From the IMG/VR virus record IMGVR_UViG_3300020468_000011, positions 1 through 49,546 of that record: a stretch of 49,546 nucleotides of DNA; one strand, 5' to 3'. Of the stretch, positions 1 to 49,546 are shown piece by piece; the stretch's first letter is position 1, and each line of letters begins with the position of its first letter. This DNA comes from a virus. The notes under the pieces are model-generated. The model saw only the letters and a program-made list of their open reading frames with translations, was not told the origin of the DNA and ran no database searches. A program made the translations under genes and the position numbers.

Positions 1-2816
1 ATATTAAATACTTCGTTATCAGACTGAATAACTACTGAATCATAGATTGTTGTCTGACCATCTACTGTTAGAGTAGAATTGAAATCAACTGCCTGATCTA
101 CATTAAGAGTAGAATCAAAGTCTACCGCTTGATTAACTGTGAGGTTATCTGTAAGGGTAGTGTCTGAGTTAACTGTTAATGTATCACTAGATTGATTACC
201 AATAGTGGCATTACCATCTACTTGGAAAGTATTTTCTAATACTACTGCAGATCCTACAGTAAGTGTACCTCTGATATCTGTATTACCATTTGTAGAAAGG
301 ACGGTAAATTTATCATCGGTGCCGTTTGTGATCTTAAAATTCTTACCAGTAGTATCAAGTGTAATATCATCGTGGAATACTGAATCATTATCAACATCTA
401 ATGTTGAATTTAATGTAACAGCAGAATCTACATCAAGAGTGCTATTAAATGTTACGCCACTATCTACATCTAATGTGCCGTCTGTGTGTGTATTACCATT
501 ATCTGTGTCTACATCAAATACACTTACACCTGCAGCAGTTTGAATATCAAATTTCTTATTGTCTGCTTTAATTATAAGGTTATCTGTGATCTCAGTTTCT
601 AACTGAATGTCAACTGTACCTTCAATAACTGTGTTACCTGTTGCACTCTCAATAGTAAACTTATCAGTGGTATTATTTCTAACAGCAAAGTTGGCATCTA
701 TGTCAACAGTGCCATCAATCTCAACGTTACCATTCAAGTGGGATGTGCCACCGACGTTAATATTTTCAGAAATACCCACGCCACCAGTTACAACCAGTGT
801 GCCAGTTGTAGGTGTCTTCCAAGTAGATCCTGTATTAGTTGTTAACCTGAGGTTACCAGCAATGACAGCAGCGTCAGTCCCAGTAAATGTTTCAGAAGAG
901 TTGGTCGCATTGTAGAGGAAGCGATACCCACCAGTGCCAGACCATATATTGCTGTTTGCATAATCTTCGTCCCACCCGAAGAATCCGAATCTTTCTTGTG
1001 AATCATAGTATCTAAATTCTACACCACGGTCTAAGTTATCATCTGATACAAGAGTATCCTCACCACCTAGAGTGATGATAGGATCTTGGACTGTTAATGT
1101 AGTTGAGTTTACAGTTGTAGTTGTGCCATCTACTTGAAGATCACCACGGACTCTAACCAAACCAGTAGCACCATCATCGTCATTTGGATCAATTATCAAC
1201 GTAGCGTTGGTAGTTGAAATAACGTTGTCTTGGAAATGGAAGTCTTCTACGTTGACTCTATTAGCAACGTTGGTAGCATTGATTGTAATATCATTCTCAG
1301 CAGTGATATTAATAAGAGCATTACCACTACCTGCATTTGTCGCATTAATTAATAGAGTGCGATTGTTTGTTGTGCTCTGTGTGTGTTGGAAAGTAAGATC
1401 TCCATCACCAGTCTTGTCTAATTTCTGTGTTACAGCACCATCAAGTGTAATGTCAGGATCACTATAGTATGACCTTACATTAATATCGATCTCACCAGCA
1501 CCACTATCGCCAGTGTTATTAGCACCAAACAGAAGATTGCCTGAGGTATCATTGACTTTAAGATAATTAAGATAGTTGAATCCTCTATAACCAGTAGTTG
1601 CTGTCAACTCCTGATCTAATTCAAAATTCTCTACGGTATTGCCATCAGCAAAACCAATTCTGTTATTTTGTAGTTGTAGATTATCTACACCATTCTCAGC
1701 GATGGTTACGAAACCACCCTCATATCCACTTGCAGGATTCCATGCTGTTACATCGAAGTCCTCTTGGTTAAAAGATGCTAAACCCTTTTGTGGGGTTACA
1801 GCAGTTCCCAAATAACGCCAAGACCCTGTGTCGGAGGTGTCCGTGTGTGTAGGCTCACCGCCTCCAGCACTGATAGCAAGGATAGCCTCATATAGGCGAT
1901 TACTTGCGTTTTTGACTTTCGCATAGCGAGCGTAAGTTGTTGAGTTATCATACGCAGCCGACTCACTACCTTGTGTAGATGTAGCGATTGGAATTGTAAG
2001 TGCTTGTGTTAGACGACCATATCTATCAACTGTAAATTCTGTAGTGTTGACTGTATCATCATCAGGTAAATTTACCGATACTAGTGGAGTGTCTAAGTTA
2101 CCTGTAGGATTGTAGTAACCAACGACAACTGTAGTATCAGCAAGGTCTAAGAATGGGTTATTACTTTGACCGTTACCATTATTAACTACTAAACGACCAG
2201 ATCCACCTGTTAGTGTCCTAGTTGTAATTGTACCTTCTGCTTGACGTGACATCAAACCAAAGGATGTCATATCTGCAATAGATTGTAAATCTGTATCTGC
2301 TGCCTGAGCATCAGCAATACCATATGCTGACAAGGTTGTTGGACTAGTAGCAGCAGTAACACGACCACGAGAGTCAAGTGTTAACTGTGTGTATGTCCCT
2401 GTAGCATCTAGATCATTTGGATCATAATGAGGTAATGCAGTTTGATAGTTTAATTCTGCAGTAATGGTTAAGTTTGCGGATCCATCAAAAGTACCACTAC
2501 CAGACATGTCACCACCAAGGGTGATTTGTCTTGCGTTTGCTAATCTTGTCGCTGTTGCAGAGTTACCAACGAGTGAAGCAGTAATGGCACCTGCCTCAAA
2601 GTTACCATCAGCATCCCTCTTAACAAGAGTGTTCGCAGTATTAGATTCCGTTTCTAGTGGTCGCTCATAGCGAAGACTATTCCACGGAGTAACACCGTCA
2701 CCAATTTTTAATCTAGACGTGTCAATCTCGATACCCAACTCACCTTGAGCTAGGATCGGGTTAATGTTTGCCCACTGCTGAGCACCATCACGTCTTAGTT
2801 GTAGTCTATTTGCCAT
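1..2816 (-). CDS. Tail fibre protein, Mtd-like N-terminus (partial, C-terminus beyond window)
   Basis: This open frame begins with ATG at 2816 and reaches the left edge without a stop, giving 938 codons. I checked the frame by hand at several places. The N-terminus (MANRLQLRRDGAQQWANINP, then AQGELGIEIDTSRLKIGDG) is the phage fibre head module of the major-tropism-determinant N-domain type, which in related phages anchors fibres to the tail. A central segment around residues 590-640 (EFRYYDSQERFGFFGWDED) is familiar from cyanophage tail fibres. After residue ~700 the chain is built of short beta repeats of the form TLDVDSAVTLNS, as expected for a trimeric fibre shaft. It probably makes the first contact with the host, but the receptor-binding C-terminus is missing. 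It is the last gene of the left-hand cluster, preceded by a late-promoter motif. The fibre call is strong; the receptor is unknown. Confidence 0.85.
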   Translation of the reverse strand, partial: MANRLQLRRDGAQQWANINPILAQGELGIEIDTSRLKIGDGVTPWNSLRYERPLETESNTANTLVKRDADGNFEAGAITASLVGNSATATRLANARQITLGGDMSGSGTFDGSANLTITAELNYQTALPHYDPNDLDATGTYTQLTLDSRGRVTAATSPTTLSAYGIADAQAADTDLQSIADMTSFGLMSRQAEGTITTRTLTGGSGRLVVNNGNGQSNNPFLDLADTTVVVGYYNPTGNLDTPLVSVNLPDDDTVNTTEFTVDRYGRLTQALTIPIATSTQGSESAAYDNSTTYARYAKVKNASNRLYEAILAISAGGGEPTHTDTSDTGSWRYLGTAVTPQKGLASFNQEDFDVTAWNPASGYEGGFVTIAENGVDNLQLQNNRIGFADGNTVENFELDQELTATTGYRGFNYLNYLKVNDTSGNLLFGANNTGDSGAGEIDINVRSYYSDPDITLDGAVTQKLDKTGDGDLTFQHTQSTTNNRTLLINATNAGSGNALINITAENDITINATNVANRVNVEDFHFQDNVISTTNATLIIDPNDDDGATGLVRVRGDLQVDGTTTTVNSTTLTVQDPIITLGGEDTLVSDDNLDRGVEFRYYDSQERFGFFGWDEDYANSNIWSGTGGYRFLYNATNSSETFTGTDAAVIAGNLRLTTNTGSTWKTPTTGTLVVTGGVGISENINVGGTSHLNGNVEIDGTVDIDANFAVRNNTTDKFTIESATGNTVIEGTVDIQLETEITDNLIIKADNKKFDIQTAAGVSVFDVDTDNGNTHTDGTLDVDSGVTFNSTLDVDSAVTLNSTLDVDNDSVFHDDITLDTTGKNFKITNGTDDKFTVLSTNGNTDIRGTLTVGSAVVLENTFQVDGNATIGNQSSDTLTVNSDTTLTDNLTVNQAVDFDSTLNVDQAVDFNSTLTVDGQTTIYDSVVIQSDNEVFN
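61..480 (-). repeat. Tandem 12-residue (about 36-nt) repeats in the fibre shaft
   Basis: Within the fibre gene, units such as TLDVDSGVTFNS, TLDVDSAVTLNS and TLDVDNDSVFHD follow one another, and related units (NLTVNQAVDFDS, TLNVDQAVDFNS) recur nearer the left edge. At DNA level the pattern 'acatctaatgt..aatttaatgt' recurs about every 36 bases. Regular short beta repeats like this usually fold as a triple beta-helix shaft, and they can change copy number by recombination. The repeats are seen directly; the fold is inferred. Confidence 0.7.
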
Positions 2817-2846
2817 TGCTTAAAAGGATCCTCTGCAATCTGCACA

Positions 2847-3074
2847 CTATTCTTCTGGACTATTTATGTCCTCAGGTTCTGTTGTTGTAGCTAGTTTCTC
2901 AGGGTTGAGATATTCTAAGGTTTCGATTGCACCTAATAGTTTAAGTGCTGTCTGCTCGTTAGATCTGATTTTATCAGTCAATTCTTTGTTTTCACCAATC
3001 AACTTTTCATAACGAGTTTTAAATTGTTCTAGTAACTCTTCTTTAGAGAGTGTTTCAGTTTTAGTTGCTGTCAT
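2847..3074 (-). CDS. Small coiled-coil protein, 75 aa, unknown function
   Basis: A 75-residue acidic protein starting MTATKTETLSKEELLEQ. Residues 8-55 are rich in E, K and L with heptad-like spacing, so a coiled coil is likely. The tail (LATTTEPEDINSPEE) is acidic and probably disordered. Its start overlaps the end of the 81-aa gene by 14 bases, so the two are probably translated together. It sits between a large virion protein and the tail fibre, so a fibre-assembly or chaperone-like role would fit, but I recognise no family that shows this. Confidence 0.75.
   Translation of the reverse strand: MTATKTETLSKEELLEQFKTRYEKLIGENKELTDKIRSNEQTALKLLGAIETLEYLNPEKLATTTEPEDINSPEE
2861..2867 (-). promoter_or_regulatory. 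T4-type late promoter motif (ATAAATA) for the fibre gene
   Basis: The minus strand reads ATAAATA here, matching the core of the T4 late promoter TATAAATA. It lies 45 bases upstream of the fibre start, inside the 3' end of the 75-aa gene. The same 7-mer occurs just upstream of gp8, which strengthens the reading. No -35 element is expected for this promoter class. Confidence 0.5.
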
Positions 3075-3306
3075 TTTGTAGCTCCAATAATGATTTGAGT
3101 AGACCCTTAATATCCTTAAGGTCTGATTTTACTTCATCAACTTCAGTTTGTAAAGTCTCTATTGTGACTTCCTGTTTTTGCCTCTTATTAAAGGCTTTCA
3201 TGTATTTGTCGTATTCAGATGTATTGTTGTTTACGATGGCATTTGTCAGGGGATCACGATACCAACCCTCTTTTCCTTCGACTGGAATGAGTTTTCTATA
3301 GTCCAT
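3061..3306 (-). CDS. Small conserved phage protein, 81 aa, C-terminal coiled coil
   Basis: I place the start at the ATG at 3306, giving MDYRKLIPVEGKEGWYRD. A TTG three codons upstream is also open, but the MDYRKL start looks like related short marine T4-like phage proteins. The first half (residues 1-35, with W14, Y15, R16, D17 and NAIVNNN) looks like a small globular motif. Residues 45-77 (ETLQTEVDEVKSDLKDIKGL) form a clear heptad pattern. It follows the 2479-aa virion gene after a 67-base gap and overlaps the next coiled-coil gene. Function unknown; probably tail or fibre related. Confidence 0.75.
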   Translation of the reverse strand: MDYRKLIPVEGKEGWYRDPLTNAIVNNNTSEYDKYMKAFNKRQKQEVTIETLQTEVDEVKSDLKDIKGLLKSLLELQNDSN

Positions 3307-3373
3307 GCTTGACAAATAACAAAATAATAAGTAGAATTAGCTTGTCGGTTTTCGGGATCGAAGTTTAGGTACT

Positions 3374-6300
3374 TTAAGTAGCGAGTGCTGTAGACCTAAA
3401 GTCGATAACCTGTGGGACAAATGCTTGGTTTCTTGATCTCAATACAATCTTCACTTGGAAGGCATTGAAATTAAGTCCTGTTGCTTCGTAAGAATAATCT
3501 CTAAATTCAAAGACGTCGGACGCGGCGATCTCAACCTTAGGTTGTACTTCTACAAAATTAATTGTATCAGGATCGACTTCACTTCCTGATTCAAAAGTCT
3601 TAATATAGACTCTTGCCTGTGTGCCTTGTGGACGATAACAACCAAAATCAATCTTAAGTGTGCGTGAAAGTTGAGCAAGGTTTGCTATACGAGTTAGATA
3701 AACGGAATCGTTTTGATCTCCACTAGGTTCTAGAGATACGTTAGCAGTCGCTTCGATCAAACTATTGACACCAAGAGGTTGAGGACCACCTGGCCAGTAG
3801 TTGATTCTATTGCTGATCGTGATAAGAGATGTCCTATCAAGGTCAACATAAGGTGAAACGTTAGCGTTATCAGTATGTAGTGTTAAATCAAGAGAGATAC
3901 TCTTGTTACCACCCAACTTATTATCCTCATTAACCTTTGAGCAGATCATTTGAGGAGTTGAGAAGTAGTTTTCAGTATTCAATGTAAGATCATAATATGT
4001 GCCGTTGTTAACGAATGACGCTTGATCAACAACCGTCGTGCCGTCTCCAACAGATGTGCTGCTAGTAGTATTTACACGAGCAGCGATGGAGGTATCTGGG
4101 AATACCAGGTTAGAAACTGATGGACGCAATGTCTCAAACTGGAAGTTTTGAGATGCCATCGCCATGATGCCACCACCCCTAATACCGTTATTTGCAACGG
4201 AAGTAGTATTCAATAGGTAGTGATCCATCCATGGGTCTTCTATTCCATCATGTACTTTGTTGATTTCGGTTAAAGGAATACCATCAAAGTTATAACAGAT
4301 TACAGGTGATCCAGTAGGATGATCTTGGTCAGCAGTGCTGTTAGATCCTCTACCAGATGTAGCAACTGTAATTACTTTACCGTCTGTAGCGATAGCAGAG
4401 TATTGAATAATCTCACTACCGATCATTAAGTAACCAGGATTTAGGTTACCGATTGCTTGTCCATTAACTTGAGTATGGAATGCACTAGCTATTTCTACGT
4501 TAATAGATGTAGCACCTGCTGCTAAGGATGAAGTCAACACTGTTGGTGGGACTTCTGAAATTACTCCTTTAACGTCAACATTGTTGGTACGTTGGTGCAT
4601 ACAATGATTCTTGTGATACACGAGGATTTTGCGATCTTTCGCCTGATACGATGGTGACGAAACAGGGTAGTTATTCCTTGTGTCTCCACTATAGGCAATA
4701 GAGGTAATAGTAGCAGTGACAACCCCGCCATTCTCCGAGAGAGTGTCTGCAACGTCGAAGTCTTTATCAACATAGTTTACATACAATACAGGATTAGATG
4801 CAGTGCCACCACCGTCAGGTAGAGTATCACCTGTCGCATAGTATGCTGTGACCCTTGCAGTAGAATTGGATGTGGATCCAGTTATAATGTCGTTTATTGT
4901 AGTAGCAGTACCTGTAGCAGGGTTTGGTCTAGGTGAGAAATCACCGTTAGAAACAGTAGACAACTGGAAAATCGCCGTCGCCTGAGAAGATACAATTCCT
5001 TGGAATGCATTACTACTAGCATCTAAGAAACCTGCAGACCATATGCCTGAGATGTCATTGATAGTAATGGTATTCGGTGATGCTGTTGAATTAAATGCTG
5101 AGACAGTAGCAGATGCACCCGATGGTGTCTGTGTCAATCTAGCACCGACCGTATAATTAAATGTTCCTGCAGGTAGAGTCAATACTTGCTCAGGTTGGAT
5201 AGTAACCATTGGGTTATCCATTAGTCTGGTATAACCACCGTTAGTCTCACCCATCTCAACGTTTTCTAGAGTCACCGTGCCGTCAATAGCGGGATCGAAT
5301 GCTGCTTTATAAATTGTAAACTTAAGATCTTCATACTGATCAGCAGTCCATGTTGATGCGTTTTGTGATTTGAATAACACACCTGCATATGGTTGCTCAG
5401 AAATCGTCCTGTTTCCAGACTTCTCAACGTCACCCATTCTGGAAATCCAGACTTGATATTCGTTAGAGTCAGACAGTAAGACGAAACAATATTCAACCGA
5501 CTGTTTGATATAAACAGGAGATCTAAATGTAAATCTTGTTGGGATTAATGCACTTTCTGAGATCTCAACATCTGCAGCGTTAACTGTAATATCAGATAGA
5601 GGCAAGATATCTTTAGTAGGATTACCATTCTCCATAGTCCTGATCTGCATAGAGAGAGGAATGTTGGAGTCCTTAGTCCTAAAGAATAGATCAACAGAAG
5701 TGATCATAATACCACCTTCTTCATCCACAATGAATGATTGTGCTAGAGGGTCATACCAACCAATCTGTCTAGTTTCAGATCTAGTAGATGTTGCTAATAC
5801 TCTTTCATCATTAACTGTATCACGGACAACTTCAGCATTTCTGATTGCAAGAATGTTTTCTCTAACAGTCTGCAATGTACCTGTTGCTCTGTATTCTGCA
5901 TCTGCAGATGAGTCAACTGTGCCAGGTGTCCTTTCGTTTCCAGCACTAGTTGTAAATCTGATAGTCCTTGTACCTGTTGACCAACGTGGGTTGGAATCAA
6001 TTTTAGGAGAAGGGATATAGAATGTGCCTTTAAAGTTACCAACGTTATCTGTTAGTAGACGACGATCTTTAACATATGCAGCAGCACCTGATGTCTGTCC
6101 TACAAGTAATTCACCAACTTTAGCGTTACCTTGGAATTCACCGTTAGCAGTAGACGCCATTTCATCGATGTCTACGTTTAGGATACTTGTATTAGATGCG
6201 TATGATGTCGGTAATGTTGCAGCACCTGTGCCATATGGTGTAGTTACATAAGCATCATTTGCTTCAGCAACTTTTAACTTCACGCCACTTTCAATACCAA

Positions 6301-9300
6301 CAACAGTTTCACCTACCACAAATGGTATCTGGTTACTGTTATCGATTGTGCTGTCAGATGGTTGGTTAAATGTATTTGCACCTGGTGCAGTTATAACTTC
6401 ATTCTTGACTGTGCTATTACTACCAGTCTTATTAAGCTCAATTACTTTAGGTGTAATGTATGGAGTAACATCAACTCCATCAAAGAAACAGTATACTCTA
6501 GTCCTTGGTTTCATTCTATACACATCAAATGCGATGTTTCTAGATCTGATCCATGGGACAGCAGTCTGTGATAATACTGTATCACCAAGAGATTTTCTCT
6601 CAATCTTAGGTACGATTCTTGTCCTGATACCTTGTCTAGACTGATTTTCTCTTACTTCAAATGTGCGTCTCTCATGAATAAATTCAAGACCTTGATGTCT
6701 TGTGCCTACCCAACTACCACCACCACTGTGACTTCCTGTCCTATTGATGATAGTATCTGTAGAAACTAAACTTTCTCCAACCCAGTTAGTTTCCCAACCA
6801 CCCCATTGGATAGGTGCAAAACCTGTGTTAGGATCAATGTTTAATTCATTTTGTACTGATGAGAAATCTCCTTCTACATTCTCTACTCTAGCTGGAAGTC
6901 TGTTTGTTTCGAGCCAGTCGTCTGATGTAGGATTAAGATCAATACGCCCGATGAAAGTAAAGACGTTAAATGGGTTAACATTTTCGGATCTTGAAGCGTA
7001 TGGTTGTTTAACGATTTCAACATCTGTATATGGTAACATGCAAATGTTTGCAGGAGTTGTTGTAACATTAGTTGATTTTGTAGTATTAATTTTTAGAGGG
7101 ACGTTGCTAGTAAAGTGAGAAGGTCTCATGATTCCTTCTTGGAAATCTAGAGAGCACTTATAGTCACCACTATTAACATCACCAATCTTATGATCGGTAA
7201 AGTCATCAACGACGAATCCATTTTTAAGACGATCAAATCCATTCTCATCATAGGAAGCAGTACCTTCTGCTTTGATTTCTAATAGAGATAGGGCAGTATA
7301 ATATTCAACATTGGTAAGACGCTTATCAAGGTCACCAATATCCTTCATCGTATAACGACGAATAATTTCCTGTGTAACTGTTGAGTCACGCTCAGGTGTA
7401 AACATGTATGCTCTATGCTTCAATGTCGCTAGACACATAGCATTTTGCATATTGTCAGGTGGTTGTGGATCTTCAGAAGAGATACCTTTTAGTAACTGTA
7501 GATTATTATCATGAGTTAGGAAAAGTTTATCTGTCCTAGGAAGATAGTAATCAAAGTCACAACGGAATTCTGTCTCTGCCATTGGAATGTCAAAGAGTGT
7601 CGCTGCTGCTGCAGCACCTGCACCTTGTCCAGTGGTTGAGAATTGTCTTGCATCAAAGTCAAGAGTTGCACAAGTAACCTCGAAAGGACTACCAACTGTA
7701 CCTTGTCCTGTTGCTAATTCACCAACTGCAGGTCTGAAGTCGATCTGATCTCTAACAGTCCTACTAGATCCTTTAAGAATAGGTGAAGGAATTTCTGAGA
7801 ATTCGACACCAGTATATGATTGACCAGAGAAATAATCTCCTGATGCTTCATGAATAAAGTAGTCAAACACTGCCATCAACTGTCTAGTTGGAGGAGTTGT
7901 GCCTGGTTTTCTAATTAGACGAGATACGTCATAGAAGAAACTGTTTTGTGATTGATTTAATTCATATTGATTAGTGATAACCTTAGATCCTTTCTCTACA
8001 GATCCGTCAGCATCATCAATAGTTGCAGTCAATACGTTGCCATCTACATCTACACCGTTTACAGTTTCACCTGCATTAAACTGTGTGCCGTTAAGATCAA
8101 CATTGAAAAGTCTTAGAGTTGAGTTGATAAATGATACAACTACTGCTCTTGCTCCACTTGTGACACCTGTGATAACTGTGCCAGGTGCAAAGAAAGTTGC
8201 TTCCGAGAGTACAACGTAAGGGATCTGGGGAGCGTTGTCATCTTCGGATTCATAGACAGCGTGGAGTTTAAATACATCGTTGAGACCGAATGAGATTTCT
8301 GGGTCTTCGATTCTTGTGCCATAGAGTCCTCCATATACTAGACCAAATCTTTGTACATCTTGTTGCTTAGAAGTCCTAGTGACTTTCATAGCACGCATCT
8401 TAGATGCAGTCTTAATTTTTCTAGAAACGATATTTTTAGATACCAGTGCAGTCAACTTAACTGTGGTAACGTTTGTCAAACCACCGATAGTAATAGACTG
8501 TCTGTCAGCACCATAAGTAACTGTTAATGTGCCTGCCTCTGAAAGTGCTTCAATGTCTAAGTTTTGTCCTACAGTATATGCAGATCCTGCTTGAGCAAGA
8601 ACTGTAAGAATATAATTGTCATCATCTAATGCAGCAAACTGCTCAGATTCTGGAAGTGCAACAGTTAGACCACCTGATACAACAGTCTTATTGTCGAATG
8701 TCCTAAAGACAAAGAATGATTCATCACTAATAGACTTGATAGTCTGCTTAGGCATATCCTGTGATAACTGACCAGATGGTTGGTTTTGTCCATATAAGAA
8801 TGGTCTGTATCTTACAACAGTATTATATGTGCCATCAGTAAATGATCCTTTTGTTAGACCAGTATCGATAGTTGCTGTCTGTGCTTGATAGTCAAAGACA
8901 TATGGTGTAACACCTGTGTTATTAGAAGATGTTAAGTTAATAGCAGTCTTAGATGCTTTTGTAATGACAAATGACTTCTCACCTTCTGGAGATGATAGTC
9001 CGTCAATACATAATACTTCACCAGGTCTAATGTCTTGCTCAAACTTAGATCCATTTGTACCTGTAATCTTAGGAGGAGATCCTGCCTGATCAAGAGTAAT
9101 AGATGCACCTCTAATTACTTGTCTATCATTAAGTAAGAAGTTAGCAAGGAAACTTACTGCTTGACTAGAGTTGTAACCTACAGCAGATCTTACGTCAACA
9201 ACCTTATATGTGTGAATAGCATCTAGTGTGCCGATAACTCTACCATCTCTAGTAATTACTTCACCGTCGATAAAGTTTCCTGATACTTGCTCTAGAGAAA

Positions 9301-10813
9301 CTCTTGTGCCAGAGAAATCAGAAGTTACAAATCCAGTTGCACCTGATATACGTCCGATCAGTTTGTCTCCTGTTGCAACAGTTGCATTACCTGCAGTAAA
9401 GTTGACAGCAGTATATAACTGGATATCCATCATATACATATCGAAGATACCTGTGCCTGCCTTCTGTAGTTGCACACAGCGAGCACGTCCGATTTTTTGT
9501 CCGACTACACTATTACCAGTATTGAGAGTCCAACCGTCATATAGATCGAGGATTTGATAAGCATCACCTACACCTTCACCAGTAAAGTTTGGCCATCCAT
9601 ATACGTCGAATACTTTTACATACTGACCCCATTCCAAAGGAATGATAGTGTTTTGGATACCAACAAAGTCTCTTGGTTTTAGAAGATCAACATACTGAGG
9701 TGTTAAAAACTCAGTCCTGTAACCTTTAATATATGCACGACCTGGTGATACTTCGATAGCAGCATATGCTTCTGACGCTGCCTGTCCTTCTCTTGATGAT
9801 TGACCCGCAGAATATACACCATTATTAAAACCATTATTTTGGTGCTCTCTTAGTGTGACAGAGAATGTGTCAATTACATAGTCACCTGACTCTTCAAAAG
9901 TCCTTCTCGCAAGTGACTTCTCAAGTTGTGAATAAGCACTTGAGTTAACAAGTTGCTCAATCTTAGAATTTCTAATCCTAACCAATTCGATGAAGTTTTT
10001 ATCTGTCTCATCAGTGATTGGTTTCTTAACCAGTGTAGTAGATATCTTAAATCTATGTCCACCTGGTGCTGAATAGTTTGATGTGCCTGCAGCATTGTCG
10101 TTTAGAGACGTGTCGTCTTCTGGGGTAACAATAGATTCTGCAACTTCTAGACCAATTCTATACGACGGATTATTCGTATATTGATCGAGGATGATGTAAG
10201 CACTAGGGACGTTTACAAAATGTCCACGAATAAAGTAGATACCTTCGTTGATATATGCTACAGCAGCAACTGCAGTAGAGTCAACAGGAAGTAACTGAGC
10301 AAATGGTGATCCAATTTCAATAAGAGTTGTGCCGAAAGTCAACTCAGACTCAGATATTAACTGCTCGTTTGCTTGGAAACCACGGACGCTTGTCTCAGAT
10401 ACAGTATCACCAGAGTCAATATACTTTACATATAGAGTAATATATCCTCTAGTAGACTCAGTAGCAGGGATTGAATATAGGACTTTTGCACGAATACCAG
10501 ATGTAAGTCCAGATATAATCATTCCACTAAGTTGAGTACGATAAGTCTCAACGTCCACTCCTAAGAATGCTTGTTGCAATACGATAGCTTGCACGTTTAG
10601 ATCATAACCTACTTGACCAGGTATGACCATTGCACCTTCTTTAAAGAAGTGCTGTCCCATATTTTCGATCTGATTTTGCAAGATCGATTGCATCGTCGTT
10701 AGCTCTCTTGCTTGGATTGGGAATCCAGGTCTATAGAGCACTCGATAAAAATTCTTATCTCTATCGAAGTCGTCGAAATATGGACTAATGTTTAGGTTGG
10801 TATTCTGTGGCAT
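3374..10813 (-). CDS. DUF4815-type large virion structural protein, 2479 aa (baseplate/tail periphery)
   Basis: The N-terminus (NISPYFDDFDRDKNFYRVLY, then RPGFPIQARELTTMQSILQN) is the signature of DUF4815 virion proteins of marine T4-like phages. Other landmarks are GRAYIKGYRTEF near residue 355, RTVRDQIDFRPAVGEL near 1025, GWYDPLAQSFIVDEEGG near 1690, and YHKNHCMHQRTNNVDVKG near 2070, followed by a beta module with IGSEIIQY and GRGSN. The C-terminal part (residues 2390-2479) has a jelly-roll-like look. The start lies one base after the gp8 stop, so it occupies the slot that holds gp9 and gp10 in T4. It probably forms an outer baseplate or fibre-attachment element. I see no enzymatic motif. 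It is very long, with numerous short GATV-type beta inserts (residues ~450-900) that look like accreted modules. Confidence 0.85.
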   Translation of the reverse strand: MPQNTNLNISPYFDDFDRDKNFYRVLYRPGFPIQARELTTMQSILQNQIENMGQHFFKEGAMVIPGQVGYDLNVQAIVLQQAFLGVDVETYRTQLSGMIISGLTSGIRAKVLYSIPATESTRGYITLYVKYIDSGDTVSETSVRGFQANEQLISESELTFGTTLIEIGSPFAQLLPVDSTAVAAVAYINEGIYFIRGHFVNVPSAYIILDQYTNNPSYRIGLEVAESIVTPEDDTSLNDNAAGTSNYSAPGGHRFKISTTLVKKPITDETDKNFIELVRIRNSKIEQLVNSSAYSQLEKSLARRTFEESGDYVIDTFSVTLREHQNNGFNNGVYSAGQSSREGQAASEAYAAIEVSPGRAYIKGYRTEFLTPQYVDLLKPRDFVGIQNTIIPLEWGQYVKVFDVYGWPNFTGEGVGDAYQILDLYDGWTLNTGNSVVGQKIGRARCVQLQKAGTGIFDMYMMDIQLYTAVNFTAGNATVATGDKLIGRISGATGFVTSDFSGTRVSLEQVSGNFIDGEVITRDGRVIGTLDAIHTYKVVDVRSAVGYNSSQAVSFLANFLLNDRQVIRGASITLDQAGSPPKITGTNGSKFEQDIRPGEVLCIDGLSSPEGEKSFVITKASKTAINLTSSNNTGVTPYVFDYQAQTATIDTGLTKGSFTDGTYNTVVRYRPFLYGQNQPSGQLSQDMPKQTIKSISDESFFVFRTFDNKTVVSGGLTVALPESEQFAALDDDNYILTVLAQAGSAYTVGQNLDIEALSEAGTLTVTYGADRQSITIGGLTNVTTVKLTALVSKNIVSRKIKTASKMRAMKVTRTSKQQDVQRFGLVYGGLYGTRIEDPEISFGLNDVFKLHAVYESEDDNAPQIPYVVLSEATFFAPGTVITGVTSGARAVVVSFINSTLRLFNVDLNGTQFNAGETVNGVDVDGNVLTATIDDADGSVEKGSKVITNQYELNQSQNSFFYDVSRLIRKPGTTPPTRQLMAVFDYFIHEASGDYFSGQSYTGVEFSEIPSPILKGSSRTVRDQIDFRPAVGELATGQGTVGSPFEVTCATLDFDARQFSTTGQGAGAAAAATLFDIPMAETEFRCDFDYYLPRTDKLFLTHDNNLQLLKGISSEDPQPPDNMQNAMCLATLKHRAYMFTPERDSTVTQEIIRRYTMKDIGDLDKRLTNVEYYTALSLLEIKAEGTASYDENGFDRLKNGFVVDDFTDHKIGDVNSGDYKCSLDFQEGIMRPSHFTSNVPLKINTTKSTNVTTTPANICMLPYTDVEIVKQPYASRSENVNPFNVFTFIGRIDLNPTSDDWLETNRLPARVENVEGDFSSVQNELNIDPNTGFAPIQWGGWETNWVGESLVSTDTIINRTGSHSGGGSWVGTRHQGLEFIHERRTFEVRENQSRQGIRTRIVPKIERKSLGDTVLSQTAVPWIRSRNIAFDVYRMKPRTRVYCFFDGVDVTPYITPKVIELNKTGSNSTVKNEVITAPGANTFNQPSDSTIDNSNQIPFVVGETVVGIESGVKLKVAEANDAYVTTPYGTGAATLPTSYASNTSILNVDIDEMASTANGEFQGNAKVGELLVGQTSGAAAYVKDRRLLTDNVGNFKGTFYIPSPKIDSNPRWSTGTRTIRFTTSAGNERTPGTVDSSADAEYRATGTLQTVRENILAIRNAEVVRDTVNDERVLATSTRSETRQIGWYDPLAQSFIVDEEGGIMITSVDLFFRTKDSNIPLSMQIRTMENGNPTKDILPLSDITVNAADVEISESALIPTRFTFRSPVYIKQSVEYCFVLLSDSNEYQVWISRMGDVEKSGNRTISEQPYAGVLFKSQNASTWTADQYEDLKFTIYKAAFDPAIDGTVTLENVEMGETNGGYTRLMDNPMVTIQPEQVLTLPAGTFNYTVGARLTQTPSGASATVSAFNSTASPNTITINDISGIWSAGFLDASSNAFQGIVSSQATAIFQLSTVSNGDFSPRPNPATGTATTINDIITGSTSNSTARVTAYYATGDTLPDGGGTASNPVLYVNYVDKDFDVADTLSENGGVVTATITSIAYSGDTRNNYPVSSPSYQAKDRKILVYHKNHCMHQRTNNVDVKGVISEVPPTVLTSSLAAGATSINVEIASAFHTQVNGQAIGNLNPGYLMIGSEIIQYSAIATDGKVITVATSGRGSNSTADQDHPTGSPVICYNFDGIPLTEINKVHDGIEDPWMDHYLLNTTSVANNGIRGGGIMAMASQNFQFETLRPSVSNLVFPDTSIAARVNTTSSTSVGDGTTVVDQASFVNNGTYYDLTLNTENYFSTPQMICSKVNEDNKLGGNKSISLDLTLHTDNANVSPYVDLDRTSLITISNRINYWPGGPQPLGVNSLIEATANVSLEPSGDQNDSVYLTRIANLAQLSRTLKIDFGCYRPQGTQARVYIKTFESGSEVDPDTINFVEVQPKVEIAASDVFEFRDYSYEATGLNFNAFQVKIVLRSRNQAFVPQVIDFRSTALAT

Positions 10814-10814
10814 C

Positions 10815-12350
10815 TTAGAATTCTATTACGACTTTGATATCCTCAATTTGGTCGCCCGCACGAGTGATTGGTCCTCTATTATCTATGTAAATAATCCGAC
10901 CGCTATTTGGTTGAATTTCTGGATCTGCATAACCATTGGTAAATGCCATACCCAAATCATATTCAGTGTTGTTAATCACTCTGGTAGAGGATCCAGAGAC
11001 GATAGGGAAGTTGATGTCTGGGTCACCTGATGTACCTGAGATAGATCCCACTACTGGGTTACCTCCATCAAACTCAGTCAAACTACCAGTAATCTCAGGG
11101 AAAATACCGTCGATTCTATTCTGGTAATACTTCAATACTTTTGTTGTGCTATTCCAAGAAACAACACGACCTCTAGCAGTTACCTGCTGTCCACCAACAG
11201 TCCTAGACTGTGTGATGATTTCGTCTGTGGTATAGTTTCCTGTGAATGTAGGAGAGAATATAACTGCCTTTGTGCCTGATAAGGTTAATTCTGCAGTCAA
11301 TTCACTTGTGCCATATCTAAATGGATTAAGTAACAAACCAATACGACGATAGTCGTTATCAGTTGGGAAGTCACCTGATCCCTCAGCATATGTAAACTTG
11401 GTGTTAATCATGACACGGTATCCACCCAATTCTGTGTCAGGTGCTGCACCATGACCTACAGATGGAGGAATGATAACCTCAACAGATGCACCAGATCCTG
11501 CTCCAGCTCCAATACCGTTGATCTCATCAATAACCACTGTCCCGAATGTATATCCTGATCCACCAGATGTAACAGTAGCAGTAACAAGTTTACCACCGTC
11601 AACCACTAGTGATACACGTCCACCAACACCGTCTCCTTTAATAGGGACGTTTTCGTAGGTGCCGTTGTTGTAACCAGTACCTGAAGATCCGATAATAACT
11701 GTATCAATCTCTCCACCAACAGCATCAGAGATAACAGCAGTATCTTCTAACACTGGCATATACTCGTTAGAGAAGAATTTTAAAACTTGTCCAACAGGAA
11801 TAGTATAGAGATATTTCCAACGATAACCATCAGCAGTTGTGATGATAGATGTTGAAGTACCTGTAGGCTCAACGGTAGAAGGTTTTCCGTTTGGATCGGA
11901 AGGACTTGTGCCATTGAAAATACACTTATATGTTTGATAAGATGAGTTAACAACGTAGAAGTCTGCATCATAAAGTTTAGTAGCACCTGACGCAGCAGTC
12001 TTGGTAGCAGAATAGTCATGTCTATACATGTCATAGACGTAACCTAGTCCACCAGTAGTTTGCTCAGGAGGAATCCAGTTGATTCTTCTTACAACTTGAA
12101 TTGTATCATTTGCTAAAACTCTCTTTAGGGAGATCATGTCAGAAAAGTTGTCAGCAAATTCCTGTAGCGAATCCGTTGGATCGGGCGGGTCATTCTCGTT
12201 GTCCCAGCTTTGAGGTCTACCAATGAATACATACAGTCTATCTCTAGAGGATCCCGCATTCAAATCGGACTGTGCCGAATCGGGTCCTTCCAGAGACTTA
12301 ATGAATCTCTTGGCAGTAAAAATTCTAAACTGGTCGGTTAATAGTGCCAT
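10815..12350 (-). CDS. 8: Baseplate wedge protein gp8, expanded
   Basis: Several segments match T4 gp8 as I recall it: an N-terminal YVFIGRPQSW (T4 ITFGRSEPW), DGYRWKYLYTIP near residue 172 (T4 DGYVWEYLFEIP), LLNPFRYG in the second half, and the end GRIIYIDNRGPI...AGDQIEDIKVVIEF (T4 GEMIYMENRPPI...DQTEEINILFTF). In T4 this protein joins gp7 and the gp10/gp11 pins in the wedge. The protein is 511 aa against 334 in T4. Much of the excess is a glycine-rich insert at residues ~217-300 (GTGYNNGTYENVPIKGDGVG and following) that closely resembles a segment of the giant gp7-like protein. ATG start with a late-promoter motif 26 bases upstream. Confidence 0.9.
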   Translation of the reverse strand: MALLTDQFRIFTAKRFIKSLEGPDSAQSDLNAGSSRDRLYVFIGRPQSWDNENDPPDPTDSLQEFADNFSDMISLKRVLANDTIQVVRRINWIPPEQTTGGLGYVYDMYRHDYSATKTAASGATKLYDADFYVVNSSYQTYKCIFNGTSPSDPNGKPSTVEPTGTSTSIITTADGYRWKYLYTIPVGQVLKFFSNEYMPVLEDTAVISDAVGGEIDTVIIGSSGTGYNNGTYENVPIKGDGVGGRVSLVVDGGKLVTATVTSGGSGYTFGTVVIDEINGIGAGAGSGASVEVIIPPSVGHGAAPDTELGGYRVMINTKFTYAEGSGDFPTDNDYRRIGLLLNPFRYGTSELTAELTLSGTKAVIFSPTFTGNYTTDEIITQSRTVGGQQVTARGRVVSWNSTTKVLKYYQNRIDGIFPEITGSLTEFDGGNPVVGSISGTSGDPDINFPIVSGSSTRVINNTEYDLGMAFTNGYADPEIQPNSGRIIYIDNRGPITRAGDQIEDIKVVIEF

Positions 12351-12375
12351 ATCTAGCTATAGGTCTCCCATACTT

Positions 12376-12382
12376 TATTTAT
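12376..12382 (-). promoter_or_regulatory. T4-type late promoter motif (ATAAATA) for gp8
   Basis: The minus strand reads CATAAATAAAG in the 39-base gap between the 614-aa gene and gp8. ATAAATA is the late-promoter core, and it ends 26 bases before the gp8 ATG. A GGGAGA sequence between motif and start could serve as a ribosome site, although its spacing is long. It is the cleanest intergenic example in the window. Confidence 0.65.
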
Positions 12383-12389
12383 GGAGTTT

Positions 12390-14234
12390 TTAATCGTCTT
12401 CATTTCGGACTCTGGTTGTATACTCAGTAAAGATGTGTGTGCCCTGTGCACCTGACCCCTGACCTTGTATAATTTCACCTGCAGCAAACAAACTTGCAGT
12501 GTTGGATGCAGTGACACCCGTAACATTTAAAACAAATTCACCATCCCTATCACCTGCTGTAATGCCTGTGAAGGTTGCAGTAACACCGCTAGTTTGACCT
12601 GTTACGATCTCATTAACTGCGTATGCTGATGCATTTCTATTTCTAACATTGATAGTTGCTATGGAAGTATGGGTGTCTCCGTCACCCAAAACTCCCGCTG
12701 TGACTACTGTTGCTAGTTGCGGTACGTTGTTTCCGTCGTATAGTTTGTCCGCTGCTTGGAATAGGGTGATATTCTGTCCACCCAATTCTTCCTCAATACC
12801 ATATTTAGATGAGGCAATACCACCATCTAGGTTTGTATCATTTTCAAATTCAGTGCCAGTATTTACGAGATCGATAATACCATCACCTGCTCCGTCTAAT
12901 TCATCATCATCCTCAAACGCTTTGTTTAGGATCGCTGATAACGGATCGGTAAAAGTAACAATATCGTTACCTGCACTGTCAATTATAACGTGTGGTGATA
13001 CACCTGTGCCACTAGATTGTGCAGCACCACCAACAAACTGTATAGATGCAGTCTTGTCAGCAGAGTTACCACCATCAATAAATGCTAATTCATCAACCTC
13101 AAAGGTTAAGAATAACTCATGTGCAACAGGATCCCAGTCATAAACTATAGCAACCCTACTTGTTGCACTAGCAACAAAACGTTTTACTTGGTCAGTAACT
13201 GAGAAAGAGTATTGCGAAACCCCTTGAGCATTGTCTTGCAAGTTGTCAAGAATAACCTTTTGGTCAAATCTAAAGTTGATACCCCTGTCGAGTCCAGTAA
13301 AGGAGGTTGCTGTTTTACCAGTATACCTGACGATTTCTTTCCCAACCAAGAATTTACCTGAGCCTGCATACGCTGCAGTAGTCTCGACGTTAATGGTCGA
13401 ATCACTTGGTGCCACATTTGAAATGAGACCAGTAAGATTATAAACGATACTATTAAGAGACTGACGATTCCTCTGTTTACGGATGAGATTGGTATCTCTA
13501 GCAAATATAACTTTAGGACTTGTAGTATATCCATTACCCTGATTAGATAGATCTATACTGGTAATGGCACCCAAGTTAATATCAGCAGCCGCTGCAGCAC
13601 CTCTTCCTCCTCCACCAATAATCTGCACAATGGGTGCAGTCTCAAAAAATTCACCTTGGTTAGTTAAAGTTATAGATGTAACCTTACCAAACTGGTTTGG
13701 TGTAACAGTACCAGTAGCACCATCTCCACCTCCACCACCAGATATAATAACGTTAGCATCATTGAGGTCATAGTTTCTACCTTCTCGGGTAATAACCAGA
13801 CCTGTCACACCACCAGTAACAGGGACTAATTCTGATCCAGAGCCACCGCCACCTTCAATAACAGCACTAGTGCCGTCAAAATAATTATCACCCAGAGTTG
13901 TCATCTGGATATAGTCTATTCCACCAGTTGCATTTAAAAAAACTTTTCCTTTCGCACCAAGATTACCTGGATCTGTACTTTCAATCTTTAGACGTAGAGG
14001 GTCGTATCCTTCGCCAGGATCTAAGATTTCAACAGCAAGTATTCTATTATCTTGGATAATAGGTCTTAAAACTGCCTCCCTTAAAGGAGTACCTGCATTT
14101 TGTATAGTTAACTTAGGAGGGTCATTAGCATCATATCCGTCCCCACCATTCTCGACAAAAACTGCCCTGACTCCAAACACACTGTTGAATTCAGGTCTAA
14201 TAATTGCACCAGAGCCAGGAACTGTACGTGTCAT
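12390..14234 (-). CDS. GxGY-repeat virion structural protein, 614 aa
   Basis: Residues ~25-235 hold about five copies of a 35-40 residue beta repeat of the form 'I..GxGY...P.v.I.GGGGxGA.a.a' (for example NQGNGYTTSPKVIF and GRNYDLNDANVIISGGGGGD). Residues ~255-310 hold a second module with LVGKEIVRYTG and a GLDRG turn; equivalents occur in the giant protein and in the DUF4815 protein. The C-terminal third contains VAIVYDWDP and Asp-rich stretches (EFENDTNLDGG) that might bind calcium. Its ATG overlaps the stop of the 490-aa gene by four bases (ATGA), so the two are translationally coupled. It lies between the gp9/10-like gene and gp8, which argues for a baseplate part. I recognise no T4 counterpart. 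Confidence 0.7.
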   Translation of the reverse strand: MTRTVPGSGAIIRPEFNSVFGVRAVFVENGGDGYDANDPPKLTIQNAGTPLREAVLRPIIQDNRILAVEILDPGEGYDPLRLKIESTDPGNLGAKGKVFLNATGGIDYIQMTTLGDNYFDGTSAVIEGGGGSGSELVPVTGGVTGLVITREGRNYDLNDANVIISGGGGGDGATGTVTPNQFGKVTSITLTNQGEFFETAPIVQIIGGGGRGAAAAADINLGAITSIDLSNQGNGYTTSPKVIFARDTNLIRKQRNRQSLNSIVYNLTGLISNVAPSDSTINVETTAAYAGSGKFLVGKEIVRYTGKTATSFTGLDRGINFRFDQKVILDNLQDNAQGVSQYSFSVTDQVKRFVASATSRVAIVYDWDPVAHELFLTFEVDELAFIDGGNSADKTASIQFVGGAAQSSGTGVSPHVIIDSAGNDIVTFTDPLSAILNKAFEDDDELDGAGDGIIDLVNTGTEFENDTNLDGGIASSKYGIEEELGGQNITLFQAADKLYDGNNVPQLATVVTAGVLGDGDTHTSIATINVRNRNASAYAVNEIVTGQTSGVTATFTGITAGDRDGEFVLNVTGVTASNTASLFAAGEIIQGQGSGAQGTHIFTEYTTRVRNEDD

Positions 14235-15703
14235 ACTACTACCATGTCACCTTTCATACCACCATGTATCGTGCACTGATAAACGTAAGTTGTGCCTGCA
14301 CTCAATGTTTGTGGCACTGTCCAGAATTGGACACCTGATTGAGATCCACTAACACCAGTAGTTACAGCAGATCCACCATCTGATACTCTAAGAGCAAATG
14401 GGTGACCACCACCTGTTGTGTTATTAAATCTATAGGTAAATCCTCTATAGACATATATTGTAGGATTGTTTGTACTAGATGGCAAACCACCACCATCAAA
14501 TCTATAACCATTAGATAAATCACTAGTGATTCTGAAACTAATAGTTGGAGATTCAGTCGCAATGAATGCTGATCCATCATAGACTATATTGTCATTCTCA
14601 TTTGCTGAAGGGAATGACGCAGTATTTGTGATTGTTAAAGTATTTGCACTAACTGCAGTGGTAATACCTGTGCCACCTGCAATAGTAATTCCAGAGTTAC
14701 TTGCAACAGCAGTATAACTTCCACTGTCACCTGATACAGATTGCAATACATTCTGCACAATGTTAGGTGAATCGTTAGTAAATGTAATAGCACCTGCATT
14801 GAGGTTAGTGCTAATGCCTGAGCCACCTAAGAAGTTAAGTGTGTCAGTAGTTACGGTAGCAGATGTATTGCCATTATCAGCACCAAATGTTTCAAACAAA
14901 TTCTGGTCAGGAGCACCAAGTGCACCTGTCATAGTAACTGTAAGTGTATCTCCTACTAATGCAGTGGAGATGTTTGTGCCACCTACAATGTTAAATGTGT
15001 CATTTGCAGCAGACGCTGTTGTTGTGCCAGTGTCACCTGTGATAGTTTCAAATAGGTTTTGTGTTGTGCCACCACCGCCTGTTGCAGTCTCATCATTAGC
15101 AGGCTCCCATTTAGTAGATGTGCCATTCCACTTTAATACTTGACCGTCAGAAGGTCCTCCATTTACTGTAGTATCTACATCAGTCAGAATAGAAATACCA
15201 TCAGTGACATCAAGAAGTTGTATCCAACTAGCGTGTGCAAAATATGCCTTTCCTGTGTCATGCACATGTGCAAGCATACCGTGATGTGCAGTAACATCAG
15301 GAAGATCGCTCAATAATGCATAAGGAGCCGTCCATTTAAAATATCCATCTGCACCATCTACATATGCCTTTGCTGATCCTTGACTACCTGCCTTAAATTG
15401 AATATCTCCTGTTGTATCTGGCTCAATAACAATATTGCCTGCACTCTCAGAAATAATTTTAAATGCTTTGACATTAAGGTCAGCACTTAATGAATCTAGA
15501 TGTGATTCAGTAAAAGCTGTGCCAGTCCATCGCAGTACCTGATCGTTAACAGGTGCTCCGATATTAACTTGTAAATTGGTATCGTTTCCTAGGTTGGTGT
15601 ATAACTCGTCAATGACGCTATTTAATTTAATAGCACCATCACGCAGAGTATCACCAGTGCCGTCATTCGCAGAAGATCCAACTGATAAATTTTGCTTAGC
15701 CAT
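14231..15703 (-). CDS. gp9/gp10-like baseplate protein with C-terminal cupredoxin-like domain
   Basis: The N-terminus (MAKQNLSVGSSANDGTGDTL, then RDGAIKLNSVIDELYTNLG) closely resembles the start of T4 gp10 (INIGNVVDDGTGDYLRKGG) and the shared gp9/gp10 N-terminal module, which docks trimers on the baseplate. Residues ~200-350 are repeated fibre-like units (NLFETITGDTGTTTASAAND, NLFETFGADNGNTSATV). The last ~95 residues look like a small blue-copper fold: a TIYVYRGFTYRFNN strand, H434 in GHPFAL, then C477, H480 and M483 in YVYQCTIHGGMKG at the very end. These are the type-1 copper ligands (His, Cys, His, Met), although the His-to-Met spacing is two residues shorter than in plastocyanin. Metal binding is inferred, not shown. 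It is 490 aa with an ATG start, preceded by a CTAAATA motif. Confidence 0.75.
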   Translation of the reverse strand: MAKQNLSVGSSANDGTGDTLRDGAIKLNSVIDELYTNLGNDTNLQVNIGAPVNDQVLRWTGTAFTESHLDSLSADLNVKAFKIISESAGNIVIEPDTTGDIQFKAGSQGSAKAYVDGADGYFKWTAPYALLSDLPDVTAHHGMLAHVHDTGKAYFAHASWIQLLDVTDGISILTDVDTTVNGGPSDGQVLKWNGTSTKWEPANDETATGGGGTTQNLFETITGDTGTTTASAANDTFNIVGGTNISTALVGDTLTVTMTGALGAPDQNLFETFGADNGNTSATVTTDTLNFLGGSGISTNLNAGAITFTNDSPNIVQNVLQSVSGDSGSYTAVASNSGITIAGGTGITTAVSANTLTITNTASFPSANENDNIVYDGSAFIATESPTISFRITSDLSNGYRFDGGGLPSSTNNPTIYVYRGFTYRFNNTTGGGHPFALRVSDGGSAVTTGVSGSQSGVQFWTVPQTLSAGTTYVYQCTIHGGMKGDMVVV

Positions 15704-15725
15704 GGTAGGTAGTTTTCTACAGTGT

Positions 15726-15732
15726 TATTTAG
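15726..15732 (-). promoter_or_regulatory. Late promoter-like motif (CTAAATA) for the gp9/10-like gene
   Basis: The minus strand reads CTAAATAACAC 23 bases before the ATG of the 490-aa gene and overlaps the stop codon of the YHYH gene. The same CTAAATA sits 25 bases before the 1223-aa gene, and ATAAATA sits 26 bases before gp8, so the spacing is consistent. The first-base variant makes it weaker than ATAAATA. Confidence 0.45.
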
Positions 15733-17309
15733 GTAGCATCGTATGTAACTGCTGTGCTGTCATACTTCACTGCAGTGGATGAGAAGTCAGTATCACCTTG
15801 TCCACCACCAAGTCCTGATACAGACAGTGTGGCAACAGAAGACATTAGAGGTGAGTTACTTGCATTATTAGCGGGTGAAGGTCCTCTCAATTCAACCTTA
15901 TACTTATAGTTGGACATGTATCCCAAAGCAGTAAATGCTAGTGAGTTACTTGTTGCTCCAGTAACTGCAGCGTATGCAAATCCACCGTCAGTTGATCTAT
16001 ACCACTGATATGAAATAGGACCAGGTATAGGAGAGACGCTTGCTTGGACTGTGAATGTAACAGTAGTATTGACTGCTGCTGTGCCACTTTGAGGTTGTGC
16101 AGTAATTTGTAACGTAGGTGTAACAGGAGGTGCTCCACCGTCACCACCACCTTGTGAAGGAGGTGCTGCTGCTCCATTATTAGCAGGAGCATTTAAACTC
16201 TCTCTACTTAAGGTGCCAACCATATATGGATATGCTGCTTCACCTGTTGCATCAATAGAAATAAAATATGCATAAGTCCCATCGGGAAACTCAGGAGTTA
16301 CACAATATCTTCCGTTGTGTATATCCAAATCCCCAACACCATCAATATATTCCCAGTCCTGTATCAAAGATCCTGCAGGTGGGTTTTGTGCTGTGGTGCC
16401 GTAATCAGGTCTCCCTGCTGTTTCAATATTTTTTGTCCTATAGCTAGATCCCATAAACCTAGTTGTTTGGGACGCTGTAAACGGCACATCATATCCGAAA
16501 GGTCCGTAAACAGGAAATCCATCAAAACAATATCCTAAAATTTTACTATGTCCATCAGGATGACGCATGTTGTCACCATTAAACTGACTGCTGCCATAGT
16601 AATCGTTATAGTTTGCCATGGCAGAATTCTGCTTCCAACAATCTATAAAATGAGTATCATGATAATGGTATTGTCCTGTTGACTCTGGATGTCCTCCACA
16701 AGAGTCATCACCAAAATCTACAGGTGAGCTAGGATAATGTGCATTCCAATTAAATCCAACAGGAGGGTTACCTCCATTACCTGCACTGGGATTAAAGAAT
16801 ACAACACCGTTAGCAGCAATGCCAATAGATCCAAGAGGAGTCTCTATACGTCCATTTCTTTGATCGTAATATGTGTATGTGCCTGTTGGTATTGTTTGTG
16901 AATCTGCAACAATGAGATCTAATCTTTGGTCTGTGGCGAGCCAGCATTCTCCTGCAATGGACGTAAATGTTGTCCCTCTAAATATAAATCGTTGTTTCCT
17001 ACCGTCACTAAAGACAAACATGAGATGATCGCCAGGAGCAATAGTTTCGGCAGCAAATAAGGCATTGTCATTAGTTGATATATTTACAGAGATAACAAAA
17101 CCACTTTGGAAGTATGTGTTATCATCGAAAGTCCTAGTAATACCAAACTCTCCACCACGATAAGTAAACGAATGTGAAAACGCTTGCTCAGTAACACCAT
17201 TCGGGTTATTGAGATTAGGAAAGGTACCGTAACTAACTGGATCAGGAAGACCATCACCAGTTACGGCTATCACTTTCGTGCCAGAATTGTAGGTTGCTGT
17301 AGCGGTCAT
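15729..17309 (-). CDS. YHYH-domain virion protein with C-terminal Ig-like domain
   Basis: Residues ~130-380 form a YHYH domain: GGHPESTGQYHYHDTHF with the motif at residues 214-217, then ILGYCFDGFPVYGPFGYDV, and later GRYCVTPEFPDGTYAYFISI. The biochemical role of this family is not known to me. The dense His cluster suggests metal binding, which is inference. Residues ~405-505 form an Ig-like domain (QITAQPQSGTAAV ... ISYQWYRSTDGG), a common carbohydrate or surface-binding decoration of phage structural proteins. A short DSTAVTYDAT-like tail follows. The start codon overlaps the stop of the giant gene by four bases, so it is probably made with it. A divergent copy of the YHYH domain lies inside the giant protein. 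No signal peptide, as expected for a virion part. Confidence 0.8.
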   Translation of the reverse strand: MTATATYNSGTKVIAVTGDGLPDPVSYGTFPNLNNPNGVTEQAFSHSFTYRGGEFGITRTFDDNTYFQSGFVISVNISTNDNALFAAETIAPGDHLMFVFSDGRKQRFIFRGTTFTSIAGECWLATDQRLDLIVADSQTIPTGTYTYYDQRNGRIETPLGSIGIAANGVVFFNPSAGNGGNPPVGFNWNAHYPSSPVDFGDDSCGGHPESTGQYHYHDTHFIDCWKQNSAMANYNDYYGSSQFNGDNMRHPDGHSKILGYCFDGFPVYGPFGYDVPFTASQTTRFMGSSYRTKNIETAGRPDYGTTAQNPPAGSLIQDWEYIDGVGDLDIHNGRYCVTPEFPDGTYAYFISIDATGEAAYPYMVGTLSRESLNAPANNGAAAPPSQGGGDGGAPPVTPTLQITAQPQSGTAAVNTTVTFTVQASVSPIPGPISYQWYRSTDGGFAYAAVTGATSNSLAFTALGYMSNYKYKVELRGPSPANNASNSPLMSSVATLSVSGLGGGQGDTDFSSTAVKYDSTAVTYDAT

Positions 17310-20300
17310 GCGTCGTCGAAGATCTGATCAGGAGTGAAGTTTGATATCACTGTGCTACCAATCTGGACAGACAGGATAGCAGAGTAGGAATAAACAGGTG
17401 TTGCACCTGCTGCAGTTATCGCAACTCTAAATTCATCACCATCATCTTGTTGTGTTGTGGATCCAGTAGGATATGCTAATTGGTTACCACCGATAATATT
17501 AGTCCAAGTGGTTGTGCCGTAATCCTTCTTCTGCCACTGATAGTTGAGTGTAGTAGTATTTAGGGCACTATCGGACGCTCTTACAAAGTCAGCGACAACA
17601 GTGAATGTAGCAGTCTGACCTTGGTTAACAGTTACGTTAACAGGGTTGATATTGATTCTGATTAGACCATCTTCAACAACGATTGGGTTACCCTGTTGAT
17701 CAATACCTTCACCTGCGTAGACATCAAATCCGTTATTTACAGGTGCTCCTGTAGGTGTAACAAAATTATCTTCAACAGTTGTTTCAGCAGCAACTACAGC
17801 TAATGCATAACCAACACCAGCAGTCCTAACATCAATTCTTTGGATACCCATCATAGGCACCAATCTTGCATCAAAACCAGTAGAAGAAATAACTTCAACG
17901 TTAGGTTTGGAAGTGTAACCATCGCCAGGATTGGTTATAGTAGCAGCGATAACTTGACCACTAGTGATATTTGCAAGTGCCTCTGCGTTTCTACCCTTAA
18001 CTGATCCTGTATATTCAAATGTAATCAAGGAGTTGGAAGATTCGATTAGAGCAACTTCTCTTGGGAATTCTTCACCTTCAATGTCTAATTCGTCACCCGC
18101 TTCAATCGGTGGGACAACAGTTGCAGATATAACGTCAGCATCAGATCCAATGTAAGAGAATCCAACAAATGTTGCTCCTGCTCTTGGGACTTCAGCAAAG
18201 ATTATTCTAGATCCAACGATCTCGTAAGATACGCCTGGTTCCTGTATGATACCGTTTAGTGATACGAGTATGTTGTTTTCTGGTAATATCGTTGCAGATG
18301 AAACACCTTCAGTCAATGTCAATGAGTAGAAGATTCCATCTAACTTCAAGTTGAATGAAGATCTTAGTGAATCAAACTCAAATCCAATGTCATCAAGTTG
18401 TCTTAGTTTACCAACATAGTATCCGATAAACTCAGATCCGATCTCAGGTGGCTCTGTAAACTGAATCTTATCAGAGAATGCAGTGTAAGCATTAACAGCA
18501 CCTGGTGGTTGTAGAATACCATTAACAAAGATGAGCATGTGACCTGCAGGGTCTGGGAAGTATGCTTGTCCATTCTCAACGGATAGTGAGAAGTTTTGTT
18601 GCACACCGTCAAATCCTCTGAAGTAACGATCAACACGTCCAACCAATGTCCTTGCATCAGATACAGCAGCACCCCATCCATCATCACCTTTAATGGTCAT
18701 GTTGTCATAGAAGTCACCAACTGCTTGCTCAACCCAAATTCTTGCAGTAATACCTGACTGCTCAATCTTAGATATCTTAGCGTATGATGTATATTGTGGG
18801 TTGCTTACTGCAGTTATGTTAGCGTAGATAACAGGGAAGTTTGTTGAGATATCATACTTACCAATGAATATACCTGAGTTTGTAAAGTCAGATACAGGAG
18901 CACCTGTGCCTACAGGTTGGACATTACCAATCCATATCTTATGTGCTAATGGAGGAGTTACACTACTATCTGCAGGTTGATACTTGGTTACATATCCTGT
19001 TAAACCAGGATTTCTAATAACAGTACCGATAAGCATGTTAACTTCATCACCCACTTCAAATGTAGCAGCAAGACCTGCCTCAATAAATGTAGATCCAAGA
19101 TCTAATTCTACAACCTCTGTGCCGTGAATAATATCATTTACTTCTGCAACACCACCTGGTTGGTAGATACCTTTAACATCTAAGATGTAATCAGTAAGAC
19201 TTCCGTAGATGATATCATTTGTTGCCCATCCAGATTGAATAGTCTCAACATCCATAACAACACGACCGCCATCGTTACCAATGATTGCACCTGATTTATT
19301 GTCATAGAATACGATATCTGCTTCAGTGTTATCTGCTTTCTTGAAGATCTTATCTCCAACAGCATATGATCCAAGATTAACATTAAGAAGTAGACGATCA
19401 GCGAGTCCTGTAATATCTGCAGTTGTTGAGCTATCCAATCCAACAAGAGTATCTCCGACTGCCCAGTTAGGTCCTGTCTTATCAACAACTCTTAGAATAA
19501 TTTGTGTGTTGCCAGTGTTGTAGTTTTGCTGTATTATTTTACCTACAGCAGTTGCATCACCTGACTTAAATACATTTTCACCGTTAGTGAATTTAGAAAC
19601 GCCAGGATCTGATGGATTGCCAAGTATGACATACTTGAATGTTTCTCTAATAGATGCTTGGTTGAAGGACTGTGATCCAATCTCAGCAAACACATCAGAC
19701 TGTGTGCCGTAAAGGACATCAGCATCAACAAATCCACCTGAGTATGGAGTCTCTACATTAGGATCACCGTAAAGTGTAGTTGCTCTACTAATACCAGATC
19801 TTACAAGGACTTGGAAGATGTGGGATGTGCTTACAGTGTCATCAAATCTTAGTGCTCTAAATCTACCATCGTGAGTTGCTACAGCACCTATCTCAAAGAA
19901 TGTTGCTTCAGCATTCAAGATGTAATACATTGCTTGATCTGCACCACCTATTGTGCTACCAGATGCAGGGATGTATTGGACAACATCACCACGTCTAAAG
20001 AAGTTAGCACGATAGATTCTGATTCTAAATTCCTTCCTATCATATCCTGCACGGACTGTAGGTGTAAGAGATACAAGAGCTGGATCTGTATTCCAATCGA
20101 ATCCTTCGTTATATGCGTTATGTCTGTTGTGGACGTCAGTATTTGCAATCCATGTAGTCTTCGCTTCAGTAGAGAATTTAGATTGCTCAAGAGCAAATTC
20201 AAATACGTTAACACTTGAATCCATATTAAATTCTGTTGATTCTTGATTCCACTCTGTGCGAAGAGGTGGAATGTATAAACCAGGACTTGTGATATATGGA

Positions 20301-23300
20301 ATCCAACCTGCTTCACCTGGGTTGTATATTATTGACTTAATATATTCTCTAATACGAGTCATATGATAAATCAAATGTGTCCTAACAACATCAGTGTATA
20401 CAATCATATTTCCGTCACCATCAAACCAGTTTGATATAGAATCAAACGCTTGACCATTACCACCTGTAACAAGGTCATAAATTACAGAATCAATTATCTG
20501 ATCTCCAAATTCTATAGTGCCTGTATATGTTGGATAGAATGTTAAAGTTTGATCAAATGCTCTTTGTCTGATAGCAGGTCTGTTGAAGAGAATCATCTTC
20601 GCTGCCATCTTATTACTTGTTGATCCACCTGATAAGGTTTCATACATTACCTTATACTTACTCTCAATACCTAATCTAACGTCATAACATTTACCCATGT
20701 TATATTCATTAACAGTAGGTGATGTAGGAGCAGTTTCGGTAACAGTTGATCCATAGTAAGTAAGACCATTTCCTGCAACTGCAGCATCAATACCACCTTC
20801 AAGAATTGCCATCAATGTATTGATTGCAGATCTCTGATCAGGACATGTTTGATTCCATGTTGCTGGTCCACCAGTAGTGTTTGCGTTTGGATCATTTCCA
20901 GCAGTATTATCATAAGTGATAGATACATCTCTAAGTGGAATATCTCCACCGTATTTACATGGCCAGATATTAGGTAGATTTGGAGTGAATGTAGAATTAC
21001 TTACACTATTAGGATATGCACTAGTGCCGTTTGCTCCACTTGTGTCATTTCCATCAGGGTCAGTAATGGTATCAGTAACAATACTAATAAGTCTATTAAC
21101 TTCATTGTCTACATCGCTATCACTAATCGCTGCTAGGTAACCTGTATCATTTACCCACTTATCTTGAATATCAGTAATAGGAGTATACTCGGCACCGTTT
21201 TCAATGTGTCTATTTGGTGTAGTGCCTTGATAGATTTGCTTAGCAATATCTCTAGCAGTATTTGTAATCCAAGTTACTTCAGTTACAACACCTGAGATGT
21301 GTTGAATAACTCCATTCTCAACATAGTATCCTGCACCAAGTGCAACCATGTTGTCACCACCATACTCTAGGTTGAATGTATGCCATCTAAGAATATCAGC
21401 AACGTCATGGACACAATCTATAGATCCTGCAGCAGTGATAGAATTATGTGCAGCACTTACAAATGTGTGAGTATATTGTTGACCTGCAGGTGATGCTCCA
21501 ATATTAACTGTTACCGTGCCACCCTGTTTAATTAATGCACCTGTTGATGCACTTACAAATGTGTGAGGATATTGCTGACCAACCTGTGAAGGATAAACGT
21601 TAACCTTAATATTATCGTCATCAACCTTAGTTACAAGTAACCATTTATCAGCAGCAGGGTCAGTTGCTCTTGGATATGAATGGTTAGTAGAATTACCATC
21701 TTGTGTGCAAGTAAATGTGATACCATCAGTTGCAATCTTGACTCTGTTTCCAGTTACAAGACCATGACCTGCAGATGTAATCTGTAAGATTCCAGTTGTT
21801 TCTTGGTAAGTTGCATTTGTAATATTAACTGCCCCAGTGCTTACAGCAGTTACACCAACTGTCTTATTATAATAAGGATCAGTTGTCCTAGGATATGAGT
21901 GGTTAGATGCGTTGTTATCCTGAGTGCAAGTAAATACTAATGAATTAGGAGCAATCATCATACGATTGCCAATATTAAATACATGGTTAGGAATAGTCAT
22001 CACCATGACACCAGTTGCACTGTTGTAAGTAATGTTTGTAGGTGTCATTTGCTGACCACCCATCTTACTACCTAACTTAACAGATCCTGGTAGAGCACTC
22101 TGGAATTGATGATTATACTGTTGACCTACAGGAGACGCACCAACATTAACTGTAATAGTTGTCAATGTATGGTCAAGGACTAAACATGGTTTCTCATAAT
22201 AAGGATCAGTTGTCCTTGGATATGGATGATCTGTTGCATAGTTGTCTTGATCACATCTTAGAGTTATACCTAAAGGAGTAAATCTAACTGTATCTCCTCT
22301 TTGGATATCATGATCTCCAATAGTGATTACCATCAAACCATTACCAGAGTTATAAGCAACATCTGTAGGAGTAAATTCTTGATCCCATAATGCACTGCTT
22401 CCACCATTAATACTCAATGATGTATACTGATCCAATCCACGAAGGACTGCTTCTTCTGCAATAAATCTAATGTTTCTTTCGATAGCACGAGCAGCATGGA
22501 TTCTATTATTAGAAGCACCATTTCTTTCGTAACTAGATTCTTGGAAAGTTACTTCGTTATGACCAGGTAAAGTGTCACGACCAAATCCATTTCTAATTGT
22601 TAGGATTGCCATGTCTCTAGCAATCTTGAATACAGACTTAGATGCTTCTGTTTCACCTTCGATGTGTTTAATACCACCGTCAGATCTTACATAAAGTTTA
22701 CCAATTCTGTATATCTCAGAGTTACCACCATGACGTATGTCATGAGCAACACCTGCTAGGATATCAACTACATCATCTTCACAATCTACAGGGTTACCAG
22801 TTGGGACAATAAATGATCCATACTTAGAAAGGTCATTCATTGTAGAAACTGCTTCTTTAGCAATTACTCTTGCATTTTCATCAATTAGATTTGCAGCATC
22901 AAGGTATTTGTTAGATCCAGTCCTTGATTGATCAAACTGCTTAGGATCGTAAGTAATAGTTGCATCTCTAAATGCTGTCCTGTTTGTATGTACTGGAGAG
23001 AAATATTCGTCTTGATAAGTTGCATTAGCACCAAGAGCAGCAGAAGTTTCGCCTGGTGATAGAAGTAAGTTATTAACTGCCTTCAATGCAAGCATCTCTG
23101 TATAGTGAATTGCATCAATCATTGGTTGCAATTCATCAGTGATATAAAGAATTTCACTATCACTATTCAAGTAACTATCAATAACTTTCTGTGTCTCAGC
23201 ATTACCACCCATAATGATGTCACCAATCACTGCAGGTAATACATGATCTTTAAGATCACGAATACACTTAGTATTATTAGGAATAGTTAAGAATTGGACA

Positions 23301-26300
23301 GGGATACTATTAATAGTTTTAGTATAAAGTGCATTAATATAACCAACTGCTTCTTCTGCAATGTAATCTCTATTCTTCCAGATAAGTGATCCTGCATCTC
23401 TAAATCTAGCACCTGTAGGAGCAAGGACATCAGCAATATAATCACCTAATACATCTAACTGAGTTTCTACACCAGTTACGCCAGTTAATGCATGTGGGAC
23501 ACGAAGTTTAGTTGTGTATGTACCTGTAAGATCTGTGGAAGATGTATTGATAACTTCCTTACAAAGTTTTACAACTTCACGCCATGCATATAATGTCTGT
23601 AGTAATTCTTGACCGATATACTCAATCTCACCACCTCTTGTGCGGTAGAAACGAGCTGTAACGATAACGTTATAGTTACCACCTTCTCTTAAATCTTTAA
23701 CAATAGCAGGTAAGATATAATCTCTAGTATCTCTGATACAAACGTTTGTGCCACTCATTGAAGAAGCCGCACCGTAAATATCACCAGGTATTACAAAGTC
23801 AGGGAAGTATGCTTGCATAATTCCAACTGCTTCTTCAGCAATCCAGTCACGGTTGATGTCAATTATATCTGCAGCGTCTCTGTAAATTTCTCTACCAAGA
23901 TCTACTTCCTCAATAGTAATACGTTTGTTGAGGTAATCAATAGATTTAAGTGTAGATGAGGAATTAGTTAAACCAGTAAGTGTAGCGTATGTCTCTGTAG
24001 TAGATACTATAAATGGTGCCTCACCATTAAGTCCAAATACAATTCCAGTCCTAGTAAAGTCAGGATCTGAAGGAGGAGTAATTGTTGCAGCATCATAATC
24101 AGCAGTGCCTTTTCTAACCATAAGATTATCAAGGTTACCTATAAATTGTTGAGCGTTAGAAACATCCTTACCAAGAGCAAATCTTGCAAATGGATATGTG
24201 TTTGTATCGTTATAGTTTGTTTGCTGCACACCATCAATATACATTGAAGTCACAGCGGTTTTTCTAACAATAGCAATGTGATGCCATCTTGCAGCAATAA
24301 GAGTATTAGTAGATGTGATAAGAGCACTTCCACCGTTATTAAGTATTACATTACCACTTGCATTCAATACTAGATTCAACCCTGTTGAGGACGCTTGTGG
24401 GCGTCTCATATCAAAGATAATTTGGTTACCTGATATAGCATCAGCACGAAGTCTCATTTCAATAGTAAAGTCACCTGTGCCAAACTTAAAGTCATTTCTT
24501 TCTGTTTGGACAATCTGTCCAGTGTTAGGAATTCTAACTGATTTTGTAGAATTAGAAAGAGCAGATAATATTGTAATATCATCAACTGTGCAACTACTAT
24601 TAACTAGAGTAGAGTTAGTTACATATTCGTTAAGACTGAATGTGCCAGTAGCATTACCACCATAGATCCACTTAAGACCACTGTTAGATCCTTTAATAGG
24701 AGCAGATGCATTTGTTGTAACACCCTTAAGGTTTTCGCCAGGTAAGAATAGACCTCTTGATGGATCCTTATAAGCATATTTTGTAACACGAAGAGTTTCA
24801 CCTGCAGTATAACCACCATCAGTGATTGTCCTTTCAGTAGGAGCAGTCCTTGTGGCGTGTGCCATATTGTTGTTGGTGTATGCAGTTGTGTATACACTCA
24901 TGAGTGTGTTAAATGCAGATACAACAGTTGCACATGCATTTGTGTCTGTGTTGACAGGTGTCAAATCAGTATCAAACCACTGATTTTTATTATGTGTGCC
25001 TGTAGCAGCAAATCTAGGATAATAGTAATCACCAAATGTTTTAGATACGAAATGTAAGTAATGAAGTCTTACTGTATTTCCGTTACTTAATGTTGGAGTA
25101 TAATTTTCTGCAAGAGTGATAGAAAGTGTGCCTGTGCCAACGTCATAAACTGCGTTAGCAATGTCTGCAGTATTATCTAATGTTACTGCGTTACTTGTAG
25201 CACTTACAAATGTATGTGTATAGTTACCACCTGTGATAACAGCACCAAAAGATGCACTTTGGAAGACATGCTCATACTGACCAGAAGCAGTTGCAACACC
25301 TACGTTTACAGTAATAGTAGTTGCAGTTGCTGCTGTAATTGTTACTGCAGTATTATAGAATGGATCAGTTGTCCTAGGATAAGCGTGATCAGTTAGGTAG
25401 TTATCTTGAGAGCATCTAAAGACGATTGATTCTTGTGCAAACTTAATAGAAGTGCCTGCCTCTAATCTATGCTCACCAATAGTCATTACCATCACACCGC
25501 TAGATGGACTGTATGTAACAGCAGTAGGAGTGAATGTTATCTCAGGAGATGCACCAACATTAACTGTAATTGATGTGTTTGCAACAACAGAAGTAACCTC
25601 TAGAGGTTTATTATAGTAAGGATCTGATTCTCTAGGATATGTCTTATTAGAAGATCCACTATCCATTGTGCAATTAAATGTCAAACTGTTAGCAGCGATA
25701 GTGACAAATCTACCTGCAGTAATACTATGAGATCCAATGGTAAGGACTAAATCTCCAGTTACAGGATTATATGTTGCACCAGATGGTGTGAATTGTGGAG
25801 GTGCCACAACCATTTTACCATTACCAACATATGTTAATGCGTCACCTGCGTTGAGTGTGACGGTTGGGACTGTCACATCAAATGTCCTATTTCCGTTATT
25901 TACGTTAGCTACTGTGAATGTATCTGTGCCGTTTTGTATAACATTGCCTGCAATAGTCTGTGCTTCAGCAAAGATTCCATTTATCTGTGCTGCAGTTGTA
26001 GTAGAATCATCGTAAGCAATAGCATAAGTTGCAGCATCATATACTCTACTGTTACCACCATACTTGAGGTCATAAGCAATCGCTTCAATTACGTCTTTAA
26101 TATCATCAGTGCAATCTGATTCAGTTTGATATTGTGTAAATGATGGGTTTGCAGTTTTGTAGATATGAAGTGCTTCATATGCAATAAATTCTTTGTTATT
26201 AAGTAGAAGGTTTGCACCATCAATCTTAAGACTTGTCTGAGGCACTGGATCAGCAAATACACCAGTAATCTTAGGACCACCTGTGCCTTCAGATGTATAA

Positions 26301-29300
26301 GAAATAGCACCTGTAAGGTTATGTGTATTTTCTGCAGTAACAGAGTGGATAACAATATCAGTTAGGAATGTGATATTCTGCTGCACATCAGCACAGTTAC
26401 TTAAACTCTGAGCATTACCAGCTGAGTAGTTATTATCGTAAGTATGTGCAGGAGCAGATCCACCATATGTTAGAGGATCGTTTAGGTTATATCCTTCATT
26501 ACCAATATCTTTTACAAAGAGCAAGTTATTGATAGCATACATCATTGTATCTCTTGCTTTCAATATTGCAGTTTGTGATTCAGCAACTTCACCATAGAAT
26601 CCATTAAGGATGAAGTTACCAGTAGTGTCAAAGTATTGCTCTGCAAAATTCTGACATTGGAATTCACCACCTGCTCCTAAGTCATCAGAAAGTGCATCGA
26701 TAAAGAGTCCTAGGTCACGACGACATTTTTCTTGACCAATGGAAGTTGTAGGACTAATTTCAGTAGGAATATTGTTTAGATTACCTGCAGTTAATGCTTC
26801 GTTTTGCCACGTCCAGATAGTGCTAATTGCAGACTGCACGTCACTGCAATTAGTAGTAGTAGCGTTATCTGTATTGCTGCCTGGAGTTGCATACGCAGAT
26901 CCTGGTGATGGGTCTGCTGTGATTGAGAGGTCTGCATAATAAGTTGCTTCGTCAGTAGAGTTAGTTGCACTGAATACACCAGTTAACTGGTTAGTGATGG
27001 CTGACATCACAAGTATCTTCGCTTGCTCAATAATATAGATAAGCTCAGATTGTGCTCTGGTATATGATAGTGTGCTTGAGTCAGAGAAATATTCGTTGAT
27101 CCACTTTAAGGAGTATTCGTTACCACCTGAGTGAATATCTAAAGCAATACACTCTAACCATAGTCTAGCATCATCTAGATATCCTGCTTTGTCGCCTGCA
27201 CTAGTGCCAGTAAACTGTGTCTTCTGTAAATCATATGATTGTAGTTTGATCGCTTCAATATTCTTCCAGATCATGCGATGTGCATCTCTGAATCTTGAAG
27301 TTGTATTTGTCTGGACATCACCAGGATAGTAGAAGTCAGGATGCTCTACCGCAACCCAACGCTCTGCTCTGTCAATTATCTCTTGCTTGTTTCTACCGAT
27401 ACTTCTAGCACCATCATTCTTTCTGTTACCTGCATTACCTACAAGGTTTGCATAGAAGATTGCTTTGTTTCTTAGATTATCACCTTTAGCAAATGTGCCA
27501 CTAGAAAGATTATCATATTCAATCTCAGTGCTTCTGACTTCTTCAAAGTCTAGGAAGTCTTCGTTGATTCTTACTGCTGAATCGTACAATTGTACTGGTG
27601 TAATACTTGACTGAGAAATATCATCAAGTATAACGTTAGGATTCTGGATAGCAACAAGTCTTTCGTAGATAAGACCAAAGAATGTAGATCCTTTGTTAAT
27701 GATTAGAGTATCAACAGGTTGACCAGTGTTAGGATCTAGATATGGACTAATGAATGTGATCTGAGCAACAATCTTAGAAGAACTTGAGTAGATGTATTCA
27801 TTTAATTTAATATCGAAGATACCAGTTTCAAATCTTGCAGTACCTGAAGTCTTACTTAATAGTAATGTGTCTGTTGCACCACCTGTTGCATCAAGATTAG
27901 TCTCTTCAATAATTGCTATATCACCATCAAAGTTAGTGATAGTCTCTTGGAAATCGAAGAGGTTTTCAGTATTAATAAGATCTACACTTGCTACAATAGC
28001 AGTGAATAAGTTTGTCCTCTTAACAATTTCACTGACTATGAAAGGTCCGTCAGTAATGTTAATAACATCAATATGGAATGTCCCTGAGTCAACAACAGTT
28101 GCATATGCATCAGAAGTTTCACCATTAACTTGTTGACCCATCTCAGGGAATATACCCTGTGGGTTTGTTAATGTAATTCTATAAACTGGTATAGTTGCAA
28201 ATCTAACACTTCTATATCTGACCTGAGATGCTGCTTTAGGTGGCTCAGCAAATACAATCTGATTTCCAACTATCTGATATGCACTACCAGGTGACTGGAT
28301 AACACCATTTAAAGTAATCATTAACTGATTACCTTTAACAATTACACCGTCACCTTCAACAGTGATTGGGAATGATTTCAATATTCCATCAAACTGATCA
28401 GATATATTATCAATCTTCTTAACGATAGAAGTTAAGATTTCCTCAGATGAAGTCAATCTTCTACTTCTGAATAATACCTCTGTATTGTTATAGTCAGTAT
28501 AGATTGGCTCAGCAGCACCAAATGATGTAATTTGGTTTACATTAGTATACTCATTAATATTAACTTCTTTAATAAACTCTGTGCCAACCTTTCTACCAGA
28601 TACATCCTTACCACCAGTCAGTTGTAACTGACCAAACATCTTAAATCCAGTTGGGTGGTTATTATCTAATACTTGTTTTTTCCATCTTGTGATAGGAATC
28701 TCAGATGTAATAACATAAGAGAATGACTGATAGAAGAAACTATCTTGAATTTTTTGGACAATTTCAGATGGTTTACCAACGTCATCAATAAATCGGCCTG
28801 GTGTTGTAGTGATGGAGTCAATATTTAAGACACCACGAGCAATACTCAAGTTATCGATAATACCAGATGCTTTAGAAACCTCACCAGATATCTTCTCACC
28901 CTCAACAAAATTACCAGTGTAATCAACGATCTTAAGAATCTTAGGACCTATTTGCCAACCAGTGTTAGTAGAGACATAACCTACAGCACTTGCTTGCTCA
29001 GGTGAATTACCTTGGAATATTTTTTCACCTGCTAAGAATCTAGATGTTGCAACAACAGCATCAGCAGTACCTCCAAACACCTCGGTTAAGAGAGTTTGTC
29101 GTCCCTCACCTTGAGTTAGGAAGGTAATAAAGTCTCCAGACTGTGCTGCCTGTAATGTTAATCCAAAACGTAATTGATCAGATTCTAACTGATCAGCGAT
29201 AGCGTAGTAGATCTGCCCATCAATCAAACTAGTTAAACCTGCACTACTTGGTTTAGGTAAAATACCAGTTGTGGTGCCTACAGTATCAGCACGCAACTGA

Positions 29301-32300
29301 ATAGCAGCACCTGTTGTAATACCGTGTGGGAAGTTAAACTGTAGATAATTAAGGTCTAAGTTGACAACATAATTAAATTCTGATTTTAGAGTTACAACTG
29401 GCTCAGATGAATATCCTTGACCTGGATTCTTAATAAGAATTTCATTCAATCTATTGTTTTTAATAACCGCTTCTGCTTCAGCACCTGATCCACCACCACC
29501 TGTGATTACAACTGCAGGTGCAGATGTATAACCAGAACCTGGGTTAGTTATGGTAATCTCAGTTAGTATTGAGGTATTGAATAGTTGTAGGTTTACAGGG
29601 AATGTAATCTCAGGACGTAGAGTATAGTCATGAGAGTAACCGAAACCAAATTCGTTGTTTTTAAGTCTCTTAATCTTACCAATATTTCTACCAGTTAAGA
29701 ATACAGATGCACCACTACCTTCAGCAGGTATTACAACAGCAAGTGCAGCACCTGATCCTGCAAGTTGATTACCAAGAATACCAGAAATACTATCAACATC
29801 TATACTTGCAGTAGTGTATCCTTTACCTGGATCTGTAACTGTTACATCAGTAATTGTGCCTGATCCAATCTCTTCGTCAAGGGTAACTGTAATAGTTGCT
29901 AGACCACCTTCTCCATCACCATTGATAGGCACATTATAGTAAACACCAGTTGCATATTCTGTACCTCCTGAGGTTATAGTAATACGCTCAATCTGTCTGA
30001 AGGATGCAATGTCAGATATAATAGGTAGTCTCTGATAGAATCCACCTGGTGATACTAGTTTAATAGTATTGATAGGTCCGATTGCCTTGACCGATGTTGT
30101 TGAGTAGTAGGTAAATGGATTACCAAATTCATCATCTTGGACTTCTGCTGATGATGTTTCTGGCTCAAGTAGTAATGGGAATTTGAATTCAGTGTTATTA
30201 ACAATCTGAGAGATTCTAAATGTGCCATCGTAAGGTGTCTTGATAACATCAACAAAAGAGTTATCTCCAACAGGAGACATTGCTCCAATCCTAGATGGAT
30301 CAAAGTAGTAAGAAATATTAGTTACATTACCAATAGCAGAGAATTTAACATATGGTCTTAGACCTTCTGCTTGAATACCTGGTGTGCCGACTCGAGTAAT
30401 ATTATTGAAAGAATATTCCAACTTATACTGGTTATCCTGTGCAAATGACAGATAGTAATTTAAGTTAGATGCATCTCCAACATCAAACACATACTGATGA
30501 TCTCGTATGAATGTAAGTGATGGATGCTTAGCGTAGATATTAACGTTGCTTATGCTACCTTGTAAGAATAGAGGATCTCCTGCAGCAGTTGCCCTTAATC
30601 CAAACACATATTCTCTACTACCAAATACTTCACGAATAAAGAATGATCCGTTATATTCAGTCGTAGTAAATCCTTCTGTAAAGATGATATCGTCATCTCT
30701 GAAGTTGTGAGGAGTGACAGATGTTGCATATACAAGATTTGATCTTACTTCACTAACTTTCTTAATATCTTTCTTAAGTGTTGTTGTTAATTCAACTTCT
30801 TTAACAGATGGGAATCCAGTTACCTTAACAATCTTATATGCATCAGCACCGTCATCATCAACAACAATGTTTGCAGAGTTGATTGAAATAACATCGCCAG
30901 GTATGTAAGAAGATGCAGGTTGCACCTTAAGAATCTTAACTGAGTATGCACCATCTGCATATGCTTGGAATCTAGCATAGTCAGACAACGCCAATTCTGT
31001 AGATTTCCATTCCCATGTTACGCCACCATCAGATGCTGTGCCACTTGTATGGGTGGGAGGGGTAATACCAGAAGGACCTGCAATGGTTACTTCGTATATG
31101 TTACGCTGCCAATAAACTTGATACCCAACAGGATATAGGATAGCAGTATCCCAACGCTGCATATCCATTCCTCTATATTGAGGTTTAGGATATGGCTCAG
31201 TTTGAATGTCAATATCAAACTCACCTGCATTTCTAATAAACACCCATGTAACAGCACCATCACTCACAGCACCTGTAGTGTGTGTTGGAGGAGTTACACC
31301 AGATGTGCCACCTGATTGTGCTTCATATATTTTCTTAGCATAGTATACTCTAGCAGCAGTAGCATATGCAGTGCCTGTTACCCAAAGATCCTCTGCTTCA
31401 ATACCAACAAACTTCTGATCACTCATTACGTTGATGTCTGTAGCATCAGTAGATCTCAATAGATCAGTGGTGTTAATAGTGCCGAAGATTTTACCAACTT
31501 TATACTTATTACCTAAACCAGGATCATTAGTAGTGCCTACAGGAGTCTCTACAATAGTACCGTATGCTTGTACAACTCCTAGAGAGTTATATTGTTGTAG
31601 AATTGCACCTTTAGTTAATAATACATTTTGATTGAGTGTCAACTCATAGATGTTATCAATCTTACTGTAAGTTGCATCTTTAAGATAGAATTTAGGGACA
31701 ACGTTTGCAGTAACAAACATTTTCTGACCATTCTTAACAGGAATGGTAGAAGACTTAGATGCAAACTGCTCTCTATTGTTTGTCCATGTGTACGTTTGTA
31801 CTGGTGTATATACTGAGGGCGAATCTGTGAAGTCAAGTAGTTGTAGACCGCCTGCTCCAACATCCCACTGATCAATAGCAGGTAAACCACCATCTGACCA
31901 TGTGCCAGTTGTCCATTCGCTAACAGTAAGATTAGTATAGTTAGTTGGTGTGGTTAGTGTATATGTGCCTCTTCCAGAAGTATGTGCTTTGTCAATCTTA
32001 ACAGCAACTATGTCACTAATCTCATGAGATAGTGGGTATTTTGTTGTAGGTGCAGTAAAGGTTGACTCAAACTCATCGAGTTTAGATATAATCCAATCGT
32101 CAATATGACCAATAAATGCTTTTGTTGAAACTGAAGGTTCGGTGCCACCTAATCCAACAGATGCCATATTTACATCAATTAGAGTTTGATATGTGATTGC
32201 AAGGTTACCATCATAGTAAACATTGATTTCCCAAACACCAGATCCAGTATTTTCTTTAACTACTGCAATATGATGCCATGCTGCTGCAGCAAAATTACCC

Positions 32301-35300
32301 CAGTAAGTAGTTTCTGTAGATGAAGCAACTACACTTCCATTTACTTCTAGAATCATTTTACCGAAGTTTGCATCACTAGCAATACCCATTAAGTAAACAG
32401 AAACACCAGAAGTGCCGTTTACTTCAACAGTGTCAAAGAAATGTGGTGTATTGCCTGCAGCGTATGCAGTGGTATTCATACTAAACCATGCTGCAGTAGT
32501 CCAGTTTTGTCCTTCCCATGCTAGACCAGAAGCAGTAGCACGGTTTGCTGCATCAAATTTTAATGATCCAGTGCCATACTTGTAATATGAATTATCTACA
32601 ACAGCATTAGCAGGTGTCTGAATTGTAAGAGTAGATATAGTCTGTTTAGTTGTATCATAGTCTAAATCTGCAGTATCATCAAATCTATAAACTGCAAGTT
32701 GGTTAGGAATCAACCTTTCACCGAAAATAACAATATCTCCAGAGTTATCAACAATAGATGACTTACCGACTTGTCCAACAGAGTCAGTTGTTTCTATTAG
32801 TGATTCTGCTTGAATCGTGCCGTCATACTTAAGTGAAGATACAATAGTTACTTTTCTATCTTCGTCATAGTCGATAGCAGCAGTAACAACAACATCACCA
32901 AATACATCAACGTGTAATCCTGTATTCTTGATAGAAACATAGTTACCTTGAGGTGTGAGTGTTTTACGCCACAACCATGGTTTTGCTGCAGATGTAGTTG
33001 CATCAGTTGCATTTGCATCGGCAAGAGGAATCTTACCAAGTTGCATCTTCTCAAACTTACCATTTGCATTATTATAGACATCATATAAGAAGAATACATC
33101 ATTATATTCGTCAATAGTAAATCTTGGGTTTCTTACATAACCACCAAGTGCAGGAATCTGTTTAACATAATCAACGTTGATATTTGATCCATCATATGAG
33201 AATGTGCCGTATATTAAGTTGTCAGTAGTCTGGTTAACTCCAGTAAAGAAGAATTGACTATTTGCTATCCATCTAATCTGAGTAATATCCTCATCACCAT
33301 TTGCAGAAGATATCTTACGTTTCTCTTTTAAGTCACCATCATTGTTAGACTGAATGACCCAAATATCATTAGCATCGATTGCCTGTGTATCAGTGTAACC
33401 TACAATGTATATGTTGTTATTTTCATCTAAGTAGATATCAGTAATATAATCTTTACGCTGTCCACCAGATATACCTGCAATAGACTTCTGCCACTTTAAA
33501 GTACCTGTAGGATTGTTTTGTGCGTCTCTTTCTGACTCATACTTACCAAACCAGACATCTGGATTATAATTGGGATTATTAGGGTCATATGTTTGGCCTC
33601 CAACATATACGAGGTCGTTTTCTTGTGAGTCATCGACATACAAACAAGTGAATTCAAGTGTCTTAACACCTGTATTATTTGGAAGTAATGTCCTTACCCA
33701 CTGCACTTCACCAAGGTCGTTAAACTTAGCAATGAAACCAACTTGGTCACTATCGAGATCTTCTTTAAGAGATCCACAAATATAGTAGTCTCTATTAGCA
33801 GTTGCAATACTATCATGGACAGTAACGTTACCACTATCATTCAAATACTCAGATAACCAATAACGTGTCTTTGTAATTGACTGAGGGTGAGATACTCTAA
33901 TCTGAGGAGGTGTGTCAACACTATATCCATTACCAGAGTTAATAATAGTAAATGATCCTGCAACACCTGCAGCATCAAGATTAATAGTAAAGTCAGCGTC
34001 AATTCCACTGCCACCTTCAACCAACTCATAAGTTGGAGGTAAATTAGAATTATATCCAATACCTTGTGTATCTACAGTAATGCTCTCAATACCATCTACA
34101 ACTTTAACTTTAAACTCTTTATTAGTGTTTGCTGTGATAGGAGTAGAATCAACAATGATTTCATCACCTACTATAAGGTCATGGTTTAGAGAAGTTGTGA
34201 TTACACCATATGGTCTGTCACCAATAATTTCTTTGGTATATGCACTAATAGCAACACCTTTGATACTATCAATGATTGCAGAAGCACCAAATCCACCTGT
34301 ATCAGTATTATCGAAGAATACGGTATCATTAACTTGATAAGAGACGCCAGGATTTTCTACAACGAAACCATCGATCTTTGCAGTCTCAAATTGAGTAACA
34401 GTCTCTACATCGATGTCAACTTTAGATTCAAGTGAAACTTGAGGGAAATAATCGTAAATTTGTAGAGTAGGCTCTTCTTGTAACTCTAATATCTCCTGTT
34501 GCTCATTAGCATCAATAATACCATCTTGGTTGGTATCTTGGACTTCAAAGATGATTGGATAACCTTCAATCTCAGTTGTTAGGACATCTGCCTCTTGGTT
34601 TGGTAAACGCTCAACATCAATGTCCACATTCTCATATGGGACTCTATATCTTACAACATCAGCTGGAATATTCTCTTGGACTGCACCTTGACTTAAATTC
34701 CACTCATCTGGAAGTGAGTTAAATGCAGGACCCATAATATATGGAAATAGTGGAAGACCATCAGAAGATGCATCAATAGTAACGAAGTATGCATATGTGC
34801 CATCAGGATACTGAGGTGTCTTACAGAAACGACCATTATATTGATCCAAGTCACCTGCTTGGAATACGTACTCATAGTCTGGTACAAATGATCCTGCGGG
34901 ATAATCAGAAAGTAAAGGACCATCAGTTCTGGAAGGATTGTCGTTTACTCCTACAACAAGCACAATCTCAGGTTTAAGTTGATATGATGTGCGAAGTCTT
35001 CTTACACCACTGTTTTGATCAGTTGGATTTGCATAACCATAAGGACCGTAGATTGGGTTACCATCATATGCCCATCCTAATATTGGAGAGTGTTGGAAGT
35101 TAGTTTCAATCTCTTGGAATCTACCTAATTCTTGATCTAAGAATACGTTGTCTCCAACAACATAACGTAATTCTTTTGGATCTGAAAGGTGAGCATATTC
35201 TCCACCATACTGGTTATTAAGACCAGTAAATACATAACCTCTTGCAATGTCGTATTTACTTGCAAGGTCATATTCAAAGTTTTTATTCCACTCAAATACC

Positions 35301-38300
35301 TGTGCAGTGAATGTTGCCAACTCACCAACAGAATCTAGTCTTACAGTTGTTGTACCTTGGATATAGTTGATACCTCTGTTAGATATAGTGATACCAATGA
35401 CTTTACCCTTGTCTTCTCCAGTAGTTGCAATAGTTGCTTTAGCAACAGCACCAAAACCATCTCCATTAATTACAACTCTTGGTGCAGTGGTATAACGACG
35501 ACCAGAGTTAATAATAGCGATAGAAACGATTCTACCATTCAATACAATAGGTTGTGCTAATGCACCTTCACCCGATGTAACAGATACAGTTGGTAGAGAT
35601 GTATATCCTGATCCACCACCTGTTAGTGTAACGCCAGAGATAGGACCTCGAATATTTGCAGTTGCTGCAGCATCACTACCGCCACCACCAGTAATTGTGA
35701 TAGATGGTTGTGATGTGAATCCGCTGCCTGGATTTGATACTAGAATTCTTGTTATAGCACCGTTAGTAACAACTGCACTTGCAGATGCACCAGAACCTCC
35801 ACCACCAACGATAGAGATCAAAGGCGATGATGTATATCCAGATCCTTGTGCTGTTACCTCAAATGAATCAACACTACCATTAACTGTAACAGTAGCAGTT
35901 GCACCACTACCTCCACCACCTTCAATAAGGACTTCTGGAGGAGATCCCGCATCATAGTTGACACCTGCATTAGAAACAACAATTCCAGTCAAAGGACCGA
36001 AAAGGACTGACTCTCTTGACTTATAACACCAAATACTTACACCATTTACCCAAGATCCGATTGCACTGTTAGCAGCGATCGCTTGACGCTCTGAAACGGT
36101 ATTTACAACTCTAGGAATTCTAACAAGCTTTCTTTGGTTGCCAGGAATCAATGCAGACCCAATAAAAGGTCCTATCTTGTAGTTTGGAAGACCTGACGCT
36201 GCAACGTAGACATAATCAGCATTAAAGAAGGAATTCTGAATATTAGTCGTAAATTCAGTAACAACGTTATTGATTGGGGTCTCAGTTGACTTACCTCTGT
36301 TAAGATCGACTGAAAGTAGAATATTACCAACTGGGATGATATCAGTTGCTGTTGCAACTCTATATGAGAAATTAAATTCGTCAATACGAGAAGATACTTG
36401 GAATGTGCCGTTAAAGATAACTGGGTTTGCACCATACACTGTAACTGTGTCTTCTACCAATAATCCATGAGGCTCAGCAGTTGTTACTGTTGCAACTTGA
36501 GAAAGAGCACCTGGATCGATAGCAGAGACGCTAATAAGTTTTTTAACGTTATAAAACCATGATTCTAGTCTTTCTTCACCAACAGAGTCAGATCCAAGTG
36601 ATGCAACCTTTAGTTTGTCGCCAGGTAAGTAATATGATCCTGTATCGTCGAGTACTGTGCTTCCTGCTTCGGCAATACCCAAAACACGCATCTTAACTTC
36701 AGTAGTAGTGCCTCTATTGGCATATATGAAGATATTGGAAGTAATAACAGTACCAGGATCCCAATCTTCAACAATATTGTTTTTTGATCGAGTACATTCT
36801 ATAAACTGGTTAAGTGACTTCTCTTTATACTGGACTTCTTCATTATCTCCAATAAAGAAGGTGCCGTTTCTTTCTGGCCACCCAATAGTCGAGTCAATAG
36901 TTACAATTTGTCCTGTAGTCGTTAATGGCTCAACAAGACGAGTCCTATAAGGAATCTTGAAGGTGCCAGTAAGAGTTTCTTCAGATATTACTAATTCATA
37001 GATTGTATCTTCACCTTTAATGATTGAAATTGCATTTTCAACCAATGCTGAAGCATATCTGACATTTTGGTCAACATCATCAGCATATTGAATAACTTCA
37101 GAGTCAATTAAGTTAACAGGGTCACCAGATACTACTTGTGTCCTTAAAATCGTGTCTACAGTCCATGTAGCAGCGGATGGAGAGATAATTTGCTCTTTAG
37201 GATATGATACCTCAATCTCTTCACCAAAAAGAATCTTGAAAAGATATTTTGCACCTAATGCAGTACCTTTAGCAAGATAGAAGTCCCTGATATTCTTAAT
37301 TACGTTAACAGGGTTAACTTTGCTTGGATCTAGTTGAATAGTGGGTAGATATTGCTTTCTAAACTTCTCAAATAGTTGATAGATGAATAATGAGTCAAGA
37401 TTTCTTACTATAGACCCGATCGGGTGAGTGCTAGTAGTAATCTGACTTTCTTTTGCAAAAATTTGGTTTCCATACTCATCATAATCAATAACGTTAGAAA
37501 CACCACGCACAATACCGTTAAATGCACTAGGGACGTAGTTTATACCACGCTCTTCAATTACAAATCCAGTAACTTCGTCATATCCAACGTTTACAGATGC
37601 TTTTGCTGCTTGGGGCTCAGCAATGTAAATCTTAGGAGGATTTGCTTCGCTATATCCAGTACCAAAGTTGGTAATGTTGATATCAGTCAACTCACCGTTG
37701 AAAATAGTCGCAGCAGCAGTTGCACCTGTGCCTCCGATAGCAGTGCCGTATGCATCTTTGCGATCGTCAACAATATAAACAGATGGAGCGTCAGTATAAC
37801 CTCTACCACCAGTCAATAACTCAATATCTGTAACAGCACCACTAGATACGGTTACATCTAAGACTTGAGCACCAACAGGATCTACTACACGGCATCTAGG
37901 AGCAGTTGTATACCCTCTTCCTCTATTAATAATTGTAACTGCATTCAAACCACCCTCTGCTGTTAGAGAGCACTCTGCAATAGCGTTAATACCACCATCA
38001 GGAGCAGCATCAATATAGATTGTGGGAGGATTAGCATAATTAAGACCTGCTGCAGTAACTGTGATAGTATCTACATTCAATCTACCTTCAGAGTCAATAG
38101 TTGCATCAGAAATAGATGCTCCGCCAGGATTGTTAAAGGTAATAACTGGCACAAAGTCATATCCTGATCCAGAATCAGTAATAGTAACACTATCAACCAT
38201 TCCAGTAGTATCATTGACTGTTAATGATACTCTTGCAAGTCTACCGTTAGCATTACTAGGTGCAGTGACTAAAGGAATAGGAGGATTATAAGATGTATAA

Positions 38301-39382
38301 CCTTGACCACCAGAAATTAACTGAATATCTTTAATACCACCAACTAAACTGTGTGCTGTTGCATATTCTCCAACAGTTGCAGTTTGAATGTTTACTCTAG
38401 GAGCAAAATCTAATCTATATCCGCTACCACCTGTCTTAACTAAGATTGTATCGATTTTATTGTCTACAACATTACATACTGCATCTGCACCACTACCAAA
38501 AGACGCAGGTACAAATTCAATCGCTCTAACATGAAGAGTATCAGCACTACCTAGAGCAAACTTAGTAACAAGAGTATCTTGATAGACATTAAACTGCTCA
38601 AAAGGTCTCTGTAGTTGTCCTGTGCGGTTGACAATTAGAGAAACATCAGAAATTGGAGTATATGGTTGACCATTTACTCTTAGAGGGTAATATTTTGTGC
38701 CTTGCCATTCTGTATATGAAACAGCATCCATTGTGACAATGGTTTTATCTGCAAAGCCTATGAGATAGGTAATCTTAGTAAAACCTTGGTCATCGCCACC
38801 AGTAGGTGCTCTAGGGGGCACTGTGAAAATGATATTAGTGCCATTAACAGTGTAGTCAACTGTGGGTCTAAGAGTTACATTATAGACAGTAACAACTAGG
38901 TGATCTACAGATGCAGGACTAACTGGGTTACCCTGATACTTTAGTGGGAATGTAGTTTGGACGCCATCAAACTCGTAATATGGATTTTCTAGTGCTTGCT
39001 CTTTCTTTTTAAATTCATGTGGTGCAATACCAGGTGTCATGATAGCATCAGGACCTCTGGTTACCGATTCGTAATACAGGATCTCATTATCAATCTGTAT
39101 ACTACCGTTTCTTTCTTGATATCCGTCAATATCTTCTACAACAATCTCTGTGTCATCCAAACCAATCGCTTGAAGCACTGTAGTCTGAGATGTTAAGACA
39201 TTTGACTGGTAAGTGTCTAAGTCAAGATAATCAAGTACATTATTAAGAATATCGTAAGGTCTACCGACCTTCTCTTGGGATTTGTAGTATTCTTGAAGTA
39301 ATTGTACAAACGCTCTATCCTCTGACTTAATAAAGTCAGGGAGTTGTTGCTCAACTCTGTCAGAAACATTAACTCTAGACAT
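17306..39382 (-). CDS. 7: Giant gp7-like baseplate wedge protein, 7358 aa
   Basis: It lies between gp6 and gp8, the gp7 position, with ATG 6 bases after the gp6 stop. T4 gp7-like parts are residues 14-56 (FIKSEDRAFVQLLQEYYKSQ), ~700-730 (DFYLAKGTALGAKYLFKILF; T4 DFYSTKGIEASYKFLFKVLY) and ~3565-3582 (RWKKQVLDNNHPTGF; T4 RWKSDVIRFVHPVGF). T4 gp7 has 1032 aa. Inserted or added modules in order: GxGY beta repeats (~315-627, 1127-1345, 3130-3331); a YHYH-like domain lacking YHYH (~1430-1550); an EF-hand-like DTNQDGIIDANE (~1615); a propeller-like region (~1838-2225); two LamG-like domains (~2228-2435, 4945-5128); two carbohydrate-binding-like repeats (~2665-2795); helical 'GGN' modules (~3992-6355) with interspersed beta repeats; and a C-terminal Ig-like domain (~7245-7343). 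The frame is unbroken. Possibly several functions are fused: wedge initiation plus peripheral host-binding decoration. It is not a tape measure: position and composition differ. Confidence 0.8.
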   Translation of the reverse strand: MSRVNVSDRVEQQLPDFIKSEDRAFVQLLQEYYKSQEKVGRPYDILNNVLDYLDLDTYQSNVLTSQTTVLQAIGLDDTEIVVEDIDGYQERNGSIQIDNEILYYESVTRGPDAIMTPGIAPHEFKKKEQALENPYYEFDGVQTTFPLKYQGNPVSPASVDHLVVTVYNVTLRPTVDYTVNGTNIIFTVPPRAPTGGDDQGFTKITYLIGFADKTIVTMDAVSYTEWQGTKYYPLRVNGQPYTPISDVSLIVNRTGQLQRPFEQFNVYQDTLVTKFALGSADTLHVRAIEFVPASFGSGADAVCNVVDNKIDTILVKTGGSGYRLDFAPRVNIQTATVGEYATAHSLVGGIKDIQLISGGQGYTSYNPPIPLVTAPSNANGRLARVSLTVNDTTGMVDSVTITDSGSGYDFVPVITFNNPGGASISDATIDSEGRLNVDTITVTAAGLNYANPPTIYIDAAPDGGINAIAECSLTAEGGLNAVTIINRGRGYTTAPRCRVVDPVGAQVLDVTVSSGAVTDIELLTGGRGYTDAPSVYIVDDRKDAYGTAIGGTGATAAATIFNGELTDINITNFGTGYSEANPPKIYIAEPQAAKASVNVGYDEVTGFVIEERGINYVPSAFNGIVRGVSNVIDYDEYGNQIFAKESQITTSTHPIGSIVRNLDSLFIYQLFEKFRKQYLPTIQLDPSKVNPVNVIKNIRDFYLAKGTALGAKYLFKILFGEEIEVSYPKEQIISPSAATWTVDTILRTQVVSGDPVNLIDSEVIQYADDVDQNVRYASALVENAISIIKGEDTIYELVISEETLTGTFKIPYRTRLVEPLTTTGQIVTIDSTIGWPERNGTFFIGDNEEVQYKEKSLNQFIECTRSKNNIVEDWDPGTVITSNIFIYANRGTTTEVKMRVLGIAEAGSTVLDDTGSYYLPGDKLKVASLGSDSVGEERLESWFYNVKKLISVSAIDPGALSQVATVTTAEPHGLLVEDTVTVYGANPVIFNGTFQVSSRIDEFNFSYRVATATDIIPVGNILLSVDLNRGKSTETPINNVVTEFTTNIQNSFFNADYVYVAASGLPNYKIGPFIGSALIPGNQRKLVRIPRVVNTVSERQAIAANSAIGSWVNGVSIWCYKSRESVLFGPLTGIVVSNAGVNYDAGSPPEVLIEGGGGSGATATVTVNGSVDSFEVTAQGSGYTSSPLISIVGGGGSGASASAVVTNGAITRILVSNPGSGFTSQPSITITGGGGSDAAATANIRGPISGVTLTGGGSGYTSLPTVSVTSGEGALAQPIVLNGRIVSIAIINSGRRYTTAPRVVINGDGFGAVAKATIATTGEDKGKVIGITISNRGINYIQGTTTVRLDSVGELATFTAQVFEWNKNFEYDLASKYDIARGYVFTGLNNQYGGEYAHLSDPKELRYVVGDNVFLDQELGRFQEIETNFQHSPILGWAYDGNPIYGPYGYANPTDQNSGVRRLRTSYQLKPEIVLVVGVNDNPSRTDGPLLSDYPAGSFVPDYEYVFQAGDLDQYNGRFCKTPQYPDGTYAYFVTIDASSDGLPLFPYIMGPAFNSLPDEWNLSQGAVQENIPADVVRYRVPYENVDIDVERLPNQEADVLTTEIEGYPIIFEVQDTNQDGIIDANEQQEILELQEEPTLQIYDYFPQVSLESKVDIDVETVTQFETAKIDGFVVENPGVSYQVNDTVFFDNTDTGGFGASAIIDSIKGVAISAYTKEIIGDRPYGVITTSLNHDLIVGDEIIVDSTPITANTNKEFKVKVVDGIESITVDTQGIGYNSNLPPTYELVEGGSGIDADFTINLDAAGVAGSFTIINSGNGYSVDTPPQIRVSHPQSITKTRYWLSEYLNDSGNVTVHDSIATANRDYYICGSLKEDLDSDQVGFIAKFNDLGEVQWVRTLLPNNTGVKTLEFTCLYVDDSQENDLVYVGGQTYDPNNPNYNPDVWFGKYESERDAQNNPTGTLKWQKSIAGISGGQRKDYITDIYLDENNNIYIVGYTDTQAIDANDIWVIQSNNDGDLKEKRKISSANGDEDITQIRWIANSQFFFTGVNQTTDNLIYGTFSYDGSNINVDYVKQIPALGGYVRNPRFTIDEYNDVFFLYDVYNNANGKFEKMQLGKIPLADANATDATTSAAKPWLWRKTLTPQGNYVSIKNTGLHVDVFGDVVVTAAIDYDEDRKVTIVSSLKYDGTIQAESLIETTDSVGQVGKSSIVDNSGDIVIFGERLIPNQLAVYRFDDTADLDYDTTKQTISTLTIQTPANAVVDNSYYKYGTGSLKFDAANRATASGLAWEGQNWTTAAWFSMNTTAYAAGNTPHFFDTVEVNGTSGVSVYLMGIASDANFGKMILEVNGSVVASSTETTYWGNFAAAAWHHIAVVKENTGSGVWEINVYYDGNLAITYQTLIDVNMASVGLGGTEPSVSTKAFIGHIDDWIISKLDEFESTFTAPTTKYPLSHEISDIVAVKIDKAHTSGRGTYTLTTPTNYTNLTVSEWTTGTWSDGGLPAIDQWDVGAGGLQLLDFTDSPSVYTPVQTYTWTNNREQFASKSSTIPVKNGQKMFVTANVVPKFYLKDATYSKIDNIYELTLNQNVLLTKGAILQQYNSLGVVQAYGTIVETPVGTTNDPGLGNKYKVGKIFGTINTTDLLRSTDATDINVMSDQKFVGIEAEDLWVTGTAYATAARVYYAKKIYEAQSGGTSGVTPPTHTTGAVSDGAVTWVFIRNAGEFDIDIQTEPYPKPQYRGMDMQRWDTAILYPVGYQVYWQRNIYEVTIAGPSGITPPTHTSGTASDGGVTWEWKSTELALSDYARFQAYADGAYSVKILKVQPASSYIPGDVISINSANIVVDDDGADAYKIVKVTGFPSVKEVELTTTLKKDIKKVSEVRSNLVYATSVTPHNFRDDDIIFTEGFTTTEYNGSFFIREVFGSREYVFGLRATAAGDPLFLQGSISNVNIYAKHPSLTFIRDHQYVFDVGDASNLNYYLSFAQDNQYKLEYSFNNITRVGTPGIQAEGLRPYVKFSAIGNVTNISYYFDPSRIGAMSPVGDNSFVDVIKTPYDGTFRISQIVNNTEFKFPLLLEPETSSAEVQDDEFGNPFTYYSTTSVKAIGPINTIKLVSPGGFYQRLPIISDIASFRQIERITITSGGTEYATGVYYNVPINGDGEGGLATITVTLDEEIGSGTITDVTVTDPGKGYTTASIDVDSISGILGNQLAGSGAALAVVIPAEGSGASVFLTGRNIGKIKRLKNNEFGFGYSHDYTLRPEITFPVNLQLFNTSILTEITITNPGSGYTSAPAVVITGGGGSGAEAEAVIKNNRLNEILIKNPGQGYSSEPVVTLKSEFNYVVNLDLNYLQFNFPHGITTGAAIQLRADTVGTTTGILPKPSSAGLTSLIDGQIYYAIADQLESDQLRFGLTLQAAQSGDFITFLTQGEGRQTLLTEVFGGTADAVVATSRFLAGEKIFQGNSPEQASAVGYVSTNTGWQIGPKILKIVDYTGNFVEGEKISGEVSKASGIIDNLSIARGVLNIDSITTTPGRFIDDVGKPSEIVQKIQDSFFYQSFSYVITSEIPITRWKKQVLDNNHPTGFKMFGQLQLTGGKDVSGRKVGTEFIKEVNINEYTNVNQITSFGAAEPIYTDYNNTEVLFRSRRLTSSEEILTSIVKKIDNISDQFDGILKSFPITVEGDGVIVKGNQLMITLNGVIQSPGSAYQIVGNQIVFAEPPKAASQVRYRSVRFATIPVYRITLTNPQGIFPEMGQQVNGETSDAYATVVDSGTFHIDVINITDGPFIVSEIVKRTNLFTAIVASVDLINTENLFDFQETITNFDGDIAIIEETNLDATGGATDTLLLSKTSGTARFETGIFDIKLNEYIYSSSSKIVAQITFISPYLDPNTGQPVDTLIINKGSTFFGLIYERLVAIQNPNVILDDISQSSITPVQLYDSAVRINEDFLDFEEVRSTEIEYDNLSSGTFAKGDNLRNKAIFYANLVGNAGNRKNDGARSIGRNKQEIIDRAERWVAVEHPDFYYPGDVQTNTTSRFRDAHRMIWKNIEAIKLQSYDLQKTQFTGTSAGDKAGYLDDARLWLECIALDIHSGGNEYSLKWINEYFSDSSTLSYTRAQSELIYIIEQAKILVMSAITNQLTGVFSATNSTDEATYYADLSITADPSPGSAYATPGSNTDNATTTNCSDVQSAISTIWTWQNEALTAGNLNNIPTEISPTTSIGQEKCRRDLGLFIDALSDDLGAGGEFQCQNFAEQYFDTTGNFILNGFYGEVAESQTAILKARDTMMYAINNLLFVKDIGNEGYNLNDPLTYGGSAPAHTYDNNYSAGNAQSLSNCADVQQNITFLTDIVIHSVTAENTHNLTGAISYTSEGTGGPKITGVFADPVPQTSLKIDGANLLLNNKEFIAYEALHIYKTANPSFTQYQTESDCTDDIKDVIEAIAYDLKYGGNSRVYDAATYAIAYDDSTTTAAQINGIFAEAQTIAGNVIQNGTDTFTVANVNNGNRTFDVTVPTVTLNAGDALTYVGNGKMVVAPPQFTPSGATYNPVTGDLVLTIGSHSITAGRFVTIAANSLTFNCTMDSGSSNKTYPRESDPYYNKPLEVTSVVANTSITVNVGASPEITFTPTAVTYSPSSGVMVMTIGEHRLEAGTSIKFAQESIVFRCSQDNYLTDHAYPRTTDPFYNTAVTITAATATTITVNVGVATASGQYEHVFQSASFGAVITGGNYTHTFVSATSNAVTLDNTADIANAVYDVGTGTLSITLAENYTPTLSNGNTVRLHYLHFVSKTFGDYYYPRFAATGTHNKNQWFDTDLTPVNTDTNACATVVSAFNTLMSVYTTAYTNNNMAHATRTAPTERTITDGGYTAGETLRVTKYAYKDPSRGLFLPGENLKGVTTNASAPIKGSNSGLKWIYGGNATGTFSLNEYVTNSTLVNSSCTVDDITILSALSNSTKSVRIPNTGQIVQTERNDFKFGTGDFTIEMRLRADAISGNQIIFDMRRPQASSTGLNLVLNASGNVILNNGGSALITSTNTLIAARWHHIAIVRKTAVTSMYIDGVQQTNYNDTNTYPFARFALGKDVSNAQQFIGNLDNLMVRKGTADYDAATITPPSDPDFTRTGIVFGLNGEAPFIVSTTETYATLTGLTNSSSTLKSIDYLNKRITIEEVDLGREIYRDAADIIDINRDWIAEEAVGIMQAYFPDFVIPGDIYGAASSMSGTNVCIRDTRDYILPAIVKDLREGGNYNVIVTARFYRTRGGEIEYIGQELLQTLYAWREVVKLCKEVINTSSTDLTGTYTTKLRVPHALTGVTGVETQLDVLGDYIADVLAPTGARFRDAGSLIWKNRDYIAEEAVGYINALYTKTINSIPVQFLTIPNNTKCIRDLKDHVLPAVIGDIIMGGNAETQKVIDSYLNSDSEILYITDELQPMIDAIHYTEMLALKAVNNLLLSPGETSAALGANATYQDEYFSPVHTNRTAFRDATITYDPKQFDQSRTGSNKYLDAANLIDENARVIAKEAVSTMNDLSKYGSFIVPTGNPVDCEDDVVDILAGVAHDIRHGGNSEIYRIGKLYVRSDGGIKHIEGETEASKSVFKIARDMAILTIRNGFGRDTLPGHNEVTFQESSYERNGASNNRIHAARAIERNIRFIAEEAVLRGLDQYTSLSINGGSSALWDQEFTPTDVAYNSGNGLMVITIGDHDIQRGDTVRFTPLGITLRCDQDNYATDHPYPRTTDPYYEKPCLVLDHTLTTITVNVGASPVGQQYNHQFQSALPGSVKLGSKMGGQQMTPTNITYNSATGVMVMTIPNHVFNIGNRMMIAPNSLVFTCTQDNNASNHSYPRTTDPYYNKTVGVTAVSTGAVNITNATYQETTGILQITSAGHGLVTGNRVKIATDGITFTCTQDGNSTNHSYPRATDPAADKWLLVTKVDDDNIKVNVYPSQVGQQYPHTFVSASTGALIKQGGTVTVNIGASPAGQQYTHTFVSAAHNSITAAGSIDCVHDVADILRWHTFNLEYGGDNMVALGAGYYVENGVIQHISGVVTEVTWITNTARDIAKQIYQGTTPNRHIENGAEYTPITDIQDKWVNDTGYLAAISDSDVDNEVNRLISIVTDTITDPDGNDTSGANGTSAYPNSVSNSTFTPNLPNIWPCKYGGDIPLRDVSITYDNTAGNDPNANTTGGPATWNQTCPDQRSAINTLMAILEGGIDAAVAGNGLTYYGSTVTETAPTSPTVNEYNMGKCYDVRLGIESKYKVMYETLSGGSTSNKMAAKMILFNRPAIRQRAFDQTLTFYPTYTGTIEFGDQIIDSVIYDLVTGGNGQAFDSISNWFDGDGNMIVYTDVVRTHLIYHMTRIREYIKSIIYNPGEAGWIPYITSPGLYIPPLRTEWNQESTEFNMDSSVNVFEFALEQSKFSTEAKTTWIANTDVHNRHNAYNEGFDWNTDPALVSLTPTVRAGYDRKEFRIRIYRANFFRRGDVVQYIPASGSTIGGADQAMYYILNAEATFFEIGAVATHDGRFRALRFDDTVSTSHIFQVLVRSGISRATTLYGDPNVETPYSGGFVDADVLYGTQSDVFAEIGSQSFNQASIRETFKYVILGNPSDPGVSKFTNGENVFKSGDATAVGKIIQQNYNTGNTQIILRVVDKTGPNWAVGDTLVGLDSSTTADITGLADRLLLNVNLGSYAVGDKIFKKADNTEADIVFYDNKSGAIIGNDGGRVVMDVETIQSGWATNDIIYGSLTDYILDVKGIYQPGGVAEVNDIIHGTEVVELDLGSTFIEAGLAATFEVGDEVNMLIGTVIRNPGLTGYVTKYQPADSSVTPPLAHKIWIGNVQPVGTGAPVSDFTNSGIFIGKYDISTNFPVIYANITAVSNPQYTSYAKISKIEQSGITARIWVEQAVGDFYDNMTIKGDDGWGAAVSDARTLVGRVDRYFRGFDGVQQNFSLSVENGQAYFPDPAGHMLIFVNGILQPPGAVNAYTAFSDKIQFTEPPEIGSEFIGYYVGKLRQLDDIGFEFDSLRSSFNLKLDGIFYSLTLTEGVSSATILPENNILVSLNGIIQEPGVSYEIVGSRIIFAEVPRAGATFVGFSYIGSDADVISATVVPPIEAGDELDIEGEEFPREVALIESSNSLITFEYTGSVKGRNAEALANITSGQVIAATITNPGDGYTSKPNVEVISSTGFDARLVPMMGIQRIDVRTAGVGYALAVVAAETTVEDNFVTPTGAPVNNGFDVYAGEGIDQQGNPIVVEDGLIRININPVNVTVNQGQTATFTVVADFVRASDSALNTTTLNYQWQKKDYGTTTWTNIIGGNQLAYPTGSTTQQDDGDEFRVAITAAGATPVYSYSAILSVQIGSTVISNFTPDQIFDDA
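21440..22390 (-). repeat. Beta repeats c-e (about 85-105 aa) inserted in a helical module
   Basis: Three consecutive units share 'TPT.v.YN..tGvMVmTI..H....G..v.i...si.f.C.QDN....H.YPRtTDPyYnk....V......ITVNVG.SP.GQQY.H.F.SA'. They sit between the first helix of helical module 7 (FIAEEAVLRGLDQYTSL) and its Cys-Asp/GGD continuation (DCVHDVADILRWHTFNLEYG). At DNA level the block 'ggatcagttgtcct.ggata' recurs around 21885 and 22203. Confidence 0.75.
25240..25800 (-). repeat. Beta repeats a-b (about 85-100 aa), second cluster
   Basis: Two further copies of the QDN/YPR unit (TPTAVTYSPSSGVMVMTIGE, RCSQDNYLTDHAYPRTTDPF and FTPSGATYNPVTGDLVLTIG, CTMDSGSSNKTYPRESDPYY) lie about 3 kb upstream of copies c-e. 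The DNA block 'ggatcagttgtcctaggata' at ~25360 is shared with the copy at ~21885, which indicates recent duplication or homogenisation. Confidence 0.75.
28635..28745 (-). other. gp7 core segment 2 within the giant gene
   Basis: Residues ~3547-3583 read YQSFSYVITSEIPITRWKKQ followed by VLDNNHPTGFKMFGQLQL. T4 gp7 has SYYVMKIKSNLPSSRWKSDV and IRFVHPVGFGFIAITLL about 90 residues after segment 1. Here the two are about 2840 residues apart, so the fold is interrupted by a very large insertion. Confidence 0.7.
29390..29990 (-). repeat. GxGY beta-repeat cluster 3, including a gp8-like module (giant protein)
   Basis: Residues ~3130-3225 (TEYATGVYYNVPINGDGEGG, then DPGKGYTTASIDVD and GSGAALAVVIPAEG) match the gp8 insert (GTYENVPIKGDGVGG, GGSGYTFGTVVIDE, GSGASVEVIIPP) almost segment by segment. 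Two further units (NPGSGYTSAPAVVITGGGGS, NPGQGYSSEPVVTL) follow at ~3275-3331. Confidence 0.75.
35350..36000 (-). repeat. GxGY beta-repeat cluster 2 (giant protein)
   Basis: Residues ~1127-1345 contain about five near-regular units with GGGGSGATATV, AQGSGYTSSPLISIVGGGGS and PGSGFTSQPSITITGGGGS. These are the most regular GxGY repeats in the window, with recognisable DNA-level repetition ('ccaccaccacc' and 'ggtgtatatcc'-type blocks). Confidence 0.75.
37200..37410 (-). other. gp7 core segment 1 within the giant gene
   Basis: Residues ~657-728 read FIYQLFEKFRKQYLP..., NPVNVIKNIRDFYLAKGTAL and GAKYLFKILFGEEIEV. This parallels the T4 gp7 segment with RFFESRSYDFYSTKGIEASY and KFLFKVLYNEEVEIE, recalled from memory. 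This helical motif (a wedge 'FYxxKGTxxxxxFLFK' segment) is the strongest single argument for a gp7 identity. Confidence 0.75.
37500..38440 (-). repeat. GxGY beta-repeat cluster 1 (giant protein)
   Basis: Residues ~315-627 contain about seven units of 35-45 residues with GxGY near the centre followed by 'P.v.I' (GGSGYRLDFAPRVNI, GGQGYTSYNPPIPLV, GRGYTTAPRCRVV, GGRGYTDAPSVYIV, GTGYSEANPPKIYI). The same repeat builds two later clusters in this protein, most of the 614-aa protein and the insert in gp8. Confidence 0.75.
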
Positions 39383-39388
39383 ATCTTA

Positions 39389-41494
39389 TTAGAAACAGTC
39401 CGTGATATCGGGATAAGTGAAAGTATCCGTGGGGTAGTCAAGTATATTTAGCTCTCCACCACCAAAGTTAAATCCACTGAAATTATTAGGATCGAAGATA
39501 GGGACTGATAAGTCGTTGATCGTATAATCGATTGGATTGACGTCTGGGTTGAAGATGATTGGGTCTGTGCCTGCAGGAGGCTCAAGCGATCCACCACTAG
39601 GGTAAACTACTACGGGAATTCTTAATGTGTTGTCGGGTGTCAATGCAACGTTGATAGGTCCTACACACACTTCGCCAGTGTTGTAATCGACTGTGCCGAC
39701 ATTATTGTTTAGGATGACTTCTGCCTCATCTCTAATAGTAACAAGCATCATGTTACCTTTACCATCGTCTCTTAAATTTACAGGGACAAGAGTTTGTGCG
39801 GTTGTAGAAGATAATGTTGCTGTATCTACTTGCACAACACCACTAGTTAAGTTGGCATTATTGAGAAGACTCTCAGTATATCCAGTTGCATAGAATGTGC
39901 CTGACTTAACTACAGAGAAGGTTGGTTTACATGTGCCATCAGACCCACCTGTGCCGTCCCCTGAGGTGCCATTACCGTCTGGAGTGCCCGAATAGTCGCC
40001 AGGTCTGAATAAAGGATTATTGAAGTCTAAACACTGGTTAAATACTTGACCAAACTGGAATGCATCAATATTTTGACCAAGGGTTATTTGAGATGTGCTA
40101 CCTGAGATAGCGGGATCTGAATTATCGATTACTCCAGAATACTTAGATCCTTCAAATCTATTGTTGAATCTATTTGCAGAATTTTGTGAGTTATAGTCAT
40201 CGATATTCTTCAACACTTTTGTCCTTAGGTCATTAGAACTAAGATTAGTGTCATTACCGTTATAGTAAACGTAAGACTTAGGAATAACATAGAGAGTTGT
40301 TGGGTCAATGATAATCGGGTCGATAGCACCGATTGAATAATCCTTCAACTGGTTTTTAATTCTTACTTTTGTTGTTTCGTTAAGCTTAGCTCCAGTCTTA
40401 GGTCTAACTGCAACGTAAACCTTACCATAAACAGGAGGATTTAACTTTTCACCACCATATGCAACCACTGATCGTGATTGTGGATATAGTTGTCTCACCA
40501 GATTCTCAAAATCTCTTTCTGTAACTGCTCTGTTTTGTGTTGTATACAATCTAGGAGCATTATACTTGATAGAAACAGGTGTTTCTCTATCTTCACCGTC
40601 TGCTGCCTGATTTTCAGTAACAACAGTGATTGAGCTGTTACCAACTATGCGTCCTTCACTGTCAGATGCTGTACCGATGAATGAAAAGTCTCTTGCACCG
40701 TTTGCTTCCTTACCAACAGTCCTTACATAGTCAATTTTTACAAATTCACCATCAACTAGTTGTCTTCCCAACACTCCATCACCAAAGATTACCTTATAAC
40801 GCAAATCGTCAACTTCCTCGAGGAAGTAAATACGAGAATTTGAGTCTAAGTCAACAGAGGTTGTTGATCTGTTGTAAATATCAATTTCAGAAGATTGCAC
40901 AGAAGGAGAAATGTAAACAATCATTCTTTCAGTATCTACATCTTCACTAGGAATGATATATTCTTGTCTTTTTGTATTATTAACAATAAACGAGTAAGTA
41001 AGTAGGTTGCCCTGATAAGTTGCAAGACATCTAAAGGTAGCAATACCAGTAGATTGGTCAACAGGTGCTTGTATCTGACTTAAGATTGTAAATATATAAT
41101 CATCAAAGTTATTTTCAGCACTAAATGAGTCACCCTTGTTAATTGTAACCTGCTCAGGGTAAGTTAAACCATTTGCACCGATTAAAGTCTGCACAGTTAC
41201 TGTCACATATGCTTTTGGAGACTTAACACTACGAGGAGTGTAGTTGAGTTGCTTAGCAACCTTAACAATATTGTCTCTGACAGTAGATGTTTCTAGAAAT
41301 GCCTCATTGAGAGACATGTTAGCATTGAATGCTGTATAGTATGTGTTATATGCAAGAGTGTCTAGCAAATAAGACGCAGCAGATCCTTCAAAGTCATAAT
41401 CAGTAAACTCTGATCGTGTCCTAAGGTATGATCTTATGGATTCCTTGATTTCAAAGAAATCTAAGGAGGTTAATTCTGATGGTACTGCAGGCAT
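39389..41494 (-). CDS. 6: Baseplate wedge protein gp6
   Basis: A 701-aa protein against 660 for T4 gp6. The N-terminus (SLDFFEIKESIRSYLRTRSE, then FEGSAASYLLDTLAYNTYY) and LNEAFLETSTVRDNIVKVAK with LNYTPRSVKSPKAY are typical of cyanophage gp6. The middle carries the Baseplate_J type segment YNAPRLYTTQNRAVTERDFE near residue 311 and the GKVYVAVRPKTGAKLN strand. In T4 gp6 dimers form the ring that holds the wedges together. The C-terminal 180 residues hold a Gly/Ser linker (GTPDGNGTSGDGTGGSDGTC) and a Pro/Asn-rich tail. The ATG overlaps the gp25 stop (TAATG), and the giant gp7-like gene begins 6 bases after its stop. Confidence 0.92.
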   Translation of the reverse strand: MPAVPSELTSLDFFEIKESIRSYLRTRSEFTDYDFEGSAASYLLDTLAYNTYYTAFNANMSLNEAFLETSTVRDNIVKVAKQLNYTPRSVKSPKAYVTVTVQTLIGANGLTYPEQVTINKGDSFSAENNFDDYIFTILSQIQAPVDQSTGIATFRCLATYQGNLLTYSFIVNNTKRQEYIIPSEDVDTERMIVYISPSVQSSEIDIYNRSTTSVDLDSNSRIYFLEEVDDLRYKVIFGDGVLGRQLVDGEFVKIDYVRTVGKEANGARDFSFIGTASDSEGRIVGNSSITVVTENQAADGEDRETPVSIKYNAPRLYTTQNRAVTERDFENLVRQLYPQSRSVVAYGGEKLNPPVYGKVYVAVRPKTGAKLNETTKVRIKNQLKDYSIGAIDPIIIDPTTLYVIPKSYVYYNGNDTNLSSNDLRTKVLKNIDDYNSQNSANRFNNRFEGSKYSGVIDNSDPAISGSTSQITLGQNIDAFQFGQVFNQCLDFNNPLFRPGDYSGTPDGNGTSGDGTGGSDGTCKPTFSVVKSGTFYATGYTESLLNNANLTSGVVQVDTATLSSTTAQTLVPVNLRDDGKGNMMLVTIRDEAEVILNNNVGTVDYNTGEVCVGPINVALTPDNTLRIPVVVYPSGGSLEPPAGTDPIIFNPDVNPIDYTINDLSVPIFDPNNFSGFNFGGGELNILDYPTDTFTYPDITDCF

Positions 41495-41904
41495 TACGTC
41501 CTCTCTAGTATGAAATCGATTTCTTTAACGATTCTTTCTCCAACAATCGTATACTCTACTCTTACTTCAAGTGAGTTTACATCGAAACCGTCTGTTACGT
41601 TAACAGATACGACTCTTATGCGTTTTTCGTATCTATCTAAAGTGCTGTTAATCTCGTCTTTGATCGCCTCACCTGTAAAAACATCATAAGGCTCAAATAG
41701 AAGTCCTGTCACTCGAGATCCGACATCATACTGAAAAGGTTTCTCACCTATATCGGTTTTGATCAAATTTAGCACTGCCTGTTTGATTGCATTCTCATTT
41801 TTGACAGCACCAAAGTCGCGGCTATTAGGATTTGCTTTGAAAGACATTGCAAAATCTCTAAAACCACGACTTATGTTTTTATCTGATCTAATTCTGTATG
41901 ACAC
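41494..41904 (-). CDS. 25: Baseplate wedge protein gp25
   Basis: A 136-aa protein of the GPW/gp25 family (T4 gp25 is 132 aa). Diagnostic parts are NENAIKQAVLNLIKTDIGEK with PFQYDVGSRVTGLLFEP, and the C-terminal VNSLEVRVEYTIVGERIVKE-like strand. In T4 it forms the wedge core with gp6 and gp53, and lines the sheath start. The start is GTG at 41904 (GTG TCA TAC AGA); no in-frame ATG lies upstream, and the next internal ATG, at residue 20, would cut into the fold. A short leader ORF precedes it. The stop overlaps the gp6 ATG by one base, so translation is coupled. Confidence 0.9.
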   Translation of the reverse strand: MSYRIRSDKNISRGFRDFAMSFKANPNSRDFGAVKNENAIKQAVLNLIKTDIGEKPFQYDVGSRVTGLLFEPYDVFTGEAIKDEINSTLDRYEKRIRVVSVNVTDGFDVNSLEVRVEYTIVGERIVKEIDFILERT

Positions 41905-41948
41905 TCTACATGAATATGAATTTTGCCATAATATAAGTTATACTTTAT

Positions 41949-41955
41949 TATTTAG
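41949..41955 (-). promoter_or_regulatory. Late promoter-like motif (CTAAATA) upstream of gp25
   Basis: The minus strand reads GGCTAAATAATAAAG 45 bases upstream of the gp25 GTG. As with the motif before the 490-aa gene, it overlaps the TAA stop of the preceding gene (the 46-aa protein). The stop codon supplies part of the motif, so chance cannot be excluded. Confidence 0.4.
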
Positions 41956-42092
41956 CCTTGTCCACGATACTTTTTACGCGGTTTGTTTCTAGAGGTAGCA
42001 GAAAGTTTTGTATTCTGACTTTTACCCTGTCTTGTCTTCTTAGGTTTTGTATCTACTCCACCCGATACGAAGGCTGTTGATCTAGTTGCCAT
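41952..42092 (-). CDS. Small basic protein, 46 aa, unknown function
   Basis: A short gene with ATG at 42092, translating to MATRSTAFVSGGVDTKPKKT, then RQGKSQNTKLSATSRNKPRK and KYRGQG. Eleven or more Lys/Arg residues make it strongly basic and probably unstructured alone. It lies 18 bases after the PAAR gene and just before gp25, a place where short basic ORFs occur in related cyanophages. It may bind nucleic acid or act as a tail-assembly peptide; neither is shown. The conserved position and packing support a real gene in spite of its size. Confidence 0.65.
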   Translation of the reverse strand: MATRSTAFVSGGVDTKPKKTRQGKSQNTKLSATSRNKPRKKYRGQG

Positions 42093-42110
42093 AATGATTT
42101 AATAAAGTGA

Positions 42111-42641
42111 TTAACCTGCCCAAACATTCATAGAGCCATAAGCTACTACTGATGAGCAAGGATACGAGAAGCCAGGAAATCCGACTCCTAGTGGGTCTAA
42201 CTGTCTAGCAATCAATCGCTTGAGTGCAAACACAGTTAAGGTTGTAGGATATAGAGTCCTATCGTGTCCTACACCTCCATCCTCTGTCGTTAAGACTGAG
42301 CATGGGTAGGGTGTAGGTTTTGGACATAGTGATTTACCACATGGACACATATGGATTACTATGTTAGTGCAGGTTGACGGATGTTTTATAAACTTGTCAC
42401 CTGCAAGCATGATTGGATAACCATTGACTAATACTGTAGCACGGTTTGGTGCTAGTGGTGTCATTGGTATCAGACTCAGAGGTGGCCACCAACAAGTATA
42501 CTCTTTAATACGAATAGTCCTTGTCCTTGGGATTGCTCCGCAAGACTCTGTGCTATGCACAGTAGGGGGTAGACACAACCCATGTCCAGAGTCAGGTAGA
42601 CCATTGATAGCAGCGACTGGTTTTAGAAATCCAAATCCCAT
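42111..42641 (-). CDS. 5.4: PAAR-like spike tip protein (gp5.4 type)
   Basis: A 176-aa protein with a PAAR-like core: RATVLVNGYPIMLAGDKFIK followed by HPSTC and CPCGKSLCPKP. The VxVNGxPxxxxGDxxxxH pattern is typical of the PAAR cone, whose His and Cys residues hold a metal ion at the tip of the tail spike. T4 gp5.4 is shorter (97 aa); here an N-terminal segment (PVAAINGLPDSGHGL) and a C-terminal extension (FGYPCSS-like, ending NVWAG) are added. The ATG overlaps the stop of the 1223-aa gene (TAATG), which suggests the two proteins work together. PAAR identity is good; the exact metal ligands need a model. Confidence 0.75.
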   Translation of the reverse strand: MGFGFLKPVAAINGLPDSGHGLCLPPTVHSTESCGAIPRTRTIRIKEYTCWWPPLSLIPMTPLAPNRATVLVNGYPIMLAGDKFIKHPSTCTNIVIHMCPCGKSLCPKPTPYPCSVLTTEDGGVGHDRTLYPTTLTVFALKRLIARQLDPLGVGFPGFSYPCSSVVAYGSMNVWAG

Positions 42642-45600
42642 TATCCTTGACCCTCTAGTTGTCTACCATCTAGATATGGGTATTTATCTTGGCACTCGTC
42701 GAAGAATGGATTACCTACATTTTTAATACTTCTAGACAAAGCATTGGTGCCCCCTGTCAAATAATTTAGTATCTGCATCCTACCACTATAGTCACCCATC
42801 TTAATTCTGTAACGCTCTGTCTCCATACGCTTAGGGTCAATGGCAATAGAGCAGTCTGCAACATGAGCTAGTGCATTACACTGGTTACACAGACCACCTC
42901 CTGATCCTGGCCAACTACTGCTTATAGTATTGTTTCCATTTGCTCCTGTATTTGTTGCTGAAGGTGGGGTGATCTCATAATAGGTTTGTCCTGCAAGTGG
43001 ATTTCCGCTGTCATCCCATCCGCAGTAGACATCAAGAGGTCCATTTGTGTTACTGCCCTTACGCACATACCTGTCCCAACAATCGTGAGGAATATTGGTA
43101 GGGTCACTTGGACAAGACCCGCTATTGACTGAAAACTGAGTATAACTTTGAGATCCTGGTGTTGGGACGCCATCGATTAGTGTGCTCCAATTAGAAGTAG
43201 TGTCCGTAGGACTGCCATCTAGGTTGTTTCCTAACCACAAACTAAATTGTTGTGCTCTAGTATAACTGCTACGGTTATAATCATATGTATTTTCGTCAAG
43301 TCCGATTGGGACGTATTCTATACTATTGTTACTACCACGGTAACAGCGACCTGGCACGTTACCTCTAGTGCAATTCCATGTTTTATACCCGCCACTTACG
43401 TTTCTCTTAGGTGTAATTTTAGGTTTTGGTAAAGAATTTAAGAATTTCATAAAATCTTGACCTTGAGGACCTGTAGTTTTTCCGTCAAATGACAGAGAAA
43501 CCGTAAATTCTGCTTTTTCGTCATTAGGTGCACAGTATTTCCACGGCAAATACCCAAATGCCTTCCGCGATGCCCTAAATTGGTCTTGTTTTTCGCCGTA
43601 AAAGTTTTCTCGAGGCTCTTCTTCTGCTTCCATATACGCACAAGGCATCTGAAACCACTTTTTGATGTTGTGAATCACTGGTTGATCAACAATCATGCAC
43701 CTATTTCCGTCAAAACTTCCGTAGAGACCACTAAATGACTCGCTATCTGCACCAGATTGCTGCAATCCACCCAAAATATCGGAATATACACCGCTTGCAA
43801 ACTTCTCAGCAGCGGGAGATGACTGCTCATTGGGTCCTAACATCATTTGTGGAGGCTCTTGGGCACTTAAATTCTCAAAAGTCTCTACAGGAGGCATCGC
43901 ATCTATCAAAGGAAGACCCATTTCTATCTGTATACAGTCCGCAGGAAGGTTTTGACACAAAACTGTCTTACCTTCTGGGTCAACTTCTGCGTATTCCATG
44001 TATGTTATGGGAATATTGCTAGTGTAACCCTTGTTTATAGCCGCCATTTCGTCTGTAACCTGATTTGCAGCGAGTGGATTGCCCTCAGACTCAAAATCAA
44101 ACATCTCTATAATGTCAGTTTGGGACGAATCTAGTGTAGGCTCGTCAAATTTAGTATCAACATCGATGGCAAGACCCGATTCTGCGATATAAACCTGTGG
44201 TGGGAAGTGCGGATCGTAACCTGATCCACCTTCTAGCACATCAATACGCTTGATGATACCTGATTTTGTAATACTACCTACCCTAATCTCCGCATTACGG
44301 AATTGTTGCACTGTATCAAACTCTCTTTCCTTCCTATTTTGCAATACTTGGAGTTGTCTACGCTCAAATTTATCCAAAGATATCTTCTGCTCACCTATTT
44401 CACCTGTATCATTATACTTTGGAAACTTGTTTACTGGTGCATCGTAGTCTCTGAGGAAGGCACCACGCATCTGACGTGCTGTATCCATGCTACTAAACTC
44501 TTCTAACTGACCAGGCTCTGCAATAGTGACGATAGGATTGCGATATCCCACCCCTCCATTGATAACTTTGATCTCAACTATCTTTCCTTCAGTGTCTACA
44601 ACCGCTTCTGCCTCTGCTAGATCAAGTGTCCGTGTTGGTATAAGTGCTTTTGGATCTAACTTTACCTTATAGTATGATATATTCTTCTCAAATTCATACA
44701 CTCCGAAGAATGCTGCCTTATCTTCTATGCCATAACCTGCTAAAACTTGAATAGTTGCGGAAGGTGAAGGGGTATCACCCTCGTCTACAGGGTATGGTCT
44801 ACTACTAAACTGCTGTTGATAGGTAAATTTGTTACCTTTAGTGGTGCCATCACCTGTCAATTCCATATAACCCGCATTCATCTTACCACCAAAGTAGAAA
44901 ATGCCTGTAATATTCCATCCGTTTATACTTTCTCCCTTCTTAAATGTGCCAGTAGTAGTCAAATACTTGAAAAATATCCTATGAGTGTAAGTATCTGCAG
45001 TCCTAAATGACTCTTCGACGCCACTTCCCGCAGGTCCTGTGACATCAATACGAGTTTTTGTGGTTTTCCATGAGTCTTCGCGGATCTGATAGAAGTGAGA
45101 ATACCATTCTTCGTTAACAACACATGTATTATTGTTGTTTTGACGGTGATTTGGGCAACAACCTGCATCTGAGAGCAGATATTGTATTCCAAATATAGGA
45201 CCATTCCATGGATATGACGTGTCATACAGATAATACATGTATTGTGAGTCGTATGCAGTCTGGAATCCTAGGAATCTGGGCACTGCTCCCTTGACTGCAC
45301 CGTTTAATCCATACAACCACTCGAAGTTTGCGTCTCCATCTGCCTGCACACCACCTACAATACCTGCATTACCCGACTCACCAAACCCTCCAACACCTGG
45401 TGTGCCTATAGGTTGACCAAATGCATTAGTCCCGAAGGATCCTTTCCTATATGATTTGTAACTAAACGGATTACTACTAGTAGTATCCCATGTATACCAA
45501 CCTGATTTGTCTACACATTGACCAGTAGGACCTATCTTACCAATATCTTCATACTTATTATCTGATGCATCTGGGTTTTCTGTTTGAAAAACATATCCAA

Positions 45601-46312
45601 AGATGCCCTGATAGACATATTGACCTGCTCTTGGGTCTGCAGGAGCAATAGGACCACCACTTAGGTTAACTTCTTGTGCAGGATTAATAGTATAGAAGTG
45701 ATCTTCTGGGTCATAGAAGTATTCATACAGGGGCACAGCGGTCTCTCCTGTCCCTGCATAGGCATTTGCATCACTTTCACTCGTAAAAATATATCCTAGT
45801 ATCCCTACAAGGTAGTATGGTTTACCATTATTGCTAGCTGGTGGTGTCTGTGAGAGAGTTAACTGCGTATCATCGTCTCTCTCCCCTCTATAATGAATAT
45901 AAACAGGCACCGAATTAGTAACCTGAGTATTCATCAGGTAGAAAACAGGTATCTGCCCCTGTCTAGGCTCTGGATTATATCCTCTTAATACTTTTTGCCA
46001 GTGCTCATCGTCCCCAATAGCATGCTCTTTTGTCAACTCTGGGGTTTTTGCGTATTTGTGATCGTCTTTACTACCTCTATAGAAGCGATAAACAGGTTGT
46101 CTACCATCATCACAGTTGGCAATACATGTTTTCTGCTCCTCACCAATGTAATGCACTATGTCCTTACCTAAAGGCATAGTCCCAGGTCCCTCATCGAGAT
46201 ACTCTATAGTATAACTCTCTGAGTTTTCCTCATCGTAGAAAGGTTTTATGTAATCCTCTCCCTCTACAGGGTTAGGAAACGATCGTTTACTTGATAGGAT
46301 ATAGCAAGGCAA
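42641..46312 (-). CDS. Large cysteine-rich virion protein with DUF5648-like N-terminal modules, 1223 aa
   Basis: Residues ~70-265 contain repeats of the kind seen in DUF5648 modules: QPVYRFYRGSKDDHKYA, VPVYIHYRGERDDD, then VPLYEYFYDPEDHFYT and GIFGYVFQTENPD. Such modules are thought to bind sugars or surfaces. A GxGY unit (NGGVGYRNPIVTIAEPG; EGGSGYDPHFPPQVYIAESG) occurs at ~590-730. The C-terminal 400 residues are rich in Cys and Trp (CTRGNVPGRCYRG, CNQCNALAHVADC), unusual for a phage structural protein. Translation begins at TTG (46312), one base after the stop of the 100-aa gene; a TGA three codons upstream rules out an earlier start, and the next ATG is at residue 46. It overlaps the PAAR gene, so a central hub or spike role is likely. 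No lysozyme motif was found. Confidence 0.7.
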   Translation of the reverse strand: MPCYILSSKRSFPNPVEGEDYIKPFYDEENSESYTIEYLDEGPGTMPLGKDIVHYIGEEQKTCIANCDDGRQPVYRFYRGSKDDHKYAKTPELTKEHAIGDDEHWQKVLRGYNPEPRQGQIPVFYLMNTQVTNSVPVYIHYRGERDDDTQLTLSQTPPASNNGKPYYLVGILGYIFTSESDANAYAGTGETAVPLYEYFYDPEDHFYTINPAQEVNLSGGPIAPADPRAGQYVYQGIFGYVFQTENPDASDNKYEDIGKIGPTGQCVDKSGWYTWDTTSSNPFSYKSYRKGSFGTNAFGQPIGTPGVGGFGESGNAGIVGGVQADGDANFEWLYGLNGAVKGAVPRFLGFQTAYDSQYMYYLYDTSYPWNGPIFGIQYLLSDAGCCPNHRQNNNNTCVVNEEWYSHFYQIREDSWKTTKTRIDVTGPAGSGVEESFRTADTYTHRIFFKYLTTTGTFKKGESINGWNITGIFYFGGKMNAGYMELTGDGTTKGNKFTYQQQFSSRPYPVDEGDTPSPSATIQVLAGYGIEDKAAFFGVYEFEKNISYYKVKLDPKALIPTRTLDLAEAEAVVDTEGKIVEIKVINGGVGYRNPIVTIAEPGQLEEFSSMDTARQMRGAFLRDYDAPVNKFPKYNDTGEIGEQKISLDKFERRQLQVLQNRKEREFDTVQQFRNAEIRVGSITKSGIIKRIDVLEGGSGYDPHFPPQVYIAESGLAIDVDTKFDEPTLDSSQTDIIEMFDFESEGNPLAANQVTDEMAAINKGYTSNIPITYMEYAEVDPEGKTVLCQNLPADCIQIEMGLPLIDAMPPVETFENLSAQEPPQMMLGPNEQSSPAAEKFASGVYSDILGGLQQSGADSESFSGLYGSFDGNRCMIVDQPVIHNIKKWFQMPCAYMEAEEEPRENFYGEKQDQFRASRKAFGYLPWKYCAPNDEKAEFTVSLSFDGKTTGPQGQDFMKFLNSLPKPKITPKRNVSGGYKTWNCTRGNVPGRCYRGSNNSIEYVPIGLDENTYDYNRSSYTRAQQFSLWLGNNLDGSPTDTTSNWSTLIDGVPTPGSQSYTQFSVNSGSCPSDPTNIPHDCWDRYVRKGSNTNGPLDVYCGWDDSGNPLAGQTYYEITPPSATNTGANGNNTISSSWPGSGGGLCNQCNALAHVADCSIAIDPKRMETERYRIKMGDYSGRMQILNYLTGGTNALSRSIKNVGNPFFDECQDKYPYLDGRQLEGQG
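42681..42687 (-). promoter_or_regulatory. Late promoter-like motif (GATAAATA) for the PAAR gene
   Basis: The minus strand reads AAGATAAATACCC 40 bases upstream of the PAAR start, inside the end of the 1223-aa gene. It contains the full ATAAATA core. Confidence 0.45.
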
Positions 46313-46313
46313 T

Positions 46314-46616
46314 TTAACTCAAACGATCTTCCAACTTATTTAGTCGAGAATACAGATCGTCTAAAATCTCTTTGATATTCAAATGTTTCTCATACCCCTC
46401 TGGTTTATACTGAATCATATCAGCACCAGGCGGTGGTTGCTTTCTTATAGCGTCCTCACATATAGCAGTCCTCGCAGCAAGATTCTCTAATCCTTGACCC
46501 ACCTTTTCTAGGCAGAAAGCGATTTTTTCAATATCATCCATACCCTGAGTAGGTAAAGGAGTTGTCGGTTGGGCAGGATCCCCATAACTTATGGGACTAC
46601 TTGATTTAATTGGCAT
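46314..46616 (-). CDS. Small conserved protein, 100 aa, C-terminal coiled coil
   Basis: The N-terminus is Pro/Ser rich (PIKSSSPISYGDPAQPTTPL). Residues 26-60 (DDIEKIAFCLEKVGQGLENL) and 78-100 (NIKEILDDLYSRLNKLEDRL) are amphipathic helices, the last ending in a heptad pattern. A Pro-rich break (KQPPPGADMIQYKPEG) joins them. The gene is one base from the 1223-aa gene and is probably co-translated with it. This suggests a small accessory part of the same structure, perhaps a trimerising or chaperone-like partner. No family recognised. Confidence 0.7.
   Translation of the reverse strand: MPIKSSSPISYGDPAQPTTPLPTQGMDDIEKIAFCLEKVGQGLENLAARTAICEDAIRKQPPPGADMIQYKPEGYEKHLNIKEILDDLYSRLNKLEDRLS
46337..46343 (-). 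promoter_or_regulatory. Late promoter-like motif (CTAAATA) for the 1223-aa gene
   Basis: The minus strand reads GACTAAATAAGTTGG, with the motif 25 bases before the TTG start of the 1223-aa gene. The spacing equals that of the gp8 late promoter (26) and the 490-aa gene (23). Confidence 0.45.
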
Positions 46617-46633
46617 GATCAGTCGCGATTTTT

Positions 46634-46798
46634 TTAGTCGTCAATGGCTACTAGTTTAAGAGACCCATCAGTCTCCTCAGTATATTCAAGAGTGGTGCCT
46701 GCTTTCCATCCCATTTCCTCTAATAACTCAAGCGGTAGAGTAATGAAAAGATCGCAATATTCGTCTTCTTCTATAGTGAGAGTAAATCTTTTACTCAT
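46634..46798 (-). CDS. AbrB/MazE-like small protein, 54 aa
   Basis: A short gene with ATG at 46798: MSKRFTLTIEEDEYCDLFIT, then LPLELLEEMGWKAGTTLEYT and EETDGSLKLVAIDD. The pattern 'hhIPxELLEexGWkxGdxLxxxxxxdGsixL' is that of the swapped-hairpin AbrB/MazE/SpoVT fold, which in bacteria binds DNA as a dimer. No toxin partner is visible next to it. In a phage tail operon it may be a transcriptional switch or an orphan; function is inferred from pattern only. It starts 22 bases after the stop of the NlpC/P60 gene. Confidence 0.65.
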   Translation of the reverse strand: MSKRFTLTIEEDEYCDLFITLPLELLEEMGWKAGTTLEYTEETDGSLKLVAIDD

Positions 46799-46820
46799 TA
46801 ATTGTTATCAGTGTTACACC

Positions 46821-47300
46821 TTATGTAGACTTACCACGAATTGCACCTACGCAAGTCTCCATATAGAAACTATTACCAGGTGCAAGAAGGTCAGTAATCT
46901 GACTTTGCCCCCGATAAGGATGATGTAGCATAAACCCATCACCCAGATAAACACCCCCATGGTTAGGTGCTTGCCCATGTCTCTTAGTATAACCCCCTTC
47001 TAGAGGCGTATACCACAGTCTAAAGAGTATTATATCATCTTTAGCTAGAGTGTCAAGAGATGCTTTCTCCCACATCTCAGACTTCATTACATATTCTCCC
47101 TCTTCAGTGTCAATAGCATTATCAGTAAAAGCATATATCTGATCTAACTTGGTAAAGTCTCTCAGATCTCTATTACAATACAACCGATAGTATTTTCTTA
47201 CACAATGGTAGCAACTCCACGAATGAATGCTTCGCCACTCCTCACCGAGTAAGTGTGAGTATTCCTTCTCTATCTCTTGGAGTTTACTTCTCCTACCCAT
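46821..47300 (-). CDS. NlpC/P60 family cell-wall peptidase (tail-associated)
   Basis: A 159-aa protein with the papain-like NlpC/P60 layout. The catalytic Cys is probably C30 in HSWSCYHCVRKYY, which aligns with the DCWGLVRxYY motif of phage tail peptidases. The His is H114 in APNHGGVYLGDGFMLHH, with H126 or H127 as the third residue; DDIILFR at ~88-94 is the typical preceding strand. Such enzymes cut peptide stems of peptidoglycan, and in tails they help penetration. Here it would replace or add to the lysozyme domain that T4 carries on gp5, which I do not find in this window. The ATG overlaps the preceding stop (TAATG). Confidence 0.85.
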   Translation of the reverse strand: MGRRSKLQEIEKEYSHLLGEEWRSIHSWSCYHCVRKYYRLYCNRDLRDFTKLDQIYAFTDNAIDTEEGEYVMKSEMWEKASLDTLAKDDIILFRLWYTPLEGGYTKRHGQAPNHGGVYLGDGFMLHHPYRGQSQITDLLAPGNSFYMETCVGAIRGKST

Positions 47301-47470
47301 TAGTGTTGTCTGCTATGTTTGTTTGCATCATCTAGTGCTGCTGCCTGAGATCTAAAAGGACCATACTTCCTACAGTCAGGATAATCAAATTGCCAGAAGT
47401 ATTTCCTAGACTTCTCCCATATCTTAATGTCTACTGGGGGCACTGTCGGTAACTGAAATACTTTACTCAT
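47300..47470 (-). CDS. Small protein, 56 aa, unknown function
   Basis: ATG at 47470; MSKVFQLPTVPPVDIKIWEK, then SRKYFWQFDYPDCRKYGPFR and SQAAALDDANKHSRQH. The segment WEKSRKYFWQFDYPDCRKYG resembles short single-sheet motifs, with the order 'W......y....g.f.s...A...A'. No Shine-Dalgarno is visible upstream (ATTTTTTCACCCCCCAACCC). The stop overlaps the ATG of the NlpC/P60 gene, so its chief effect may be coupling translation of that enzyme. The coding pattern and tight overlap support a real gene. Confidence 0.6.
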   Translation of the reverse strand: MSKVFQLPTVPPVDIKIWEKSRKYFWQFDYPDCRKYGPFRSQAAALDDANKHSRQH

Positions 47471-47625
47471 GGGTTGGGGGGTGAAAAAATAATTGAGAAA
47501 TTTTTTAAATATGAATAGAATAAAACTCTCGCTTTGGGATACTTTTGTAGGTTAGGGACTTACCCGATTTTAATATACAACAATATCACCCAATTTAACT
47601 GTCCATACAGACTAGTATAACTGTA
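47471..47625 (-). other. AT-rich intergenic leader
   Basis: A 155-base gap between the 63-aa and 56-aa genes. It has runs such as TATTTAAAAAATTT and a C-run just before the next ATG, with no ATAAATA motif, no strong hairpin followed by T-run and no open frame I would call. A TATATTAAAAT stretch around 47570 could be a -10 region, but no -35 partner is convincing. Confidence 0.3.
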
Positions 47626-47817
47626 TTACTGCATGCCTACCTCATAGCATACTCCCTCTAATACCATATACTCACATAACTGAGTATACTGGGTTAGGTC
47701 TTCATTCAGTCCAGTGTCCAGGAGAAACTGACACATTTCTCCGATTTCATCGGGTGGTAGGTTGCCACTATCATAAAGATCTAGATAGATCTCTAACTGC
47801 TTAGGAAGTGTTTTCAA
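47626..47817 (-). CDS. Small phage protein, 63 aa, TTG start
   Basis: A helical acidic protein (KTLPKQLEIYLDLYDSGNLP, then PDEIGEMCQFLLDTGLNEDL). The pattern 'DLYDSGxLxxxExxxxxQxLxDTGL' is seen in small accessory phage proteins of unknown function. Its start is TTG at 47817, and the TTGA overlaps the TGA stop of the preceding 53-aa gene, the same arrangement as an ATGA coupling. No in-frame ATG lies close by, and starting at the internal M28 would remove half the protein. Confidence 0.6.
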   Translation of the reverse strand: MKTLPKQLEIYLDLYDSGNLPPDEIGEMCQFLLDTGLNEDLTQYTQLCEYMVLEGVCYEVGMQ

Positions 47818-47975
47818 GTGCTGTCTGTGTGATTAGTGTGATTATGCGGACGTGTGTGTTTACCTGTGGAAAACTTCTTAACACTGTCCTTGCTCCTCTG
47901 TTGTCGTCTTTTCTCCCTTAGTGACTTGTTTGCGTTGTTTCGGTGTGGATCATTTTGTTTGTATGTCCTACCCAT
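47814..47975 (-). CDS. Small basic protein, 53 aa
   Basis: ATG at 47975; MGRTYKQNDPHRNNANKSLR, then EKRRQQRSKDSVKKFSTGKH and TRPHNHTNHTDST. It is rich in Lys, Arg, His and Asn with almost no hydrophobic residues, so it is disordered and probably binds nucleic acid. 'M(G/A)(R/K)TYRxND' starts are common among tiny ORFs of marine T4-like phages. A strong sigma70-type promoter lies 31 bases upstream and the 63-aa gene overlaps its stop. Function unknown. Confidence 0.6.
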   Translation of the reverse strand: MGRTYKQNDPHRNNANKSLREKRRQQRSKDSVKKFSTGKHTRPHNHTNHTDST

Positions 47976-48005
47976 GAATAGGGGCGAATACCTTACTACC
48001 TAGTC

Positions 48006-48034
48006 ATAATAAGGCATTAGAGGGCAAAAGTCAA
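48006..48034 (-). promoter_or_regulatory. Sigma70-type promoter for the 53-aa/63-aa genes
   Basis: On the minus strand TTGACT (48034-48029) is followed by a 17-base spacer and TATTAT (48011-48006). Both hexamers match five of six consensus positions and the spacing is ideal. The ATG of the 53-aa gene is 31 bases downstream of the -10. This is the best host-type (early or middle) promoter in the window. Confidence 0.7.
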
Positions 48035-48132
48035 CCCCCCTGAGAGGTCTGTGTGTGTCCTCGGATAATTGTTGACAAAAAAAACTTCGTGTGTTACGCT
48101 CTTAGACAACTGCAATATATCACTCGTAGGTA

Positions 48133-48139
48133 TATTTAT
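48133..48139 (-). promoter_or_regulatory. Late promoter motif (AATAAATA) in the gap after the oxygenase
   Basis: The minus strand reads GTAAATAAATATACC, containing ATAAATA. The nearest downstream gene is the 53-aa ORF, 158 bases away, so this would add a late transcript start above the sigma70 promoter. It lies 70 bases after the 2OG oxygenase stop. Confidence 0.4.
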
Positions 48140-48208
48140 TTACCCATTTTAAATGATTCCCCAGTATGGGCGAGAGTGGGCAAAAACCTGTGGAAAACTA
48201 TCTAACAT

Positions 48209-48841
48209 TTATTTGTCTGGTATAAAGTTAACTGTCATTGTTACTCGGTCATCGTAGGGGTTACCCTCGTATCCGTGAGTCATGCTTGACGGATAGATGA
48301 TTAGATCTCCCTCCTCCATAGGCACAGTTGCTTCGGTCATATTAAAAGCGGTATAGTCTTTGTTTGGGAATTGCATAACAGGATAATAAGATCCTGCTAC
48401 ATTCCTTCTAAATTTTAACGGCGAATGCCCATCCTGATAGTTAATGAGTAATGTTGCTGAGTAGATACAATTAGAATGCTCATGTGGTGCATATAGGGCA
48501 CCTTTAGTTGCTAATTCCAAATAACAGTCAGATATACTAAAATTTAGATCATAGTTGTATGCTTCCGTGTTATACTGTTTACATGCATCCAGTAAAAAAT
48601 CGGCGACACTGCGAGAATCTTCCAGTATTCTATTTCTTGCTCCAATCTGTGAAACATTATGAGTTATTGCTAATCGCTCATGCTCCTGTCTGATTTCTTG
48701 GGTTTCTATCCACTTGAATATTTCTTTTTTAACAGTGGGAAAGTTTGGCATACTATACCGACCGACTGGTAAAGCGAAAAGTGCGTAAACCTCGTTGACT
48801 GGTTGCTTTGGTAGTGAATCGCTTAATGGTGATGAAGTCAT
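48209..48841 (-). CDS. 2OG-Fe(II) oxygenase-like protein
   Basis: A 210-aa protein with the layout of phage 2OG-Fe(II) dioxygenases of the TIGR02466 type. Metal-site residues are H120 in YAPHEHSNCIYSATLLI (with E121 and H122 next to it) and distal H189 in DLIIYPSSMTHG; R199 in DDRVTMTVNF is placed to bind 2-oxoglutarate. The N-terminus (VYALFALPVGRYSMPNF) matches the 'lFptpv' start of this family. Such genes are common in marine T4-like phages, and their substrates are mostly unknown; protein or nucleotide hydroxylation is possible. No ribosome site is obvious before the ATG. A terminator hairpin and a CTAAATA motif lie just upstream. Confidence 0.8.
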   Translation of the reverse strand: MTSSPLSDSLPKQPVNEVYALFALPVGRYSMPNFPTVKKEIFKWIETQEIRQEHERLAITHNVSQIGARNRILEDSRSVADFLLDACKQYNTEAYNYDLNFSISDCYLELATKGALYAPHEHSNCIYSATLLINYQDGHSPLKFRRNVAGSYYPVMQFPNKDYTAFNMTEATVPMEEGDLIIYPSSMTHGYEGNPYDDRVTMTVNFIPDK

Positions 48842-48850
48842 CTTATAAAA

Positions 48851-48878
48851 TGAAAAAATAGGGGTGAGAGTGCCCCTA
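48851..48878 (-). terminator. Rho-independent terminator
   Basis: On the minus strand TAGGGG (48878-48873), an 8-base loop and CCCCTA (48864-48859) form a perfect 6-bp stem, followed at once by TTTTTT (48858-48853). It would end transcripts of the 106-aa gene and shield the oxygenase from read-through. Confidence 0.75.
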
Positions 48879-48884
48879 GTGTGT

Positions 48885-48891
48885 TATTTAG
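48885..48891 (-). promoter_or_regulatory. Late promoter-like motif (CTAAATA) just upstream of the terminator
   Basis: The minus strand reads AACTAAATAACAC 44 bases before the oxygenase ATG. A T4-type late start would fall about 6-7 bases downstream, at ~48878, that is at the first base of the terminator hairpin. Confidence 0.4.
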
Positions 48892-48960
48892 TTGTTTGGG
48901 GACTTATAAAGAATTTAAAACTAGATGCATTGCAATGTTAAAAATTTCGAGATGCCCCGA

Positions 48961-48994
48961 GAGCGGTTAGTCGATTGCTAACTCCATACCGCTC
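48961..48994 (-). repeat. Inverted repeat spanning the stop of the 106-aa gene
   Basis: GAGCGGT at 48961-48967 pairs with ACCGCTC at 48988-48994 (7 bp), and an inner GTTAG/CTAAC arm pairs inside. It covers the last codons and the TAG stop. No T-run follows directly, so it is more likely an mRNA 3' structure than a terminator. Confidence 0.45.
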
Positions 48995-49287
48995 ACGAAA
49001 TCCTCTTTAACATTCTTGTAACCTACGAACCACTCGTAGTTTTTCTGAAATACTCTCATACCATATGAGAATTCATCAAGTAGAGCGTTTAAGCGTGATT
49101 TGGTTGTATTTGACTGCCAACCGCCATCTTTGATGATAATTGAGTTAGACTTGATTGTAGCGATGTGGTTACCATGTAAATAAACGTCTGCTTCGTTATC
49201 CCATCCACACCTAACCATTGTATTGGATGATGAGAAGTTAGATCTTGATCTTACTGCTGCATTCATTTGTCTTTCGATCTTTCTCAT
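48967..49287 (-). CDS. Conserved marine phage protein, 106 aa, unknown function
   Basis: MRKIERQMNAAVRSRSNFSS followed by NTMVRCGWDNEADVYLHGNH, IATIKSNSIIIKDGGWQSNT and TKSRLNALL. The combination of a basic N-terminal helix, a beta 'VYLHGNxIA' strand and 'GGWxSxTTKSRLNALL' is recurrent in short proteins of marine T4-like phages, none with a known role as far as I know. The ATG has a good AGGAG 9 bases upstream and a TATAAT further up, so it is expressed on its own. An RNA hairpin spans its stop codon, and the terminator at 48851-48878 follows. Confidence 0.75.
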   Translation of the reverse strand: MRKIERQMNAAVRSRSNFSSSNTMVRCGWDNEADVYLHGNHIATIKSNSIIIKDGGWQSNTTKSRLNALLDEFSYGMRVFQKNYEWFVGYKNVKEDFVSGMELAID

Positions 49288-49318
49288 TTGGATGAACTCC
49301 TGTGTTGCTTATACTAAT

Positions 49319-49324
49319 ATTATA
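49319..49324 (-). promoter_or_regulatory. -10 box (TATAAT) and SD site for the 106-aa gene
   Basis: The minus strand carries a perfect TATAAT 32 bases before the ATG, with AGGAG at 49301-49297 as ribosome site. No good -35 hexamer lies 16-18 bases upstream, so an activator or a phage-modified polymerase may be needed. TGACAC/GTGTCA half-sites occur just upstream (49331-49376). Confidence 0.4.
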
Positions 49325-49386
49325 ATGGATTGACACCTGTATTCCACACTTGTTGTGACAGTAATATAAGTGTCATATGGATTAAC

Positions 49387-49405
49387 CAGATCAGTATTTG
49401 ATCTG
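49387..49405 (-). repeat. Perfect 7-bp inverted repeat with 5-base loop
   Basis: CAGATCA (49387-49393) and TGATCTG (49399-49405) pair around GTATT. It overlaps the stop codon of the truncated ORF. No T-run follows on the minus strand, so a terminator is not certain; it may protect the 3' end of the message. Confidence 0.5.
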
Positions 49406-49546
49406 CTTATTATCCATAGTGATGATTGTGAAACCTGATCTTTTTAACATGTTTCTGTATCTCACTATCTGCTGACTTGATAGAAATGCATCTGTATCTT
49501 TAACCCATGCAATGTAGGATACACTTGCTAGTTTAGTCTTATCAAT
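49391..49546 (-). CDS. C-terminal end of an unknown protein (partial, start beyond window)
   Basis: The minus strand is open from the right edge for 51 codons to a TGA at 49391-49393: IDKTKLASVSYIAWVKDTDA, then FLSSQQIVRYRNMLKRSGFT and IITMDNKQIKY. It contains an amphipathic helix (SSQQIVRYRNMLKRSG) followed by a hydrophobic strand, a credible protein end. The start is outside the window, so length and family are unknown. A 7-bp inverted repeat overlaps its stop. Confidence 0.5.
   Translation of the reverse strand: MDKTKLASVSYIAWVKDTDAFLSSQQIVRYRNMLKRSGFTIITMDNKQIKY

Follow-up and report, generated by a model that had tools for sequence, protein, structure and literature searches.

A T4-Type Late Promoter Box Beside an Intrinsic-Terminator-Like Hairpin between the gp96 and Oxygenase Genes of a Cyanophage: A Possible Case of a Recurring Layout

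Introduction

How can a late promoter operate at a place where transcripts of the preceding gene appear to end? The question is raised by a short intergenic region of a T4-like marine cyanophage, part of which is contained in a virus record of 49,546 bases; this whole stretch was analyzed, and is referred to below as the window. The gene-sized open reading frames flanking the site lie on the minus strand, where the Kyano_Gp96 gene (gp96) is followed by 125 intergenic bases and a 2OG-Fe(II) oxygenase gene. An initial annotation had noted a CTAAATA motif in this region, and placed the start of a late RNA near position 48878, at the first base of a TAGGGG...CCCCTA hairpin with a T-run. Early transcripts from the right were proposed to stop at the hairpin, while late transcripts would carry it as a 5′ cap-like structure, which could make a compact early/late switch for the oxygenase gene.

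Results

Organization of the gp96–oxygenase intergenic region

Features of the region are collected in Table 1. CTAAATA is present on the minus strand at exactly the coordinates given by the initial annotation, and is followed by 6 bases, the hairpin with its T6 run, both as described there, another 11 bases, and the oxygenase ATG. The box resembles the T4-type late promoter box (TATAAATA), which stands approximately one helical turn before the start; it is read directly from the sequence, and the start itself is a prediction. In T4 late-promoter numbering the last A of the box is −6, in agreement with the spacing of one helical turn given in the literature available to us. By this rule, position 48879 ± 1 would be the first base of the window RNA, which places the predicted start at the hairpin foot and close to the position originally suggested. 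The hairpin (−8.4 kcal/mol when folded alone) has six pairs, four of them G-C, directly followed by T6. It has the appearance of an intrinsic terminator acting on RNA that arrives from the right, where gp96 has a −10 box of its own. No Rfam family was found at the gathering threshold. The stem begins 88 nt after the gp96 stop codon; a weak second terminator-like site, located just past this stop, was seen only in the window, L002, and L003 among the leaders compared below. The downstream gene does encode an oxygenase by both profile matches, the PF13759 match scoring 31.5 bits against a curated cut-off of 27.

Table 1. Features around the gp96–oxygenase intergenic region, in window coordinates.
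Feature	Position	Strand	Basis
T4-type late promoter box CTAAATA	48885..48891	-	Sequence; invariant in 5 distinct aligned oxygenase leaders
Invariant promoter block CCCAAACAACTAAATAA	48884..48900	-	Aligned leaders (5 distinct)
Predicted late transcription start, 48879 ± 1	48878..48880	-	T4 late-promoter geometry (inferred)
Intrinsic-terminator-like hairpin TAGGGG-CACTCTCA-CCCCTA, tail TTTTTTCATT	48859..48878	-	Hairpin scan, folding
T6 run after stem	48853..48858	-	Sequence
2OG-Fe(II) oxygenase gene, 210 aa	48209..48841	-	PF13759 E=2.4e-07; phrog_81 E=6.3e-29
Kyano_Gp96 gene (upstream), 106 aa	48967..49287	-	PF23790 E=3.2e-43
TATAAT −10 box of gp96 promoter	49319..49324	-	Sequence
Weak second terminator-like site just past gp96 stop	48947..48960	-	5 pairs, 3 G-C
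22-bp dyad, 30 nt upstream of gp96 −10 box	49355..49376	-	One mismatch to GTGNCA-N10-TGNCAC

Neither motif alone beats chance in the window. CTAAATA occurs 8 times against 11.7 expected from shuffles, and its enrichment in the window was rejected; positions 40000–49546 contain 7 terminator-like sites against 5.0 expected (sd 2.4). The case therefore depends on relatives. That every late promoter is accompanied by a hairpin was also rejected, the window's other gene-proximal late boxes being free of one. What exceeds chance is the combination only, that is, conservation in relatives together with the spacing excess across 13 genomes.

Two other features of the window are recorded here. Positions 47029–47056 (minus strand) contain a perfect 12/12 σ70-like promoter, TTGACA-16-TATAAT with TG before the −10 box, inside ORF 46821–47300. 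The same strand also has one ORF of 7,358 aa (positions 17306–39382), a striking length for a phage protein.

Oxygenase leaders of close relatives

The nearest named relative over this region is Cyanophage P-TIM40, whose oxygenase-leader hairpin lies at about 55463 of record KP211958. We compared 14 oxygenase leaders, those of the window, P-TIM40, and 12 of 13 IMG/VR loci (L011, with an incomplete 5′ end, was left out; for L012–L014, the leader is the sequence upstream of match residue 6). The arrangement is present in half of them (the window, L002–L006, and P-TIM40; five distinct sequences), and CTAAATA is absent at this place in the other seven (L007–L010 and L012–L014). In each of the seven positive leaders, the invariant block, a stem, a T-run, and the ATG follow in the same order.

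The stems themselves differ, being TAGGGG...CCCCTA, AGGGGC...GCCCCT, or AGGGATC...GATCCCT, and pairing is kept in all. Two pair positions are altered on both sides, from G-C to A-T (GGGG/CCCC in some stems is GGGA/TCCC in others) and from an inner C-G to T-A; since the MAFFT leader alignment placed the stems out of register, these compensatory changes were judged by eye, without pair-counting. The loop differs too, and the box-to-stem spacing is 6, 10, or 11 nt in the scan (9 rather than 10 when an outer A-T pair is counted). The bare stems are predicted to fold with −7.9 to −10.7 kcal/mol each. In the relatives, the T-runs are T4–T5, with just four T residues in L004 and P-TIM40.

An exact IMG/VR scan with CCAAACAACTAAATAA, made without reference to a hairpin, returned 41 records, 36 of which are different sequences and five of which are oxygenase leaders; all five have a hairpin 6–11 nt downstream. 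At the sequence level, the pair formed by promoter block and hairpin is conserved in close relatives while stem sequence, spacing, and loop vary.

Recurrence across cyanophage genomes

By the rule used, 1,019 terminator-like hairpins were found in a set of 13 cyanophage genomes plus the window. In this set, CTAAATA is followed by a stem 0–14 nt downstream in 8 of 363 cases, and the next six 15-nt bins hold 2, 1, 0, 4, 1, and 1. CTAAATA ranks first of 105 anagrams for a near stem, the other 104 giving a pooled 289/64,041, in a control that ignores the intergenic preference of both box and stem. Since homologous pairs (G001/MbCM1 and the window/P-TIM40) are included, about six of the eight cases are independent. 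Late-type cases have a box-to-stem spacing of 0–12 nt. The σ70-like boxes (at least 5/6 matches in both) show a sharp pile-up at 0 nt from the stem: in 11 of 871, the stem lies 0–3 nt after the −10 box, against 0.72 expected from uniform placement. The predicted start falls inside the hairpin for 13 σ70-like promoters.

An abutting promoter of any class was found at 38 of the 1,019 terminators, compared to 6–27 at shifted positions (27 at a 15-nt shift and 21 at a 60-nt shift), and the layout as a general rule was rejected on this number. By these counts, it is a real but minority arrangement, with roughly two or three instances per genome and a modest excess. The initial annotation had tied the layout to the oxygenase gene; it is present there, but genes for a phrog_773 head protein, an endonuclease VII-like protein, and a phrog_249 protein also stand downstream of it. 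Abutting sites in Syn9 are located at 130378 and 168323. In IMG/VR, the pattern CTAAATA-N0-14-stem-T5 had at least 120 matches and its N30-44 version 84, so that for these patterns, both with a T-run, the near excess is a lower bound; near matches listed include phages of unknown host. In T4 and RB49, TATAAATA lies upstream of a terminator within 120 nt in 0 of 32 and 0 of 14 cases, and follows a terminator in 4 and 3 cases, respectively, numbers too small for a contrast.

The same observations could reflect plain crowding, the short intergenic space having brought the gp96 terminator beside a late promoter at a spacing that has no function. The variable spacing, both within the oxygenase family (6–11 nt) and among late-type cases, is compatible with this explanation, as are the 981 terminators with no abutting promoter. 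Moreover, the upstream ORF ends 5–33 nt before the stem in 23 of 31 listed abutting cases (the window, at 88 nt, is outside these), where a terminator is expected anyway. But neither the excess of CTAAATA at the near position (8 against 0–4 in the shifted bins) nor the pile-up of σ70-like boxes at 0 nt is expected from crowding alone, and we consider this explanation unlikely.

In L441, L462, L473, and similar pieces, the relation of the two elements is of another kind: the terminator hairpin takes in the −35 box belonging to the early promoter that follows, as in a stem holding TTGACA with TATAAT ~17 nt further.

Promoters downstream and upstream of gp96

In two larger records, G002 and G007, gp96 likewise precedes an orthologue of the oxygenase gene (phrog_81 matches in both; 43% identity for G002). 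Between the two genes, a σ70-like −10 box directly abuts a different hairpin with a T-run, the stem being 5–6 bases from the ATG. The promoter class thus appears to have changed at this gene pair, early for late, with the layout kept. A survey of the 200 bases after the gp96 stop, covering the best 80 of 495 loci and using a relaxed −35 rule (4/6), revealed no terminator in 43 loci and a terminator in 37. An abutting promoter accompanies 31 of the latter (27 early-like and 4 late), and 6 are without one.

Two other kinds of sequence were seen near these genes. Downstream of gp96 in L073 and L076, a σ70-like −10 box appears by eye to occupy the loop of a larger hairpin with T6 after it, which would be a third way to nest a promoter and a terminator. 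An element of the approximate sequence GACGCCAAATTTTTTA, which is not a canonical terminator, recurs near gp96 or the oxygenase gene in varied contexts (L007, L019, L035, L036, and L064).

The gp96 promoter itself belongs to a group with the consensus TGTGNCA-N10-TGNCACA, 30 nt, TATAAT, and usually no −35 box. Counted over the 13 genomes and the window, 84 dyads that match 9 or more of the 10 fixed letters are followed by a −10-like box 29–32 nt downstream; the spacing is exactly 30 nt in 56, 31 nt in 17, and 29 nt in 8, with counts of 0–6 elsewhere, and the best −35 match is 4/6 or lower in 79 of the 84. With the real inner spacer there are 128 dyads, 50 with TATAAT, against 26 and 2 in a control with a longer inner spacer, near-palindromes being scored on both strands in these counts. 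No dyad with a −10 box at a spacing of 29–32 nt was found in T4 or RB49. A cyanophage genome has up to 11 such sites, often before small genes; examples come from the window (49319–49376, minus strand), P-TIM40, G001, MbCM1, G002, G006, G007, and P-SSM2 (pieces L102–L111, L140–L157, L580–L589, L600–L609, and L629–L650). The dyad with TATAAT has the look of a promoter class that depends on an activator and serves early or middle genes of cyanophages, and may be more novel than the abutting layout.

Discussion

The most likely interpretation, to which we give an even chance, is that, in the window, a T4-type late promoter is squeezed between gp96 and its intrinsic terminator, as one case of a recurring cyanophage layout. 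RNA coming from gp96 would form the full hairpin with the U-tract and stop, so that transcription of the early or middle unit upstream would not reach the oxygenase gene, the hairpin acting as an insulator. The late polymerase would start at the hairpin foot and transcribe the oxygenase gene. One short stretch would thereby end one unit and start the next: the terminator of the upstream unit, with the promoter of the next gene, whether a late box or a σ70 −10 box, pushed against it.

We infer three things for the window: the box would work as a late promoter, the hairpin would stop transcription, and the late polymerase would run through a terminator whose end lies at about +27. Since transcription is predicted to begin ~1 nt ahead of the stem, the late RNA would keep the hairpin, and the polymerase would have to get past the terminator; this passage is the weakest step of the mechanism. 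For abutting early promoters, escape would follow from geometry, because the start lies in the loop or the 5′ arm and the new RNA is nearly unstructured (predicted folds of −0.8 and −1.2 kcal/mol in two examples).

A different possibility is that the hairpin mainly serves the late mRNA, the 5′ stem blocking 5′-end-dependent decay and the U-rich stretch replacing a Shine-Dalgarno sequence with an S1-type landing site for ribosomes. The predicted window RNA does start 1 nt before the stem, no clear Shine-Dalgarno sequence was seen on inspection before the ATG at 48841, and the stem is kept in relatives. However, the stems of the relatives are 9–11 nt from the box, so that by the T4 rule the P-TIM40, L004, and L005 leaders would have ~4–6 unpaired 5′ bases, and most abutting early promoters would start inside the hairpin and make RNAs without it, as in the two nearly unstructured examples. 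A role for the hairpin in the late mRNA is, in our opinion, quite improbable. The same variation in stem-to-start distance argues against the cap-like role of the initial annotation as the main point; the late RNA may have a cap-like 5′ hairpin, but this is not the feature that the relatives have in common. Least probable, and very doubtful, is a promoter-proximal attenuator, with most late transcripts ending in the T-run at ~27 nt and the oxygenase made from escaping polymerases only: the full hairpin and T6 do lie downstream of the predicted start, but the T-runs are shorter in relatives and the extended fold contains no competing structure.

Returning to the interpretation of a promoter set against a terminator, its more general form is that cyanophages use a compact reusable element, a promoter box touching a terminator stem, in which upstream RNA would form the whole hairpin and end, and promoter RNA, starting in the hairpin or at it, would escape. 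This would provide an insulated promoter in ~50 bp whose box, at one gene pair, may be of either the early or the late class. We hold this tentatively, as falling a little short of an even chance. If this holds, it would account for the separation of neighboring early and late units in large marine phages, where intergenic space is scarce, and would provide a short natural insulator promoter. Annotators would also be warned that a terminator call and a promoter call, when only a few bases separate them on the same strand, can belong to a single element.

Several known systems share parts of this arrangement. Stems that stabilize the 5′ end are known on bacterial mRNAs such as ompA, and the window stem is likewise within about a base of the predicted 5′ end; unlike in those mRNAs, any stabilizing role here is putative, and the distance is not kept in relatives. 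The GC-rich stem and T6 are those of Rho-independent terminators, but the window stem does not stand apart from other promoters: it lies at the predicted start of one.

The nearest described switch is that of the T4 gene e and I-TevI leaders, in which, according to the accessible part of the source, a hairpin hides the ribosome-binding site, and the late start removes its 5′ arm (PMC3014915). There, as in the window, a late box lies beside or inside a hairpin, at which upstream-initiated and late RNAs differ. Unlike these translational controls, the window hairpin has a T-run and would probably be whole in the late RNA by the T4 rule (which, from geometry only, puts the start 1 nt ahead of the stem, give or take 1–2 nt). 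It is confined to 48878–48859, and the ATG lies 17 nt after the stem. Being terminator-like, and leaving the start codon uncovered in the predicted fold, it is probably not a switch of the gene e type.

A further comparison is with the T4-type late promoters of cyanomyoviruses, given as NATAAATA in the available parts of two reports (PMC2984593, PMC3037559), the second of which made separate predictions of promoters and of terminators for 16 genomes. Those parts describe no promoter-abutting terminators, and we found no account of them in phages in the accessible open-licence literature. The window has the same −10-type box upstream of a gene; it differs from the late promoters as described in these sources in having the CTAAATA variant, with a terminator stem directly after it.
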